Assembly: GCA_017472325.1 (NCBI GenBank)
Contig: JAFUQM010000054.1
Location: forward strand, 1 to 57,043
From: Lachnospiraceae bacterium
GTDB taxonomy: Bacteria; Bacillota; Clostridia; Lachnospirales; Lachnospiraceae
Reading direction: 5' to 3'
Length of the DNA stretch: 57,043 nt
The first letter of the stretch is position 1. Every line of letters starts with the position of its first letter. Below the pieces are notes generated by a model, which made no database searches, was not told where the DNA came from, and saw only the letters and a program-made list of their open reading frames with translations. The position numbers were made by a program, and so were the translations under genes. This document shows, piece by piece, positions 1 to 57,043 of this stretch.

Positions 1-1119
1 CCAGAATATATCAAGGATTGGCAAGTAATGGGTGGTATTACGCCGGAAGCTGTTAGGACAGCATTAGAAGCAAATCCAGAGATTGAAGCTGTTTTTATTA
101 CGTCACCGACCTATGAAGGTCTGGTATCTGATATAAAGCAACTTGCTGAAGAAGTTCATAAATATGACATTCCACTTATTGTAGATGAAGCTCATGGAGC
201 GCATTTTGGATTAAACGAGGTATTGCCTGATTCGGCAGTGACAGAGGGTGCAGATCTTGTAATTCAGAGTCTGCACAAGACCTTACCTGCGTTTACCCAG
301 ACAGCTTTGCTTCATGTAAATGGAAACAGGGTAGATAGAGAAAAAATAAGAATGTATTTATCTCTTTATCAGACAAGTAGCCCGTCATACGTATTGATGG
401 CGGGAATAGATCAGTGTATTGCTCTGTTAGAAGAGAAGAGAACAACATTATTTGCACAGTTTTATCAGAACAGGCAGCAGTTTTTTGATAAAATAAAAGA
501 GTTAAAGCATATTAGAATATTGGATAAGAGCATTTTGCGAGATATAGGAGGTCATGCTTCTTTTCATGCAAAAAACCCTTACGGAACCATAGCTATGGAT
601 GATTGTAAGCTGGTAATCTCTGCACAAGGGACCAATTACAATGGTCAGAAATTATATGAGATATTGTTACATCAGTATGGACTTCAGATGGAGATGGCGG
701 CATCTACGTATGTGCTTGCAATTCTGACGGTTATGGATACAAGAGAAGGATTTGATAGGCTTGCAAAGGCACTTCTTGCAATAGATAAAGAAGTGCATGC
801 GATGACAGAAGATAACCATCAGAGCACACTTGAAAAAGAAAAGATTCAGATAGACACAAACATCTTGTATTCATGTGGAAAACCTTTCTTTACAATTGGA
901 GAAGCAGTGGAAAAGGATTGGGAAAATTGTAGATTGATGATGTGTGAAAATCGTGTTGCAGCAGATTATATCTGTTTATATCCACCAGGAATTCCGCTGA
1001 TTGTTCCAGGGGAACAATTTACAGCCTGTTTGATAAGGCAGATAGAAGCATATCAAAAAGAGGGGTTATGTCTTTTGGGTGTAGAAAAGAATCAAAACAC
1101 AGTAAAAGTCGTAAAATAA
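1..1119 (+). CDS. Orn/Lys/Arg decarboxylase family protein (5' truncated by window edge)
   Basis: PLP-dependent decarboxylase of the aspartate-aminotransferase fold, expected to decarboxylate arginine, lysine or ornithine to a polyamine precursor in the cytosol. The reading frame is open from base 1 (residues PEYIKDWQV precede the first Met at 28), so the N-terminus lies outside the window. Visible: the VDEAHGAHFG segment that contacts PLP, the SLHKTLPAFTQ motif carrying the Schiff-base lysine, and a C-terminal domain with the PPGIPLIVPGE motif typical of the family. It corresponds by position to B. subtilis yaaO, which also lies upstream of the yaaR-holB-ricT cluster. The substrate cannot be told from sequence. 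Confidence 0.9.
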   Translation, partial: PEYIKDWQVMGGITPEAVRTALEANPEIEAVFITSPTYEGLVSDIKQLAEEVHKYDIPLIVDEAHGAHFGLNEVLPDSAVTEGADLVIQSLHKTLPAFTQTALLHVNGNRVDREKIRMYLSLYQTSSPSYVLMAGIDQCIALLEEKRTTLFAQFYQNRQQFFDKIKELKHIRILDKSILRDIGGHASFHAKNPYGTIAMDDCKLVISAQGTNYNGQKLYEILLHQYGLQMEMAASTYVLAILTVMDTREGFDRLAKALLAIDKEVHAMTEDNHQSTLEKEKIQIDTNILYSCGKPFFTIGEAVEKDWENCRLMMCENRVAADYICLYPPGIPLIVPGEQFTACLIRQIEAYQKEGLCLLGVEKNQNTVKVVK

Positions 1120-1149
1120 AATTAATATATATAGGTAAAGGAGAGTATT

Positions 1150-2562
1150 ATGAGAAAAACAAAAATTATTTGTACAATCGGACCAGCATCCGAAAGTGAG
1201 GAGAAATTAAGAGAGTTAATGTTAGCCGGCATGAATGTTGCGCGTTTTAACTTCTCACATGGTTCTTATGAAGAGCATAAGAGAAAATTTGCTCGTGTGT
1301 TAAAAGTAAGCCAGGAACTTCGCCTTCCAATCGCAACATTACAGGATACAAAAGGACCAGAAATCCGTCTTTGTGATTTTGAAAATGGCAAAGCTGAACT
1401 GACAGCAGGTCAGATATTTACATTGACGACAGAGGATATTCTTGGTACATCTGAGAAGGCATCCATCACATATAAAAATTTAAAAAATGACATTACGGTG
1501 GGCGGTCATATTTTGATTGATGATGGTTTGATTGATATGATTGTAGAAGAAATTACAGATACAGAAATCAAATGTCGTGTTGTGAATGGTGGACCTGTTT
1601 CTAATCACAAAGGGGTAAATGTACCAGGCGCAAATCTGTCTATGCCATATATTAGTGAAACAGATAGAAATGATATTATTTTTGGTGCTACAATGGGGTA
1701 TGACTATTTGGCAGCATCCTTTGTTAGAAGTAAAGAAGATGTTTTAGCGGTACGTGCAATTTTGGACGAGCATAAGAGTACAACAAAAATTATTGCTAAA
1801 ATTGAGAATATGCAGGGTATAGAAAATATTGACGAAATTCTTGAAGTATCGGATGGTATTATGGTAGCCAGAGGTGATATGGGTGTAGAAATACCAATGG
1901 AAGATGTACCGATTTTACAGAAGAAGATGATTAAAAAAGCAGTTGCAGCAGGAAAACACGTCATTACTGCAACACAGATGTCAGAGTCTATGATCAAAAA
2001 TCCAAGACCAACAAGAGCAGAGACAACAGACGTAGCCAATGCAATTTATGATGGTACAACAGCAATCATGTTATCTGGTGAAAGTGCGGCGGGAATGTAT
2101 CCGATTGAAGCTGTAAAAACAATGGTACGTATTGCAGAGAGAGCAGAGGAAGATATTAATTATCGTAAACGTCTTGAAGATATTGGAATTGGAGATGAAC
2201 CGGACATTACGACAGCAATTTCCCACTCTACTTGTACAACAGCTATGGCACTTGGTGCAGCAGCAATTATTACAGTAACAATGTCCGGATTTACAGCAGA
2301 AAAAATTGCAAGATATAAACCAGGATGTCCAGTTATTGGATGTAGTGTTAATCCACGTGTATGCAGACAGATGAATCTGTTATGGGGTGTGGAACCAATC
2401 CTGATGGAGAAAGAAGAAACAGAAGATGAATTGTTTGATGCTGCAGTCAGAGTTGCTGAAAAATCTGGAATTGTTAATAAGGGTGACGTTGTTGTTATCA
2501 CAGCAGGACTGCCATTAGGTGTTTCTGGTAATACAAATATGATTCGTGTAGTTGAAGTATAA
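1150..2562 (+). CDS. pyk: Pyruvate kinase
   Basis: Converts phosphoenolpyruvate and ADP to pyruvate and ATP, the last step of glycolysis. The 470-residue protein begins with the KIICTIGPAS motif, has the NFSHGSYEEH loop, the KIENMQGIENIDEI segment with the catalytic lysine, the VARGDMGVEIP metal/PEP loop and the TATQMSESMIKNPRPTRAE signature. It ends near residue 470, so it lacks the extra C-terminal PEP-utilizer-like domain of the B. subtilis enzyme (about 585 residues). The ATG follows AAAGGAGAG by about 6 nt and lies 30 bp after the decarboxylase stop, consistent with co-transcription. In B. subtilis no pyk is found at this locus. Confidence 0.97.
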   Translation: MRKTKIICTIGPASESEEKLRELMLAGMNVARFNFSHGSYEEHKRKFARVLKVSQELRLPIATLQDTKGPEIRLCDFENGKAELTAGQIFTLTTEDILGTSEKASITYKNLKNDITVGGHILIDDGLIDMIVEEITDTEIKCRVVNGGPVSNHKGVNVPGANLSMPYISETDRNDIIFGATMGYDYLAASFVRSKEDVLAVRAILDEHKSTTKIIAKIENMQGIENIDEILEVSDGIMVARGDMGVEIPMEDVPILQKKMIKKAVAAGKHVITATQMSESMIKNPRPTRAETTDVANAIYDGTTAIMLSGESAAGMYPIEAVKTMVRIAERAEEDINYRKRLEDIGIGDEPDITTAISHSTCTTAMALGAAAIITVTMSGFTAEKIARYKPGCPVIGCSVNPRVCRQMNLLWGVEPILMEKEETEDELFDAAVRVAEKSGIVNKGDVVVITAGLPLGVSGNTNMIRVVEV

Positions 2563-2579
2563 AGAGGATAAAAAACAAC

Positions 2580-3182
2580 ATGGGTAAGATATTTTATCTA
2601 ATGGGTAGAAGTTCTTCGGGTAAAGACACGATTTTTAAACGTCTTCTGGAGAATCCGGAATTAAAACTTCATACAATAGTGCCTTATACGACAAGACCAA
2701 TTCGTGTCGGTGAGACAGACGGTGTAGAATATTATTTTACAGACGAAGAAGGCTTAGAGAACATCATAGCATCCGGACAGCTCATAGAGCTTCGGGAATA
2801 CCATACATTTCATGGAATCTGGAAATATTTTACTGTAAATGACGAGCAGATAAATTTAGCAGAAAAGGATTACTTGATTATTGGTACGATAGAATCTTAT
2901 AATAAGATGAAGGCTTTTTTTGGCGAGGAGAATGTTGTACCGATTTTGATTGAACTTGATGACGGTGTTAGATTGCAGCGGGCGTTGGACAGAGAAAAGT
3001 TACAGGATAATCCAAAGTATGAAGAGATGTGCCGCAGATTTTTAGCAGATGCGGTGGATTTCTCTCAGGAGAAAATAGAAGAAGCATCCATTACAAAACG
3101 GTTTTACAACAATTATCTGGATGAATGTATTCGTGAAATCACAGAGTATATTGTTGAGAAAGGCGGTACGAATGGACATTAA
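2580..3182 (+). CDS. Guanylate kinase-like nucleotide kinase
   Basis: A 200-residue P-loop kinase resembling guanylate kinase (GMP + ATP to GDP + ADP). Seen: an N-terminal P-loop written GRSSSGKD rather than the usual GxSGxGKS/T, the [17 protein letters not shown] region that binds GMP in Gmk, and a C-terminal lid and Arg-containing helix. It lies 17 bp after pyk and overlaps yaaR by 11 bp. In B. subtilis this place in the cluster (before yaaQ/yaaR/holB) holds thymidylate kinase tmk. The altered P-loop and unusual position leave open a specialised substrate or role. Family assignment is firm, exact activity is inferred. Confidence 0.8.
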
Positions 3183-3612
3183 AGTAAACCAGTTACAGCA
3201 GACATTGCCTGTAGAGACAAAACAGCAGGTTCAGCAGACAGATGGAACATTTAAGTTTATGCTTGCAAGCAATATCGAAGAGCAGGAATTACAGGCAAAA
3301 TTAAATGTGCTGATGGAAGAGATTACCATGCAGGGAGATAAACTGGTAAAACGTATGGATATCCGGGATATGAAGCGGTATCGAGGACTTATCAAAGAAT
3401 TTATGAATGAAATCATAACCCGGTCCCATACTTTTTCCAGAGAAAATTTTCTGGATAGAAAAGGACGACACAGGGTATATGGTATTATTAAACTCGTAGA
3501 TGAGACATTGGACGAGCTGGCGCAGGAGCTTGTAAAAGATGAAAAAGACAAGATTGCGATTTTAGCTAAAATTGGAGAAATCAGAGGATTGATACTCGAT
3601 ATATTCACATAA
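3172..3612 (+). CDS. yaaR: YaaR family protein (DUF327)
   Basis: Small helical protein of the YaaR/DUF327 family, with no established biochemical activity. Recognised from the [21 protein letters not shown] core, the [29 protein letters not shown] segment split around the conserved DRKGR, and the C-terminal RGLILDIF ending, together with its location directly before holB as in B. subtilis. The start is placed at 3172 because GAGAAAGGCGG lies about 8 nt upstream and the protein then begins MDIKVNQLQ. An upstream in-frame ATG at 3121 would add 17 residues that read as gmk sequence. It overlaps the previous gene by 11 bp, implying translational coupling. Confidence 0.88.
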
Positions 3613-3635
3613 GATAACAGTGAGGAGGTACAGGT

Positions 3636-4631
3636 ATGGCATATTTTACAGATATCATTGGACAGGAGCAGATAAAAGAGCATTTGCAGAATGCAATCAA
3701 ATTGAATAAAGTCTCTCACGCATATATCATTAATGGAGAGAAGAGTTCAGGAAAAGAATTTATTGCAAATATTTTTGCGATGGCATTGCAGTGTGAAAAG
3801 GGAGATACTGAGCCATGTCATGAATGTCATTCCTGTAAGCAGTCACTGACACAAAACCAGCCGGATATTATCAGAGTCACACATGAAAAACCGAATACGA
3901 TTGGTGTAGAAGATATTAGAACACAAATCAATGCAGATATTGGCATTAAGCCATATAGTAGTCCACGTAAGATTTATATTATGAATGAGGGCGAGAAAAT
4001 GACACCGCAGGCGCAGAATGCTCTGTTGAAGACACTTGAAGAGCCACCAGAATATGCGGTTATTATTATTTTGACAACAAACTTAAATAGTTTACTTTCC
4101 ACAATTTTAAGCAGATGTGTTGTCCTGAATATGAAGCCGGTAAAGGATGCTCATGTGAAAAAATATCTCATGGAAGAAATGCAAATTCCAGATTACAAAG
4201 CAGATATTTGTGTGGCATTTGCGAGGGGTAATGTTGGAAAGGCAAGATTACTTGCAGCAAGTGAGGAATTTGATAACATCAAAGAAGAAGCAATTACGCT
4301 TTTAAAATATATTGATGACATGGAAATCAGTGAAGTAAATGCGGCGATTAAGAAGATTACAGAGTATAAGATAGATGTAAATGACTATCTGGACATTTTA
4401 TCTATCTGGTATCGTGATGTGCTGCTGTTTAAAGCGACAAATGATGTGAATCACTTGATTTTTAAGGGTGAAATACAGTATATTAAAAAGACAGCAGGCA
4501 AATGTGCCTATGAAGGTATAGAAACGATAATAGAAGCTTTGGAAAAAGCAAAGAGCAGACTAAATGCAAATGTTAATTTCGATTTAACGATGGAATTACT
4601 TTTGCTTACAATAAAGGAGAATCAGCAATGA
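3636..4631 (+). CDS. holB: DNA polymerase III subunit delta'
   Basis: Clamp-loader subunit of the replicative DNA polymerase. 331 residues: an AAA+ N-terminal domain starting DIIGQEQIKEHLQNAI, a modified P-loop (NGEKSSGKEF), a four-cysteine zinc module (CEKGDTEPCHECHSC), the LLKTLEEPPEY segment and the SRC motif (LSRCVVLNM) characteristic of clamp-loader subunits. The modified P-loop fits delta', which acts structurally. The ATG follows GAGGAGGTACAGGT, and the stop overlaps the ricT start in ATGA, so the two are coupled. Neighbours yaaR and ricT match the conserved Firmicutes order. Confidence 0.95.
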   Translation: MAYFTDIIGQEQIKEHLQNAIKLNKVSHAYIINGEKSSGKEFIANIFAMALQCEKGDTEPCHECHSCKQSLTQNQPDIIRVTHEKPNTIGVEDIRTQINADIGIKPYSSPRKIYIMNEGEKMTPQAQNALLKTLEEPPEYAVIIILTTNLNSLLSTILSRCVVLNMKPVKDAHVKKYLMEEMQIPDYKADICVAFARGNVGKARLLAASEEFDNIKEEAITLLKYIDDMEISEVNAAIKKITEYKIDVNDYLDILSIWYRDVLLFKATNDVNHLIFKGEIQYIKKTAGKCAYEGIETIIEALEKAKSRLNANVNFDLTMELLLLTIKENQQ

Positions 4632-5509
4632 TTAAGGTAGTAGGTGTAAGATTCAGAACAGCAGGAAAAATATACTTTTTTGATCCAGCTAATTTTGATA
4701 TTAAGAAAAATGATAATGTCATTGTGGAGACAGCCAGAGGTATTGAGTTTGGAACAGTTGTAGGAGACATCAAAGAAGTAGAGGATGATAAAGTAATACA
4801 GCCTTTAAAGCCCGTAATCCGTATTGCAACAGCAAAGGATAAAGAGCAGGAGGCTTCTAATAAGATAAAAGAAAAAGAGGCATTAAAAATCTGTGCAGAG
4901 AAAATCCAGAAACACAATCTGGAGATGAAACTGATTGATGCAGAATATACATTTGATAATAACAAAGTATTATTTTATTTTACAGCAGATGGTCGTATTG
5001 ATTTTAGAGAACTTGTAAAAGATCTGGCAGCTGTGTTTAAGACAAGAATTGAACTTCGTCAGATTGGGGTAAGAGATGAGACGAAGATACTGGGCGGTAT
5101 TGGCATCTGTGGTAGACCACTTTGTTGTCATACACATTTATCAGAGTTCGTTCCTGTATCAATTAAAATGGCGAAGGAACAGAATTTATCTTTGAACCCA
5201 ACTAAAATTTCTGGTGTATGTGGCAGATTGATGTGCTGCTTAAAGCATGAGGAAGAGACATATGAGGAACTTAATAGAAAACTTCCTAATGTTGGTGATT
5301 ATGTTACAACAGAAGATGGACTAAAGGGTGAGGTACAGAGCGTTAATGTATTAAGACAGCTTGTAAAGGTGATTGTAGACATCAACGATGAGAAAGAGAT
5401 TCAGGAATACAGAGTAGACCAGCTTCGTTTTAAGAAGAGACACAAAAAAGAAAAAGTTGAACTTTCCAAAGAAGAATTAAAAGAGTTGGAGAAACTGGAA
5501 AAAGAATGA
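4628..5509 (+). CDS. ricT: PSP1-domain protein RicT/YaaT
   Basis: Homologue of RicT (YaaT), which in Bacillus forms the RicA-RicF-RicT complex supporting RNase Y-dependent mRNA processing and indirectly sporulation and competence. 293 residues: the PSP1 core spans roughly residues 60-150 (LKICAEKIQKHNLEMKLIDA and RIDFRELVKDLA), followed by two cysteine clusters, GICGRPLCCHTHL and GVCGRLMCCLKH, which are the cysteines known to hold Fe-S clusters in this family. The C-terminus is charged and Lys-rich. It overlaps holB and the next gene by 4 bp each (ATGA), and AAGGAGAA precedes its start. RicA and RicF are not in the window. Confidence 0.94.
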   Translation: MIKVVGVRFRTAGKIYFFDPANFDIKKNDNVIVETARGIEFGTVVGDIKEVEDDKVIQPLKPVIRIATAKDKEQEASNKIKEKEALKICAEKIQKHNLEMKLIDAEYTFDNNKVLFYFTADGRIDFRELVKDLAAVFKTRIELRQIGVRDETKILGGIGICGRPLCCHTHLSEFVPVSIKMAKEQNLSLNPTKISGVCGRLMCCLKHEEETYEELNRKLPNVGDYVTTEDGLKGEVQSVNVLRQLVKVIVDINDEKEIQEYRVDQLRFKKRHKKEKVELSKEELKELEKLEKE

Positions 5510-6252
5510 TAGTAGAACTAAAAGACAATGAGCGCATTGACGATTTACAGAGAAATGGTTATCAGATTATCCAGAATGCGGAGAAGTTCTGTTTTGGTAT
5601 GGATGCTGTACTTTTATCAGGCTTTACAAGTCTTGGAGGTGTAAAAGAAGGCGCACGTGTGTTAGATCTTGGCACTGGGACAGGCATTATTCCCATTCTC
5701 TTAGAGGCAAAAACAAAAGCATCACATTTAACCGGACTGGAGATTCAGGAAGAGAGTGCGGACATGGCGAGGCGCAGTGTTGTATTGAATCACCTGGAAG
5801 AGAAAATAGATATTGTACAGGGAGACATTAAAGAGGCAGACAGTTTATTTCGTGCTGCTTCTTTTGATATTATTACAAGTAATCCGCCTTATATGATAGG
5901 ACAGCACGGTTTAACAAATCCGGAAGGACCAAAGGCAATTGCAAGACACGAAATTCTTTGTACATTAGATGATGTTGTAAGACAGGCAGCGAAGTTGCTA
6001 AAACCAGGTGGTAAATTCTGTATGGTACACAGACCATTTCGTTTAGCGGAGATTATAACAACTTTATGTGCTTACAAATTAGAACCAAAGAGGATGCAGC
6101 TTGTATATCCTTATGTGGACAAGGAACCCAATATGGTACTGATTGAAGCGGTACGTGGTGGTAAATCACGGATGACAATTGAAAAACCACTCATTGTATA
6201 CAAAGAGCAGAATGTGTATACGGATGAGATTTATGAAATTTATGGATATTAG
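5506..6252 (+). CDS. tRNA1(Val) A37 N6-methyltransferase-like protein (YabB/TrmN6 family)
   Basis: SAM-dependent class I methyltransferase. 248 residues: the SAM-binding motif VLDLGTGTGIIPILL near residue 50, the acidic loop LTGLEIQEES, and the adenine-N6 catalytic motif NPPY (SNPPYMIG) near residue 127. This is the YabB family, whose E. coli relative TrmN6 methylates A37 of tRNA(Val). Position between ricT and rsmI matches B. subtilis yabB. The start ATG overlaps the ricT stop (ATGA) and no GIY-YIG gene (yazA) lies downstream as in Bacillus. The tRNA target is inferred. Confidence 0.88.
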   Translation: MIVELKDNERIDDLQRNGYQIIQNAEKFCFGMDAVLLSGFTSLGGVKEGARVLDLGTGTGIIPILLEAKTKASHLTGLEIQEESADMARRSVVLNHLEEKIDIVQGDIKEADSLFRAASFDIITSNPPYMIGQHGLTNPEGPKAIARHEILCTLDDVVRQAAKLLKPGGKFCMVHRPFRLAEIITTLCAYKLEPKRMQLVYPYVDKEPNMVLIEAVRGGKSRMTIEKPLIVYKEQNVYTDEIYEIYGY

Positions 6253-6297
6253 TGAACTAGCGGCAGCAGTACATTGATACGTGAGATAGGACATAGT

Positions 6298-7146
6298 ATG
6301 GTAGGAAAATTATTTTTATGTGCAACACCGATAGGGAATCTTTCAGACATGACACCACGTGTCATTGAGACATTAGAATCGGTTGATTTGATAGCGGCAG
6401 AGGATACGAGAAACAGCATCAAGCTGTTGAATCATTTTGAGATTAAAACACCGATGACTAGTTATCATGAATTTAATAAAGTAGAAAAGGCAAAATATCT
6501 CATAGAGCAGATGCAGGAAGGTAAAAATATTGCCTTAATTACAGATGCAGGTACGCCAGCAATTTCTGATCCGGGCGAGGTACTTGTTGCAATGTGTCAG
6601 GAAGCAGGAATTACCGTAACTTCACTTCCAGGTGCAGCAGCGTGCATTACAGCATTGACATTATCAGGTCTTAGTACAAGACGATTTTGTTTTGAAGGTT
6701 TTCTGCCAGCAGACAAAAAGGAAAAAAAAGAAATTCTGGAAGAGCTTTCATCAGAAAGTCGTACTATGATTGTATACGAAGCACCACATCATTTAATTCG
6801 TACTCTAGAAGATTTGTATCATGTACTTGGAGAACGTAGACTTACTATTTGCAGGGAGCTTACGAAAAAATTTGAAACCATTATGCCAACAACACTAAAA
6901 GAAGCACTTTCTTATTACGAAGAGAATGAACCAAGAGGAGAATATGTGCTTGTAATTGAAGGCAAGAGTCTATCTCAGAAACGGGAAGAGAAACAGGAAC
7001 AGTGGCAGGAGATGAGTATCGAAGAACATATGAAATACTATGAAGATACCGGTGTTGATCACAAAGAAGCTATGAAGCTTGTTGCCAAAGATAGAGGTGT
7101 TGGAAAAAGAGACATTTATCAATACTTATTAAATATAGAAAAATAA
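6298..7146 (+). CDS. rsmI: 16S rRNA (cytidine1402-2'-O)-methyltransferase
   Basis: Methylates the 2'-OH of C1402 in 16S rRNA, at the decoding centre. Tetrapyrrole-methylase fold: the N-terminal LFLCATPIGNLSDMTPR motif, the IAAEDTRNS motif, the ITDAGTPAISDPGE loop and the SLPGAAACITALTLSG motif. The C-terminus carries the small helical extension of RsmI. ATG 6298 is preferred, as it gives MVGKLFLCATP and has GATAGGA upstream. An in-frame TTG at 6274 would add eight residues. It is the last gene of the yaa/yab-type cluster. Confidence 0.95.
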   Translation: MVGKLFLCATPIGNLSDMTPRVIETLESVDLIAAEDTRNSIKLLNHFEIKTPMTSYHEFNKVEKAKYLIEQMQEGKNIALITDAGTPAISDPGEVLVAMCQEAGITVTSLPGAAACITALTLSGLSTRRFCFEGFLPADKKEKKEILEELSSESRTMIVYEAPHHLIRTLEDLYHVLGERRLTICRELTKKFETIMPTTLKEALSYYEENEPRGEYVLVIEGKSLSQKREEKQEQWQEMSIEEHMKYYEDTGVDHKEAMKLVAKDRGVGKRDIYQYLLNIEK

Positions 7147-7158
7147 GGGGGACGACAA

Positions 7159-7953
7159 ATGGCATTATTACATGTAAACTTTTTTTCGGAAGTGCTTGGT
7201 ATGTCTATGAATATGGATGTAATTCTTCCACAGAAGACACAGAGACAGATTGGAATGGAAGGAAACAGAAAAGATGGCAAATATCCGACGCTTTATCTGC
7301 TGCATGGTATGAGTGATGACCATACAATATGGCAGAGACGTACATCTATTGAGAGGTATGTAAGCGAAATGGGCATTGCAGTTGTCATGCCGAATGTACA
7401 TTTAAGCTTTTATACAGATATGCACTATGGCTTAAAATACTGGACATTTGTATCGGAAGAACTTCCGGCAATTTGCCGTGATTTTTTTCCAAATATGTCA
7501 GAGAAAAAGGAAGATACATTTGTAGCTGGATTATCTATGGGTGGTTATGGCGCATTCAAACTTGCGCTTGGAGCTTCTGATACGTTTGGGGCTGCTGCAT
7601 CCCTATCAGGTGCATTAGATATGGCAGCAGAGGCAGCACAGTGGGCAGCAGAACAGTCACCACAGCAGGAATTGTTTTATCATATTTTTGGACCATATGA
7701 GCAGGTCAGTGGTTCTGATAATGACCTTCTGGCACTCGCCAGAAAATTAAAAGACAGTGGAAAAAAACTGCCTAAATTATATATGTGGTGTGGCACAGAA
7801 GATTTCTTATACGAACATAATCAAACATGTAGAATGTGTTTACAGGAATTAGGATATGATTTGGTGTATGAAGAATCAGCAGGTGGTCATAGTTGGGATT
7901 ATTGGGATGAAAAAATTCAAACTGTATTAAAGTGGCTTCCAATTCGCAAATAA
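7159..7953 (+). CDS. Alpha/beta hydrolase, esterase D / tributyrin esterase-like
   Basis: 264-residue cytosolic serine esterase of the esterase-D (S-formylglutathione hydrolase, EstA tributyrin esterase) family. It shows the LYLLHGMSDDHTIWQ oxyanion segment, the nucleophile elbow GLSMGGYGA near residue 125, an Asp in YMWCGTEDFLY and the catalytic His in GGHSWDYWDE. No signal peptide is visible. AAGGGGG precedes the ATG, and the gap to rsmI is only 12 bp, so it may be read through from the upstream cluster. The natural substrate is unknown. Confidence 0.88.
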   Translation: MALLHVNFFSEVLGMSMNMDVILPQKTQRQIGMEGNRKDGKYPTLYLLHGMSDDHTIWQRRTSIERYVSEMGIAVVMPNVHLSFYTDMHYGLKYWTFVSEELPAICRDFFPNMSEKKEDTFVAGLSMGGYGAFKLALGASDTFGAAASLSGALDMAAEAAQWAAEQSPQQELFYHIFGPYEQVSGSDNDLLALARKLKDSGKKLPKLYMWCGTEDFLYEHNQTCRMCLQELGYDLVYEESAGGHSWDYWDEKIQTVLKWLPIRK

Positions 7954-7984
7954 AATTTTAGCATAATTTTAACATATGCTTTCC

Positions 7985-8013
7985 TTGACGGTAGTAAACT
8001 GGATTTATATAAT
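7985..8013 (+). promoter_or_regulatory. Sigma-A promoter of the riboswitch-controlled exchanger gene
   Basis: TTGACG (7985-7990) and TATAAT (8008-8013) are separated by exactly 17 bp. Transcription would start near 8020, immediately 5' of the riboswitch aptamer. Confidence 0.85.
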
Positions 8014-8023
8014 AAATGTATTC

Positions 8024-8148
8024 AATAAGAGGGAGTAGTTTACACCATATCGGTGTGATGCAGGTCGTCATCACGTAGCAATACCGGGCTGCATACTACG
8101 AAACGTTAGGATAAGACGTTTGTTTACGCTAGAAACGAGACTTTTATT
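8024..8148 (+). ncRNA. yybP-ykoY family (Mn2+) riboswitch aptamer
   Basis: The leader contains the signature blocks of the yybP-ykoY class in order: GGGAGTAG (8031-8038), GTCGTCA, CCGGGCTGCAT, a variable hairpin arm and GAGACTTT. The outer helix P1 can form between AATAAGA (8024-8030) and TTTTATT (8142-8148). The latter is also inside the 5' arm of the terminator hairpin, so ligand-stabilised P1 would block termination: an ON switch. This class is known to sense Mn2+. Confidence 0.85.
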
Positions 8149-8180
8149 GTACTATTTTGGTACAATAAAGGTCTTTTTTT
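8139..8180 (+). terminator. Riboswitch expression-platform terminator
   Basis: A 14-bp stem with one G-U pair (8139-8152 with 8160-8173), a 7-nt loop, then seven T (8174-8180). Its 5' arm overlaps the P1 strand of the riboswitch, giving two exclusive structures. Confidence 0.9.
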
Positions 8181-8217
8181 GTGCCAGAAACCAAAAACGA
8201 AAGGTAGGAAATGAAAA

Positions 8218-9138
8218 ATGATGTATTTACTTTTACTCGTAGGCTTTGTACTTTTAATCAAAGGTGCTGACATGTTTGTAGATGGCAGTTCCTCAATTGC
8301 ACGTATTTTACGTGTTCCGTCTGTTATCATTGGACTTACAATTGTAGCGATGGGTACAAGTGCCCCAGAAGCTGCTGTTAGTATTACAGCAGGCTTAAAT
8401 GGTAATAATGATATTGCATTAAGCAATGTTATTGGTTCTAACATCTTCAATCTTATGGTAGTTGTAGGTGTATGTGCATTAATGAAAAAATTTGATGTGG
8501 ATAAAACAATTTTAAAAAGAGATTATCCAATCAGTATTGCAGCAACTGTTCTTTTATTTCTCTTTATGGTAGATTTAGAACTTGCAAAATGGGAAGGACT
8601 GATTCTTCTTGTATGTATGATTGGTTATATTGCATTGACAATCAAAGATGCACTGAAAAACAGAACAGAAGTGACAGAAGAAGAGAAAAAAGAATCTCCA
8701 CTCAAGAGTGTTATTTTTATAATTATTGGTATTGCTGCAGTAGTATTTGGTGGTGATCTGGTTGTAGACAATGCGTGTCTGATTGCAGGTGCATGGGGAC
8801 TTAGTGAGAATTTAATTGGACTCACGATTGTTGCAATTGGAACATCCCTGCCCGAGCTTGTCACATCGATTGTAGCAGCGAAAAAAGGAGAGAGTGGATT
8901 AGCACTTGGAAATGTTATAGGTTCCAATATCTTTAATATCTTATTTATTCTAGGTATGTCTTCCGGATTACATGTGATTGCTGTTTCTATGGAATCCATT
9001 TACGATATGATAATCCTCTTTATTTGTACAGTTGGAATGTTTATATGTTGTAAAGTGAAAGGAAATATGGGAAAAGCAGTTGGAGCAATGGATGTTTTAA
9101 TATACGTGGCATACACAGCATATATTATTATGAGATAA
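8218..9138 (+). CDS. CaCA family Na+/Ca2+-type cation exchanger (YrbG-like)
   Basis: 306-residue polytopic membrane protein. Both alpha repeats of the calcium/cation antiporter family are plain: GTSAPEAAVSI...NVIGSNIFNL near residues 45-75 and GTSLPELVTSI...NVIGSNIFNI near residues 205-240, separated by a charged cytosolic loop (EVTEEEKKES). These exchange Na+ or H+ for a divalent cation. Because the leader holds a yybP-ykoY riboswitch, the exported ion may in practice be Mn2+ (inference). The ATG at 8218 follows AAAGGTAGG, and a second ATG follows directly. Confidence 0.93.
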   Translation: MMYLLLLVGFVLLIKGADMFVDGSSSIARILRVPSVIIGLTIVAMGTSAPEAAVSITAGLNGNNDIALSNVIGSNIFNLMVVVGVCALMKKFDVDKTILKRDYPISIAATVLLFLFMVDLELAKWEGLILLVCMIGYIALTIKDALKNRTEVTEEEKKESPLKSVIFIIIGIAAVVFGGDLVVDNACLIAGAWGLSENLIGLTIVAIGTSLPELVTSIVAAKKGESGLALGNVIGSNIFNILFILGMSSGLHVIAVSMESIYDMIILFICTVGMFICCKVKGNMGKAVGAMDVLIYVAYTAYIIMR

Positions 9139-9297
9139 TAACAATCCTCTTTTTTATTAATAGGACAAGAAATAAAAGGATACTTTTATGATAATTCATA
9201 AAAACAACTTTTTCATAGGAAAAATAGAGAAATTATAAAATTATTAAAAAAAGACTCGTATACTAACACACTTTCTGATAAAATATACAGAAAGTAG

Positions 9298-9338
9298 TTG
9301 ACAAACGTAAAAGTGGATAATATACTTTGAGTGTCAAA
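9298..9338 (+). promoter_or_regulatory. Fatty-acid operon promoter with FabT-type operator
   Basis: TTGACA (9298-9303) and TATACT (9321-9326) are 17 bp apart. Starting on the last base of the -10 box is TTTGA-GTG-TCAAA (9326-9338), the inverted repeat that FabT binds in streptococci. A repressor bound here would cover the transcription start. The same motif recurs at 10589 and 28506. Confidence 0.8.
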
Positions 9339-9377
9339 CTAATTTTGCTTTATAATTAAAAAGGAGACAGTAAGACT

Positions 9378-9611
9378 ATGTTAGAGAAAGTAAAAGAAAT
9401 TATTCAAGAGCAGTTAAACCTTGAAGGAGTAGAAATCACAGAAGAATCTTCTTTCAAAGATGATCTTGGTGCAGATTCATTAGACTTATTCGAACTTGTT
9501 ATGGCATTCGAAGAAGAATACGGAATTGAAATTCCTTCAGAAGATTTAGAAAAAATCACAACAGTAGGTGCAGTAATCGAGTACATCAAAGGACAGGGAA
9601 TCGAGGCGTAA
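9378..9611 (+). CDS. acpP: Acyl carrier protein
   Basis: 77-residue acidic carrier that holds growing acyl chains on a phosphopantetheine arm. The attachment motif [10 protein letters not shown] has the Ser at about residue 37, followed by the acidic recognition helix ([15 protein letters not shown]). AAGGAGA precedes the ATG. It is the first gene of the fatty-acid operon and lies directly downstream of the FabT-type operator, and fabK begins 2 bp after its stop. Confidence 0.97.
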
Positions 9612-9613
9612 AA

Positions 9614-10540
9614 ATGAATACACGAATAACGGAACTTTTAGGAATTCAGTACCCGGTAATTCAAGGTGGTATGGCATGGGTTGCCGAATATCATCTTGTT
9701 GCAGCAGTATCTGAGGCTGGCGGACTTGGACTTATCGGTGCAGGCGGTGCTCCAGCAGAATTTGTAAGAGATCAGATACGCAAGGTAAAAGAATTGACTG
9801 ATAAACCGTTTGGTGTAAACATTATGCTTCTTAATCCAGAGGCCGATGCAATTGCACAGGTCATCGTTGATGAAGGTGTTAAAATTGTAACAACTGGTGC
9901 TGGTAATCCAGCGAAATACATGCAGCTTTGGAAAGATGCGGGTGTAAAAGTAATTCCAGTTGTCGCAAGTGTAGCGATGGCAAAATTAATGGAACGTGCA
10001 GGTGTTGATGCAATTGTTGCAGAGGGTACAGAATCTGGTGGACATATCGGTTCTGCTACAACAATGACATTAGTTCCACAGGTTGTGGATGCAGTCAACA
10101 TCCCAGTTATCGCAGCAGGCGGTATTGCAGACGGCAGAGGCTTTGCTGCAGCTATGATGTTAGGTGCCGAGGCAGTACAGATTGGTACAAGATTCTTAGT
10201 TGCGAATGAATGTGTCGTACATGACAACTACAAACAAAAAGTAATTGCAGCCAAAGATATTGACTCAGAAGTTACAGGAAGAAGTACAGGACATCCAGTA
10301 CGTTCGCTTCGTAACAAAATGACACGTGAATATATCAAATTAGAGCAGGAAGGTGCAAGTTTTGAAGAATTAGAGCATCTGACATTAGGATCTCTTCGTA
10401 AGGCTGTCGTTGAAGGTGATGTTGTGGACGGTACTGTTATGGCTGGTCAGATTGCAGGTCTTGTTAAAAAAGAACAGACATGTAAAGAGATTATCACAGA
10501 AATAATGGAAGAAGCAGAAGCGTTATTGCATACAAAATAA
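9614..10540 (+). CDS. fabK: Enoyl-ACP reductase II (FMN-dependent)
   Basis: Reduces trans-2-enoyl-ACP to acyl-ACP, the last step of each elongation round, using FMN and NAD(P)H. 308 residues of the nitronate-monooxygenase TIM-barrel family: it starts ITELLGIQYPVIQGGMAW, with the VAEGTESGGHIGS phosphate loop containing the conserved His, and AAGGIADGRGFAAAMMLGA with GTRFLVANE for FMN binding. No fabI-type gene is in the operon, consistent with FabK being the enoyl reductase. GAGG inside the acpP 3' end serves as its ribosome site. Confidence 0.93.
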   Translation: MNTRITELLGIQYPVIQGGMAWVAEYHLVAAVSEAGGLGLIGAGGAPAEFVRDQIRKVKELTDKPFGVNIMLLNPEADAIAQVIVDEGVKIVTTGAGNPAKYMQLWKDAGVKVIPVVASVAMAKLMERAGVDAIVAEGTESGGHIGSATTMTLVPQVVDAVNIPVIAAGGIADGRGFAAAMMLGAEAVQIGTRFLVANECVVHDNYKQKVIAAKDIDSEVTGRSTGHPVRSLRNKMTREYIKLEQEGASFEELEHLTLGSLRKAVVEGDVVDGTVMAGQIAGLVKKEQTCKEIITEIMEEAEALLHTK

Positions 10541-10547
10541 AAATAGA

Positions 10548-10570
10548 GGAGGTCTGTTATATAGACCTCC
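10548..10570 (+). other. Hairpin between fabK and fabD
   Basis: GGAGGTCT (10548-10555) pairs perfectly with AGACCTCC (10563-10570) around a 7-nt loop, just after the fabK stop. It is followed only by ACTTTAT, not a T tract, so it may be a weak terminator, an RNA-processing site or a 3' stabiliser. Confidence 0.5.
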
Positions 10571-10588
10571 ACTTTATCAGTCAAATAC

Positions 10589-10618
10589 TTTGAAAATCAA
10601 ATAATTTAATAGTAAAAA
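10589..10618 (+). promoter_or_regulatory. Second FabT-type operator with overlapping putative promoter
   Basis: TTTGA-AAA-TCAAA (10589-10601) matches the motif at 9326 and 28506. A TTGAAA (10590-10595) inside it could be a -35 box, with a weak TAAAAA -10 at 10613, 17 bp away. The 133-bp fabK-fabD gap thus probably holds an internal, FabT-controlled promoter. Confidence 0.65.
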
Positions 10619-10673
10619 TATCTGAAACAACTCATGATTCAGATACATAGAATGAGAAAGGTAAGGTATCACC

Positions 10674-11585
10674 ATGGGAAAGACAGCATTTATGTTTCCA
10701 GGACAGGGAGCACAGTATGTCGGTATGGGAAAAGACTTCTACGACAGTATTCCCGTATGTAAAGAAATGTTTGAACTCGCAAGTAAAGCAAGCGGTCTTG
10801 ATGTTGTGTCATTATGCTTTGAAGAAAACGAGCAGATTAACATTACAGAATACACACAGATTGCTATGTTAGCAGCAGAAGTTGCTATCTTAAAGGCAAT
10901 TGAAGAAAAGGGAGTAAAAGCAGACGTAGTAGCAGGATTAAGCTTAGGAGAATACGGTGCACTTGCGGCATGCGGTGCTATGACACCAGAAGACGTATTT
11001 AAAGTAGTAAGAAAACGTGGGATTTATATGCAAGAGGCTTATCCACAGGGTGGTGCCATGACTGCTGTACTCGGACTTGATACAGCAAAAATTGAAGAGA
11101 TTTGTGAAGAAACAGAAGGTATTGTTTCAATTGCAAACTACAACTGTCCAGGACAGATCGTTATTACAGGGGAGGAAGCAGCAGTTGCAGCAGCAGCAGA
11201 GAAACTTTCCGCAGCAGGCGCTAAAAGATGTGTTCCTTTGAAGGTAAGTGGACCATTCCATTCCCAGTTATTAGAAAACGCAGGAACACAGTTAGGTGAA
11301 GCTCTTGCAGATGTTACACTGCATGAAATGAATATTCCATACATAGCAAACGTAACAGCAGACTATGTAACAGATATAGCAGAAATCAAACCACTTCTTA
11401 CAAAACAGGTATCCTCTTCTGTAAGATGGCAGCAGACAATTGAGCGTATGATTGAAGATGGTGTAACAACCTTTATTGAAATTGGTCCAGGCAAAACATT
11501 ATCTGGCTTCATGCGCAAAATCAGCAGAGATGTTACCGTTTATAATGTAGAAAAAATAGAAGATTTAGATAAATTGGCAATATAA
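10674..11585 (+). CDS. fabD: Malonyl-CoA:ACP transacylase
   Basis: Transfers malonyl from CoA to ACP to supply two-carbon units. 303 residues: begins TAFMFPGQGAQYVGMG (oxyanion Gln), has the nucleophile motif GLSLGEYGA near residue 90 and the catalytic His in VSGPFHSQLL near residue 200, plus the ending IEIGPGKTLSGFMRKI. Preceded by GAAAGGTAAGG. It sits behind its own candidate FabT-controlled promoter. Confidence 0.97.
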   Translation: MGKTAFMFPGQGAQYVGMGKDFYDSIPVCKEMFELASKASGLDVVSLCFEENEQINITEYTQIAMLAAEVAILKAIEEKGVKADVVAGLSLGEYGALAACGAMTPEDVFKVVRKRGIYMQEAYPQGGAMTAVLGLDTAKIEEICEETEGIVSIANYNCPGQIVITGEEAAVAAAAEKLSAAGAKRCVPLKVSGPFHSQLLENAGTQLGEALADVTLHEMNIPYIANVTADYVTDIAEIKPLLTKQVSSSVRWQQTIERMIEDGVTTFIEIGPGKTLSGFMRKISRDVTVYNVEKIEDLDKLAI

Positions 11586-11606
11586 TTGAAAGGCAAGGGA
11601 ATTTAC

Positions 11607-12347
11607 ATGTTAAAAGGAAAAGTAGCTCTTGTAACAGGTGCCAGCCGTGGCATTGGTAAAGAAATTGCACTGACACTGGCAGGATATGGTGCAGATGTCA
11701 TTGTAAACTATAATGGTTCTAAAGAAAAAGCAGAAGAAGTTGTATCAGAAATCAAAGCAAACGGAGGTAATGCGGTAGCAGTACAGTGTTCCGTTGCAGA
11801 TTTTGAAGCAACAGGAAAAATGATTCAGGATATGTTAGAACAGTTCGGACATATTGATATTTTAGTCAATAATGCAGGCATTACAAAAGATAATCTTGTA
11901 ATGAAGATGACAGAAGAAGATTTTGATAATGTAATTGATACAAATTTGAAAGGTACATTTAATACAATCAAACACATGTACCGTGCGTTCTTAAAACAGA
12001 GAGCAGGAAGAATTATCAACCTTTCTTCTGTATCTGGCGTACTTGGCAATGCAGGACAGGCAAATTATGCAGCGTCTAAAGCTGGTGTTATTGGTCTTAC
12101 AAAGAGTATGGCAAGAGAACTTGCAAGCCGTAATATTACTGTAAATGCAGTAGCGCCTGGTTATATTGATACAGATATGACACAGGCAATGACAGATGCA
12201 GCAAAAGAAGCAACTGTTGCACAGATTCCATTAAAGAGAGTCGGACAACCAAAAGATATTGCCGAAATGGTTGCTTTTCTTGCAAGTGATAAAGCATCCT
12301 ATATCACAGGTCAGGTTATTTCTGTAGATGGTGGTATGGCAATTTAA
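11607..12347 (+). CDS. fabG: 3-oxoacyl-ACP reductase
   Basis: NADPH-dependent short-chain dehydrogenase that reduces 3-oxoacyl-ACP. It shows the cofactor motif [10 protein letters not shown], the NNAG motif (ILVNNAGIT), catalytic Ser in NLSSVSG and the YAASK Tyr/Lys pair, and ends in the usual [15 protein letters not shown] 11607 gives 246 residues, the standard length, with AAGGCAAGGGA upstream. An in-frame TTG at 11586, directly at the fabD stop, would add seven unconserved residues. Confidence 0.96.
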
Positions 12348-12403
12348 ACAATTGATAAATGGTATAAAGTCATTTATTATGAAATAGTAAAAGGAGCAAG
12401 AAC

Positions 12404-13642
12404 ATGAGCAGAAGAGTTGTAGTTACAGGATTAGGAGCAATTACACCAATAGGATTGAGTGTAGAAGAATTCTGGAATGGTGTTAAGGAAGGAAAAACAG
12501 GCTTTGGTGAGATTACAAAGTTTGATACGACAGATTATAAATGCAAATTAGCGGCAGAAGTAAAAGGTTTTGAAGGCAAAAACTTTATGGATTTTAAAGC
12601 TGCAAAGAGAATGGAGCTTTTTAGTCAATATGCTGTTGCTGCTACAAAAGAAGCAATGGAAGATGCAGGACTGGATATGGAAAAAGAAGACGCATTCCGT
12701 GTAGGCGTCAGCGTAGGTTCTGGTATTGGTTCTTTGCAGACAGTAGAAAGAGAACATACAAAACTCTTAGAAAAAGGACCAAGCAAAGTAAATCCACTTA
12801 TGGTGCCACTTATGATTTGTAATATGGCAGCAGGTAATGTATCTATCCAGTTTGGATTAAAGGGTAAAAATATTAATGTTGTAACAGCTTGTGCAACAGG
12901 AACAAACTCTATCGGCGAAGCATTCAGAAGCATTCAGTATGGTGATGCAGACGTTATGATTGCAGGTGGTTGTGAGAGTAGTATTACACCAATCGGTGTA
13001 TCAGGATTTTCAGCATTGACAGCATTATCTTCTTCTGATGATCCAGCAAGATGTTCTATTCCATTTGATAAAGATAGAAGCGGTTTTGTTATGGGTGAAG
13101 GCGCAGCTATTGTTGTTCTTGAAGAATTAGAGCATGCGAAAAAGCGTGGAGCAAAAATCTATGCTGAGGTAGCAGGCTACGGATGCAGTGCAGATGCTTT
13201 CCACATTACTTCTCCAGCAGAAGATGGTTCTGGTGCAGCCAAAGCGATGGAATATGCGATTGCAGATGCAGGTATTAAACCAGAAGATATCACATATATC
13301 AATGCTCATGGAACAAGTACACATCATAATGACTTGTTTGAAACAAGAGCAATCAAACTGGCTTTTGGAGATCATGCAAAAAATCTCAAAATTAACTCAA
13401 CAAAATCTATGATAGGACATTTGCTTGGTGCGGCCGGTGCGATTGAATTTGTAACTTGTGTAAAAGAAATTGAAGAAAGTTTTGTTCATGCAACAGTGGG
13501 TTATCAGACACCAGACGAGGAATTAGACTTAGATTACTGTAAAGAAGCTGTTTGCATGGAAGTACCATATGCATTATCCAATTCACTTGGATTTGGCGGT
13601 CACAATGCAACAATCATTGTTAAGAAATATGAAGAGGTGTAA
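12404..13642 (+). CDS. fabF: Beta-ketoacyl-ACP synthase II
   Basis: Condensing enzyme that elongates acyl-ACP with malonyl-ACP. 412 residues of the thiolase fold: starts RRVVVTGLGAITPIG, with the active-site Cys in NVVTACATGTNS near residue 164 and the two catalytic His in NAHGTSTHHND and KSMIGHLLGAAGA. The ending LSNSLGFGGHNAT is typical. A ribosome site AAAGGAG precedes the ATG. It is the elongation synthase of this operon; the initiating synthase is fabH at the 3' end. Confidence 0.97.
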   Translation: MSRRVVVTGLGAITPIGLSVEEFWNGVKEGKTGFGEITKFDTTDYKCKLAAEVKGFEGKNFMDFKAAKRMELFSQYAVAATKEAMEDAGLDMEKEDAFRVGVSVGSGIGSLQTVEREHTKLLEKGPSKVNPLMVPLMICNMAAGNVSIQFGLKGKNINVVTACATGTNSIGEAFRSIQYGDADVMIAGGCESSITPIGVSGFSALTALSSSDDPARCSIPFDKDRSGFVMGEGAAIVVLEELEHAKKRGAKIYAEVAGYGCSADAFHITSPAEDGSGAAKAMEYAIADAGIKPEDITYINAHGTSTHHNDLFETRAIKLAFGDHAKNLKINSTKSMIGHLLGAAGAIEFVTCVKEIEESFVHATVGYQTPDEELDLDYCKEAVCMEVPYALSNSLGFGGHNATIIVKKYEEV

Positions 13643-13645
13643 TTC

Positions 13646-14080
13646 ATGTCAGTTTTAACAGCAAAAGAAATTATGGAAATTATTCCACATAGACAACCAT
13701 TTATGTTGATTGACACAATTGAAGAAATGGAGCCAGGTGTAAGAGCAGTTGCCAAAAAATGTGTTTCATACAATGAGCCATTTTTTGCAGGACATTTTCC
13801 ACAGGAGCCAGTTATGCCAGGTGTGTTGATTGTGGAAGCACTTGCGCAGACAGGCGCAGTAGCCATTTTAAGTATGGAAGAGAACAAAGGTAAAACAGCT
13901 TATTTTGCAGCAATCAATTCTGCAAAATTCAAACAGAAAGTAGTACCTGGTGATGTTCTTATGCTAGAAACAGAAATTATCAAAGTCAAAGGTCCAATCG
14001 GCGTTGGTAAAGCAACTGCTACGGTAAATGGTAAAGTAGCAGTACAGGCAGAATTAACATTTGCTATCGGACAGAACTAA
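13646..14080 (+). CDS. fabZ: 3-hydroxyacyl-ACP dehydratase
   Basis: Removes water from 3-hydroxyacyl-ACP to form the enoyl-ACP. 144-residue hot-dog-fold protein: [15 protein letters not shown] at the N-terminus and the catalytic segment [25 protein letters not shown], with the His (GHFP) and Glu (VEALAQ) dyad. It starts 3 bp after fabF. No fabA or fabM-like gene is visible nearby, so how unsaturated acids are made cannot be read here. Confidence 0.96.
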
Positions 14081-14091
14081 GAGGAACCCGT

Positions 14092-15144
14092 ATGGACATA
14101 AAACCATTACAAATAGGTAATTTAACAGCAAAAATTCCGGTTATCCAGGGTGGCATGGGTGTTGGTATCAGTCTTTCTTCTCTTGCAGGTGCAGTAGCGA
14201 AGGAAGGCGGTATTGGCATTATTTCTACAGCGCAAATTGGATATCGGGAAGATACATTTGACAGTGACCCAATTGGAAGCAATCTTCGTGCTATTCAAAA
14301 GGAAGTTGAGAAGGCAAGACAGATCGCACCAGAGGGTATTATTGGTGTCAACATTATGGTTGCAACAAGACAATATGAAGAATATGTAAAAGCAGCCGTT
14401 GATGCGGGCGTAGATTTAATTATATCAGGAGCAGGACTTCCAATGACATTACCAGCCATTGTCGGGGACGCGGATACTAAACTTGCACCAATTGTATCAA
14501 GTGCAAAATCCGCTGATGTTATTATCAAGTACTGGTTAAAAAAATATAACAGACTTCCAGATATGGTTGTGATAGAAGGTCCAAAAGCAGGGGGACATTT
14601 GGGATTCTCTTTGGAGCAGCTTCAGGCTATGGAAGCAATGAATTATGAAGAAGAGATTAAAAAAATTATTGCCCTTGTAAATCAGTATGCACAAGTACAT
14701 GACAAAAAAATTCCCGTTGTTGTAGCAGGCGGCGTGTATGAGAGAAAGGATATGGAAAAATATCTGGCTCTTGGAGCAAACGGTGTGCAGATGGCAACCC
14801 GTTTTGTTACAACATATGAATGTGATGCGTCAGATGCTTATAAACAAGCATATATCAACGCGAAAAAAGAAGACATTATTATCGTAAAGAGTCCTGTTGG
14901 TATGCCAGGTCGTGCAATTCGTAATACATTTATGGAAAAGGCAAAAGAAGGCAATATCCCACATGGAAAGTGTCACTTGTGTATTAGTACCTGTAAGCCT
15001 GCAGAGACACCATATTGTATAACAGAAGCACTTGTAAATGCAGTAAAAGGCGATGTAGAAAATGCACTCTTATTCTGTGGTACTAATGCGTACAGAGCAG
15101 AAAAGCTGGAGCACGTAGCAGATATTATGCAGGAATTTGTATAA
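14092..15144 (+). CDS. FabK/nitronate monooxygenase-like flavoprotein with Cys-rich tail
   Basis: 350-residue FMN TIM-barrel protein related to FabK and nitronate monooxygenases: KIPVIQGGMGVGISL at the start, GPKAGGHLGFS with the conserved His, and VVAGGVYERKDMEKYLALGANGVQMATRF for FMN binding. Unlike the operon's FabK it ends with a cysteine-rich section, CHLCISTCKPAETPYC (C-x2-C-x3-C-x7-C), then another Cys. It is embedded between fabZ and fabH, so a role in fatty-acid metabolism is likely (second enoyl reductase or a redox side activity), but its reaction is unproven. Confidence 0.85.
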   Translation: MDIKPLQIGNLTAKIPVIQGGMGVGISLSSLAGAVAKEGGIGIISTAQIGYREDTFDSDPIGSNLRAIQKEVEKARQIAPEGIIGVNIMVATRQYEEYVKAAVDAGVDLIISGAGLPMTLPAIVGDADTKLAPIVSSAKSADVIIKYWLKKYNRLPDMVVIEGPKAGGHLGFSLEQLQAMEAMNYEEEIKKIIALVNQYAQVHDKKIPVVVAGGVYERKDMEKYLALGANGVQMATRFVTTYECDASDAYKQAYINAKKEDIIIVKSPVGMPGRAIRNTFMEKAKEGNIPHGKCHLCISTCKPAETPYCITEALVNAVKGDVENALLFCGTNAYRAEKLEHVADIMQEFV

Positions 15145-15167
15145 ATACATTAAAAATAGAGAAAGGC

Positions 15168-16145
15168 ATGGTTATAGCAATTATGACAAGCAGAATTATA
15201 GGAACAGGAAGTTTTGTGCCTGAAACAGTCGTAACGAATGATGATTTATCCAAGATTATGGATACATCTGATGAATGGATTGCTGGCAGAACTGGCATCA
15301 GGGAAAGAAGACTTGTCAAAGAAGAAACAACAGCAAGTATGTCTGCAGAAGCAGCCAGACGTGCAATGCAGAATGCAGGCGTTACTGCTGAAGAAATAGA
15401 TTTAATTATTGTAGGTACAATTACAGGAGATTATGTTACACCATCTACAGCTTGTGAAGTACAGGCAGCAATTGGTGCAGACAAAGCAGTTGTATTTGAT
15501 ATCAATGCAGCCTGCTCCGGTTTTGTATTTGCACTCATTACAGCACATGCTTATTTGAATGCTGGTATATATAAGACAGCACTTGTACTTGGTGCAGAGA
15601 CCCTGTCTAAGATTATGGATTGGAACGACAGATCTACTTGCGTACTCTTCGGTGATGGCGCAGGGGCAGCAGTTGTGCGTGCAGATGAGACTGGTATTAT
15701 GAGCTTTGACCAGGGCGCAGATGGAAGCAAGGGTATGGTGCTCGCATGTAGAAACCGTGTAAATAATAATCCATTCGTGAAAAATGATATTGTACATGAT
15801 TATGTATCTATGGATGGACAGGAAGTATACAAGTTTGCAGTATCTACAGTACCAAAAAGTATTCAGAAAGTACTTGATGAAGCAAACCTGACTACAGAAG
15901 ATATTTCTTATTTTGTATTACATCAGGCAAATATTCGAATCATCCAGTCTGTTGCAAAACGTCTGAAGGTGAGTGAAGATAAATTCCCAATCAGCCTTGA
16001 TCACCTCGGAAATATTTCCGCAGGTAGTGTTCCAATTCTTTTAGACGAGATGAACCAGAAAGGTATGTTACAAAAAGGTGATAAAATTGTGCTTTCTGGT
16101 TTTGGTGCGGGACTGACATGGGGTAGTGTTTTAGTAGAATGGTAA
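15168..16145 (+). CDS. fabH: Beta-ketoacyl-ACP synthase III
   Basis: Condenses acetyl-CoA (or branched primers) with malonyl-ACP to start fatty-acid synthesis. Catalytic triad visible: Cys in DINAACSGFVF, His in FVLHQANIRI and Asn in LDHLGNISAGS, with the ending LSGFGAGLTWGSVLVEW. Start is uncertain: ATG 15168 has AAAGG only 1-2 nt upstream, while ATG 15183 (MTSRIIGTGS, the usual FabH N-terminus) has it about 16 nt upstream. It is the last gene of the operon; acc genes are not in the window. Confidence 0.95.
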   Translation: MVIAIMTSRIIGTGSFVPETVVTNDDLSKIMDTSDEWIAGRTGIRERRLVKEETTASMSAEAARRAMQNAGVTAEEIDLIIVGTITGDYVTPSTACEVQAAIGADKAVVFDINAACSGFVFALITAHAYLNAGIYKTALVLGAETLSKIMDWNDRSTCVLFGDGAGAAVVRADETGIMSFDQGADGSKGMVLACRNRVNNNPFVKNDIVHDYVSMDGQEVYKFAVSTVPKSIQKVLDEANLTTEDISYFVLHQANIRIIQSVAKRLKVSEDKFPISLDHLGNISAGSVPILLDEMNQKGMLQKGDKIVLSGFGAGLTWGSVLVEW

Positions 16146-16278
16146 ACTTACGGTTTTTATTCATAATGTATATGTCTTATGAGGGGAAGAAACATATATT
16201 GTATGGGTAAAAGCCGTATATTTATACATTTTTTTATTGAACAAATTGAAATACTTATTGGTTTTTTTGAAAAAAATA

Positions 16279-16307
16279 TTGTAAAATTAATAAAGTTAGT
16301 GCATAAT
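16279..16307 (+). promoter_or_regulatory. Candidate promoter of the amino-acid transporter operon
   Basis: TTGTAA (16279-16284) and CATAAT (16302-16307) are 17 bp apart, about 65 nt upstream of the lipoprotein start. The 225-bp gap after fabH shows no gene. Confidence 0.5.
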
Positions 16308-16370
16308 TATACAAATGTAGGAATACATAATGTAATTATAGTCCCTAAAGAAGGCAGAATGGAGGATATT

Positions 16371-17204
16371 ATGAAAAAATTAAACAGATTGATTGCTCTT
16401 GCATTAACAGTATGCATGATGGCAGCACTCACAGCATGTGGCTCTGTACCAGAAAATACAGTATTTTCTGTAGATGATTTGTGTGGTAAGAAAATTGGTG
16501 TGCAGCTTGGTACAACAGGTGATATTTACGCAAGTGATTACGAAGATTTAGAAAGCGGTGTTTTTCCAGAAGGATATGCAGGAGAGGCTTCTGTAATTGA
16601 ACGTTTCAACAAAGGTAATGATGCAGTACAGGCATTAAAACAGGGTAAAGTAGATTGTGTTATTATTGACAGCCAGCCAGCACAGGCATTTGTTGAGAAG
16701 AATGATGACCTTATGATTCTGGAAGAAGAATTTGCATTAGAAGAGTATGCAATTGCAGTTTCCAAAGAAAAGCCAGAATTAACAGCGGCAATCAATGAAG
16801 CTCTTACACAGTTAGAAGCAGACGGTACATTAACAAGCATTATTGCTAATTACATTGGAGACGAAACAAAAGGACAGTTCCCTTATGTATCTCCAGAAGG
16901 TGTAGACCGTTCCAACGGAACACTTGTTATGGCAACGAATGCAGCTTTTGAGCCATATGAATACTATGAAGGAAATGAGATTGTAGGTATTGATGCTGAT
17001 ATGGCACAGGCAATCTGCGATGTATTAGGATATGAGCTGAGAATTGAAGATATGGAATTCGATGCGATTATTAATGCAGTACAGTCTGGCAAAGCTGATA
17101 TCGGTGTAGCAGGTATGACTGTAACAGAAGATCGTTTACAGAATATTGATTTTACAGATCCTTACACAACAGCTACACAGGTAATCATTGTAAGAAAGAA
17201 ATAA
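16371..17204 (+). CDS. Family 3 amino-acid-binding lipoprotein, circularly permuted order
   Basis: Substrate-binding lipoprotein of a polar amino-acid ABC transporter. ATG 16371 has GGAGG 5 nt upstream; signal peptide to LTAC with lipid-anchor Cys23. In ordinary family 3 proteins the lobe-1 segment (AAFEPYEY...IVGIDADMA...AGMTVTEDR...IDFTDPY) comes first, followed by the lobe-2 segment (DLCGKKIGVQLGTTGD...KVDCVIID...EYAIAV...ALTQLEADGTLTSI). Here the order is reversed: residues 33-163 hold the usual second half and residues 184-277 the usual first half, joined by about 20 linker residues. The cut falls at the first hinge strand. All pieces look intact. It is followed by the permease and ATPase of the same transporter. 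Confidence 0.88.
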   Translation: MKKLNRLIALALTVCMMAALTACGSVPENTVFSVDDLCGKKIGVQLGTTGDIYASDYEDLESGVFPEGYAGEASVIERFNKGNDAVQALKQGKVDCVIIDSQPAQAFVEKNDDLMILEEEFALEEYAIAVSKEKPELTAAINEALTQLEADGTLTSIIANYIGDETKGQFPYVSPEGVDRSNGTLVMATNAAFEPYEYYEGNEIVGIDADMAQAICDVLGYELRIEDMEFDAIINAVQSGKADIGVAGMTVTEDRLQNIDFTDPYTTATQVIIVRKK

Positions 17205-17227
17205 GTAGTGTATACTATATAAGAATC

Positions 17228-17270
17228 AGGGCTGTTACAGCTTGTCTGTGACAGCCCTCTATGATTTTTT
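17228..17270 (+). terminator. Hairpin-T attenuator between binding protein and permease
   Basis: 11-bp stem with one G-U pair (17228-17238 with 17248-17258), a 9-nt loop, and six T (17265-17270) after a 6-nt gap. It lies between the binding-protein stop and the permease ribosome site, so it probably keeps the binding protein more abundant than the membrane parts. Confidence 0.75.
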
Positions 17271-17280
17271 AGGAGGGAAT

Positions 17281-18006
17281 GTGTTGAGCGGTGGTTTACA
17301 AAATGTATGCGGTAGTTTTTTAGTGGATTTTAAGGACAGCCTATATCAGAACTTTATAGAAGATGACAGATATATGTATCTAGTATCAGGACTTGGTACA
17401 ACATTAGTGATTACATTGTTTGCTGTTTTAATTGGTATTGTACTTGGTTTTCTCGTAGCAATTGTTAGGTCGACATACGATAAGACAGGCAAATTAAAAG
17501 TATTGAGCAAGATTTGTGGCTGTTACTTAACAATTATCAGAGGAACACCTGCTGTCGTACAGTTACTTATTATGTATTATATTGTGTTTGTGAATTTTGA
17601 CAGCAAAATTACAGTAGCTATTATTGCTTTTGGTATCAATTCAGGAGCATATGTGGCAGAAATTGTTCGTTCCGGTATTATGTCTATTGATAAAGGACAG
17701 ATGGAAGCAGGCAGAAGTCTTGGATTTGGTTACGCACAGACAATGTGGTATATTATTATTCCGCAGGCTTTTAAAAATGTGTTACCAGCACTCGCAAATG
17801 AATTTATTGTGCTATTAAAAGAAACTTCTATTTGCGGTTATATCGGTTTGATGGATCTTACAAGAGGTGGAGATATTATCAGAAGCCGCACATATGAGGC
17901 ATTTTTGCCCTTGTTTGCGGTAGCGTTGATTTATTTGCTACTGGTTATGATTTTAACTAAGCTGGTTAGCATATTAGAGAGGAGGCTGCGTACAAGTGAG
18001 CGTTAA
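17281..18006 (+). CDS. Polar amino-acid ABC transporter permease
   Basis: Inner-membrane permease of the His/Glu/Gln/Arg family. About 241 residues with several hydrophobic segments: [21 protein letters not shown] matches the family start, and the EAA loop appears as [30 protein letters not shown]. Start GTG 17281 lies 3 nt after AGGAGGG; TTG 17284 is an alternative. An upstream in-frame TTG at 17242 is inside the attenuator hairpin and is rejected. It overlaps the ATPase gene by 11 bp. Confidence 0.93.
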
Positions 18007-18739
18007 TGGAGAAATTTTATTTGAAATTGATAATTTGTGTAAAGCCTTCGGAGATATGTTAGTACTTGACCATATCTCAACGCAGATTCGTAAGGGAGAA
18101 GTGGTTGTTATTGTAGGACCATCAGGTTCTGGTAAATCAACCTTTTTACGTTCCCTGAATTTATTGGAAGAACCAACAGATGGAACTATCTCCTTTGAAG
18201 GTATGAATATTACAGACCCAAGTGTTAACATTAATACTTACCGACAGAAAATTGGTATGGTATTCCAGCATTTCAATCTTTTTCCGCATAAAACAATCTT
18301 AGAGAATATGACACTGGCTCCTATCAAACTTTTAAAACTTTCTAAAGCAGAAGCAGAAGCGGAAGCTATGGAGCTGTTAAAAAGAGTTGGACTGGAGGAA
18401 AAAGCACACGCTTATCCTGCACAGCTTTCAGGTGGTCAGAAACAGAGAATTGCCATTGTGCGTTCCTTATGTATGCATCCAGATGTTATACTTTTTGATG
18501 AGCCAACATCCGCACTTGATCCAGAGATGGTAGGAGAAGTTTTGAGTGTTATGTCTGACCTTGCAAGAGATGGCATGACGATGGTAATTGTAACACATGA
18601 GATGAATTTTGCCAGAGAGGTTGGCACAAGAGTTATGTTTGTAGATGAGGGTCAGATCAAAGAAGAAAACACACCAAAAGAATTCTTCGATGCCCCTAAA
18701 AATCCTAGATTACAAGAGTTTTTATCGAAGATTTTATAA
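17996..18739 (+). CDS. Polar amino-acid ABC transporter ATP-binding protein
   Basis: GlnQ/ArtP-type ATPase of the transporter. 247 residues: Walker [11 protein letters not shown]-loop [10 protein letters not shown], signature LSGGQKQR, Walker [13 protein letters not shown] and the switch His in [13 protein letters not shown] start at 17996, with GAGAGGAGG about 11 nt upstream inside the permease 3' end. Together with the two upstream genes it forms a complete importer. The substrate cannot be assigned beyond a polar amino acid. Confidence 0.96.
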
Positions 18740-18799
18740 TTTTCATAATATCTATGAGTAAAGAATATAGTATTATAAAAAGCAACAGGAAGATACGAT

Positions 18800-19414
18800 A
18801 TGCTGAATTATATATGGGCAGTGATGATTCTGATAGGAATCGTATATGGTGCTTTTACAGGTAAAATGGAGGCTGTCACGAACGCAATGTTAGATTCTGC
18901 GGGCGAGGCGGTCTCTTTGTGTATTACGATGGTAGGCGTGATGTCATTTTGGATGGGGTTGATGGAAGCGGCAAGAGAGTGTGGCGTCATTGACAAACTG
19001 ACGCGGGGGATTCAACCATTTATCAGTTTTATGTTTCCACAAATCCCAAAAGAACATAAGGCAAGGGAGTATATTTCTACCAATATTATTGCGAATGTGT
19101 TAGGTCTTGGCTGGGCATGTACACCAGCGGGATTAAAGGCAATGGAAGCACTGGCACAGCTAGAAATAGAACGAGGAAATACAGAATACGTAGAAAATAC
19201 AGGCATGCGTGTTGCCAGTAGAGAGATGTGTACTTTTTTGATATTGAATATCTCTTCTTTACAATTGATTTCTGTGAATATGATTGCATATCGGAGCCAG
19301 TATGGAAGTGTAAATCCGACAGCCATCATTGCTCCCTCCATCATTGCGACCTGCATTAGTACATTTGTAGCTGTAATATATTGTAAAATAAAAAGCCGTT
19401 ACAAAACTCCGTGA
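18800..19414 (+). CDS. spmA: Spore maturation protein A
   Basis: 204-residue polytopic membrane protein with the nucleoside-recognition-type domain of SpmA (MLNYIWAVMILIGIVYGAFTGK; GLGWACTPAGLKAMEAL; SREMCTFLILNISSLQL). With SpmB it is needed for dehydration of the spore core in Bacillus and Clostridium. Start ATG 18800 follows AGGAAG. Its usual partner spmB is not adjacent but about 3.2 kb downstream, beyond two genes on the other strand. Its 3' end is part of a long hairpin. Confidence 0.92.
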   Translation: MLNYIWAVMILIGIVYGAFTGKMEAVTNAMLDSAGEAVSLCITMVGVMSFWMGLMEAARECGVIDKLTRGIQPFISFMFPQIPKEHKAREYISTNIIANVLGLGWACTPAGLKAMEALAQLEIERGNTEYVENTGMRVASREMCTFLILNISSLQLISVNMIAYRSQYGSVNPTAIIAPSIIATCISTFVAVIYCKIKSRYKTP

Positions 19415-19449
19415 TTATTAAAATCAAGGAGTTATTTGTAACAGCTTTT
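19395..19449. terminator. Bidirectional-looking hairpin at the spmA 3' end
   Basis: GCCGTTACAAA + ACTCC (19395-19410) pair with GGAGT (19428-19432) and TTTGTAACAGC (19435-19445), followed by TTTT (19446-19449), with AAAA on the other side. The left arm is inside the last spmA codons (stop 19412-19414). It separates spmA from the convergent DHH gene. Confidence 0.7.
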
Positions 19450-19483
19450 GACTTCATGGATAATTCAATCAAGGAGCAGAATT

Positions 19484-20404
19484 TTAATTATTTGCTAAGG
19501 CAGAAAGTTCTGCTAACATTTTTGGAAGGTCTGTTTCCATATTTTCATCAGAGAACTGGCATGTGCCAACTTTCTTATGTCCACCACCGTTGTATTTTAA
19601 CATAAGGCTTCCAACATCTACGTTGGAGGTCTTATTTAAAATGCTGTATCCAACTGCAGCACTGCATCCTAATCCGCCTTTACCATTTACAATCCATGCG
19701 GAAATATTCTGTTCAGGATACATACTATAAATCATAAAACGGTTGCCGGAATAGATTGGATCTACACCTCTTAAATCAGAAATAATAAGATTACCATCTA
19801 CACGAGTATATTTTGCAACCATTTCTTTGAACTTTTCAGTTTGTTCAAAGTAAACTTCAATACGCTCCTTAACATCTGGAAGATTTAAAATCTCATCAGT
19901 TGTCATTGTGCGGCAAGCGTCAATTAATTTTTCCATTAACTGATAGTTGGAAATGGTAAACTGTCTCCATCTTCCAAGACCTGTTCTTGGGTCCATGAGG
20001 AAGCCAATCAAAATCCAGCCTGTTGGGTTTTGTACTTCTTCAATTGTCAGATTACCAGAATCTACTTTATCAACTGCTTCCATCATATCATCAAACTGAG
20101 GAAATTTTTCTCTGCCGCCGTAATATTCATAAATGATACGTGCACAGGAAGGTGTGATACGGCTTTCACCTTTATATTTACCTTCTAATTGTAATCTTTC
20201 GTGTTCGCTGGAGTGATGGTCAAACCATAATCCACAGCCTTCTACGTAAGGAACATTTGCAAGACAGTCATCTTCTGTTACCTCTACAAGACCATCCTGT
20301 AAATCTTTTGGATGTGCAAATTTCCAATGGTCGATAATGCCGGCTTCTTTTAAGAGTGCGCCACAAGCTAACCCATCGAAATCAGAACGTGTTATTAATC
20401 TCAT
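19484..20404 (-). CDS. DHH family phosphoesterase
   Basis: 306-residue protein of the DHH superfamily (exopolyphosphatase / nanoRNase-related). Metal motifs: SDFDGLACG at residues 7-15, the name-giving DHHSSE near residue 77, an Asp in EAVDKVDSG, and the C-terminal DHHA1-type motif YNGGGHKKVGTCQF. No membrane or CBS domains. Possible substrates are short oligonucleotides, cyclic-dinucleotide breakdown products or polyphosphate. It precedes no other gene on its strand except across the c-di-GMP protein upstream (24 bp gap), suggesting an operon with it, which would fit pGpG or pApA hydrolysis (inference). Confidence 0.85.
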   Translation of the reverse strand: MRLITRSDFDGLACGALLKEAGIIDHWKFAHPKDLQDGLVEVTEDDCLANVPYVEGCGLWFDHHSSEHERLQLEGKYKGESRITPSCARIIYEYYGGREKFPQFDDMMEAVDKVDSGNLTIEEVQNPTGWILIGFLMDPRTGLGRWRQFTISNYQLMEKLIDACRTMTTDEILNLPDVKERIEVYFEQTEKFKEMVAKYTRVDGNLIISDLRGVDPIYSGNRFMIYSMYPEQNISAWIVNGKGGLGCSAAVGYSILNKTSNVDVGSLMLKYNGGGHKKVGTCQFSDENMETDLPKMLAELSALANN

Positions 20405-20427
20405 ATAATACCTCTTTTCTTTGTAAA

Positions 20428-22464
20428 TTATTTTCGAGTGATTTCTTCTATATTGTATACTAATTCCACATTGTAATTATCATACATACGTGAATAGTTT
20501 GCGATGATACGTTCTGCAATCATATGTCCATTTTCCTGATTGCTGTCAATCATAATAACTACCTGTTGAGAACTACTGTAACGGGATGTGACATCACCTT
20601 TGCGCAAGGAGCCGATAATACAGCGTTCCAAAACCTCCATTGCTTCGTTTAAGTCACTGATTTCCATTGTGCCGTGAATATTCTCTGTAATGGAGAAAAG
20701 AATAATCTGGGCGCTCTTTTTATTGCGACTCAAACTGCGGGCAATGAGTTGGTATATTTTTTCAAAATTGCCATAGTCAACAGAATATGCACCGGTAACT
20801 GTACCATCTTCGGTCAGACGTTTCTTTAAGTGTGCAAGGTCAATTTGAAGTCCTTTTTGTTTACTTGGCATAATAGATTCTTGTTCGCGTTGCAGAATCT
20901 GGAAAGAATTTTTACCATTTTGTTTTACGTAATATAATGCTTTATCACATTTCTGTAACAAATCCTTACAACGTTCTTTTGGTTTCTTCGTATAGGTAAT
21001 ACCGATGGAAAGTGTAATGCTGCTGTTAATATCAATATCCGATACAACATTCTGGAAATCTTTCAGAATAGCACGTGCTTTTTCTTCCATCCATTCAATC
21101 GTGTGTTCGCTATGATAGAATACAGCAAATTCATCACCGCTGATACGGCATACATCAGTATCATCTTCTGTATGTGTGCGTAAAACATTAGCCAGACGGC
21201 GGATAATGTTATCGCCTACGACATGACCATAATTTTCATTTACGTACAGGAAATTGTCCAAATCCATCAGGAACATAGTACCATGTTCTAAAGGATTATC
21301 CAAGTATTCGTTGACCTTAGTCTCAAATGTCTTGCGGATAGGAAAATCTGTCAGATAATCGAAATCTGTAGATCTTTGTACATCATTTTCTGTTTTCTTA
21401 CATACTTCAACAATGAAGGAATCGTATTCTTCCTCTTCTACCTGTTCCTGTTCGAATTCAAATTGTGGACTATCAGGTAATTGGAAGCCCTCTGCCAGAA
21501 TATCCAGCATAATTTTTGTCAGGTATGGATCAAACTGTGTACCGCTTCCCTTTTTGAGTTCATTGATTGCATAATCACTTATCTGTGCTTTTTCGTAGAT
21601 TCGATTAGAAGTAATTGCATCATAAGCATCTGCAATTCCAATAATACGTGCTACATATGGAATTTCATCACCTTTCAGACCATGCGGATATCCCTTGCCA
21701 TCGTAACGTTCGTGATGATACATAGCACCATCACAAATCTGTGGCACCATTGTAATCGGACGTAAGATAGCAGCACCCGTAATTGTATGATTACGTATCA
21801 GTCTGTATTCTTCATCTGTCAGTTTAACAGGTTTATTCAAAATAGTATCTGGAATTCCTATTTTACCAATATCATGCAATAATGCGATAAAATACATATT
21901 TAGACAGTCCTGTTTTGACCAGTTTAACCTTTTAGCAATTGCAAGGCAATACTGGGCAACACGGACAGAATGTCCCTTTGTATAGCGGTCTTTGGCATCT
22001 ACGGCATATGTAATGGTTGTAATTGACTGAATAAAAATCTTCTGTAATTCGTCTGCTTTGCCGTCTACAAGCTGCTCTAAGTGAGTACGGAATTCCATTA
22101 ACTCTAACACACGTGCAATACGGCTTTGCATTACCATAGGTGCAAATGGCTTTGTAATATAATCCATAGCACCCATCTGAAGTCCCATAACTTCACTTTC
22201 CTGCTTGGTATCTGCTGTTAAGAAGATAACAGGAATCTTACTCAGTTTTATATTATCTTTCATGCGTTGGAATACTTCATAGCCATCCATTTCTGGCATA
22301 TTGATATCAAGTAAAACCAAGTCAGGCATATCCCGATACATTTGTTCAAGGGCTGCCTTGCCGGACTGGAACATGGAAACTTTATAGGAACCAATCAGTA
22401 ACCCTTCTGCATGTTTTAAGATGGTTTTAGAATCATCTACAATAAATATGTGTTTTTTGTTCAT
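20428..22464 (-). CDS. Response regulator with HD-GYP, GGDEF and degenerate GGDEF-like domains
   Basis: About 678 residues. Domain order: receiver (FIVDDSKTILK, LLDINMPEMDGYE, FLTADTKQES, ITKPF) at 1-125; HD-GYP phosphodiesterase (LLHDIGKIGIPDTILNKP, YHHERYDGKGYPHGL) at about 145-330; GGDEF cyclase domain with RISGDEFAVFYH near 455; and a C-terminal section of about 140 residues with a GGDEF-like layout (GSLRKGDVTSRYSSSQQVVIM), SSSQQ replacing the active motif. It may both make and break c-di-GMP. Start is ATG 22464 after GAGG; an in-frame TTG at 22479 adds five residues. No cognate kinase is adjacent. Confidence 0.9.
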   Translation of the reverse strand: MNKKHIFIVDDSKTILKHAEGLLIGSYKVSMFQSGKAALEQMYRDMPDLVLLDINMPEMDGYEVFQRMKDNIKLSKIPVIFLTADTKQESEVMGLQMGAMDYITKPFAPMVMQSRIARVLELMEFRTHLEQLVDGKADELQKIFIQSITTITYAVDAKDRYTKGHSVRVAQYCLAIAKRLNWSKQDCLNMYFIALLHDIGKIGIPDTILNKPVKLTDEEYRLIRNHTITGAAILRPITMVPQICDGAMYHHERYDGKGYPHGLKGDEIPYVARIIGIADAYDAITSNRIYEKAQISDYAINELKKGSGTQFDPYLTKIMLDILAEGFQLPDSPQFEFEQEQVEEEEYDSFIVEVCKKTENDVQRSTDFDYLTDFPIRKTFETKVNEYLDNPLEHGTMFLMDLDNFLYVNENYGHVVGDNIIRRLANVLRTHTEDDTDVCRISGDEFAVFYHSEHTIEWMEEKARAILKDFQNVVSDIDINSSITLSIGITYTKKPKERCKDLLQKCDKALYYVKQNGKNSFQILQREQESIMPSKQKGLQIDLAHLKKRLTEDGTVTGAYSVDYGNFEKIYQLIARSLSRNKKSAQIILFSITENIHGTMEISDLNEAMEVLERCIIGSLRKGDVTSRYSSSQQVVIMIDSNQENGHMIAERIIANYSRMYDNYNVELVYNIEEITRK

Positions 22465-22620
22465 ATCCACCTCATACAATCGCGTTTTACAACGTTTTAT
22501 TCCCCAAAATAATCTATAAAAGTAATTATATCACAAAGTACAAATTTGGGAAACGAAAAAAGGCATATTTTTTATGACAAATAATAAATATAAAGTAAGA
22601 AAATACATAGGTGAATTTAT

Positions 22621-23148
22621 ATTTTAAACGTTTTTTCTAATCTTTCTAATATTATAATTCCGTTGATTGTCTTTTATGTCATTGCAGTGGGATTAGTAAA
22701 TAAGAAAAAAGTATATGAAGAATTTATAAAAGGTGCATCTGATGGTTTTCGGACAGTCATTCAGATTATGCCGACTTTAATTGGACTTATGGTTGCGGTT
22801 GGGGTGTTACGGGCATCTGGTTTTTTAGAATCAATAGGAAAAATATTAGGTAATTTTACAGAAAAAATAGGATTGCCTGCAGATATTGTACCGTTGGCAT
22901 TGATTAAGATGTTTTCCTCCTCTGCAGCAACAGGGTTTGTATTGGATATTTTTAAAACATACGGAACAGATTCTTATGTTGGACTGGTAACTTCCATTAT
23001 GATGAGTTGTACGGAAACAGTTTTTTATACAATGAGCGTCTACTTTATGGCAGCTAAAGTGACAAAGACAGGATATACTTTACAAGGTGCATTGCTTTCT
23101 ACATTTGCAGGGATTATTGCAAGTATTGTATTGGCGGGAATGATGTAA
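22621..23148 (+). CDS. spmB: Spore maturation protein B, possibly with a non-standard ATT start
   Basis: Membrane protein matching SpmB: GASDGFRTVIQIMPTLIGLMVAVGVLRASG, PLALIKMFSSSAATG and SCTETVFYTMSVYF (pieces of one sequence). Homology with Bacillus SpmB extends upstream to LSNIIIPLIVFYVIAVG, which needs translation from about 22621, where the codon is ATT, 6 nt after AGGTGA (22609-22614). An in-frame TGA at 22612 blocks anything further upstream. The first standard alternative is TTG 22663, which has no ribosome site and removes the first membrane segment. Either a rare ATT start or a damaged start codon. Confidence 0.75.
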   Translation: MLNVFSNLSNIIIPLIVFYVIAVGLVNKKKVYEEFIKGASDGFRTVIQIMPTLIGLMVAVGVLRASGFLESIGKILGNFTEKIGLPADIVPLALIKMFSSSAATGFVLDIFKTYGTDSYVGLVTSIMMSCTETVFYTMSVYFMAAKVTKTGYTLQGALLSTFAGIIASIVLAGMM

Positions 23149-23161
23149 GGAGAATAGGAAA

Positions 23162-23875
23162 TTAGCCTTGTTCATCTTCTTTTAATCGATATCCAACACC
23201 AACTTCCGTAAAGATATATTTTGGATCTGCAGGGTTGGTTTCTATTTTGCGTCTGATATTTGCCATATTTACGCGTAGAATTTTATTTGTATCGCTTGCG
23301 GCGTATGGTCCCCATACTTGTGTCATCAAGGTTGTATGTGTCACAACCTTTCCTGAATTTTGGGCAAGATAAGCTACAATCTTATATTCAATTGGCGTAA
23401 GATGGATTGAATTGCCATCTACTGTCACCATTCTTCTGGAAAAGTCGATTTTTAGACCACCGGCAGAATAGGGACGTGAGAACAAAGGGGAATCATTGTT
23501 TAATCTGTTGCTATGGCGTAAAGATGTTCGAATACGTGCCAGCAATTCTCCGGTGCCAAATGGTTTTGTAATATAGTCATCTGCACCCATATCAAGTGCA
23601 GTTACTTTCTCTCTTTCGTTGGTTCGTGCAGATACGACAATAATCGGACTGCTTGACCATTCACGTACAGATTTGATGATGGAATGACCGTCAATATCAG
23701 GAAGTCCCAAGTCTAGTAAAATGATGTCAGGACATTGAGAATTAATCAAAGAAAGCCCTTCTTTTCCAGAAAAAGCTTGCAATACCCTGTAATCATGTGA
23801 AGTCAGCGTACTGTACATAAAATCAGAAATATGTTGTTCATCTTCAATAACGAGAACTGTGAATTTGTTATTCAT
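23162..23875 (-). CDS. OmpR-family response regulator (KdpE-like)
   Basis: 237-residue DNA-binding response regulator. Receiver: VLVIEDEQHISDF, phospho-acceptor Asp in IILLDLGLPDIDG, SARTNEREK and ITKPFGTGEL. The C-terminal winged helix reads LTPIEYKIVAYLAQNSGKVVTH, split by TTLMTQVWGPY, and ends in VNMANIRRKIE...TEVGVGYRL, closest to KdpE. ATG 23875 overlaps the kinase stop in ATGAATAA, so the pair is translationally coupled. A longer upstream extension reads through kinase codons out of frame and is rejected. No kdpFABC genes are in the window. Confidence 0.92.
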   Translation of the reverse strand: MNNKFTVLVIEDEQHISDFMYSTLTSHDYRVLQAFSGKEGLSLINSQCPDIILLDLGLPDIDGHSIIKSVREWSSSPIIVVSARTNEREKVTALDMGADDYITKPFGTGELLARIRTSLRHSNRLNNDSPLFSRPYSAGGLKIDFSRRMVTVDGNSIHLTPIEYKIVAYLAQNSGKVVTHTTLMTQVWGPYAASDTNKILRVNMANIRRKIETNPADPKYIFTEVGVGYRLKEDEQG

Positions 23876-24986
23876 GTGCTTCCTCCTTTGGTAATGTAAA
23901 CATAAACTCTGCACCATCAGGGTAATTGATTGCTTGAATTGTACCACTATGTGCTGACACAATCGTCTTACAAATGGAAAGTCCGATGCCCATCCCTTTG
24001 TGTGCATCTGACATACGGGCACTTCTTGTAGAAGTACCATCAAAAATTGTTGGAATTAAATCTGGACTGATGCCGATTCCATAGTCGCGTACATGAAATG
24101 ATACGTATTGTGGATTATCTTTTACAGTAAAAATAATTGGATGCTCGCTTTGGGAATGTACAGAAGCGTTTTCCAGCAAATTAATAATAACCTGCTCAAT
24201 TAATAGGGAGTCCATTGGAATCATAATAAATTCATCAGGAACGGAGACGGTTAATGAGGCATCAGGCTGACGCTTTTTAAAACGCATCACAGCTTCTGAT
24301 ACAATTTCTTCTACGACTTCCAAAGAGGTGTTTACTTTGGTGGAAGTAGAGTTCTGGATTCTTGTAACGGAAAGCAGATTTTCTACCATGTTTAGGAGCC
24401 ATTCAGCATCATCGTTAATCTGGTGGACAAGCGCATCTTTTTTGTCCTGGATAGAAGTTGTCTGTACTGGGTTTGGAGTTATGTTTGCATCCTCGGAAAG
24501 CTCAAAATAAGAATTGGATGCGCCAATAATGCTTGTTAATGGTGTACGTAAATCGTGCGAAATAGCTCGCAGCAGATTGGCGCGCATTTGTTCTTTTTCC
24601 GCTTTGTTTAAAATGGCTTCCTGTTCAGAAAGCTGTTTTGCCTGAATTTTAATATGACTGGTTGCCGCACTTGTAATAATCGTAATAGTAAGCATAATCA
24701 GGAACGTCAGAGGGTATCCTGTCAGTGTAAAATTCAGTTTAAAAAATGGAAACGTAAAAAAGAAATTAATACAGATAACACTAAATAGAGAGAATACAAT
24801 CCCATACCAGTAACCTTCTGTAAATCGGGCTACCATAACTAGAGCAAGAATGTAAATCAGGGAAATATTGGCATAATTATTAGCTACTAATTCAAAACAT
24901 ATAAAAGCAATAAAAGTAGAAATTGCCATTAAAATAAAAGTGAATACCAATGAATGAACTGTAGAATATATTTTATTTTTTGGCAT
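23868..24986 (-). CDS. Sensor histidine kinase, short KdpD-like
   Basis: 372 residues. About four membrane helices form a DUF4118-type (KdpD) domain (ISLIYILALVMVARFTEGYW; VICINFFFTFPFFKLNFTLTG) at 15-115; then HisKA with the phospho-His in RAISHDLRTPLTSIIGAS, and HATPase with NLLENASVHS, VRDYGIGI and KGMGIGLSICK. The large N-terminal cytosolic KdpD and USP domains of full-length KdpD (about 900 residues) are missing, so the input may differ from classical K+ sensing. Coupled to the regulator downstream. A small membrane ORF and a strong hairpin lie just upstream. Confidence 0.92.
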   Translation of the reverse strand: MPKNKIYSTVHSLVFTFILMAISTFIAFICFELVANNYANISLIYILALVMVARFTEGYWYGIVFSLFSVICINFFFTFPFFKLNFTLTGYPLTFLIMLTITIITSAATSHIKIQAKQLSEQEAILNKAEKEQMRANLLRAISHDLRTPLTSIIGASNSYFELSEDANITPNPVQTTSIQDKKDALVHQINDDAEWLLNMVENLLSVTRIQNSTSTKVNTSLEVVEEIVSEAVMRFKKRQPDASLTVSVPDEFIMIPMDSLLIEQVIINLLENASVHSQSEHPIIFTVKDNPQYVSFHVRDYGIGISPDLIPTIFDGTSTRSARMSDAHKGMGIGLSICKTIVSAHSGTIQAINYPDGAEFMFTLPKEEAHE

Positions 24987-25003
24987 TTTAAATTTCCCTT
25001 CCC

Positions 25004-25037
25004 TGTAGAATATTTTATGTTATAAAAATATTCTACA
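25004..25037 (-). other. Perfect 13-bp hairpin before the kinase ribosome site
   Basis: On + coordinates TGTAGAATATTTT (25004-25016) and AAAATATTCTACA (25025-25037) are perfect inverted repeats around an 8-nt loop. In the minus-strand transcript it falls between the 48-residue ORF stop and the kinase ribosome site (GGGAAGGGAAA), with no T tract. It could control processing or translation of the kinase mRNA, or be a protein-binding operator. Confidence 0.65.
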
Positions 25038-25060
25038 GACATTCATAAAAATAGCAAGCG

Positions 25061-25207
25061 CTAATTCATAAGAGAAATTCCAAAACGTAATTTGCGATAA
25101 ACCTTATAACCAATAACAATAGGAATTGCAAATAATAAATAAATAGAAGGAACAATTCCTACAATACACATAAGTGGGATAATGATAAAATTCATAATAA
25201 ATGTCAT
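25061..25207 (-). CDS. Small 48-residue membrane protein upstream of the two-component pair
   Basis: ORF beginning MTFIMNFIIIPL with two hydrophobic stretches (IIIPLMCIVGIVPSIYLLF and AIPIVIGY) and a short basic end (KVYRKLRFGISLMN). The start has an excellent AGGAGGG 7 nt upstream, which is strong support despite the short length. It lies 74 bp upstream of the short KdpD-like kinase on the same strand, inside the 475-bp stretch between that kinase and the ZIP gene. No family is recognised. By position it could be a small regulator or partner of the kinase, but this is inference. Confidence 0.65.
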   Translation of the reverse strand: MTFIMNFIIIPLMCIVGIVPSIYLLFAIPIVIGYKVYRKLRFGISLMN

Positions 25208-25241
25208 AATAAAACCCTCCTGAAAGAATATTTAATATAAG

Positions 25242-25264
25242 AGCCACCCATAAAATGAGTGGCT
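25242..25264 (-). other. Hairpin in the 5' leader of the small membrane ORF
   Basis: AGCCACCCAT and ATGAGTGGCT form a 10-bp stem with one non-Watson-Crick pair and a 3-nt loop (+ coordinates 25242-25264). It lies about 20 bp upstream of the AGGAGGG site of the 48-residue ORF, with no T tract on either side. Confidence 0.45.
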
Positions 25265-25320
25265 GTGACTTCTAATGCAATATAACATATAGATATTTGG
25301 GAAAATACAAAAGCAAATAG

Positions 25321-25369
25321 ATTTTAGCGTTATCTTGGCGGAAAAGAAGGGGAATTTTAGCACTATCTT
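25321..25369. repeat. 16-bp direct repeat pair in the divergent promoter region
   Basis: ATTTTAGCGTTATCTT (25321-25336) and ATTTTAGCACTATCTT (25354-25369) differ at two positions and are 33 bp apart start to start, close to three helical turns. They lie between the divergent small ORF/kinase transcript and the ZIP gene, so they are good candidates for response-regulator binding sites. Confidence 0.6.
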
Positions 25370-25416
25370 AACAATGTATGACATATTGGAAGGACATGGT
25401 ACATTTTTAGATGCTG

Positions 25417-25425
25417 TGGTATAAT
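25417..25425 (+). promoter_or_regulatory. Extended -10 promoter of the ZIP gene
   Basis: TGG-TATAAT (25417-25425) gives an extended -10 element about 36 nt upstream of the ZIP gene start; no good -35 box is seen. Confidence 0.55.
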
Positions 25426-25460
25426 CTATAATAATATGCAAAAAGAAAGAGGTATTTGAG

Positions 25461-26243
25461 ATGACAACGATGATGGGTCTTGGTATTATGATTCCATTTT
25501 TTGGAACAATGTTAGGTGCCAGCTTTGTTTTTTTTCTAAGAGATCAGATAAAACCGTGGGTCAATACAGTGCTTGCGGGGTTTGCATCTGGTGTCATGAT
25601 GGCAGCAGCAGTGTGGTCTTTGCTGATTCCGGCGATTGAGGCATCTGAGGGCATGGGCAAATTATCTTTTATTCCTGCGGCAGTTGGATTTGCGCTAGGC
25701 ATCATTTTTTTACTATGTATGGATAAAGTAGTTCCCCACATTCACATTGAAAGTGGGAAGCAGGAAGGTGTGAAGGCAAAACTCAAAAAAACCACAATGC
25801 TTGTGTTTGCAGTGACGCTTCATAACCTGCCAGAAGGCATGGCTGTTGGTATCGTATTTGCAAGTCTTGGTACAGAGATGTCAGGAATTACAATTGCTGG
25901 TGCAATGGCGCTTGCGTTTGGTATTGCGCTTCAGAATGTACCTGAAGGAGCCATTATTTCCCTTCCATTAAAGGGAGAGGGTATGTCAAGAACAAAAGCA
26001 TTTTTATATGCTACACTTTCAGGCATTGTAGAGCCTCTTGGCGCATTGATTACCATTCTTCTGACAGCATATATTACACCGATACTCCCATATACACTTG
26101 CGTTTGCGGCAGGTGCTATGGTATATGTCATTATTGAAGAACTTGTTCCAGAGTCAGCAACAAGTGGACATTCTGATAAAGGAACGATTGGATTTATGTT
26201 AGGATTTATTATTATGATGATACTGGATGTAGCATTGGGTTAG
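25461..26243 (+). CDS. ZIP family metal transporter (ZupT-like)
   Basis: 260-residue membrane protein importing Zn2+ or another divalent metal. Eight-helix ZIP layout; metal-site motifs HNLPEGMAVG in helix IV and QNVPEGAIIS in helix V, followed by GIVEPLGAL. The loop between helices III and IV has HIHIESGKQEG, a short His-bearing stretch. Start ATG 25461 with GAAAGAGG upstream. The next gene begins 6 bp downstream, so it may head an operon that includes the Mrr-like gene. Confidence 0.93.
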   Translation: MTTMMGLGIMIPFFGTMLGASFVFFLRDQIKPWVNTVLAGFASGVMMAAAVWSLLIPAIEASEGMGKLSFIPAAVGFALGIIFLLCMDKVVPHIHIESGKQEGVKAKLKKTTMLVFAVTLHNLPEGMAVGIVFASLGTEMSGITIAGAMALAFGIALQNVPEGAIISLPLKGEGMSRTKAFLYATLSGIVEPLGALITILLTAYITPILPYTLAFAAGAMVYVIIEELVPESATSGHSDKGTIGFMLGFIIMMILDVALG

Positions 26244-26249
26244 AATACT

Positions 26250-26720
26250 ATGGAAAAGATGCAGATGATAACAATACTTGCCGCTATCGTTGCCATTCTG
26301 ATTGTCGCCGTATTTGCGGTTATGATAGTAAAGCATTTTACAGGAAGATACCGGGCAAGTTCGATTGATGAAATGGAAGGTCATGATTTTGAATATTTCT
26401 GTGCGGATTTACTCCGTCGCCGTGGCTTTATTGATGTAGAGGTAACAAAGGGCAGTGGTGATTATGGTATTGATATTCTTGCAGAAAAAGAAGGTGTCAC
26501 CTATGCAATTCAGTGTAAATGTTATAGTACACCGGTGGGTGTCAAAGCAGTACAGGAAGCGTATGCCGGCAGAGACTACTATGATAAAATGGTAGGTGCG
26601 GTTCTGACCAACCAGTATTTTACCACGCCAGCAGTAGAGGCGGCGAAAAAGTTAAAGATTCTCTTATGGGACAGAGGTTATCTGGAGAGAATGATGGAAG
26701 AACAGGAGGATTATGAATGA
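26250..26720 (+). CDS. Membrane-anchored Mrr-like restriction endonuclease domain protein
   Basis: 156 residues: one N-terminal membrane helix (ITILAAIVAILIVAVFAVMIV) then an Mrr_cat domain beginning IDEMEGHDFEYFCADLLRRRGF. The nuclease catalytic layout is present: GSGDYGIDILAE (Asp) and AIQCKCYS (Q-x-K). Mrr proteins cleave modified DNA, but membrane-tethered versions are common and not well understood. The stop overlaps the ATP-grasp start (ATGA), which indicates a functional unit with it. It could be defence-related or part of DNA uptake control; no direct evidence here. Confidence 0.85.
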   Translation: MEKMQMITILAAIVAILIVAVFAVMIVKHFTGRYRASSIDEMEGHDFEYFCADLLRRRGFIDVEVTKGSGDYGIDILAEKEGVTYAIQCKCYSTPVGVKAVQEAYAGRDYYDKMVGAVLTNQYFTTPAVEAAKKLKILLWDRGYLERMMEEQEDYE

Positions 26721-27775
26721 GCAGACAGGTAAGAGTGCTTGTACTTGGTGTAGGTGGTAACGTAAGTCAGGGAATTATCAAAGCATTAAGAAGTTCTAAA
26801 CTGGATATTGCATTAATTGGAGCGTGCATTTCGCCCTCTTCTGCGGGGCTATATCTGTGTGACTTGGCGTATATCTCCCCTTATGCGAATGAAGAAACTT
26901 TTATCCCTTGGTTAATACAAGTGTGCAATGACGAACAGATTGATATTGTTCTGACAGGTGTGGAAGAAAATATCAATGCCATTATGAAACAGTATGATGC
27001 TTTTACTGCAGGTACAACTGCAATTTTTAAAGCAGTTTCTTATGATAAGTTAGTCATTGGGCAGGACAAATATTTAACGTGCGAATGGCTAAAAGCGAAT
27101 GGCTGCAATTATCCAAAGTATTGCCTTTTATCTGATAAGGCAGCAGTCGAAGAATTAGTAGCAAAAATCGGTTTTCCACTCATTGCCAAACCAAGAAATG
27201 GAAAGAGTTCAAATGGTGTTGTAAAAGTAACGACACAAGAAGAATTAGATACTATAGCAGATAGAGCAGACTATGTACTGGAAGAATGTATAGGCACAAG
27301 TGATGATGAGTATACGATCGGTTGTTACTGTGATAAGAACAATACATTCCGTGATGCGGTAATTATGCATCGAAAGCTTGTAAATGGTTCGACAGATTTT
27401 GCTCGTATTGTAGATAATGAAGCAATTTTACAGGAAGTAAAGAAAATTTGTGATAACTTTCAGCCGGTCGGTCCACTCAATGTGCAGCTTAGACTGGATA
27501 AAAATGGAAGACCAGTCTGCTTTGAATTAAATGTACGGTTTTCAGGTTCTACGCCAATGCGTGCGCATTTTGGGTACGAAGATGTCAAAGCAATGATTAA
27601 GGAATATGTACTGGGAGAAGATATCAGTGATTGCTTTCATACGAGAAAGGGCGAATCTTATCGTTATGTCAATGAGATTTATATGGAAGCCGGTGCAACG
27701 CAGCAGATGGAACAAGATGGTTATATTAAAAATATGACTGATTTTCGTCCTTCGATAGAAAGGTTAGAGAAATAA
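26717..27775 (+). CDS. ATP-grasp domain protein
   Basis: 352 residues with a Rossmann-like preATP-grasp start (VRVLVLGVGGNVSQGIIKAL), an ATP-grasp body (KIGFPLIAKPRNGKSSNGV; YVLEECIGTSDDEYTIG) and the metal-binding end FELNVRFSGSTPMRAHFG. It resembles the carbamoyl-phosphate-synthase-like ligases that join a carboxylate to an amine; the substrate is unknown. AGGAGG lies 7 nt upstream. It overlaps the Mrr-like gene and is followed 4 bp later by a metallophosphoesterase. Confidence 0.85.
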   Translation: MSRQVRVLVLGVGGNVSQGIIKALRSSKLDIALIGACISPSSAGLYLCDLAYISPYANEETFIPWLIQVCNDEQIDIVLTGVEENINAIMKQYDAFTAGTTAIFKAVSYDKLVIGQDKYLTCEWLKANGCNYPKYCLLSDKAAVEELVAKIGFPLIAKPRNGKSSNGVVKVTTQEELDTIADRADYVLEECIGTSDDEYTIGCYCDKNNTFRDAVIMHRKLVNGSTDFARIVDNEAILQEVKKICDNFQPVGPLNVQLRLDKNGRPVCFELNVRFSGSTPMRAHFGYEDVKAMIKEYVLGEDISDCFHTRKGESYRYVNEIYMEAGATQQMEQDGYIKNMTDFRPSIERLEK

Positions 27776-27779
27776 ACAG

Positions 27780-28499
27780 ATGAGATTATGTTTTTTTACG
27801 GACATTCATGGAAATAAATCGGCATTTGACGCATTCTGTTCCGATATGGAGCAAAAAGGAGCAGATGAGGTTATATTTGGTGGAGATTTTATCGGGTATT
27901 ATTACGAGGCACAGGAGATTATTACAACGGTACGGGAAAAGGGTTGGCATTGCCTGTTAGGAAATCACGACAAAATGTTTCTTGATATGCTGGATGGAAA
28001 TCTTGCAGAGGAATATGTGACAGAACGTTATGGGAATTCTTATCGTATTGCAAAAGAAACCGTCTCCCAAGAAAACATTGCTTTCCTTCGGACGCTGTCG
28101 TCCTCTTGGGAGATGCTGACGGATGGAATTTGTATTGGTTTTTTTCATGGAGGACCGGAGGATGCTTTAAATGCAAGATTGTATCCTGATACAGTGCTTT
28201 CTAATATAGAGACATATTGCAGATACGATTATATATTTACAGGGCATACACACCATAAAATGATACGCCAAGTAGGAAAGAGCCAGATTATCAATCCGGG
28301 TTCTGCTGGACAGCAAAGGGATGGGAAAGGGACTTCCTATGTAGTGTTTGATACAGTGACGCGCCAGGCAGAAATCTGTGTTTTTTCTTATGATATGACC
28401 AACTTACTAGAGCAGATTAAGCTGTATGATGGTGCAAACGAGAAAATGTATTATAAGCTGACAGAAGTCCTCACTCGCAGTCCGCTTGTGTATAAATAA
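27780..28499 (+). CDS. Calcineurin-type metallophosphoesterase (YfcE-like)
   Basis: 239 residues with the five metal-binding motifs: FFTDIHGNKSAF (D-x-H), VIFGGDFIGYY (GGD), CLLGNHDKMF (GNHD), FFHGGPED (H) and FTGHTHHKM (GHTHH), followed by INPGSAGQQRDG as in YfcE phosphodiesterases. Soluble. It is third in a tight run with the nuclease-like and ATP-grasp genes. Physiological substrate unknown. Confidence 0.88.
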   Translation: MRLCFFTDIHGNKSAFDAFCSDMEQKGADEVIFGGDFIGYYYEAQEIITTVREKGWHCLLGNHDKMFLDMLDGNLAEEYVTERYGNSYRIAKETVSQENIAFLRTLSSSWEMLTDGICIGFFHGGPEDALNARLYPDTVLSNIETYCRYDYIFTGHTHHKMIRQVGKSQIINPGSAGQQRDGKGTSYVVFDTVTRQAEICVFSYDMTNLLEQIKLYDGANEKMYYKLTEVLTRSPLVYK

Positions 28500-28505
28500 A
28501 AAATG

Positions 28506-28536
28506 TTTGAAATTCAAAGTACTTTTGTGATATACT
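28506..28536 (+). promoter_or_regulatory. fabT promoter with overlapping FabT-type operator
   Basis: TTTGA-AAT-TCAAA (28506-28518) is an inverted repeat matching the two sites of the fatty-acid operon. It overlaps a TTGAAA -35 box (28507-28512) that sits 18 bp from TATACT (28531-28536). Arrangement implies autorepression. Confidence 0.75.
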
Positions 28537-28578
28537 GTATAAGGACATGATAAGTAAGGTGTCTGGAAGGGAACTACA

Positions 28579-29019
28579 ATGGATATTAATACTACTTTGA
28601 ATGAAATTCTTGTCAAGTTGTTCCGTAATATCAATGCCATTGAGGAACAGGCAATTAAGACAGGTGTTTATAAAGATGTAACAACAAACGACATGCATGT
28701 TATGGAGGCCATTGGAACAGCAGAAGCCAAAAATATGACAACTGTAGCCAAAGAGCTTTCTGTTACAACAGGAACGTTGACAATCTCTGTCAACGGACTT
28801 GTTAAAAAAGGATATGTCGAAAGAATACGAAGTGAAGAAGATAGAAGAGTTGTGCTGATCTCCTTGACATCAAAAGGGAAACAGGCATTTCATCAGCATA
28901 GAAAATTTCATGAAGCCATGATTGAAGCAACCGTATCCCGTTTAAGCAACACAGAGAAGGAAGTTTTACAAAAAGCACTCGGTGATTTGCTTACATTTTT
29001 TCAAAGTTATCAAAAATAA
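28579..29019 (+). CDS. fabT: MarR family repressor of fatty-acid synthesis, FabT-like
   Basis: 146-residue winged-helix MarR protein. It resembles streptococcal FabT along its length: KDVTTNDMHVMEAIG, the recognition region MTTVAKELSVTTGTLTIS, wing VERIRSEEDRRVVLISLT and then HRKFHEAMIEATVSRLS. FabT represses fab genes and binds DNA better with acyl-ACP as corepressor. Here the gene stands alone about 19 kb from the fab operon, but the same TTTGA-N3-TCAAA site occurs in its own promoter and in two places of that operon. Ribosome site GGAAGGGAA. Its end overlaps the convergent DUF885 gene by 10 bp. Confidence 0.88.
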   Translation: MDINTTLNEILVKLFRNINAIEEQAIKTGVYKDVTTNDMHVMEAIGTAEAKNMTTVAKELSVTTGTLTISVNGLVKKGYVERIRSEEDRRVVLISLTSKGKQAFHQHRKFHEAMIEATVSRLSNTEKEVLQKALGDLLTFFQSYQK

Positions 29020-30866
29020 ATCCCGCCGTATGGCGGGATTTCTATATGTTCAAAATTACAGGGGCCTGTTTCAAGGAAAAGTGTATGAAATTGCAAATCA
29101 GTATAAGCATCTCCCCATAGTTTTTTTGCCTCGTCTTTTAATTCCAAAATTTCCAAATAACCAATGTAATATTTTAGATACGTAGTTGGCTCTTCTGCAA
29201 TATACTCGTACAAGTCACGAATGACAGATGTGTCAGTAATGCCAAACTGTGTCATAACAGAGCTGACTTCTTCATATGTAGCATTATCATAATGAATTGC
29301 AATATCAAGAAGACAATATAGGGCAAGCTGCATGCTTTTGTTCAGACGTTCTATTTCATATAGTGCGATAGTATGGGGATTATCCGTCATTTCTTTGGCG
29401 TATTCATAAGAAAGCATTTCCACATAAAGAGCCCACCCTTCTACATAACCGCCAAAATATAAAAGATGATGTATTGGATTTATATTTTGTTCGTTTTGAT
29501 ACATATGAGAGAAAACTGTCTGATATAAATGTCCAGGATACCCTTCGTGTGCGAGTGTTGTGTAAAGACTGATGCCAGATAAATTATTTTCGGGATTGAT
29601 GTAAATACTATTTTCGCTAATATCATCAATGGGAGGTGTCAGATAAAAAGCTGGACTCATATAAGGCGCAAGATTAGAAGAAATCGTCTTAATATGACAG
29701 GAAGGCAGTGTAATATCTTCATCAGACGAAGCAGATGCTTCTGTCATACATGGAAAGGATGGGAATTCCTGTGCTATTTGTTGTTGTAGGGTGTTAAGCA
29801 TAGCTGCTGCATCTTCCTTTGTCAGGTCATCAGGGATACTGTTATTAGCCAGTTGGGCAATGAGGGATTCATGCTCAAGATAAAGTGCCGAGAGCGAGTT
29901 ATAATCTTGATCGAAACGTTGTAGCAAAAGAGTTTTCAGCTCTGTAATATCTTTATTGGAGCCAGTGTTTTTGCGAATCAGATATAAATAATACGATTTG
30001 CCTTCCGGCAAAGAGGCAAGACCATTGCACTGACTACTAGTACCCATTAATAAAGTGATACAGTCTGCTAGTTTTTCGTAGGCAGGCTGCACCATAGTAA
30101 TTAAAATTCTTTCATTTTCCGTCATGTAAGATAACTTTTCTTCCTCTGTTATGACATGTGTGTCGGTTAATGATGCAAGTCGTTCTTCAAAGGAGACAAT
30201 TAGAAAATGTGTCTTATCAGATAATTCTTTTTTATTCATAATGGAATCACATTGTTCTATTACCTTTTTGGCAGAATAATCGGGCATAAATAAGCCAGCA
30301 GCACTTTTTTCCTGTTCATATTGCATAATACCAGAAAGATATTCTGGAAATTGTGACAAAAGTGTCAAATAGTTCTTAACATCTTCCTTACATCGAAAAG
30401 TATATTCAGCAAACAGAATTGGAAGTTGGGATTGAATTCCAGAAGAAGGAGACAATGGTTCATAATAGTATGAAAATAATTGTCCGTGGTATTCTGTTTC
30501 AAGATAATCAAGTAAAATAGTGTAGGTTGACTGGTCGCTATTTGGAAGTGATGAGCAGTCAATTGTCTGAAGAAAGGAAATGTTCTCCTTTAATGTGTGA
30601 AGGGAGTGTTCCTGCGCGTCTTTTGAATAGATGGGAAGTGTAACAGTGCTGTCATCAATATCCCATGCTTGGGGATCTGCAAGCGTGTAGTGCATGCTTA
30701 GAGTGTCCTTTTTCATTTCTGTTATAAAGAGTTCTTTTGTAAATCTGTCGAAACGATAGGCATCGCTACGAATCCAACATATACCGAGCATAACTGCTAC
30801 GATAAAAAGGAATAGAAAAGATATGAGTAAAGGATTGCGGTATTTTGATTTTGCTATACGACTCAA
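29010..30866 (-). CDS. DUF885 family protein, membrane-anchored
   Basis: 618 residues: an N-terminal membrane anchor (PLLISFLFLFIVAVMLGICWI) then a large extracellular helical domain. The signature TTLAHEGYPGHLYQ (H-E-x5-H type) is the putative metal-binding site of DUF885, a family related to metallopeptidases. Start is TTG 30866 with AAAGG about 8 nt upstream and TTCATA-17-TATAAT (30889-30917 on the minus strand) as a possible promoter. The last codons (IPPYGGIYF) are read through the fabT terminator hairpin. Substrate unknown. Confidence 0.85.
   Translation of the reverse strand: MSRIAKSKYRNPLLISFLFLFIVAVMLGICWIRSDAYRFDRFTKELFITEMKKDTLSMHYTLADPQAWDIDDSTVTLPIYSKDAQEHSLHTLKENISFLQTIDCSSLPNSDQSTYTILLDYLETEYHGQLFSYYYEPLSPSSGIQSQLPILFAEYTFRCKEDVKNYLTLLSQFPEYLSGIMQYEQEKSAAGLFMPDYSAKKVIEQCDSIMNKKELSDKTHFLIVSFEERLASLTDTHVITEEEKLSYMTENERILITMVQPAYEKLADCITLLMGTSSQCNGLASLPEGKSYYLYLIRKNTGSNKDITELKTLLLQRFDQDYNSLSALYLEHESLIAQLANNSIPDDLTKEDAAAMLNTLQQQIAQEFPSFPCMTEASASSDEDITLPSCHIKTISSNLAPYMSPAFYLTPPIDDISENSIYINPENNLSGISLYTTLAHEGYPGHLYQTVFSHMYQNEQNINPIHHLLYFGGYVEGWALYVEMLSYEYAKEMTDNPHTIALYEIERLNKSMQLALYCLLDIAIHYDNATYEEVSSVMTQFGITDTSVIRDLYEYIAEEPTTYLKYYIGYLEILELKDEAKKLWGDAYTDLQFHTLFLETGPCNFEHIEIPPYGGIYF
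29018..29041. terminator. fabT terminator hairpin, inside the convergent gene
   Basis: AAATCCCGCC and GGCGGGATTT form a perfect 10-bp stem with a GTAT loop, starting at the fabT stop codon. On the other strand the same bases encode the last residues of the DUF885 protein. Confidence 0.8.
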
Positions 30867-30964
30867 TAGAAAAGACCTTTCCTATATAATTATACTTGAA
30901 ACAATATATGATATGAAAATAGAAAAATGAGCGAAAAAAAACGAAAACCAATCAGAATAGGTGC

Positions 30965-30993
30965 TTGTGCAATACTGTGAAATTCGATATAAT
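30965..30993 (+). promoter_or_regulatory. Promoter of the ChvE-like lipoprotein gene
   Basis: TTGTGC (30965-30970) and TATAAT (30988-30993) with 17-bp spacing, about 55 nt before the gene start. Confidence 0.65.
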
Positions 30994-31056
30994 AGGAATG
31001 TAGTATGCGTTCGTGATGGCTATTTAGATTACTAAGAGCCAGAGAGGGATGATAGG

Positions 31057-32154
31057 ATGAAGAAAAAGTTAAGTAGCATTATATTAAGTGGTATTCTTGC
31101 GATTGGTATATTGACAGGTTGTGGACAGACAGAAGATACTGTTGTTGTAGAAGAAAAGGATGGTTATACAGTCGGGGTTGTCATGCCAAATCAGACATCT
31201 GAAAGATGGATTAATGATGGCGCAAATATGAAATTACAGCTTGAAGAACTTGGATATAACGTAGATCTGCGTTATGCAAATGATGATATTGAACTTCAAG
31301 TTTCACAAATAGAAGAAATGGTAGCAAATCAAGTAGACTGTCTTGTAATTGCATCGATTGATTCTACTGCACTTGTAGAGGTGGAGAAGAAAGCACAGGA
31401 ATCACAGATTCCCATTATTGCTTATGATAGATTACTGATGGATACAGATGCAGTTTCTTATTATGCATCATTTGATAACAGACAGGTCGGTCACGAAATC
31501 GGCGAGTACATAGAAAAAAATATGAGTTTACATACAGCGACAGAAGAAGGGGTATCTTATACGGTTGAGCTTTTCATGGGTTCTCCTGACGATAATAATG
31601 CGTATTACTTGTATAACGGGCTGATGGAAGTGCTAAAACCATATTTTGACAGTGGTGTGCTTGTATGTAAATCAGGTAAGACAAGTTTTGAAGATACTTG
31701 TATTTTACGATGGTCCCAGGAAACAGCAAAAGAGAGATGTGCACAGTATCTTGACGAATTTTATACAGATGAAGATTTGGATATTTGTTTGAGTGCTTTT
31801 GATGGTTTTGCGTATGGCTGTATTGAAGCATTGGAAGAAGCTGGATATACAAAAAGCAATTGGCCAGTTATTACAGGACAGGATGCTGAGCTTCGTGCAA
31901 CACAGAATATTATCAATGGAAAACAGACAATGACGATTTATAAAGATACGCGTGTACTTGCCAAAAAATGCGTTACTATGGTACAGGCAATTTTAGAAGG
32001 AACAACGCCATCCATTAATAACAATTACGAATACCATAACAACGTAAAATCGGTACCGTCTTATCTGTGTAAACCGGAAGCAGTAGATAAAGCAAATTAT
32101 AAGAAAATATTAATCCGGGGTGGATATTATACGGAAAAACAGTTGGGTGAATAA
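31057..32154 (+). CDS. ChvE-like monosaccharide-binding lipoprotein
   Basis: 365-residue periplasmic-binding-protein-1 family lipoprotein: signal peptide ending ILTGC with a lipid-anchor Cys, then the type I fold (YTVGVVMPNQTSERWINDG; CLVIASIDSTALVEV; PIIAYDRLL; GSPDDNNAYYLYNGL; VITGQDAELRATQNII). This matches ChvE/multiple-sugar-binding proteins that deliver pentoses or hexoses, or serve as co-sensors. No ABC ATPase or permease follows; a sugar kinase does. Either the other transporter parts are elsewhere or it acts in sensing. Confidence 0.88.
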   Translation: MKKKLSSIILSGILAIGILTGCGQTEDTVVVEEKDGYTVGVVMPNQTSERWINDGANMKLQLEELGYNVDLRYANDDIELQVSQIEEMVANQVDCLVIASIDSTALVEVEKKAQESQIPIIAYDRLLMDTDAVSYYASFDNRQVGHEIGEYIEKNMSLHTATEEGVSYTVELFMGSPDDNNAYYLYNGLMEVLKPYFDSGVLVCKSGKTSFEDTCILRWSQETAKERCAQYLDEFYTDEDLDICLSAFDGFAYGCIEALEEAGYTKSNWPVITGQDAELRATQNIINGKQTMTIYKDTRVLAKKCVTMVQAILEGTTPSINNNYEYHNNVKSVPSYLCKPEAVDKANYKKILIRGGYYTEKQLGE

Positions 32155-32167
32155 CCTGAATGTAATG

Positions 32168-32200
32168 CAAAGATTGCGTAGGGTAATCTTTGTTGTTTTA
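32168..32200 (+). terminator. Terminator after the ChvE-like gene
   Basis: CAAAGATT (32168-32175) pairs with AATCTTTG (32185-32192) around a 9-nt loop, followed by TTGTTTTA. Separates high expression of the lipoprotein from the kinase. Confidence 0.65.
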
Positions 32201-32235
32201 TAGCAATGATAAAATGGAAAAAGGAAGGTATGAAC

Positions 32236-33837
32236 ATGGACAAGGCAATGATAAAAAATGCAATTGAAGAGGGAAGAACATCACTTGGTATTGAGCTTGG
32301 TTCAACACGTATTAAGGCAGTATTAATTGATGATACACATACACCGATTGCTTCTGGCAGTCATGATTGGGAGAACCGGTACGAGAATAATATCTGGACA
32401 TATAGCCTTGATGATATCTGGACAGGCTTACAGACATGCTATCGCAATCTGGTGGCAGATGTTAAGGAACAGTATGGGATATCACTGCAGACAATTGGGG
32501 CTATCGGTTTTAGTGCTATGATGCATGGCTACATGGCATTTGATGAGAAAGATGAATTACTTGTACCATTCCGCACATGGCGTAACACAATTACAGAGCA
32601 GGCGTCTGCTGAGTTAACAAAATTATTTGGATTTCATATTCCACAGAGATGGAGTATTGCCCACTTGTATCAGGCAATTTTAAATAAAGAACCACACATA
32701 AACCAGATTACATTCTTTACAACACTGGCTGGATATATCCATTGGAAACTGACGGGCAAAAAAGTACTTGGGGTGGGAGAAGCCTCTGGTATGTTCCCGA
32801 TTGATATGAATACACATCAGTTTGATGTACGTATGATAAATCAGTTTGAAGAGGCGGTAGCATCTTATCATCTGCCGTGGAAACTGGAAAACATTCTTCC
32901 GGCAGTATTAAATGCGGGTGATAATGCAGGTACGTTGACGGAAGAAGGAGCCAAGTTACTGGATACAACAGGAGAATTAAAAGCAGGTATTCCTGTATGC
33001 CCACCAGAAGGAGATGCAGGAACAGGTATGACTGCAACAAACAGTGTGGCAGTTCGTACAGGTAACGTATCAGCAGGAACGTCCGTGTTTGCTATGATTG
33101 TACTGGAAAAAGACCTTACAGGTGTATATGAAGAAATTGATATGGTAACAACACCGACAGGTCATCCGGTAGCGATGGTACATTGTAATAACTGTACTTC
33201 AGATTTGAATGCGTGGGTAAATCTGTTCCAGGATTTTGCAAATACATTTGGTATGAATATTGATAAAAACGAATTATATGAAAAACTTTTCCAGAAGGCT
33301 TTAGAAGGAGATGCAGATTGCGGTGGACTGCTGGCATACAATTATTTTTCTGGCGAACATATCACGGGCTTTGAAGAAGGAAGACCACTTTTTGTACGTA
33401 CACCAGATAGTAGCTTTACACTCGCAAACTTTATGCGTACCCATCTTTTTACATCCTTAGGAGCATTAAAAACTGGACTGGATATTCTGTTAAAGAAGGA
33501 ACACGTTCAAGTAGATACCGTACTAGGTCACGGCGGATTCTTTAAGACAAAAGGAGTAGGACAGAGTATTATGGCAGCAGCAATGAATACTCCTGTTGCC
33601 GTAATGGAAACAGCAGGAGAAGGCGGTGCATGGGGCATTGCATTGCTTGCAGCTTATATGAAAAATAAAGAAGAAAAAGAAACGTTAGAGACCTATCTGG
33701 AAGAAAAAGTATTTGCTGGAGAAACAGGTTGCAAATTAGAACCGAATGAAGCAGATGTCAAAGGCTTTGAGCAGTTCATGGAACGCTATAGTGGTGGTCT
33801 TGCGATTGAAAGAGCAGCAGTAGATTATCTGAAATAA
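32236..33837 (+). CDS. FGGY family carbohydrate kinase, probable ribulokinase-type
   Basis: 533-residue sugar kinase. FGGY features: [17 protein letters not shown] phosphate-1 motif, [39 protein letters not shown] split around the adenosine region, and [16 protein letters not shown] for phosphate-2. The next gene is araD, so the product is probably L-ribulose 5-phosphate; in Bacteroides and clostridia a similar kinase replaces classical AraB. ATG 32236 is chosen because AAGGAAGG lies 8 nt upstream; ATGs at 32230 and 32206 are less well placed. No araA isomerase is in the window. Confidence 0.85.
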
Positions 33838-33883
33838 AATTCATATTCTGTAGCAGATTATATATGATAATGGAGAGAAGAAA

Positions 33884-34582
33884 ATGTTAGAAGAACTTAA
33901 AAAGCGTGTGTATGAAGCAAACATGGATTTGCCAAAACACGGACTGGTAACTTTTACATGGGGTAATGTAAGTGAAATCGATAGAGAAACAGGATATCTG
34001 GCAATCAAGCCAAGCGGAGTTGACTATGATAAACTGACTCCGAATGATATGGTGATTATGGATTTGGACGGCAATGTCATAGAAGGAAAATACAAACCAT
34101 CTTCAGATACGGCAACACATATTGAGTTGTATAAAGCGTTTCCTGAGATAGGAGGAATTGTCCATACGCATTCATCGTATGCTACAAGCTGGGCGCAAGC
34201 AGGCAGAAGTATACCATGCTATGGTACAACACATGCGGATTATTTTTATGGAGAGATTCCATGTGTAAGATGTCTTAATCAGGAAGAAATAGATACAGCA
34301 TATGAAGAGAATACAGGACATCTTATCGTAAATGAATTTTGCAGAATGAACAAAGATCCAAAAGCGGTTCCAGCAGTTTTGTGTAAAAATCATGGTCCTT
34401 TTGCATGGGGCAAAGATGCCAATGAGGCAGTACACAATGCAGTTGTTCTGGAAGAAGTGGCGAAAATGGCATACCGGGCAGAAACTTTAAATGCACAGAT
34501 TCAGCCAGCCCCACAGGAATTACAGGACAAGCATTACAATAGAAAGCATGGAGCAGGTGCTTATTACGGGCAAAATGTATAA
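33884..34582 (+). CDS. araD: L-ribulose-5-phosphate 4-epimerase
   Basis: 232-residue class II aldolase-fold epimerase interconverting L-ribulose 5-P and D-xylulose 5-P. Substrate loop TWGNVSEID and KPSGVDY; Zn2+ ligands in [16 protein letters not shown] (two His) and in the third position [18 protein letters not shown] carries the family's catalytic Asp region. AATGGAGAGAAG precedes the ATG. Its product feeds transketolase and rpe directly downstream. Confidence 0.94.
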
Positions 34583-34630
34583 AAACAAAAAGTATCTAAG
34601 ATATGTGTAGCATTATTTTAAATGACGTGA

Positions 34631-34636
34631 TATAAT
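34631..34636 (+). promoter_or_regulatory. Extended -10 promoter of the transketolase pair
   Basis: TGA-TATAAT (34628-34636) is an extended -10 element in the 139-bp gap between araD and transketolase; a weak TAGCAT at 34608 is 17 bp upstream. Confidence 0.5.
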
Positions 34637-34721
34637 AAGCCGCGATAGGCTGATATATTGTGTTATATATGGAAACACTTTAGAATACATATCCCAAAAC
34701 GAATATCTATACGGAGGAATC

Positions 34722-35561
34722 ATGATGAACAAATTAGAACTGGCAAAAGTTGCTAACGAAGTTCGTAAAGGTATCATAGCTGCAGTCCATAGTGCAAAAG
34801 CAGGACATCCAGGCGGTTCACTTTCAGCAGCAGATATTTATACGTATCTCTATTTTGAGGAAATGAATATAGATCCAAAGGATCCAAAAAAACCAGACAG
34901 AGACCGTTTTGTTCTTTCAAAAGGACATACTGTACCGGGCTTATATGCGGCTATGGCACATAGAGGATATTTTCCAGTAGAAAAGCTGATTACACTTCGT
35001 AAATTAGGTTCTCCATTACAGGGTCATCCATGTATGCAGCATGTGGACGGAATTGATATGTCATCAGGTTCTTTGGGACAAGGTGTATCAGCAGCGGTTG
35101 GTATGGCACTTGCAGGCAAAATGGATAATAAAGATTACCGTGTATATACACTTCTAGGAGATGGTGAGATTCAGGAAGGACAGGTTTGGGAAGCAGCAAT
35201 GTTTGCCGGACATCGTAAACTCGACAACCTTGTAGTAATTGTAGATAATAACGGATTACAGATTGATGGTGATATTGCAGATGTATGTTCACCATATCCA
35301 ATTGATAAAAAATTTGAAGCATTTAACTTCCATGTTGTTCATGCAGATGCGCATGACTTTGATTCTTTAAAAGCAGCGTTTGATGAAGCAAGAGCAACAA
35401 AAGGAATGCCAACTGCAATCATTGCGAAATCTATTAAGGGTAAAGGTGTTTCCTTTATGGAAAATGAAGCCTCCTGGCATGGAGTAGCACCTAATGATGA
35501 GCAGTATGAAAAAGCAATGGCAGAATTAGAGAAAGCAGGTGAAGCGTTATGTCAGAAATAA
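34722..35561 (+). CDS. Transketolase, N-terminal (TPP-binding) subunit
   Basis: 279 residues covering the thiamine-pyrophosphate half of transketolase: HSAKAGHPGGSLSAADIY, the GHTVPGLYA region, and the TPP motif LLGDGEIQEGQVWEAAMFAGHRKLDNLVVIVDNN written here in two parts (GDGEIQEG and VVIVDNNGLQ). It transfers two-carbon units between pentose and other sugar phosphates. Split transketolases in two adjacent genes are common in clostridia. GGAGG precedes the two ATGs at 34722 and 34725. It overlaps the second subunit gene by 13 bp. Confidence 0.95.
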   Translation: MMNKLELAKVANEVRKGIIAAVHSAKAGHPGGSLSAADIYTYLYFEEMNIDPKDPKKPDRDRFVLSKGHTVPGLYAAMAHRGYFPVEKLITLRKLGSPLQGHPCMQHVDGIDMSSGSLGQGVSAAVGMALAGKMDNKDYRVYTLLGDGEIQEGQVWEAAMFAGHRKLDNLVVIVDNNGLQIDGDIADVCSPYPIDKKFEAFNFHVVHADAHDFDSLKAAFDEARATKGMPTAIIAKSIKGKGVSFMENEASWHGVAPNDEQYEKAMAELEKAGEALCQK

Positions 35562-36490
35562 AAAAGGTTGCAACTAGAGAAGGCTATGGCAAAGCGCTTG
35601 TAGAGCTTGGAGCAAAATATCCAAACCTTGTAGTACTTGATGCAGACCTTGCTGCTGCTACAAAGACAAGTATGTTCCAGAAAGCATATCCAGACAGACA
35701 TATTGATTGTGGTATTGCGGAATGTAACATGATTGGTATTGCGGCAGGACTTGCAACAACAGGAAAGATTCCTTTCCTTAGTTCTTTTGCTATGTTTGCA
35801 GCAGGACGTGCATTTGAACAGGTACGTAACTCTGTAGGATATCCGCATTTAAATGTAAAAATCGGTGCTTCCCACGCTGGTATTACAGTAGGTGAAGACG
35901 GTGCTTCTCACCAGTGTAATGAAGACATTGCACTTATGCGTACAATTCCAGGTATGGTGGTAATCAATCCAGCCGACGAAATTGAAACAAGTGAAGCAGT
36001 AAAAGCGAGTGCAGCATATGAAGGTCCGGTATATCTTCGTTTTGGACGAGCTGCTGTGCCAGTAATTAATGATAATCCAGAATACAAATTTGAAATAGGC
36101 AAAGGTATCGTGCTTCGTGAAGGTACAGATGTGACTATTGTAGCGACAGGTATTTGTGTATCAGCAAGTCTTGAAGCAGCAGATATGCTTGCGGCAGACG
36201 GTATCAGCGCGGAAGTAATTAATATTCATACAATTAAACCGCTCGATGAGGAATTAATCATTGCCTCTGCAAAGAAAACGGGTAAAGTTGTGACAGCAGA
36301 AGAACATTCTGTTATTGGTGGTCTTGGTAGTGCAGTGTGTGATGCGCTCAGCGAGAAAGCGCCAACACCTGTTTGCAAAATTGGTATTAATGATGTCTTT
36401 GGTGAATCTGCATCGGCGGCAGTACTGATTCATAAATATGGTCTTGACGGAGAAGGCATCTATAACAAAGTCAAAGGATTTTTAAAATAA
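35549..36490 (+). CDS. Transketolase, C-terminal subunit
   Basis: 313 residues: pyrimidine-binding domain (TREGYGKALVELG; VVLDADLAAATKTS; HIDCGIAECNMIGIAAGLA with the Glu that activates TPP) and the C-terminal domain (VTIVATGICVSASLEAA; VITAEEHSVIGGLGSAV-like segment). Needs the upstream gene product to make an active enzyme. Translation is coupled through a 13-bp overlap, ensuring equal amounts of both subunits. Confidence 0.95.
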   Translation: MSEIKKVATREGYGKALVELGAKYPNLVVLDADLAAATKTSMFQKAYPDRHIDCGIAECNMIGIAAGLATTGKIPFLSSFAMFAAGRAFEQVRNSVGYPHLNVKIGASHAGITVGEDGASHQCNEDIALMRTIPGMVVINPADEIETSEAVKASAAYEGPVYLRFGRAAVPVINDNPEYKFEIGKGIVLREGTDVTIVATGICVSASLEAADMLAADGISAEVINIHTIKPLDEELIIASAKKTGKVVTAEEHSVIGGLGSAVCDALSEKAPTPVCKIGINDVFGESASAAVLIHKYGLDGEGIYNKVKGFLK

Positions 36491-36504
36491 TAAAATGTAA
36501 TGAA

Positions 36505-36540
36505 TGCTCCAGACTCTATAAAGGGTTTGGGGCATATTTT
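36505..36540 (+). terminator. Terminator after the transketolase pair
   Basis: 12-bp stem with three G-U pairs (36505-36516 with 36523-36534), 6-nt loop, followed by TATTTT. Confidence 0.75.
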
Positions 36541-36638
36541 AAACCATTTTTTAGATAAATATGGATTTTGCTGGCGGTATGTGATACACTAAATTCTGAT
36601 TAGATAGTTATTATGAGGGAAAAGGAAGACAGAATAAA

Positions 36639-37295
36639 ATGATAAAATTAGCGCCTTCAATATTAGCGGCAGACTACGCTGATTTACGTAACGAGATTAG
36701 GAAAATAGAGGAGGCAGGTGCTTCGTATCTGCATTTGGATGTAATGGATGGGCACTTTGTGCCAGCAATTTCTTTTGGAATGTGTGTGATTACATCATTG
36801 CGTAAGATTACAGATATAGTGTTTGATGTACATTTGATGATTACAGACCCAGAACGATATATAGAAGATTTTGCCAAATGTGGTGCAGATATTATTACGA
36901 TTCATGTGGAAGCATGTAGTTGTATTGATGAGACTATTGATAAGATTCATGCACTTGGATTAAAGGCAAGTATTGCGATTAATCCGAAGACTCCAGTAGA
37001 GAAAATCATTCCATATCTGGACAAGGTAGATATGATACTTGTCATGTCTGTAGAACCAGGTTTTGGTGGACAGAAATATATTGATGATTGTACACAAAAG
37101 ATTGTACAAGTGCGTCAGATGATTGAGGAGAGACATCTTGATGTAGATTTGGAAGTAGACGGTGGTATTGGCAAGGGTAACGTTAAGATGGTAGTAGATG
37201 CAGGAGCCAATGTGATTGTAGCCGGTTCCGCTGTATTTAATGGCGACGTACAACAAAATGTGAATGATATTATGAATGCAATTCATGCAGACTAA
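36639..37295 (+). CDS. rpe: Ribulose-phosphate 3-epimerase
   Basis: 218-residue TIM-barrel enzyme interconverting D-ribulose 5-P and D-xylulose 5-P. It begins IKLAPSILAADYADL, has the metal and catalytic motifs YLHLDVMDGHFVPAISFG, DVHLMITDPERYI, IILVMSVEPGFGGQKYI-like (MILVMSVEPGFGGQ) and EVDGGIGKGNV. It completes the non-oxidative pentose set started by araD and transketolase but has its own upstream region after a terminator. Confidence 0.96.
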   Translation: MIKLAPSILAADYADLRNEIRKIEEAGASYLHLDVMDGHFVPAISFGMCVITSLRKITDIVFDVHLMITDPERYIEDFAKCGADIITIHVEACSCIDETIDKIHALGLKASIAINPKTPVEKIIPYLDKVDMILVMSVEPGFGGQKYIDDCTQKIVQVRQMIEERHLDVDLEVDGGIGKGNVKMVVDAGANVIVAGSAVFNGDVQQNVNDIMNAIHAD

Positions 37296-37343
37296 TAAAA
37301 ATCATACATGATATAGTATAACGAAGAAAAGAGGACAACAGAT

Positions 37344-39320
37344 ATGAGTAAAGGAAAATATTATATTACAACAGCAATTGCATATACGTCAGGTAAACCG
37401 CACATTGGTAACAGCTATGAAATCGTGTTGGCTGATAGTATAGCAAGATTTAAGAGAAAAGAAGGCTATGACGTATTTTTCCAGACAGGAACAGATGAAC
37501 ATGGCCAGAAAATTGAATTGAAAGCAGAAGAAGCTGGCATTACACCAAAGGAATTTGTAGATAACGTTGCAGGTACAATCAAAGATTTGTGGAATCTCAT
37601 GGATACATCTTATGATAATTTTATCCGTACAACGGATGAACAGCATGAGAAACAAGTACAGAAGATTTTCAAAAAGCTCTATGACCAGGGGGATATTTAT
37701 AAAGGAGCTTATGAAGGCTTATACTGTACACCATGTGAGTCCTTCTGGACAGAATCCCAGCTTGTAGATGGCAAATGCCCTGATTGCGGACGTGAAGTAA
37801 AGCCAGCCAAAGAAGAAGCGTATTTCTTTAAGATGAGCAAGTATGCAGACAGACTTATTGAGCATATTAATACACATCCTGAATTTATTCAGCCAGTATC
37901 CCGTAAGAATGAGATGATGAATAATTTCCTCTTACCAGGATTACAGGATTTATGTGTATCTAGAACTTCATTTAAGTGGGGTATTCCAGTTGACTTTGAT
38001 GACAGACATGTCATTTATGTGTGGCTGGATGCGCTGACAAACTATATTACAGGAATTGGTTACGATACAGATGGAAACAGTACAGAACAATATCAGAAGC
38101 TGTGGCCAGCTGATTTGCATCTGATTGGTAAAGATATTATCCGTTTCCATACAATTTACTGGCCAATTTTCTTAATGGCTCTTGGCGAACCACTTCCAAA
38201 ACAGGTATTTGGTCATCCGTGGCTGTTACAAGGTGATGGAAAGATGAGCAAATCCAAAGGCAATGTTATTTATGCAGATGACCTTGTGGACTTCTTTGGT
38301 GTAGATGCGGTACGTTATTTTGTACTTCATGAAATGCCATTTGAAAATGACGGTGTAATTTCTTGGGAATTATTAGTAGAGAGATTAAATTCAGATCTTG
38401 CCAATACACTTGGTAACTTAGTAAACAGAACAATTTCCATGAGTAATAAATATTTTGACGGTGTAGTAACTGACACGGGTGTCAGTGCAGATGTGGATGC
38501 TGACTTGAAACAGGTTGTGACAGAAACACGTGATAAAGTATGTGCTAAGATGGAAGTGTTGCGTGTAGCAGATGCGTTAACAGAGATTTTTGCATTGTTT
38601 AAACGTTGCAATAAATATATTGATGAAACAGAACCGTGGGTACTTGCAAAATCAGAAGAAAGCAAGGATAGGCTTGCAACTGTACTGTACAATCTTGTCG
38701 ACAGCATTGTGACGGGTGCATCTCTTTTAGAACCATTTATGCCAAAGACTGCAGAACGTATTGTTGCACAGTTAAATACGAGTTTAAGAGCGTTTGAAGA
38801 ATGTGATAAAGCAGGACAGTATCCATCCGGCAACCGTGTGACAGATAAGCCAGAAATTCTGTTTGCCCGTCTTGATGTGAAGGAAGTAGTAGAAAAAGCA
38901 GAGGCAATGTTTGAAGCAAGAAGAGCTGCAGATACTGCGACAACTGAGCCAGTAGCTGCTGCAGAAGAAGCAGTGATTGATATTGAGAAGAAAGCAGAAA
39001 TTTCTTATGAGGATTTTGATAAATTACAGTTCCAGGTAGGTGAAATCATTGCCTGTGAGGAAGTTAAGAAGTCCAAAAAACTGCTTTGTTCCCAAGTTAA
39101 AGTTGGAAGCGAAGTAAAACAAATTGTATCTGGTATCAAGGCACATTACACACCTGAAGAGATGGTAGGTAAAAAAGTAATGGTACTTGTAAACTTAAAA
39201 CCAGCGACACTGGCAGGCATCGTATCAGAAGGTATGCTTTTATGCGCAGAGGATGCAGAAGGTAAACTTGCGCTTATGACACCAGAAAAAGAGATGCCAG
39301 CAGGAGCTGAAATCTGCTAA
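37344..39320 (+). CDS. metG: Methionyl-tRNA synthetase
   Basis: 658-residue class I tRNA synthetase. It shows the HIGH-type motif as KPHIGNSYE, a zinc knuckle (CTPCESFWTE...CPDCG), the KMSKSKGN loop and an anticodon-binding helical domain, then a C-terminal tRNA-binding OB fold (FQVGEIIACEEVKKSKKLL...VKQIVSGI...GKKVMVLVNLKPATLAGI) joined by an Ala/Glu-rich linker around residues 535-555. Start follows AAGAGGAC. No T-box is seen in the 48-bp gap upstream. Confidence 0.97.
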   Translation: MSKGKYYITTAIAYTSGKPHIGNSYEIVLADSIARFKRKEGYDVFFQTGTDEHGQKIELKAEEAGITPKEFVDNVAGTIKDLWNLMDTSYDNFIRTTDEQHEKQVQKIFKKLYDQGDIYKGAYEGLYCTPCESFWTESQLVDGKCPDCGREVKPAKEEAYFFKMSKYADRLIEHINTHPEFIQPVSRKNEMMNNFLLPGLQDLCVSRTSFKWGIPVDFDDRHVIYVWLDALTNYITGIGYDTDGNSTEQYQKLWPADLHLIGKDIIRFHTIYWPIFLMALGEPLPKQVFGHPWLLQGDGKMSKSKGNVIYADDLVDFFGVDAVRYFVLHEMPFENDGVISWELLVERLNSDLANTLGNLVNRTISMSNKYFDGVVTDTGVSADVDADLKQVVTETRDKVCAKMEVLRVADALTEIFALFKRCNKYIDETEPWVLAKSEESKDRLATVLYNLVDSIVTGASLLEPFMPKTAERIVAQLNTSLRAFEECDKAGQYPSGNRVTDKPEILFARLDVKEVVEKAEAMFEARRAADTATTEPVAAAEEAVIDIEKKAEISYEDFDKLQFQVGEIIACEEVKKSKKLLCSQVKVGSEVKQIVSGIKAHYTPEEMVGKKVMVLVNLKPATLAGIVSEGMLLCAEDAEGKLALMTPEKEMPAGAEIC

Positions 39321-39336
39321 TACACAGGGGGTTACT

Positions 39337-40281
39337 ATGACAGAGATAAGAAGAGAAGAGTTTTTCTATGATTCAAGAGACAATATGACAAAAATTCATG
39401 CTGTAAAATGGATTCCAGAAGGCAATCCAATCTGCGTATTGCAAATAGTTCATGGGATGGCAGAATATGCGTTGCGTTATGATGATGTTGCAAGATATCT
39501 GGCGCAAAAGGGTGTTCTTGTTGTTGCAAGTGATCATCTTGGACACGGTCTTTCAAAAAGAGAAGAGGCACCATACGGATATTTTTGTAAAAGAGATGCA
39601 GCAACAGTTGTTGTGCGTGACGTGCATAGATTAAAGAAAATTGTGCAGGAAGAAAATTTGGGCGTTCCATATTTTATCCTGGGACACAGCATGGGTTCCT
39701 TTGTAACGAGAAATTATCTTTTCCGCTATGGAAAAGGAATTGATGGTGCGATGATTATGGGTACTGGTAATCAGCCAGGTTACCTTCCAAGAGCAGCGAA
39801 GATGCTTGCAAGCATTTTGACAATATTTAAAGGGGCAGAGCATGTCAGCCCTCTTATCGATAAACTGTCATTTGGTGATTACAATAAACAGATTGAGAAT
39901 CCAGTAACCAATGTAGATTGGTTAAGCCGCGATAAGCATCAAGTAGACCGCTATATTGAAGATCCACTTTGTGGATTTGTATTTACACTGAATGGTTTTC
40001 ATACATTGTTTGATTTGATTATCAAAGCCGAGAAGAAATCTAACATTGAAAAGATACCAAAGGATTTGCCAATTTTGTTTCTGGCAGGCACAGCCGATCC
40101 GGTAGGTGAATATGGTAAAGGTGTAAGGCTTGCATATGAGAATATGAAGGCAGCAGGTATCAAAGACATTGATATCAAATTATATGATGGCGGAAGACAT
40201 GAGATTTTGAATGAGATTGACAAGGAAATTATATATGCAGACGTATATAAATTCTTGAAAACGCATATACAGAATTCATAG
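39337..40281 (+). CDS. Alpha/beta hydrolase, monoacylglycerol lipase-like
   Basis: 314-residue lysophospholipase/monoglyceride-lipase type hydrolase: VLQIVHGMAEYALRYDD, the D-HLGHGLS segment, the nucleophile elbow ILGHSMGSFVTRNYL near residue 115, an Asp in FLAGTADPVGEYG and the catalytic His in DGGRHEILNEID. No signal peptide. AGGGGG precedes the ATG 16 bp after metG. It could take glycerides or lysophospholipids; substrate not determined. Confidence 0.88.
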   Translation: MTEIRREEFFYDSRDNMTKIHAVKWIPEGNPICVLQIVHGMAEYALRYDDVARYLAQKGVLVVASDHLGHGLSKREEAPYGYFCKRDAATVVVRDVHRLKKIVQEENLGVPYFILGHSMGSFVTRNYLFRYGKGIDGAMIMGTGNQPGYLPRAAKMLASILTIFKGAEHVSPLIDKLSFGDYNKQIENPVTNVDWLSRDKHQVDRYIEDPLCGFVFTLNGFHTLFDLIIKAEKKSNIEKIPKDLPILFLAGTADPVGEYGKGVRLAYENMKAAGIKDIDIKLYDGGRHEILNEIDKEIIYADVYKFLKTHIQNS

Positions 40282-40298
40282 TCAGCAGAGGAAGTAGC

Positions 40299-40787
40299 AT
40301 GGACCAGAACCATTTACCCACATATATGATTCGTACTGCATATCGGGAAGATTGGCAGCCAGCAATGGCGCTTGCGTGGAAAACTTTTTTGAAGTATGAA
40401 GCGCCAGTGTACACACAGGAAGGAATTCAGAATTTTCGCGAATTTATAACAGATACAACGTTATATAGAATGTTTATTGTTGGCAGTTACCAGATGTTTG
40501 TGGCAGTTGTGAATAGTCAAATAGTCGGTATGCTGACAGTGCGCAGTGTAAGTCATATTTCGCTTTTATTTGTAGATGAAGCATATCATAAGCAAGGGAT
40601 TGCCAGGGGACTGGTGCAGAATTTGTGTGATTTTCTATTGCAGGAGGTAGGCGGCATTGACAAAGTTACTGTGAATGCCGCGCCTTGTGCGACGGGATTT
40701 TATCATAAAATGGGGTTTTGTGATATAGGGGAAGAAACTATAAAAGATGGTATTACATTTACCCCAATGGCAAAGAAGTTGATGTAA
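40299..40787 (+). CDS. GNAT family N-acetyltransferase
   Basis: 162 residues with a GNAT fold: IRTAYREDWQPAMALAWKTF, the acetyl-CoA P-loop region LLFVDEAYHKQGIARGLVQ (Q-x2-G-x-A) and the C-terminal NAAPCATGFYHKMGF motif where the conserved Tyr/His precede KMGF. AGAGGAAG lies upstream. It is preceded by 17 bp and followed by 13 bp, so it belongs to a small operon with the lipase-like and HD genes. Acceptor substrate unknown. Confidence 0.85.
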   Translation: MDQNHLPTYMIRTAYREDWQPAMALAWKTFLKYEAPVYTQEGIQNFREFITDTTLYRMFIVGSYQMFVAVVNSQIVGMLTVRSVSHISLLFVDEAYHKQGIARGLVQNLCDFLLQEVGGIDKVTVNAAPCATGFYHKMGFCDIGEETIKDGITFTPMAKKLM

Positions 40788-40800
40788 AAGGAGGTACTGT

Positions 40801-42030
40801 ATGGAATATATTGGTAGCAAAAACATATTTATGTTAACCAGGGATATGTTAAAACTTGTCAACCGTAAAGTAATGGATCACGGGTCAAGAGTGGCATACA
40901 TTTTATCAATGATGCTGCGGGAGACGGGACGCTATGAAGAGTATGAGATAGCAGAATTTTGTTATCTTGCATCTTTTCATGATATTGGGGCATATCGTAC
41001 AGAAGATTTAACGAAGCCGTTACAGTTTGAGTCCAGAGATGGTGCGCCACATTCTATTTATGGCTATTTATTTTTTAAATATTTATCTGCTTTTGGTGAA
41101 CGCTCTAAAATCCTTTTATATCATCATACCTCGTATAGTAACTTGCAGGAGGTAGATTTTGAATATAAGGATATTGCGAACTATTTGAATCTTGCGGATG
41201 CGGTTGATGTGTATTTAACTGCTTTACGTGAGAAATTTCATGTAGGAATGTTCCGTAAATGGGTAGGGAAACGTTTCTCAGAGGAAACATTAGAACTCTT
41301 TATGCGAGCAGAAGAAAAGGGACAGCTCATTGAGAATATACGCAATGGAGAATATAAAAAAGCACTTGACGAGCAGATGGATTATCTGATTTTTACGAAT
41401 GAAGAGAAGAAAAAATGTCTGGAATTGTTGATGTATTGTGGTGGTTTTCATAATGTGGAATTTGTTATTAATACGACAACCTGCGTTTGCATTTGCAATG
41501 AGATTGCAATGCATATGAAGTTAGGTGAGGCAGAACGAGAGATTTTATATTATGCTGCTCTTTTACATGATATTGGATTGCTTGGGTTGCCAAAGGAACT
41601 TTTGAAGCCGCAGTATGAATTGTCAGATGCAGAAAAAGAACTGATGAAGAAGCATATTGCAATAGAAGAACGTATCTTTAAACTACGGAATTTGAATGAG
41701 GATATTCTAAATGTTGCAATTGCACATCATGAGAGAAAAGATGGAAGCGGATATCCGAAACATCTAAAAGGAAAAGAACAGAATAAGCTGCAGCGTATCC
41801 TACAGGTGGCGGATGGTATGACAGCAAAGGCGCCTTTGACAAAAGAACAGGTTATTGCTGAGTTACAAAATGAGAGTGCAGATGGCAAGTTAGATAAAGA
41901 GATTGTAGAAATTGTATTGCGAGATTATGATGCTATTGTGTCAAAGGTGGCGGAAGAATCCAAAGCAATTCTTAGTATGCATACAAAACTTAATACAAAA
42001 TTTCAAAAAATTTCAGCACAGTTTACTTGA
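40801..42030 (+). CDS. Tandem HD-domain protein with C-terminal HD-GYP
   Basis: 409 residues with two HD domains. The N-terminal one has FCYLASFHDIGAYRTEDL and YHHTSY (residues 45-105) but no GYP. The C-terminal one has the full HD-GYP signature: ALLHDIGLLGLPKELLKP, then AHHERKDGSGYPKHL near residue 315. The C-terminal domain probably cleaves c-di-GMP; the N-terminal one may be a diverged regulatory copy. AAAGGAGG precedes the start. A GGDEF cyclase lies two genes downstream. Confidence 0.87.
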   Translation: MEYIGSKNIFMLTRDMLKLVNRKVMDHGSRVAYILSMMLRETGRYEEYEIAEFCYLASFHDIGAYRTEDLTKPLQFESRDGAPHSIYGYLFFKYLSAFGERSKILLYHHTSYSNLQEVDFEYKDIANYLNLADAVDVYLTALREKFHVGMFRKWVGKRFSEETLELFMRAEEKGQLIENIRNGEYKKALDEQMDYLIFTNEEKKKCLELLMYCGGFHNVEFVINTTTCVCICNEIAMHMKLGEAEREILYYAALLHDIGLLGLPKELLKPQYELSDAEKELMKKHIAIEERIFKLRNLNEDILNVAIAHHERKDGSGYPKHLKGKEQNKLQRILQVADGMTAKAPLTKEQVIAELQNESADGKLDKEIVEIVLRDYDAIVSKVAEESKAILSMHTKLNTKFQKISAQFT

Positions 42031-42126
42031 AAGAATTTTGAAATATGTGTAAAATGTGAGAAAATACAATGACAAATGTATATCTATAACCTGATTGTAA
42101 AAAATCATGATTTTTTTGAGGAAATG

Positions 42127-42185
42127 TTGTCTTATTTTGCAAAAAGTAGTATACTTTTGCATATAGTGTATACTTAGAATATAAA
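42127..42185 (+). promoter_or_regulatory. Two stacked promoters on a tandem repeat before the YesL-like gene
   Basis: TTGTCT (42127)-17-TATACT (42150-42155) and TTGCAT (42157)-17-TATAAA (42180-42185) are both well spaced. The region is a near-tandem repeat of about 20 bp (TTTTGCA...GTATAC twice), so a promoter seems to have been duplicated. An AT-only palindrome at 42099-42116 precedes them and could terminate the HD gene transcript. Confidence 0.65.
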
Positions 42186-42205
42186 GTGGAAGGATTGTAG
42201 GATAA

Positions 42206-42901
42206 ATGGGTAGATTTTTTGATTCAGAAGGGCCGATAATGTCTTTCCTGACAAGAGCAGCAGATATTATGCTGTTAAATATACTGACATGTATTTGTTG
42301 TCTTCCGGTTATAACTGCAGGAGCTGCATTTACAGCATTACACTATATGTCATTAAAGCTAGTGCGAGGCGAAGAAACATATATTATAAAAGGATATTTT
42401 AAATCCTTTAAGCAGAATTTTAAGCAAGCAACGATAATTTGGTTATTGATTGTACTTGTTGCAGCAATATTTGTTGGGGATTATGTTATTATCCAATATA
42501 CACAACTGGAGATACCAAAACTTGTAACAATCGTATTAATTGCGCTTGGTATTATTTTTCTTCTTGCAGTTGTATATATATTTCCGGTACTGGCTAAGTT
42601 TGATAATACAGTTTTTAATACAATTAAAAATGCAGCATTGATAAGCTTCATCAGTTTGCCTCGTGCAATTCTGATGCTGGTTTTCTATGTTATTCCGGTA
42701 GCAGTATCATTATTTGCGCCAGCATTTTTACCAGTTGTATTTTTATTTGGATTTTCGCTTCCAGCTTATCTGGCGGCAATGCTTTATTCCAGTGTACTCA
42801 AGAGATTTGAACCACAGGAAGAGAAGAAGCACGCCGATAGCTGGGTTGTTCCCGATACAGTAGGTCTTGTAAATCAAGAGGAGAAAAAGGATGAGCAATA
42901 G
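42206..42901 (+). CDS. YesL-like DUF624 membrane protein
   Basis: 231 residues, about five membrane helices. It matches the YesL/DUF624 family: [30 protein letters not shown] split around the conserved start, [22 protein letters not shown], then [17 protein letters not shown]. Genes of this family usually sit by carbohydrate ABC transporters, and an orphan sugar-type ATPase gene follows 1.8 kb later. The C-terminal cytosolic end is charged. It overlaps the downstream cyclase start by 11 bp. Function not established. Confidence 0.85.
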
Positions 42902-44399
42902 ACAGGTAAAAATGGCTATATTTCAATGGATTGTACCACTGGCAATTCTGTTATGTATTGTAATCGTCATGCTGGTTAACTTTTCTGCGACAACCAAGCA
43001 GGATGTTAAGAATACAATAGAGAATGATTTTGTCGATGCAACCTCTGATTATGCATATGAATTTAAAAATAGAATCAACACAATGACAACTGCGGCAGTT
43101 CCGCTTGTTGACTTGATGTCACAGAACTATAGTGCTTTGATGGATGAAGAGGAGCCGATGGTGCGTGCACTGCAGGATGCAACAGATGCTTATCTGGTCT
43201 TGATTGTAGATGAAGATGGTGAAGGTGTTACGGCAGATGGAAGAAAAGTAGATATCTCTAATGAAGTCTGGTATAGTCAGATAAGCCGGGTAACGCAGGG
43301 ATATTACTACACACCACAGGACAGTGTGATGTCAAAGGCAGCGATTGTATCTGTTCTTCCAATTGTTAACAAAGGGACATATCAGGGCAGCGTTGTAATG
43401 TATTACGCAACGGAAAACTTTAAAAACCTGATTAGGTTAGTTGAATATGATAATGATAGTTGCTATATCATGATTGATGGATATGGTGATATATTATTAA
43501 CCTATGGAAAACCAAGTTCCTTTAGAGGTGGAGAAAATTTCTTTGATACGTTGAGTCGTTCCTCTATCAAAGAATCTACATTTGAGAAGGCAAAGCTAAA
43601 AATCAACAGTGCCTTAACAGGATACATAACAGCAACACTTGATAATGAGGTAAAAAGATTAACTTATGTGCCAGTTGGTGTAAATGACTGGATGCTCATT
43701 TCGTGTGTCAATAACAGCCATGTTGAAAAGCTAATTACTCGCTCGTGGGAAGCAACAGAAGATGTTATTTATAAATTGGTACTTGCAATTTTCGTATTTA
43801 TTGGTCTGATTATTATTATTAATGTTATCAGCCGTATTAGAAATATTGAAAGTAATAAGAAACTTGAAAATAAAGCAGATACAGATTTGTTGACAGAGCT
43901 GAATAATAAGATAGCAACAGAACGTAAGATTAAAGAATACATGGCGCATAATCCAAATAGTCAATCTTTGATGTTTGTACTTGATATTGATAACTTTAAG
44001 AAGATCAACGATACAATGGGTCATGCGTTTGGTGATGAGGTACTTCGAACACTTGGACTTCAGCTTAAAGCAGAGTTTAGAGTAACTGACATTCTTGGTC
44101 GTTCTGGTGGTGATGAGTTTACAATCTTCTTAAAAGATTTACCAACAGATGAGATTGTGGAGAAGGAAGCAGAAAAAGTTGCTAGGTTCTTCAAGAATTT
44201 TAAAGCAGGGGAATATGTTAAATATTCTGCAACTGCTAGTATTGGCTGTGCAGTATTCCCAAAAGATGGTGCTGATTTTGAAACTTTATATAAAGCAGCA
44301 GATAAAGCGTTATATAAAGCCAAGAAGAGAGGTAAAAATCAGTTAGCATTTTATGATGATGGAGAAGTAGTTGAAGGTACTTCAAAAGATATAAGATAA
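42891..44399 (+). CDS. Membrane diguanylate cyclase with Cache-type sensor
   Basis: 502 residues: a membrane helix ([18 protein letters not shown]), an extracellular Cache-like sensor (residues 40-290; [44 protein letters not shown]), a second helix ([19 protein letters not shown]) and a GGDEF domain with [12 protein letters not shown] near residue 405. It should make c-di-GMP in response to an external ligand. RxxD inhibitory site upstream of GGDEF is not obvious. AAGAGGAG precedes the ATG, inside the YesL-like gene. Confidence 0.9.
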
Positions 44400-44404
44400 G
44401 AGGA

Positions 44405-44441
44405 AAAGCGGAGTTATGGACAAAATGCATAACTCCGCTTT
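44405..44441 (+). terminator. Terminator-like hairpin after the cyclase gene
   Basis: 14-bp perfect stem (44405-44418 with 44428-44441), 9-nt loop, followed by an A/T-rich tail rather than a clean T run. Confidence 0.7.
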
Positions 44442-44558
44442 AAAATTTTAGGCAAGTTGCTAATAAACTCAAAAAATCCTGAGAGTTATAAGCAATTTTT
44501 ACAATGATAAGTAAAATATTTGTGAAATAGTGGTATGGTAAATGCGTTCTGACTCAGT

Positions 44559-44616
44559 TATACTTGATTCAGAGTCAAAAAGGAAGTGTTCAAATATGAA
44601 CAGTTCGAGTTTGAAC
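44559..44616 (+). promoter_or_regulatory. Promoter and palindromic operators of the MalK/UgpC-type ATPase gene
   Basis: A TATACT -10 box (44559-44564), with weak TGGTAA 17 bp upstream, lies between TGACTC (44550-44555) and GAGTCA (44572-44577). Downstream are two adjacent palindromes with a 15-bp period, GTTCAAATATGAAC (44588-44601) and GTTCGAGTTTGAAC (44603-44616). The 286-bp gap holds no gene. Confidence 0.55.
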
Positions 44617-44685
44617 AGTCTAGACGCTGAATACTCCAGTTGTCAGACATAAACTAACAAAAAGAAATTTAGGAGGCAAATTCAA

Positions 44686-45795
44686 ATGGCAAGTTTATCA
44701 TTAAAAAATGTCTGCAAAGTATATCCTAACGGTTTTGAAGCTGTTAAAGATTTCAACCTTGAAATTGCAGATCAGGAATTCATTATTTTCGTAGGTCCTT
44801 CAGGATGTGGTAAATCTACTACACTTCGTATGATCGCTGGTCTTGAAGATATTTCTTCAGGTGAATTAAGAATCGGTGACAGATTAGTAAATGACGTTGA
44901 ACCAAAAGACAGAGATATCGCAATGGTATTCCAGAACTACGCTCTGTATCCACATATGTCAGTATATGACAACATGGCTTTCGGTCTTAAATTAAGAAAA
45001 GTACCAAAAGATGAAATCGATAAAATGGTTAAAGAAGCAGCTAAAATCCTTGACTTAACACAGCTCCTTGATCGTAAACCAAAAGCATTATCAGGTGGTC
45101 AGAGACAGCGTGTTGCTATGGGTCGTGCTATCGTTCGTAATCCTAAAGTATTCCTTATGGACGAACCTTTATCCAACCTTGATGCTAAACTTCGTGTACA
45201 GATGCGTATCGAAATCGCTAAATTACATCAGAGATTAGGTACAACTATCATCTACGTAACACATGACCAGACAGAAGCTATGACACTTGGTACAAGAATC
45301 GTAGTTATGAAAGATGGTGTTGTTCAGCAGGTAGATACACCTCAGAACTTATATGAAAAACCACAGAACCTCTTCGTTGCAGGTTTCATGGGATCTCCTC
45401 AGATGAACTTCTTAGATGCTGTTGTTAAAGTAGAAGGCAGTGTAGCTAACTTAGTAGTAGGTGGAAAATCTATTCCATTACCAGCTGATAAATCTAAGAA
45501 ATTAATTGATGGCGGTTACGATGGAAAAACAGTTACATTCGGTATCCGTCCAGAAGACGTATATGATTCTGAAGCATTCCTTGCAAATTCTAAATGTGTA
45601 TTCGAATCTCAGGTTAAAGTTTACGAATTACTTGGTGCAGAAGTATTCTTATACTTCGATTTAGCTGAATATCCAATCACAGCTAGAGTTGATCCTCGTA
45701 CAACAGCTAGACCTGGTGATGCTATCAAATTTGCATTTGATCTTGACAAGATTCATGTATTCGATAAAGAAACAGAACAGGTTATTACAAACTAA
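44686..45795 (+). CDS. ugpC: Carbohydrate ABC transporter ATPase (MalK/UgpC/MsmK type)
   Basis: 369-residue ATPase that can energise several sugar importers. Walker A GPSGCGKST, Q-loop FQNYALYPHM, signature LSGGQRQRVAMGRA, Walker B VFLMDEPLSNLDAK, switch His in IIYVTHDQTEAM, and a C-terminal TOBE/MalK regulatory domain (FMGSPQMNFLD; FGIRPEDVYD). No permease or binding protein is near, so it is likely a shared subunit. Its codon use (many AAC, TTC, ATC, GCT) differs from neighbours and looks like that of a highly expressed gene. AGGAGG precedes the ATG. Confidence 0.93.
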   Translation: MASLSLKNVCKVYPNGFEAVKDFNLEIADQEFIIFVGPSGCGKSTTLRMIAGLEDISSGELRIGDRLVNDVEPKDRDIAMVFQNYALYPHMSVYDNMAFGLKLRKVPKDEIDKMVKEAAKILDLTQLLDRKPKALSGGQRQRVAMGRAIVRNPKVFLMDEPLSNLDAKLRVQMRIEIAKLHQRLGTTIIYVTHDQTEAMTLGTRIVVMKDGVVQQVDTPQNLYEKPQNLFVAGFMGSPQMNFLDAVVKVEGSVANLVVGGKSIPLPADKSKKLIDGGYDGKTVTFGIRPEDVYDSEAFLANSKCVFESQVKVYELLGAEVFLYFDLAEYPITARVDPRTTARPGDAIKFAFDLDKIHVFDKETEQVITN

Positions 45796-45811
45796 TCAAA
45801 GATAATACTAG

Positions 45812-45839
45812 GGGGTCAGATTTCTCTGACCCCTTTTTT
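45812..45839 (+). terminator. Rho-independent terminator after ugpC
   Basis: GGGGTCAGA (45812-45820) pairs with TCTGACCCC (45825-45833), TTTC loop, then six T (45834-45839). Clear isolated terminator. Confidence 0.93.
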
Positions 45840-45869
45840 AACTAATCTAAAAAGAAATGGAGAGAGTTC

Positions 45870-46955
45870 ATGTTATCCAATCAGATTATTCAAAAGAGTT
45901 TGGATGAATTAAAAGCTATTACAAAAATAGAGTTGGAAGTATATGATTTGGAGGGGACAAAAATAGCAGGAACATCTTCTGAAATAGATGTAGAGCCTCA
46001 CATTGTTCGTATTTTTGCAGAATCTGTAGCCGAAACTCAGGAGTTGGACAACAAATGGTTCATGAAGGTTCAGGATGAAGGCAGAGATCTTTATGTGTTA
46101 GTAGCGTGCGGTGAACAGCAACATGCTTACCATGTAGCTAAAATTGAAGTAAATCAGTTAGAAGCATTAATATTAGCATATAAAGAAAAATACGACCGTA
46201 ACAATTTTTTCCAGAATTTAATTCTTGATAATTTATTGTTGGTAGATATTTATAATCGTGCAAAAAAGCTGCATCTGGAAGTAGAAGCTAAAAGAATTGT
46301 ATATTTAATCGAAACAAAAAGCGAAAGCGAAACTATTGCAAAAGAAATGCTGCGTAGCTTATTTTCTCAACAGAATGGGGATTTTGTGACCTCTGTGGAT
46401 GAAAGGAATATTGTTTTGATTAAAAGCCTTCGTAGGGAGGATACGGAAGAAGAAATTGGTCAGACAGCAAAAACGATTGTGGATATGTTAAATGCAGAAG
46501 CAATGTTATCTGTAAAAGTAGCATATGGAACAGTGGTTGGGGAATTAAAAGACGTATCTAAATCTTACAAAGAAGCAAAAATGGCTTTAGATGTTGGAAA
46601 AATTTTCTATATTGAAAAGAGTGTTATTGGATATGAAAAATTAGGTATTGGCAGATTAATCTATCAATTACCGGTAAATCTGTGTCGTATGTTCATGAGT
46701 GAGATCTTTGGAGAAAATCTTCCGGATAAGCTGGATGAAGAAACACAGATTACAATCCACAAATTTTTTGAAAACAGCTTGAATGTTTCTGAAACAGCGA
46801 GACAGTTATATATTCATAGAAATACATTAGTATATCGAATTGAAAAACTGGAAAAAGAAACCGGATTGGATATCCGTAATTTTGACGATGCTCTTACTTT
46901 TAAAATTGCATTAATGGTAGTAAGTTATTTGCAATATTTAGATAGTAGGGATTAG
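45870..46955 (+). CDS. CdaR/PucR-type helix-turn-helix regulator
   Basis: 361 residues: an N-terminal sensor region (EVYDLEGTKIAG), a middle CdaR GGDEF-like domain (VKVAYGTVVGELKDVSKSYKEAKMAL, typical of this family), and a C-terminal PucR-type HTH: FFENSLNVSETARQLYIHRNTLVYRIEKLE (in two parts) then DDALTFKIALM. Such proteins activate sugar-diacid, purine or carbohydrate genes. It directly follows the sugar-transport ATPase gene and its terminator, so it may bind the palindromes in that gene's promoter (inference). Confidence 0.85.
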   Translation: MLSNQIIQKSLDELKAITKIELEVYDLEGTKIAGTSSEIDVEPHIVRIFAESVAETQELDNKWFMKVQDEGRDLYVLVACGEQQHAYHVAKIEVNQLEALILAYKEKYDRNNFFQNLILDNLLLVDIYNRAKKLHLEVEAKRIVYLIETKSESETIAKEMLRSLFSQQNGDFVTSVDERNIVLIKSLRREDTEEEIGQTAKTIVDMLNAEAMLSVKVAYGTVVGELKDVSKSYKEAKMALDVGKIFYIEKSVIGYEKLGIGRLIYQLPVNLCRMFMSEIFGENLPDKLDEETQITIHKFFENSLNVSETARQLYIHRNTLVYRIEKLEKETGLDIRNFDDALTFKIALMVVSYLQYLDSRD

Positions 46956-47012
46956 GTTTTAGTCATAAATTGTACAAGTTATTCATAAAATGATTCTATA
47001 GGAGGGTGACCT

Positions 47013-47954
47013 ATGGAATCATTTTTTCGTTATATTTCATATGTAGATTATTATAAAAAAGAGGAAAAGGTTAGGAATGTAGGATTTCTTCGTTGGAAAT
47101 TATATAATGGCAGACACAAAATAGAATTTCAAATAAAGGATGTGAGTTGTCCGCAGGGAAATTATCAAATTGAAGAAAAGAGGACCGGAAAAGTAATAGG
47201 GGAAATAGTAATAGAGAAAGGCATAGGAAATTTTACAAAAGAGTTTCTCTCCATGTCTGCTTCCGGAGAAATGTATATTGATACTTTTGATGACAGACTG
47301 TATTTAAGCGATATAGACGGATTTATGATTCGTTTAAATTCAAATGAATATTTGTTTGTACCTGTTAGTCTTGAGCAGGAGAAAAAGGCGGATAAGTTTA
47401 AAATGCTTTCTAAGAAAGATAATAAAGAGGTTCTGCCTACGGCTTCTGAAACAAAAAAAGAGGAAGTGATTGTTTGTAACGAAGAGAAGGAAAGAACATC
47501 CTCAGAAACGGAGGCAGCTTCCGAAAATATTTTAATAGAAGGAATTGAGGAGAAATATGTAGATTCAACATCGAGTAAAAAAATAGAAATCATAGAACCA
47601 ATTCATGAGGATAAGTGGCAGCAACTGTGTACAAAGTATCCTCAAGTACATCCATTTCCGAACAGAAAAGTATTTTTGTCTATTAAGCCGGAAGACTTTA
47701 TTATTTTGCAGCAAGGGTATCAGAAATTGGTACATAATAGTTTTTTGCTTCACGGATTTTATAATTATGGGCATATGATTTTAGGAAAATTAACGGAAGA
47801 GGAGAAAGCACCTGTCTATGTCGGAGTTCCGGGAGTTTATTATGAACGTGAAAAGCAGGCTGCCCAGATGTTTGGTTTTGTAGGATTTGAAAGTACAGAA
47901 CATCCGGTGCAGGCAGGAAGTTATGGTTATTATATGATTGAAGTTGAAATATGA
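47013..47954 (+). CDS. Hypothetical protein with a low-complexity middle section
   Basis: 313 residues, no recognised catalytic motif. N-terminal part (1-125): RYISYVDYYKKEEKVRNVGF, mixed beta/alpha look with many aromatic residues. Middle (135-205): low-complexity, acidic and Lys/Ser rich (EEVIVCNEEKERTSSETEAA), probably disordered. C-terminal part (215-313) is well ordered: HPFPNRKVFLSIKPEDFIIL, FYNYGHMILGK and GVPGVYYEREKQAAQMFGF. AGGAGGGTGACC precedes the ATG. Proteins of this layout are conserved in Lachnospiraceae in my recollection, but the function is unknown. Confidence 0.7.
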   Translation: MESFFRYISYVDYYKKEEKVRNVGFLRWKLYNGRHKIEFQIKDVSCPQGNYQIEEKRTGKVIGEIVIEKGIGNFTKEFLSMSASGEMYIDTFDDRLYLSDIDGFMIRLNSNEYLFVPVSLEQEKKADKFKMLSKKDNKEVLPTASETKKEEVIVCNEEKERTSSETEAASENILIEGIEEKYVDSTSSKKIEIIEPIHEDKWQQLCTKYPQVHPFPNRKVFLSIKPEDFIILQQGYQKLVHNSFLLHGFYNYGHMILGKLTEEEKAPVYVGVPGVYYEREKQAAQMFGFVGFESTEHPVQAGSYGYYMIEVEI

Positions 47955-48014
47955 TTTTTATTTGAGCCATGGCATACTGCAACCTTAACTATAATAGGGG
48001 CTTTGATAGTGTTT

Positions 48015-48704
48015 TTAGTCTACCCCACGCAAGGAAGAATTCGGTAATTTTTCCCGAACTATGGACAAGTAATATTCCAAGGTTTCCTTATCACAGGAAG
48101 AAAGTCCCGGAGTGAGAATATTTCCGCTGTCTTTAAAGGATTGTATATAATAAGGACTTGGGGAAGAAATCATTTCTGTAACTTCAAAAAAATCCTGTTT
48201 GGTATGAAGTTCTTTTACAACAGTGGTGCGGAATTCATAATCAATTTCGGAATTTTCAATTATAGAAATGGATTCCTTGATTGTTTCTATATTTATATTA
48301 AGAATCCCGCTGACTTTGGGGTAATTGGAAAATCCAGCTTTGATGTCCATAGCGATATAGTCCAACATATTTCTGCTCAATAAATCAGAAATAATTTGAG
48401 GTCGGTAACCGTTGGTATCCAATTTGACTTTATAACCTAAGGAACGGACTTTCTCTATAAATTCTACAAGATCCGGCTGTAAAGTTGGTTCGCCGCCGGT
48501 AATACAGATTCCGGAAAGAATATTTTTTCTTTTTTGCAAAAAAGAAAAAATTTCTTCTTCGGAAACAGTAGCCACAGACTTGGAAAGTAAATCGGAGTTG
48601 TGACAGAACGGACAGCGAAAATTACAGCCACCGGTAAAAATAGTAGCGGCAACGTGTCCGGGATAATCTAATAATGTTGTTTTCTGATAACCGCAAATGT
48701 TCAT
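48015..48704 (-). CDS. nrdG: Anaerobic ribonucleotide reductase activating protein (NrdG-type radical SAM)
   Basis: 229-residue radical SAM enzyme. Cluster motif CNFRCPFC (C-x3-C-x2-C) near residue 28, then GICITGGEPTLQPDL, DTNGYRPQII and AMDIKAGFSNY. The start YQKTTLLDYPGHVAATIFTGGC is typical of the NrdG2 group that activates anaerobic class III ribonucleotide reductase. The reductase gene nrdD is not adjacent in this window. AGAGGA precedes the minus-strand ATG. It is divergent from tadA across a strong hairpin region. Confidence 0.85.
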   Translation of the reverse strand: MNICGYQKTTLLDYPGHVAATIFTGGCNFRCPFCHNSDLLSKSVATVSEEEIFSFLQKRKNILSGICITGGEPTLQPDLVEFIEKVRSLGYKVKLDTNGYRPQIISDLLSRNMLDYIAMDIKAGFSNYPKVSGILNINIETIKESISIIENSEIDYEFRTTVVKELHTKQDFFEVTEMISSPSPYYIQSFKDSGNILTPGLSSCDKETLEYYLSIVREKLPNSSLRGVD

Positions 48705-48751
48705 AAGTATCCTCTTTCTTTTAGTGGGATTCTTTACTAAGTATAATATGT

Positions 48752-48808
48752 TAACTCTTCAGAGCCAAGCAAATTTATAAAAATTTTCGAACTTGCTCTG
48801 AAGAGTTA
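48752..48808. repeat. Large imperfect hairpin between nrdG and tadA
   Basis: TAACTCTTCAGAG + CAAG on the left and CTTG + CTCTGAAGAGTTA on the right form a 17-bp stem with one bulged C and an AT-rich loop containing AAATTT/AAATTT. No T tract follows on either strand. A related hairpin is found at 55152-55185. Confidence 0.7.
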
Positions 48809-48851
48809 TTTAATATAAAATAAGAGACAAATAGTATATAGTGAGGCATCT

Positions 48852-49355
48852 ATGGAACAACATATAAAATATATGAAAGAAGCATTAAAGCAGGCAAAAA
48901 AGGCATATGCCTTAGGAGAAGTTCCTATTGGCTGCGTGATTGTTTATGAGGACAAGATTATTGCCAGAGGATATAATCGCAGAAATACAGATAAGAATAC
49001 TCTGGCTCATGCAGAAATTACAGCAATTAATCGTGCCAGTAAGAAAATGGGTGATTGGCGTCTGGAGGATTGTACTTTGTATGTGACTTTGGAACCTTGT
49101 CAGATGTGTGCCGGAGCCATTGTGCAGTCCAGAATTACCAATGTGGTAATGGGATGTATGAATCCAAAGGCCGGATGCGGCGGAAGTGTTTTAAACATTT
49201 TGGAAATGCCGGAATTTAATCATCAGGTAAATGTAGTTCGTGGTGTCATGGAAGAAGAATGCAGCCAGATTCTGCAGGAGTTTTTTAAAGAACTGCGTAT
49301 TCGGAATAAGGAAGAAAAAGCAGCACGAAAAGCAAAACAGGAAAAAGAAGAGTAG
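48852..49355 (+). CDS. tadA: tRNA adenosine(34) deaminase
   Basis: 167-residue zinc deaminase converting A34 to inosine in tRNA(Arg). Motifs: VPIGCVIVYEDKIIARGYNRR, HAEITAINRA (zinc His and catalytic Glu) and LEPCQMCAGAIVQSRI (PCxxC zinc ligands). The basic C-terminus (KEEKAARKAKQEKEE) is longer than in E. coli. Start follows GTGAGG. It is followed by the SRP RNA gene, an arrangement also known in other Firmicutes. Confidence 0.95.
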   Translation: MEQHIKYMKEALKQAKKAYALGEVPIGCVIVYEDKIIARGYNRRNTDKNTLAHAEITAINRASKKMGDWRLEDCTLYVTLEPCQMCAGAIVQSRITNVVMGCMNPKAGCGGSVLNILEMPEFNHQVNVVRGVMEEECSQILQEFFKELRIRNKEEKAARKAKQEKEE

Positions 49356-49380
49356 TTATGGAAGTAAAGCAGGGAGAGTG

Positions 49381-49409
49381 TTGACAAAGGCTGGAATTCC
49401 CTGTATACT
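49381..49409 (+). promoter_or_regulatory. Strong promoter of the SRP RNA gene
   Basis: TTGACA (49381-49386) and TATACT (49404-49409) with 17-bp spacing. Starts about 30 bp upstream of the RNA 5' helix. Confidence 0.9.
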
Positions 49410-49440
49410 AACAAAGTATTTTTAAGAGAATAAATGAGAC

Positions 49441-49645
49441 GAATATCCTGTATAGGATGGAGCTTATATAGCTGCCCTTAGTAAGTGGCGATGAAGTTTG
49501 GGTCTCGCGCAATAGGAATCTACGAATCTGGTCAGGACAGGAATGTAGCAGCCATAAGAAGAACCTCCTATGTGCCGTGAGGGTGCCTGGCGGAGTTAAC
49601 TGCGAAGGTAACGTGTATAAGTTCCATCTTGTACAGGATTTTTTT
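49441..49645 (+). ncRNA. ffs: Signal recognition particle RNA
   Basis: Homologous to Bacillus scRNA over its helix 5 and S domain: GCCCTTAGTAAGTGGCGATG, GTTTGGGTCTCGCGCAATAGG, the SRP54 loop GGTCAGGACAGGAATGTAGC, then ACCTCCTATGTGCCGTGAGG and GCCTGGCGGAGTTAACTGCG. In the tip, ACA-GGAA-TGT replaces UCC-GGAA-GGA, a compensatory change that keeps the stem. The 5' end (TCCTGTATAGGATGGAGC, 49446-49463) pairs with the 3' end (49621-49638), followed by seven T. The 5' Alu domain of the 270-nt Bacillus RNA seems absent. It lies between tadA and a radical SAM gene. Confidence 0.9.
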
Positions 49646-49695
49646 CGCGCAAAGCAAGTTTCTAAAGGCTAAAGTGTAAGTCAGGAGGAAAGGAA

Positions 49696-50604
49696 ATGGA
49701 GAATCTTTGTACCCTCTGTCCACGAAATTGTTCTGTGGACAGAATGATAGGAAAAACAGGATATTGTGGACAAACTGATAAAATATATGTAGCAAGAGCG
49801 GCACTTCATATGTGGGAGGAACCTTGTATTTCCGGAGAAGAAGGTTCCGGTACTGTATTTTTCTGCGGCTGTCCTTTACGTTGCATTTTTTGTCAGAATC
49901 ATAAGATTGCATTGGGAAAAGAAGAGAATGGAGAGAAAATAGGAAAAGAGATTAGTATTGTACGATTGAAAGAAATTTTTCTGGAATTGCAGACAAAAGG
50001 TGCTAATAACATTAATCTGGTGACAGGAACCCATTATATTCCTCAGATTGCAAAGGCTTTGAGTCTTGCAAAAGCAGAAGGACTTATTATTCCCGTTGTA
50101 TATAATACCAGTGGTTACGAAAGAGTAGAATCTCTTCGTTTATTAGAAGGATTAGTAGATATTTATTTACCGGATATGAAATATGTTTCAAAGGAACTTT
50201 CCAAGGAATATTCTAATGCAGAAAATTATTTTGAAGTAGCATCAAAGGCAATAGAAGAAATGGTGCGACAGGTGGGTGAACCGATATTTGATGATAGAGG
50301 ACTTATAAAAAAAGGTGTGATTGTAAGACATTTGGTGTTACCGGGAAGTACCAAGGATTCCAAGGCAGTTTTTGATTATTTATGGAATGCATATGGAAAT
50401 AGAATCTATATTAGTATTATGAATCAGTACACACCGATGCAACAAATAAAAAACCACCCATTACTTAGCCGTAAAGTCACTAAAAGAGAATACCAAAAGG
50501 TAGTGGATTACGCACTAAGCTTAGGATGGGAAAATGGTTTTATTCAAGAAGGTGAAACCGCAAAGGAAAGTTTTATTCCTGGTTTCAATGGAGTAGGAGT
50601 CTAA
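49696..50604 (+). CDS. Radical SAM protein, PflA-related (COG1313 type)
   Basis: 302 residues. An N-terminal Cys motif LCTLCPRNCSVDR and GYCGQ precedes the radical SAM cluster GCPLRCIFCQN (C-x3-C-x2-C) near residue 60. Further motifs: INLVTGTHYIPQIAKAL, VYNTSGYE and DIYLPDMKYVSKEL. This matches the family of putative pyruvate-formate-lyase-activating-like proteins of unknown substrate. AGGAGGAAAGG precedes the ATG. The stop codon is only 2 bp from the convergent small ORF's stop. Confidence 0.85.
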   Translation: MENLCTLCPRNCSVDRMIGKTGYCGQTDKIYVARAALHMWEEPCISGEEGSGTVFFCGCPLRCIFCQNHKIALGKEENGEKIGKEISIVRLKEIFLELQTKGANNINLVTGTHYIPQIAKALSLAKAEGLIIPVVYNTSGYERVESLRLLEGLVDIYLPDMKYVSKELSKEYSNAENYFEVASKAIEEMVRQVGEPIFDDRGLIKKGVIVRHLVLPGSTKDSKAVFDYLWNAYGNRIYISIMNQYTPMQQIKNHPLLSRKVTKREYQKVVDYALSLGWENGFIQEGETAKESFIPGFNGVGV

Positions 50605-50606
50605 TA

Positions 50607-50729
50607 TTATTCGCCGTCTTCGCTTCCTACAAAAGCAACCGCAGATACTACAGAAGAAACTACGGATACAACAACAGCAAAGATAATAATTAATAAACCG
50701 CCACCTAATAATAAGAACATTTCAGGCAT
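50607..50729 (-). CDS. Small 40-residue single-helix membrane protein
   Basis: ORF starting MPEMFLLLGGG, a long hydrophobic helix (LLIIIFAVVVSVVSSVVSAV) and an acidic end (GSEDGE). AGAAGG lies about 9 nt upstream of ATG 50729; an in-frame extension to 50795 has no ribosome site. No family recognised. It lies 81 bp downstream of the MFS gene on the same strand, possibly co-transcribed. Confidence 0.6.
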   Translation of the reverse strand: MPEMFLLLGGGLLIIIFAVVVSVVSSVVSAVAFVGSEDGE

Positions 50730-50810
50730 GTGTAAGACCTTCTTTCTTTGATAATTTATACTATTTAGTTTAGGTGATTTCTTAAATACTGTCAAGTAAC
50801 ACTAAAAATA

Positions 50811-51971
50811 TTATGATGTTATTTTAACCAGCTTTTCATGCATTATAGTCATAACGATCAAAATAATAAGCAAATATATTGGTAACAGAGAAGTACTGAT
50901 ATGGTTTGCAATTAATCCGAATAAAGTAGGCATAATCAGAATTCCGACATAAGCGCTTGCCATTTGGACACCTACCAAAGCCTGTGATCTTTCAGCACCA
51001 AAGTGATCCGGTGTAGAGTGGATAATGCAAGGATATACCGGAGCACATCCAAGACCAATCAGAATAAATCCCGTGAAAGCCGCCATTTCTCCGAATGGGA
51101 AGAACATAATAAGTATTCCCAATAAAATAATGGAAAATCCAAATCGAATCATCTGCGTGTCATTTAATTTCATAGTAATGAAACCACTTAAAAATCTTCC
51201 TACTGTAATACCGATACAAAACAGGCTGGCAAAGCTGGCAGCGGTCTCTTCCAAAAGCCCATGATGAAATACCAAATAGCTGCTCGCCCAAAGCATAGCG
51301 GTCTGTTCCAATGCACAGTAGCAGAAGAATGTTACCATAACTTCTTTTGCACCTGGGATGGCAATAATTTCTTTTAAGGACAGAGGTTTATCACTGCTAT
51401 AGTCTGAACCGGTATCTGCATTAGGACGTTTTTTCCATAAAGGCAGACTAAACATTAAAATGGCTGTTAAAATAATCTGAAGAATAGAAATATATAAATA
51501 GCCATTGTTCCAGCTTTGTGTATTGGTAAGGGCATAACTCATAATATAAGGACCGATGGAAGTTCCGACTCCCCACATACAATGCAGCCAGCTCATATGA
51601 CGGCTGGCATAGTGAAGAGCTACATAGTTATTTAAAGAAGCATCCACACCGCCGGCTCCCAGTCCGTAAGGAATAGCCCACAGGCACAGACTTAAAAAGG
51701 ATGAGCTGGTGGAAAATCCAAAGAGAGCAAGAGCAGTCATGGCAACGCTGAATGCAGTTACCATTCCGGTACCGAACTTTCGGGTAAGGCGGTCACTTTG
51801 GAGACTGGCAATAATCGTACCAAAGGAAATAATCATGGAAATCATACCGGCATAAGAAACCGGAACATTGAATTCCTGGTACATAATGGGCCATGCAGAG
51901 CCAAGCAGTGCATCCGGCAGACCAAGGCTGATAAAGGATATGTAAATGATTTCAAGTAATAAATGTATCAT
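50811..51971 (-). CDS. MFS transporter
   Basis: 386 residues with about 12 membrane helices. It begins ISFISLGLPDALLGSAWPIM, has the MFS loop motif (LQSDRLTRKFGTG) after helix 2 and a related copy (FLSGFITMKLNDTQMIR) after helix 8. The protein resembles FucP/YfkF-like uptake or efflux carriers; substrate unknown. AGGAGG precedes the minus-strand ATG. It diverges from the AraC-type regulator, which is its probable controller. Confidence 0.9.
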   Translation of the reverse strand: MIHLLLEIIYISFISLGLPDALLGSAWPIMYQEFNVPVSYAGMISMIISFGTIIASLQSDRLTRKFGTGMVTAFSVAMTALALFGFSTSSSFLSLCLWAIPYGLGAGGVDASLNNYVALHYASRHMSWLHCMWGVGTSIGPYIMSYALTNTQSWNNGYLYISILQIILTAILMFSLPLWKKRPNADTGSDYSSDKPLSLKEIIAIPGAKEVMVTFFCYCALEQTAMLWASSYLVFHHGLLEETAASFASLFCIGITVGRFLSGFITMKLNDTQMIRFGFSIILLGILIMFFPFGEMAAFTGFILIGLGCAPVYPCIIHSTPDHFGAERSQALVGVQMASAYVGILIMPTLFGLIANHISTSLLPIYLLIILIVMTIMHEKLVKITS

Positions 51972-52138
51972 ATTGAGTTCCTCCTAACGTTCTGCTATGA
52001 TTATATCAACAAAAAAGTAAGATAAATAGAAAAAAACAGTCCATATTCTATGATAAAACCGTCAGAAATAGAGTTGAATTGTAGATGGATATGAATATAG
52101 TCGGAAAGATGTTTGGTATAGGAGAGAGGAAACAATAA

Positions 52139-53053
52139 ATGGCATTATCAGAATGTAATGTAATCATAAATCAGCAGGGCAGAGAGTTAGCAGAGCATGG
52201 AACAGCACTTTTCCCGATAGCCTGTTATCATGATAATTTGGAAAGAGAAGAAGTACATTGGCATTGGCATGACGAGCTGGAAGCTATGGTGGTAATTAAG
52301 GGCCAGACGATAGTTGCAGCCGGAACAGAAAAATACATTATCAGAGAAGGAGAAGGAATTTTTATCAACGCCGGAGTCCTGCACGGGGCATGGGATTATG
52401 AACAATCCGGATGTCAGTTCCATTCTCTGGTATTTCATCCAAGGCTAGTAGGAGGAAGTGCAGAAAGTATTTTCTGGCAGAAATATATTCAGCCAATTTT
52501 AGATAATTCCTCTTTAAAGGGTATTCACTTTCAGTGCAGTAAAGATTGGCAGAAGGAAATCATAGATAATATTGAAAAAGCCTGGCAGTTTTGTGTCCAT
52601 GAGCCATCAGGATATGAATTTCAAGTAAGGGATGCTTTATCAAAAATGATATTTCTGCTTTCTGATCATATGAATATAGCTCAAAGCAGACCTTCACCAA
52701 AGCAGTTAAGAGACGGGGAGAGAATGAAAAAAATGATTCAATATATTGAGCAGAACTGTGGTGAAGAACTTAGTACGGCTGATATCGCAGGCAGTGCTAT
52801 GATTAGTGAAAGTGAATGCCTGCGCTGTTTTCGTAAGACCATAGGGAAACCGCCCATTCAGTATGTAAAGCAGTTTCGTATTCATAAAGCAGCAGGGCTT
52901 TTAATTTCCACACAGGAGAAAATTGCAGATATTGGTACACAGTGTGGATTTCAGGATATGAGCTACTTTACAAAAACATTCCGGGAGATGAAAGGGTGTA
53001 CACCTACGGAATATCGGGAGAAGATGGGAAATAAAAGTTTTCCGACAATTTAA
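52139..53053 (+). CDS. AraC family transcriptional regulator
   Basis: 304 residues: N-terminal cupin-like sensor (HWHWHDELEAMVVIKGQT; EGEGIFINAGVLHG) and a C-terminal pair of helix-turn-helix motifs (MIQYIEQNCGEELSTADIAG; PIQYVKQFRIHKAAGLL; IADIGTQCGFQDMSYFTKTF). It probably controls the divergent MFS gene; the intergenic region is 167 bp. Preceded by AGGAGAGAGG. Confidence 0.93.
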   Translation: MALSECNVIINQQGRELAEHGTALFPIACYHDNLEREEVHWHWHDELEAMVVIKGQTIVAAGTEKYIIREGEGIFINAGVLHGAWDYEQSGCQFHSLVFHPRLVGGSAESIFWQKYIQPILDNSSLKGIHFQCSKDWQKEIIDNIEKAWQFCVHEPSGYEFQVRDALSKMIFLLSDHMNIAQSRPSPKQLRDGERMKKMIQYIEQNCGEELSTADIAGSAMISESECLRCFRKTIGKPPIQYVKQFRIHKAAGLLISTQEKIADIGTQCGFQDMSYFTKTFREMKGCTPTEYREKMGNKSFPTI

Positions 53054-53062
53054 AAAAGTGTG

Positions 53063-53091
53063 TTGACAAAAGAAATTATGTGTGCTTAACT
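53063..53091 (+). promoter_or_regulatory. Promoter of the multidrug exporter operon leader
   Basis: TTGACA (53063-53068) and TTAACT (53086-53091), 17-bp spacing, with a TGC extended -10. It sits right after the AraC gene stop and 60 bp before the leader ORF. Confidence 0.75.
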
Positions 53092-53151
53092 ATCCATAGA
53101 CAGATTATGGAAGTGATTTCATAAAATATAAAAGAAAGAGAGGTAATAAAA

Positions 53152-53226
53152 ATGACAATTATGAATAAAAATCGCAATACAAAAAATCAGAATAAGCTTT
53201 ATATTACCTCGGTTAAGTTTGTGTGA
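53152..53226 (+). CDS. Putative 24-residue leader peptide of the exporter operon
   Basis: ORF starting MTIMNKNRNTKNQ and ending LYITSVKFV before TGA at 53224. AGAGAGG lies 8 nt upstream, which is a convincing ribosome site for so short an ORF. The stop is 68 nt before the attenuator stem. Such leader ORFs precede drug exporters regulated by ribosome stalling (for example bmrCD in B. subtilis). The peptide has several Asn and Lys residues; no similarity is claimed. Confidence 0.65.
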   Translation: MTIMNKNRNTKNQNKLYITSVKFV

Positions 53227-53294
53227 GAATTCTTGTTTACATGGTTAGAAGAACGTAGACTTTATTTGGACACAGAAATATTAATTAAGTTTGT

Positions 53295-53326
53295 AAACCC
53301 ATGGTAATATTTGCCATGGGTTTTTT
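53295..53326 (+). terminator. Attenuator terminator upstream of the exporter genes
   Basis: AAACCCATGG (53295-53304) pairs with CCATGGGTTT (53314-53323), 9-nt loop, then six T (53321-53326). GTAAAC (53293-53298), overlapping the left arm, can instead pair with GTTTAC (53235-53240) just after the leader stop, a possible anti-terminator. The hairpin lies 121 nt before the first exporter gene. Confidence 0.8.
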
Positions 53327-53446
53327 GTGTTGCCATGCATCCGAAGGGAGCTGCCAGTGGCAGGTCCTGTAGGTGTAAAGAAATGAATTAGAAAGCTCAC
53401 GTTTTAATTTATTTTGTAAATAAAAAAGGAAAGAAGGGGAAGGAAA

Positions 53447-55165
53447 ATGAAGAAATTACATACCTATATAGGTAAGCATTGGTTAGGATATGTTTTTGCA
53501 ATTCTTTGTATGATTGCAGCTATTGTTTTGGATATGTTATATCCCATGATTACAGAAAGCATTATTGATGATGTCATGCTGGGTGGAAAAACGGAAATTT
53601 TATTAGGGTTATTGATAGGAATCGTGGTAGTGGGAGTAGGAAGAGCCATTACCGGTTATTTTAAGGAATTTACTTTTGATAAACTGGCATCCACCATTGG
53701 TTCTGAAATGAGAAAGGATCTGTTCAATCATATTCAGTCTTTATCTATGAATTTTTTTGCAGGAACCAATACCGGAGAATTAATGGCAAGGGTAAAGGAT
53801 GATGTGGACAGAGTATGGGACGTATTGGGTTATGTGGGAATGCTTTTAATTGAAGTCGTAATTCATGTAACTATCGTTCTCTATTGCATGTTTACCCGAA
53901 ACTGGAAACTGGCATTTCTTCCATTGATTACTATGATTGTCTGCGGTGTGGCAGCAGTGATTATGGAAAGAAAACTGGATAAGGTGTACGAGGGGATTAG
54001 TGAGGAAAATGCAGTTCTTACCACAGTTGCTGAAGAAAATCTGGCAGGAGTCCGTACTGTAAAGGCATTTGCAAGAGAAAAATTTGAGATTGAAAAATTC
54101 TTATCTCATAACAACAAATATTATGAGTTAAATATTACCCAGTCCAAAGTTATGGCAAAGTATTATCCTATTTTCCAATTTGTAGGAAAAGCACTTCCGG
54201 TTTGCACTACAGTTCTTGGTGGAATTTCCGTTATGAACGGAGAAATGTCTTTGGGTGCTTTGGTAGCTTTTGTTGAATATACCAGAAACTGTACCTGGCC
54301 TATGGAAATGATGGGATGGCTTACTAATGGTTTATCTTCAGGAATCGCATCTTACAAAAAGATTAAGAAAATTTACGGAGAAAAACCGGAAATCTGTAAT
54401 AAAGAAGATGCAGTCATTTTAGAAAACGTGACTGGCGATGTGGCATTTGAAAATGTAAGTTTCTCTATAGAAGGAAAAAATATTTTAGAAGACATCAGTT
54501 TCTATCTGCCTTCTGGAAAGACTTTGGGAATTATGGGAGCTACCGGTTCCGGAAAATCTTCCATCATTAATTTATTGCAGAGATTTTTTGACGTCAGTGA
54601 TGGGACGATCAAAGTAGACGGTGTGGATATCCGTGATTTGACTTTAAAGCAGCTTAGAAGCAGTATTGCCGTAGTATTGCAGGACGTATTTCTTTTTTCA
54701 GATACTATTGAAGAAAATATCAAAATGGGACAAAGAAAACTTCTTTCAGAAGAAGAAATTAAATACGCTGCCAATCGTGCCAGAGCCAGTGAATTTATCG
54801 AAAAGTTAGATGAGCAGTATGAAACCGTTATCGGAGAACGAGGTGTTGGTCTGTCCGGCGGGCAAAAGCAGCGTATCAGTATTGCAAGAGCTTTTTCCAA
54901 GAAGAGCCCTATTCTGGTATTGGATGATTCTACGTCTGCTTTGGATATGGAAACGGAAGTGGAAATCCAGAAAAACCTGAACAATCTGAAAGGAATTACG
55001 AAAATCATTATTGCACACCGAATTTCTGCGGTCCGTCATGCGGACGAAATCATTTATCTGGAAGATGGAAAGATTGCAGAAAGAGGAACTCATGAAGAAT
55101 TGCTTCAGAAGAAAGGGCTGTATTATCAGACTTATAAGGCACAATATGGAACTATTCAGAGCTAA
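53447..55165 (+). CDS. ABC exporter half-transporter, degenerate-site subunit (BmrC-like)
   Basis: 572 residues: six-helix type 1 ABC membrane domain (1-310) and a nucleotide-binding domain. Walker A MGATGSGKSS, Q-loop VLQDVFLF, signature [10 protein letters not shown] and Walker B VLVLDDSTSALD, in which the catalytic Glu is replaced by Asp. This is the pattern of the degenerate-site subunit in heterodimeric exporters such as BmrC. Its signature sequence is normal, completing the active site of the partner. GAAGGGGAAGG precedes the ATG. Regulated by the leader/attenuator. Confidence 0.92.
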   Translation: MKKLHTYIGKHWLGYVFAILCMIAAIVLDMLYPMITESIIDDVMLGGKTEILLGLLIGIVVVGVGRAITGYFKEFTFDKLASTIGSEMRKDLFNHIQSLSMNFFAGTNTGELMARVKDDVDRVWDVLGYVGMLLIEVVIHVTIVLYCMFTRNWKLAFLPLITMIVCGVAAVIMERKLDKVYEGISEENAVLTTVAEENLAGVRTVKAFAREKFEIEKFLSHNNKYYELNITQSKVMAKYYPIFQFVGKALPVCTTVLGGISVMNGEMSLGALVAFVEYTRNCTWPMEMMGWLTNGLSSGIASYKKIKKIYGEKPEICNKEDAVILENVTGDVAFENVSFSIEGKNILEDISFYLPSGKTLGIMGATGSGKSSIINLLQRFFDVSDGTIKVDGVDIRDLTLKQLRSSIAVVLQDVFLFSDTIEENIKMGQRKLLSEEEIKYAANRARASEFIEKLDEQYETVIGERGVGLSGGQKQRISIARAFSKKSPILVLDDSTSALDMETEVEIQKNLNNLKGITKIIIAHRISAVRHADEIIYLEDGKIAERGTHEELLQKKGLYYQTYKAQYGTIQS

Positions 55166-55185
55166 GTGAGGTTGGCTCTGAACAG
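55152..55185. repeat. Hairpin at the 3' end of the first exporter gene
   Basis: GAACTATTCAGAGC and GCTCTGAACAGTTC are inverted repeats with one mismatch around a 12-nt loop. The left arm holds the last codons and the stop of the gene. The core (AACTnTTCAGAGC...GCTCTGAA) is shared with the hairpin at 48752-48808. Confidence 0.7.
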
Positions 55186-55226
55186 TTCCAATAATATAAA
55201 AACATAATGAGAAAGAAGGGAAAAAT

Positions 55227-57014
55227 ATGGCAGTAAATTCATATCGTGAAGACGAGTTTATGGAAAACACTGATAAAAAGAAAATCTTAAAACGGCTGCT
55301 TTCCTACTTGTTTGAATATAAAGTCACCATTGTGCTTGTGCTTCTTTGTATGGGTGTTACGGTGGGAATTTCTTTGATAAATCCATTGATTATTGAAGAA
55401 GCATTGGATAATTATGTGGCAAACAAAAATATGTCAGGTCTATTAAAATTAGGAATTTTTGCACTAATGTTAAATATCATTTTCGTTGTAATGGTAAAAA
55501 TCAGGATGTTGGTCATGGCAAAGATCACAAATGAGATTCTATTAAAAATCAGACAGGATTTGTATGAACATATCCAGACATTATCCTTTGCATTTTTTGA
55601 CAGCAGGCCAACGGGAAAAATTCTGGCAAGAATTATTGGGGATGTAAATTCTCTGAAAGATGTGTTAAACAATTTTGTCACAACTTTAATCCCTGAGTTT
55701 GTTACGGTGATTGGTGTTGTAGTGATTATGTTGATAAAAGATGTATGGCTGACGTTAGCATCTTTAAGTACACTTCCATTGATGATGCTTGGAATTTTTG
55801 TAATACAGAGAGCAGCTCATAAACGTTGGCAGATTTTCAGAAAGAAATCTTCTAACTTAAATGCCTATGTGCACGAAGATATTGCAGGAATGAGTGTAGT
55901 ACAAAGTTTTGGAGCAGAAGAGGAAACAAGAGAAATTTTTGCAGATTTGGCGCATGAACATCGAAATTCATTCTGGGATGCCTGCCGCTATGCAGATATG
56001 TTTGGTCCGGTCATTGATTTCTGCTGGGGTATCGGAGCTATGATGCTTTATCTGGTGGGAATCAAGGTTCTTGGAATCGAGAATATTTCCGTAGGTTTGT
56101 TGGTAGCTTTCGGAACTTATATTAATATGTTCTGGAGACCTATCATGAATCTTAGTAATTTTTATAATAGTTTAGTAACAAACTTAACGGCAGCGGAGCG
56201 TATCTTTGACATTCTGGATACCGAACCGGATATTTTTGATAGAGAAGGCGTGGAAGAATTACCTGAGATTCGAGGCGCAGTAGAATTTTCCCATGTAAGC
56301 TTTACTTATGATAAAGGAACTGCAGCAGAAACCAGGGTTTTGGAAGATGTAAGTTTCAAAGTTAGTCCGGGAGAAACTATTGCCTTAGTGGGTCCTACGG
56401 GAGCAGGGAAAACTACCATTGTAAATCTTATCAGCCGCTTTTATGACATTGAAGAAGGAAATATTTTAATTGATGGATACGATTTGACTAAGATTTCCAT
56501 TGAAAGTCTGAGAAAACAGATGGGAGTTATGACCCAGGATAATTTCATTTTCCATGGAACAGTGCGGGACAATATTCTTTATGGAAAATTAGATGCCACG
56601 GAAGAGGAAGTGATTCAGGCTGCGAAAGCAGTCAATGCTCACGACTTTATTATGAAAATGGAAAAGGGTTATGATACGGAATTGAAAGAACAGGGCGCAG
56701 GACTTTCTATCGGACAGAGACAGTTAATTGCTTTTGCCAGAACTATGATTTCCATGCCAAAGATCTTAATTTTGGATGAAGCCACTTCCAGCATTGATAC
56801 TCATACGGAAATTCTGGTACAAAAAGGTATTGAAGCATTGCTTGCGGGAAGAACCAGTTTTGTTATTGCCCACAGATTATCCACTATTCAGAATGCAGAC
56901 AGAATTTTTGTCATTAATGATGGTGGAATTGTGGAACAGGGAAGTCCCAAGGAACTGATGGAGAAGAAAGGCGCGTATTATAACCTGTATATGGCACAGT
57001 TTGCGGATGTGTAG
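55227..57014 (+). CDS. ABC exporter half-transporter, catalytic-site subunit (BmrD-like)
   Basis: 595 residues: six-helix membrane domain and a nucleotide-binding domain with Walker A GPTGAGKTT, Q-loop VMTQDNFIF, signature LSIGQRQLIA and Walker B ILILDEATSSID with the catalytic Glu. The signature departs from LSGGQ, as expected of the subunit that contributes to the degenerate site. With the upstream gene it forms a heterodimeric drug exporter. GAGAAAGAAGGG precedes the ATG. The last 29 bases of the window show nothing recognisable. Confidence 0.92.
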   Translation: MAVNSYREDEFMENTDKKKILKRLLSYLFEYKVTIVLVLLCMGVTVGISLINPLIIEEALDNYVANKNMSGLLKLGIFALMLNIIFVVMVKIRMLVMAKITNEILLKIRQDLYEHIQTLSFAFFDSRPTGKILARIIGDVNSLKDVLNNFVTTLIPEFVTVIGVVVIMLIKDVWLTLASLSTLPLMMLGIFVIQRAAHKRWQIFRKKSSNLNAYVHEDIAGMSVVQSFGAEEETREIFADLAHEHRNSFWDACRYADMFGPVIDFCWGIGAMMLYLVGIKVLGIENISVGLLVAFGTYINMFWRPIMNLSNFYNSLVTNLTAAERIFDILDTEPDIFDREGVEELPEIRGAVEFSHVSFTYDKGTAAETRVLEDVSFKVSPGETIALVGPTGAGKTTIVNLISRFYDIEEGNILIDGYDLTKISIESLRKQMGVMTQDNFIFHGTVRDNILYGKLDATEEEVIQAAKAVNAHDFIMKMEKGYDTELKEQGAGLSIGQRQLIAFARTMISMPKILILDEATSSIDTHTEILVQKGIEALLAGRTSFVIAHRLSTIQNADRIFVINDGGIVEQGSPKELMEKKGAYYNLYMAQFADV

Positions 57015-57043
57015 AGAGAAAAGTTGATACAAACAAATTAACA

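Follow-up and report, generated by a model that had tools for sequence, protein, structure and literature searches.

A probable ribosome-mediated transcription attenuator, with the leader Shine-Dalgarno sequence as a pairing arm, upstream of a BmrCD-type exporter in Lachnospiraceae

The leader of a heterodimeric ABC exporter in a Lachnospiraceae bacterium carries three short boxes, the second of which is complementary to both of the others, and we consider it probable that this leader is a ribosome-mediated transcription attenuator in which a ribosome held at the start of a leader ORF is the signal and the sequence of the encoded peptide is irrelevant. The stretch of DNA analysed, referred to here as the window, is 57,043 nucleotides long. 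The leader (53063–53329, forward strand) lies between a gene for an AraC-type regulator and two genes for ABC half-transporters, and its features are listed in Table 1. The regulator gene (52139–53053) is directly 5′ of the leader on the same strand, and a bacterial large SRP RNA (RF01854) is present elsewhere in the window at 49425–49645, also on the forward strand.

Table 1. Features of the leader and the exporter genes in the window
Feature	Coordinates	Strand	Sequence or length	Remarks
Putative promoter	53063–53091	+	TTGACA, 17-nt spacer, TTAACT	Predicted from sequence; -35 at 53063–53068, -10 at 53086–53091, extended -10 TGC
Box 1	53138–53147	+	GAGAGGTAAT	Leader ORF's Shine-Dalgarno; anti-antiterminator arm; core GAGGTAAT at 53140–53147
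Leader ORF	53152–53226	+	24 codons (MTIMNKNRNTKNQNKLYITSVKFV)	Stop TGA at 53224–53226
Box 2	53201–53212	+	ATATTACCTCGG	Inside leader ORF; complementary to box 1 and box 3
Intrinsic terminator	53295–53329	+		Hairpin 53295–53323, then U tract; compensatory changes among homologs
Box 3	53299–53310	+	CCATGGTAATAT	Terminator 5′ arm and loop; alternative partner of box 2; core GGTAATAT at 53303–53310
ABC exporter subunit 1	53447–55165	+	572 aa	BmrC/YheI-like; D replaces catalytic E after Walker B (LVLDDSTSALD)
ABC exporter subunit 2	55227–57014	+	595 aa	Walker B canonical (LILDEATSSID)

Parts of this layout had been described in a first-pass annotation, and the 24-codon ORF with its ribosome site, the terminator and the two genes of a heterodimeric exporter are all borne out. 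The exporter is of the BmrCD type, with a degenerate catalytic site (DD) in subunit 1 and a canonical one (DE) in subunit 2, and the sequence matches of subunit 1 include YheI (BmrC) as well as TM0288-type and multidrug half-transporter chains. The same annotation called the promoter consensus. Its -35 hexamer is indeed perfect, and a similar arrangement (TTGACA-N17/18-TATACT/TTTACT/TTAACT or similar) lies upstream in 25 of 45 homologous leaders, but the -10 is weak and the promoter is absent from the listing of a consensus promoter scan. From its position, transcription would start at approximately 53098. For the terminator, one was found in the window compared with 0.5 expected in shuffled sequences.

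A search for complementary repeats in the leader shows that GAGGTAATAAAAA, in the Shine-Dalgarno sequence of the ORF, is complementary to TTTATATTACCTC within the ORF, and that ATATTACC, part of the same intra-ORF segment, complements GGTAATAT in the terminator arm and loop. Box 2 can therefore pair with either box 1 or box 3, and the two pairings are mutually exclusive. The leader has two features of attenuators: an intrinsic terminator between promoter and gene, and an exclusive antiterminator that overlaps the 5′ arm of the terminator. Box 2 of the window covers only the inner part of this arm and the loop, so that it can pair only in the moment before the 3′ arm appears.

The reading of the leader as ribosome-mediated attenuation had already been proposed, and it stands in so far as there are a probably translated leader ORF, a terminator and a BmrCD-type exporter; the segment suggested to capture the terminator arm was, however, the wrong one. 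This was GTTTAC (53235–53240), to be paired with GTAAAC (53293–53298). The pairing has a probability of no more than 0.04 in every folded state, a 6-nt complement of this kind arises in 14% of shuffled spacers, and the site lies in a spacer that shows no conservation in the alignment. It is box 2, within the ORF, that forms the conserved antiterminator.

We propose that the switch would work as follows. With no ribosome on the leader, box 1 would pair with box 2, the terminator (3:4) would fold, and transcription would end near 53326. If translation proceeds freely the ribosome would reach the stop codon, which is usually 13–32 nt past box 2, and would sit on or near box 2, again leaving the terminator free to form. 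If a ribosome is instead held at the ORF start, it would cover box 1, and the freed box 2 could then pair with box 3 as it emerges, giving read-through into the exporter genes. Such holding might result from slow ribosomes or from drug-induced arrest at initiation or the first steps of elongation.

Leaders were compared across loci that encode relatives of subunit 1, and the same three boxes were found between promoter and exporter in many relatives from Roseburia, Agathobacter, Eubacterium and Butyrivibrio. Aligning 33 leaders shows 96% of cells to be paired in helices 1:2 and 3:4 and yields 60 both-side changes, a result that none of 500 shuffles reach. The invariance of helix 1:2 is partly built in, since the aligned leaders were mostly chosen by their box 1 and box 2 pattern. 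Box 3 was outside this pattern, as were the columns of the joint change described below. The helix 2:3 covariation score in these 33 leaders is 0.163 compared with 0.094 when shuffled (0 of 500), and one position (alignment columns 16/118/313) changes jointly in boxes 1, 2 and 3, appearing as T-A-T, A-T-A or C-G-C. Box 3 itself differs between groups, being CCGTGGTAAT in the Roseburia type and CC(T/A/G)GGTAAA or similar in the Butyrivibrio type, and each version fits its own box 2. Duplexes between box 2 and the terminator 5′ arm average -9.8 kcal/mol, whereas shuffled arms give -4.8, and none of 200 shuffle sets does as well. In most leaders helix 2:3 retains a mismatch at a position that is paired in the terminator, making the antiterminator weaker than the terminator.

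Folding of the nascent window RNA with its 3′ end at 53312 gives a probability of 1 for pairing between boxes 1 and 2 when no ribosome is present. Masking 53137–53167, as an initiating ribosome would, raises the 2:3 pairing from 0 to 0.86 in the same transcript. Across 89 leaders the mask at the start site raises the expected number of 2:3 base pairs from 3.7 to 8.9, compared with 4.0 for a mask of the same size placed in the spacer and 2.6 for shuffled arms. In this simple folding model box 1 stays free when the mask is placed deeper in the ORF; a ribosome lodged in the 1:2 loop would probably also hinder 1:2 pairing. In full-length RNA the terminator is favoured by approximately 12 kcal/mol on average, and by 14 in the window, even with the Shine-Dalgarno sequence masked. 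Because the terminator wins at equilibrium, the antiterminator would have to act kinetically, prevailing before the 3′ arm is made.

All 88 leaders compared have a leader ORF that is open in its own frame from its start to box 2; the two alternative frames give 2 and 11. A stop follows within 35 nt of box 2 in 84 of the 88, against 42 and 46 for those frames. Part of this set had been pre-filtered for an open ORF; at the loci found by the covariance model described below, which were unfiltered, 62 of 65 are open. The openness and the constrained stop position are what is seen when an ORF is under selection for translation, and the ORF is presumably translated in vivo. An alternative is that the ORF is incidental and that the SD-like hairpin answers a protein or a small molecule, as in a riboswitch or protein-binding leader. 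We regard this as very improbable; the boxes are strongly conserved at the RNA level, as it would predict, but the frame openness and stop position indicate translation, the unpaired regions have no conserved aptamer-like core, and no Rfam 15 family matches the leader at gathering score, with only weak sub-threshold matches being seen.

The amino acid sequence of the peptide is a different matter. Peptides of the exporter leaders evolve without amino-acid constraint (pN/pS 0.96), and box 2 is read in all three frames, two of which give ITS and LPR. An open ORF with a fixed stop, combined with an unconserved peptide and a varying frame, indicates that translation and the position of the ribosome are selected and the identity of the peptide is not. 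That the peptide showed no recognisable sequence, as remarked in the first-pass annotation, is explained by this lack of conservation among relatives. These data also bear on a classical drug-specific arrest peptide, in which the nascent chain, in response to a macrolide-type or other drug, brings the ribosome to a halt at one defined codon, as in ermC, tlrB and hflXr. Leaders of a second class, which precede RsgA-family GTPase genes (see below), lend this some support in that they show mild peptide constraint (pN/pS 0.76) and a weak peptide pattern, with Y four codons before the TS codons and a C/Y-A-F end, in which changes are synonymous and TAT and TAC are both used. The exporter-class peptides, with their pN/pS of nearly one and three frames through box 2, share no motif, and neither +X+ nor RLR is common to the peptides listed, and we consider arrest by a specific peptide quite unlikely.

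A third possibility is that the leader senses the supply of ribosomes, such that simple loading of 30S subunits at the leader Shine-Dalgarno opens the terminator with no arrest involved and output tracks the pool of free initiation-competent ribosomes. Box 2 is freed whenever box 1 is occupied, and a 30S-linked GTPase is among the targets, so that the RsgA loci too would make sense. A fast ribosome, however, should leave box 1 and cross box 2 before the terminator is made, and the stop codon conserved shortly after box 2 speaks for completed translation as the off signal. We think supply sensing unlikely, and favour the held ribosome as the signal.

Leaders of vmlR, cplR, bmrB and hflXr have been shown to work by this route (PMC9226507, PMC10201436, PMC4191407, PMC6310831), and for vmlR and cplR inhibitors of initiation or of the first elongation steps have been shown to induce (PMC9226507, PMC10201436). 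By analogy with their behaviour, the switch described here is predicted to respond to the same kinds of inhibitor. A close parallel is vmlR of Bacillus subtilis, where a translated uORF in a 5′ hairpin forms the anti-antiterminator and arrest at initiation frees the antiterminator (PMC9226507); uORF variants from other species also work there (PMC9226507). The vmlR uORF has only three codons, its Shine-Dalgarno is in a single-stranded stretch, and its target is an ABC-F protein (PMC9226507), whereas here the Shine-Dalgarno itself is the anti-antiterminator arm and the ORF, of approximately 20–40 codons, runs over the antiterminator segment. The cplR leader of Clostridioides difficile likewise has a short uORF, a 5′ hairpin, a terminator and an antiterminator and is induced by start-arresting drugs, but its uORF encodes the tripeptide MRI, its terminator also hides the Shine-Dalgarno of the main gene, and the target is again ABC-F (PMC10201436).

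The bmrBCD operon of B. subtilis shares with this locus a leader ORF and terminator in front of a heterodimeric BmrCD-type exporter, and a terminator, antiterminator and anti-antiterminator are predicted there, with the antiterminator energetically less favourable than the terminator (PMC4191407). It differs in that the 53-aa bmrB ORF holds the terminator in its coding region, with the three structures in its nucleotides 60–162, in that its anti-antiterminator has no proven role, and in its control by AbrB (PMC4191407). The window leader does not have a terminator and antiterminator inside an ORF of about 53 codons, the hairpin being approximately 69 nt past the stop of a 24-codon ORF. We believe that the use of an ORF's own Shine-Dalgarno as the anti-antiterminator arm, with the antiterminator inside the ORF, is new, judged from the open-access literature, so that an earlier description is possible; within the same scope, a long leader ORF without peptide conservation and its reuse before two kinds of target are also new. 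The arrangement suggests a way for a leader to sense arrested ribosomes without a conserved peptide.

Since searching with a bare DNA pattern produced many chance matches inside genes, the distribution of the element was determined with a covariance model. It is present in 49 of 397 genomes sampled from the family and in further genomes of the order Lachnospirales, other families included, whereas in a sample of 391 genomes from the class no genome outside the order gave a match at E ≤ 1e-4. Among 100 ABC loci, most encoding relatives of subunit 1, about two thirds have the element upstream; this frequency, together with its absence from the sampled genomes outside the order, places the architecture far beyond chance. 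The element is undetectable in about a third of the ABC homologs, among them the closest one (L032, 91% identity), which tells against the attenuator reading. At that locus (L032:1-2100) there is no attenuator, and immediately before the ABC gene lies an unrelated coding region, phosphatase-like by eye. The combination of a Shine-Dalgarno sequence, an anti-SD inside the ORF and a matching terminator arm is a searchable signature, and it flags drug-export genes that are probably inducible in major gut bacteria (Roseburia, Agathobacter, Butyrivibrio and relatives).

Of 54 loci hit by the model, approximately 30 lead to an exporter and approximately 19 to an RsgA-family GTPase (for example L146, L149, L159, L164, L169, L177, L178, L180 and L182). 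Several of the GTPases carry an N-terminal GNAT domain (GNAT-RsgA fusions). In all six genomes checked (G042, G047, G206, G356, G115 and G475) the controlled RsgA is an additional copy, with a housekeeping one also present, and G206 has one element for each target class. No attenuation of rsgA was found in the open-access literature. We count the recurrence of the element before a second ribosome-linked gene class in favour of the attenuator reading, and the element is best read as a new multi-target attenuator family, analogous to vmlR, cplR and bmrBCD and tuned to early-stage translation arrest. Similar small-ORF attenuators precede a ribosome factor in hflXr/rli80 of Listeria (PMC6310831), whose target is a second hflX copy and so parallels the accessory RsgA, and in the uORFC-6-1 motif upstream of hflX (PMC8632094), although these differ in an RLR arrest peptide, in the RNA and in the GTPase. 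The extra copy of this 30S-assembly GTPase as a target suggests a role in ribosome protection. Tentatively, and with somewhat less than even confidence, we suggest that the Lachnospirales have a dedicated translation-stress response: a single modular ribosome sensor, independent of peptide sequence, would stand before both exporter and accessory RsgA, the latter being an unrecognised ribosome-protection or antibiotic-resistance factor like the second HflX of Listeria.

A few hits lead to other genes. RqcH was considered as a target at one locus (L147:1501-2260) and set aside as weak, since a 54-aa ORF intervenes and the NFACT/RqcH gene starts approximately 554 nt beyond the terminator. A strong-scoring element (L145:1501-2007) precedes a 94-aa ORF that matches nothing in Pfam or NCBIfam; the genome concerned carries an exporter element as well. 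At L181:1501-2151 the element lies before a gene for a RimI-like GNAT acetyltransferase.
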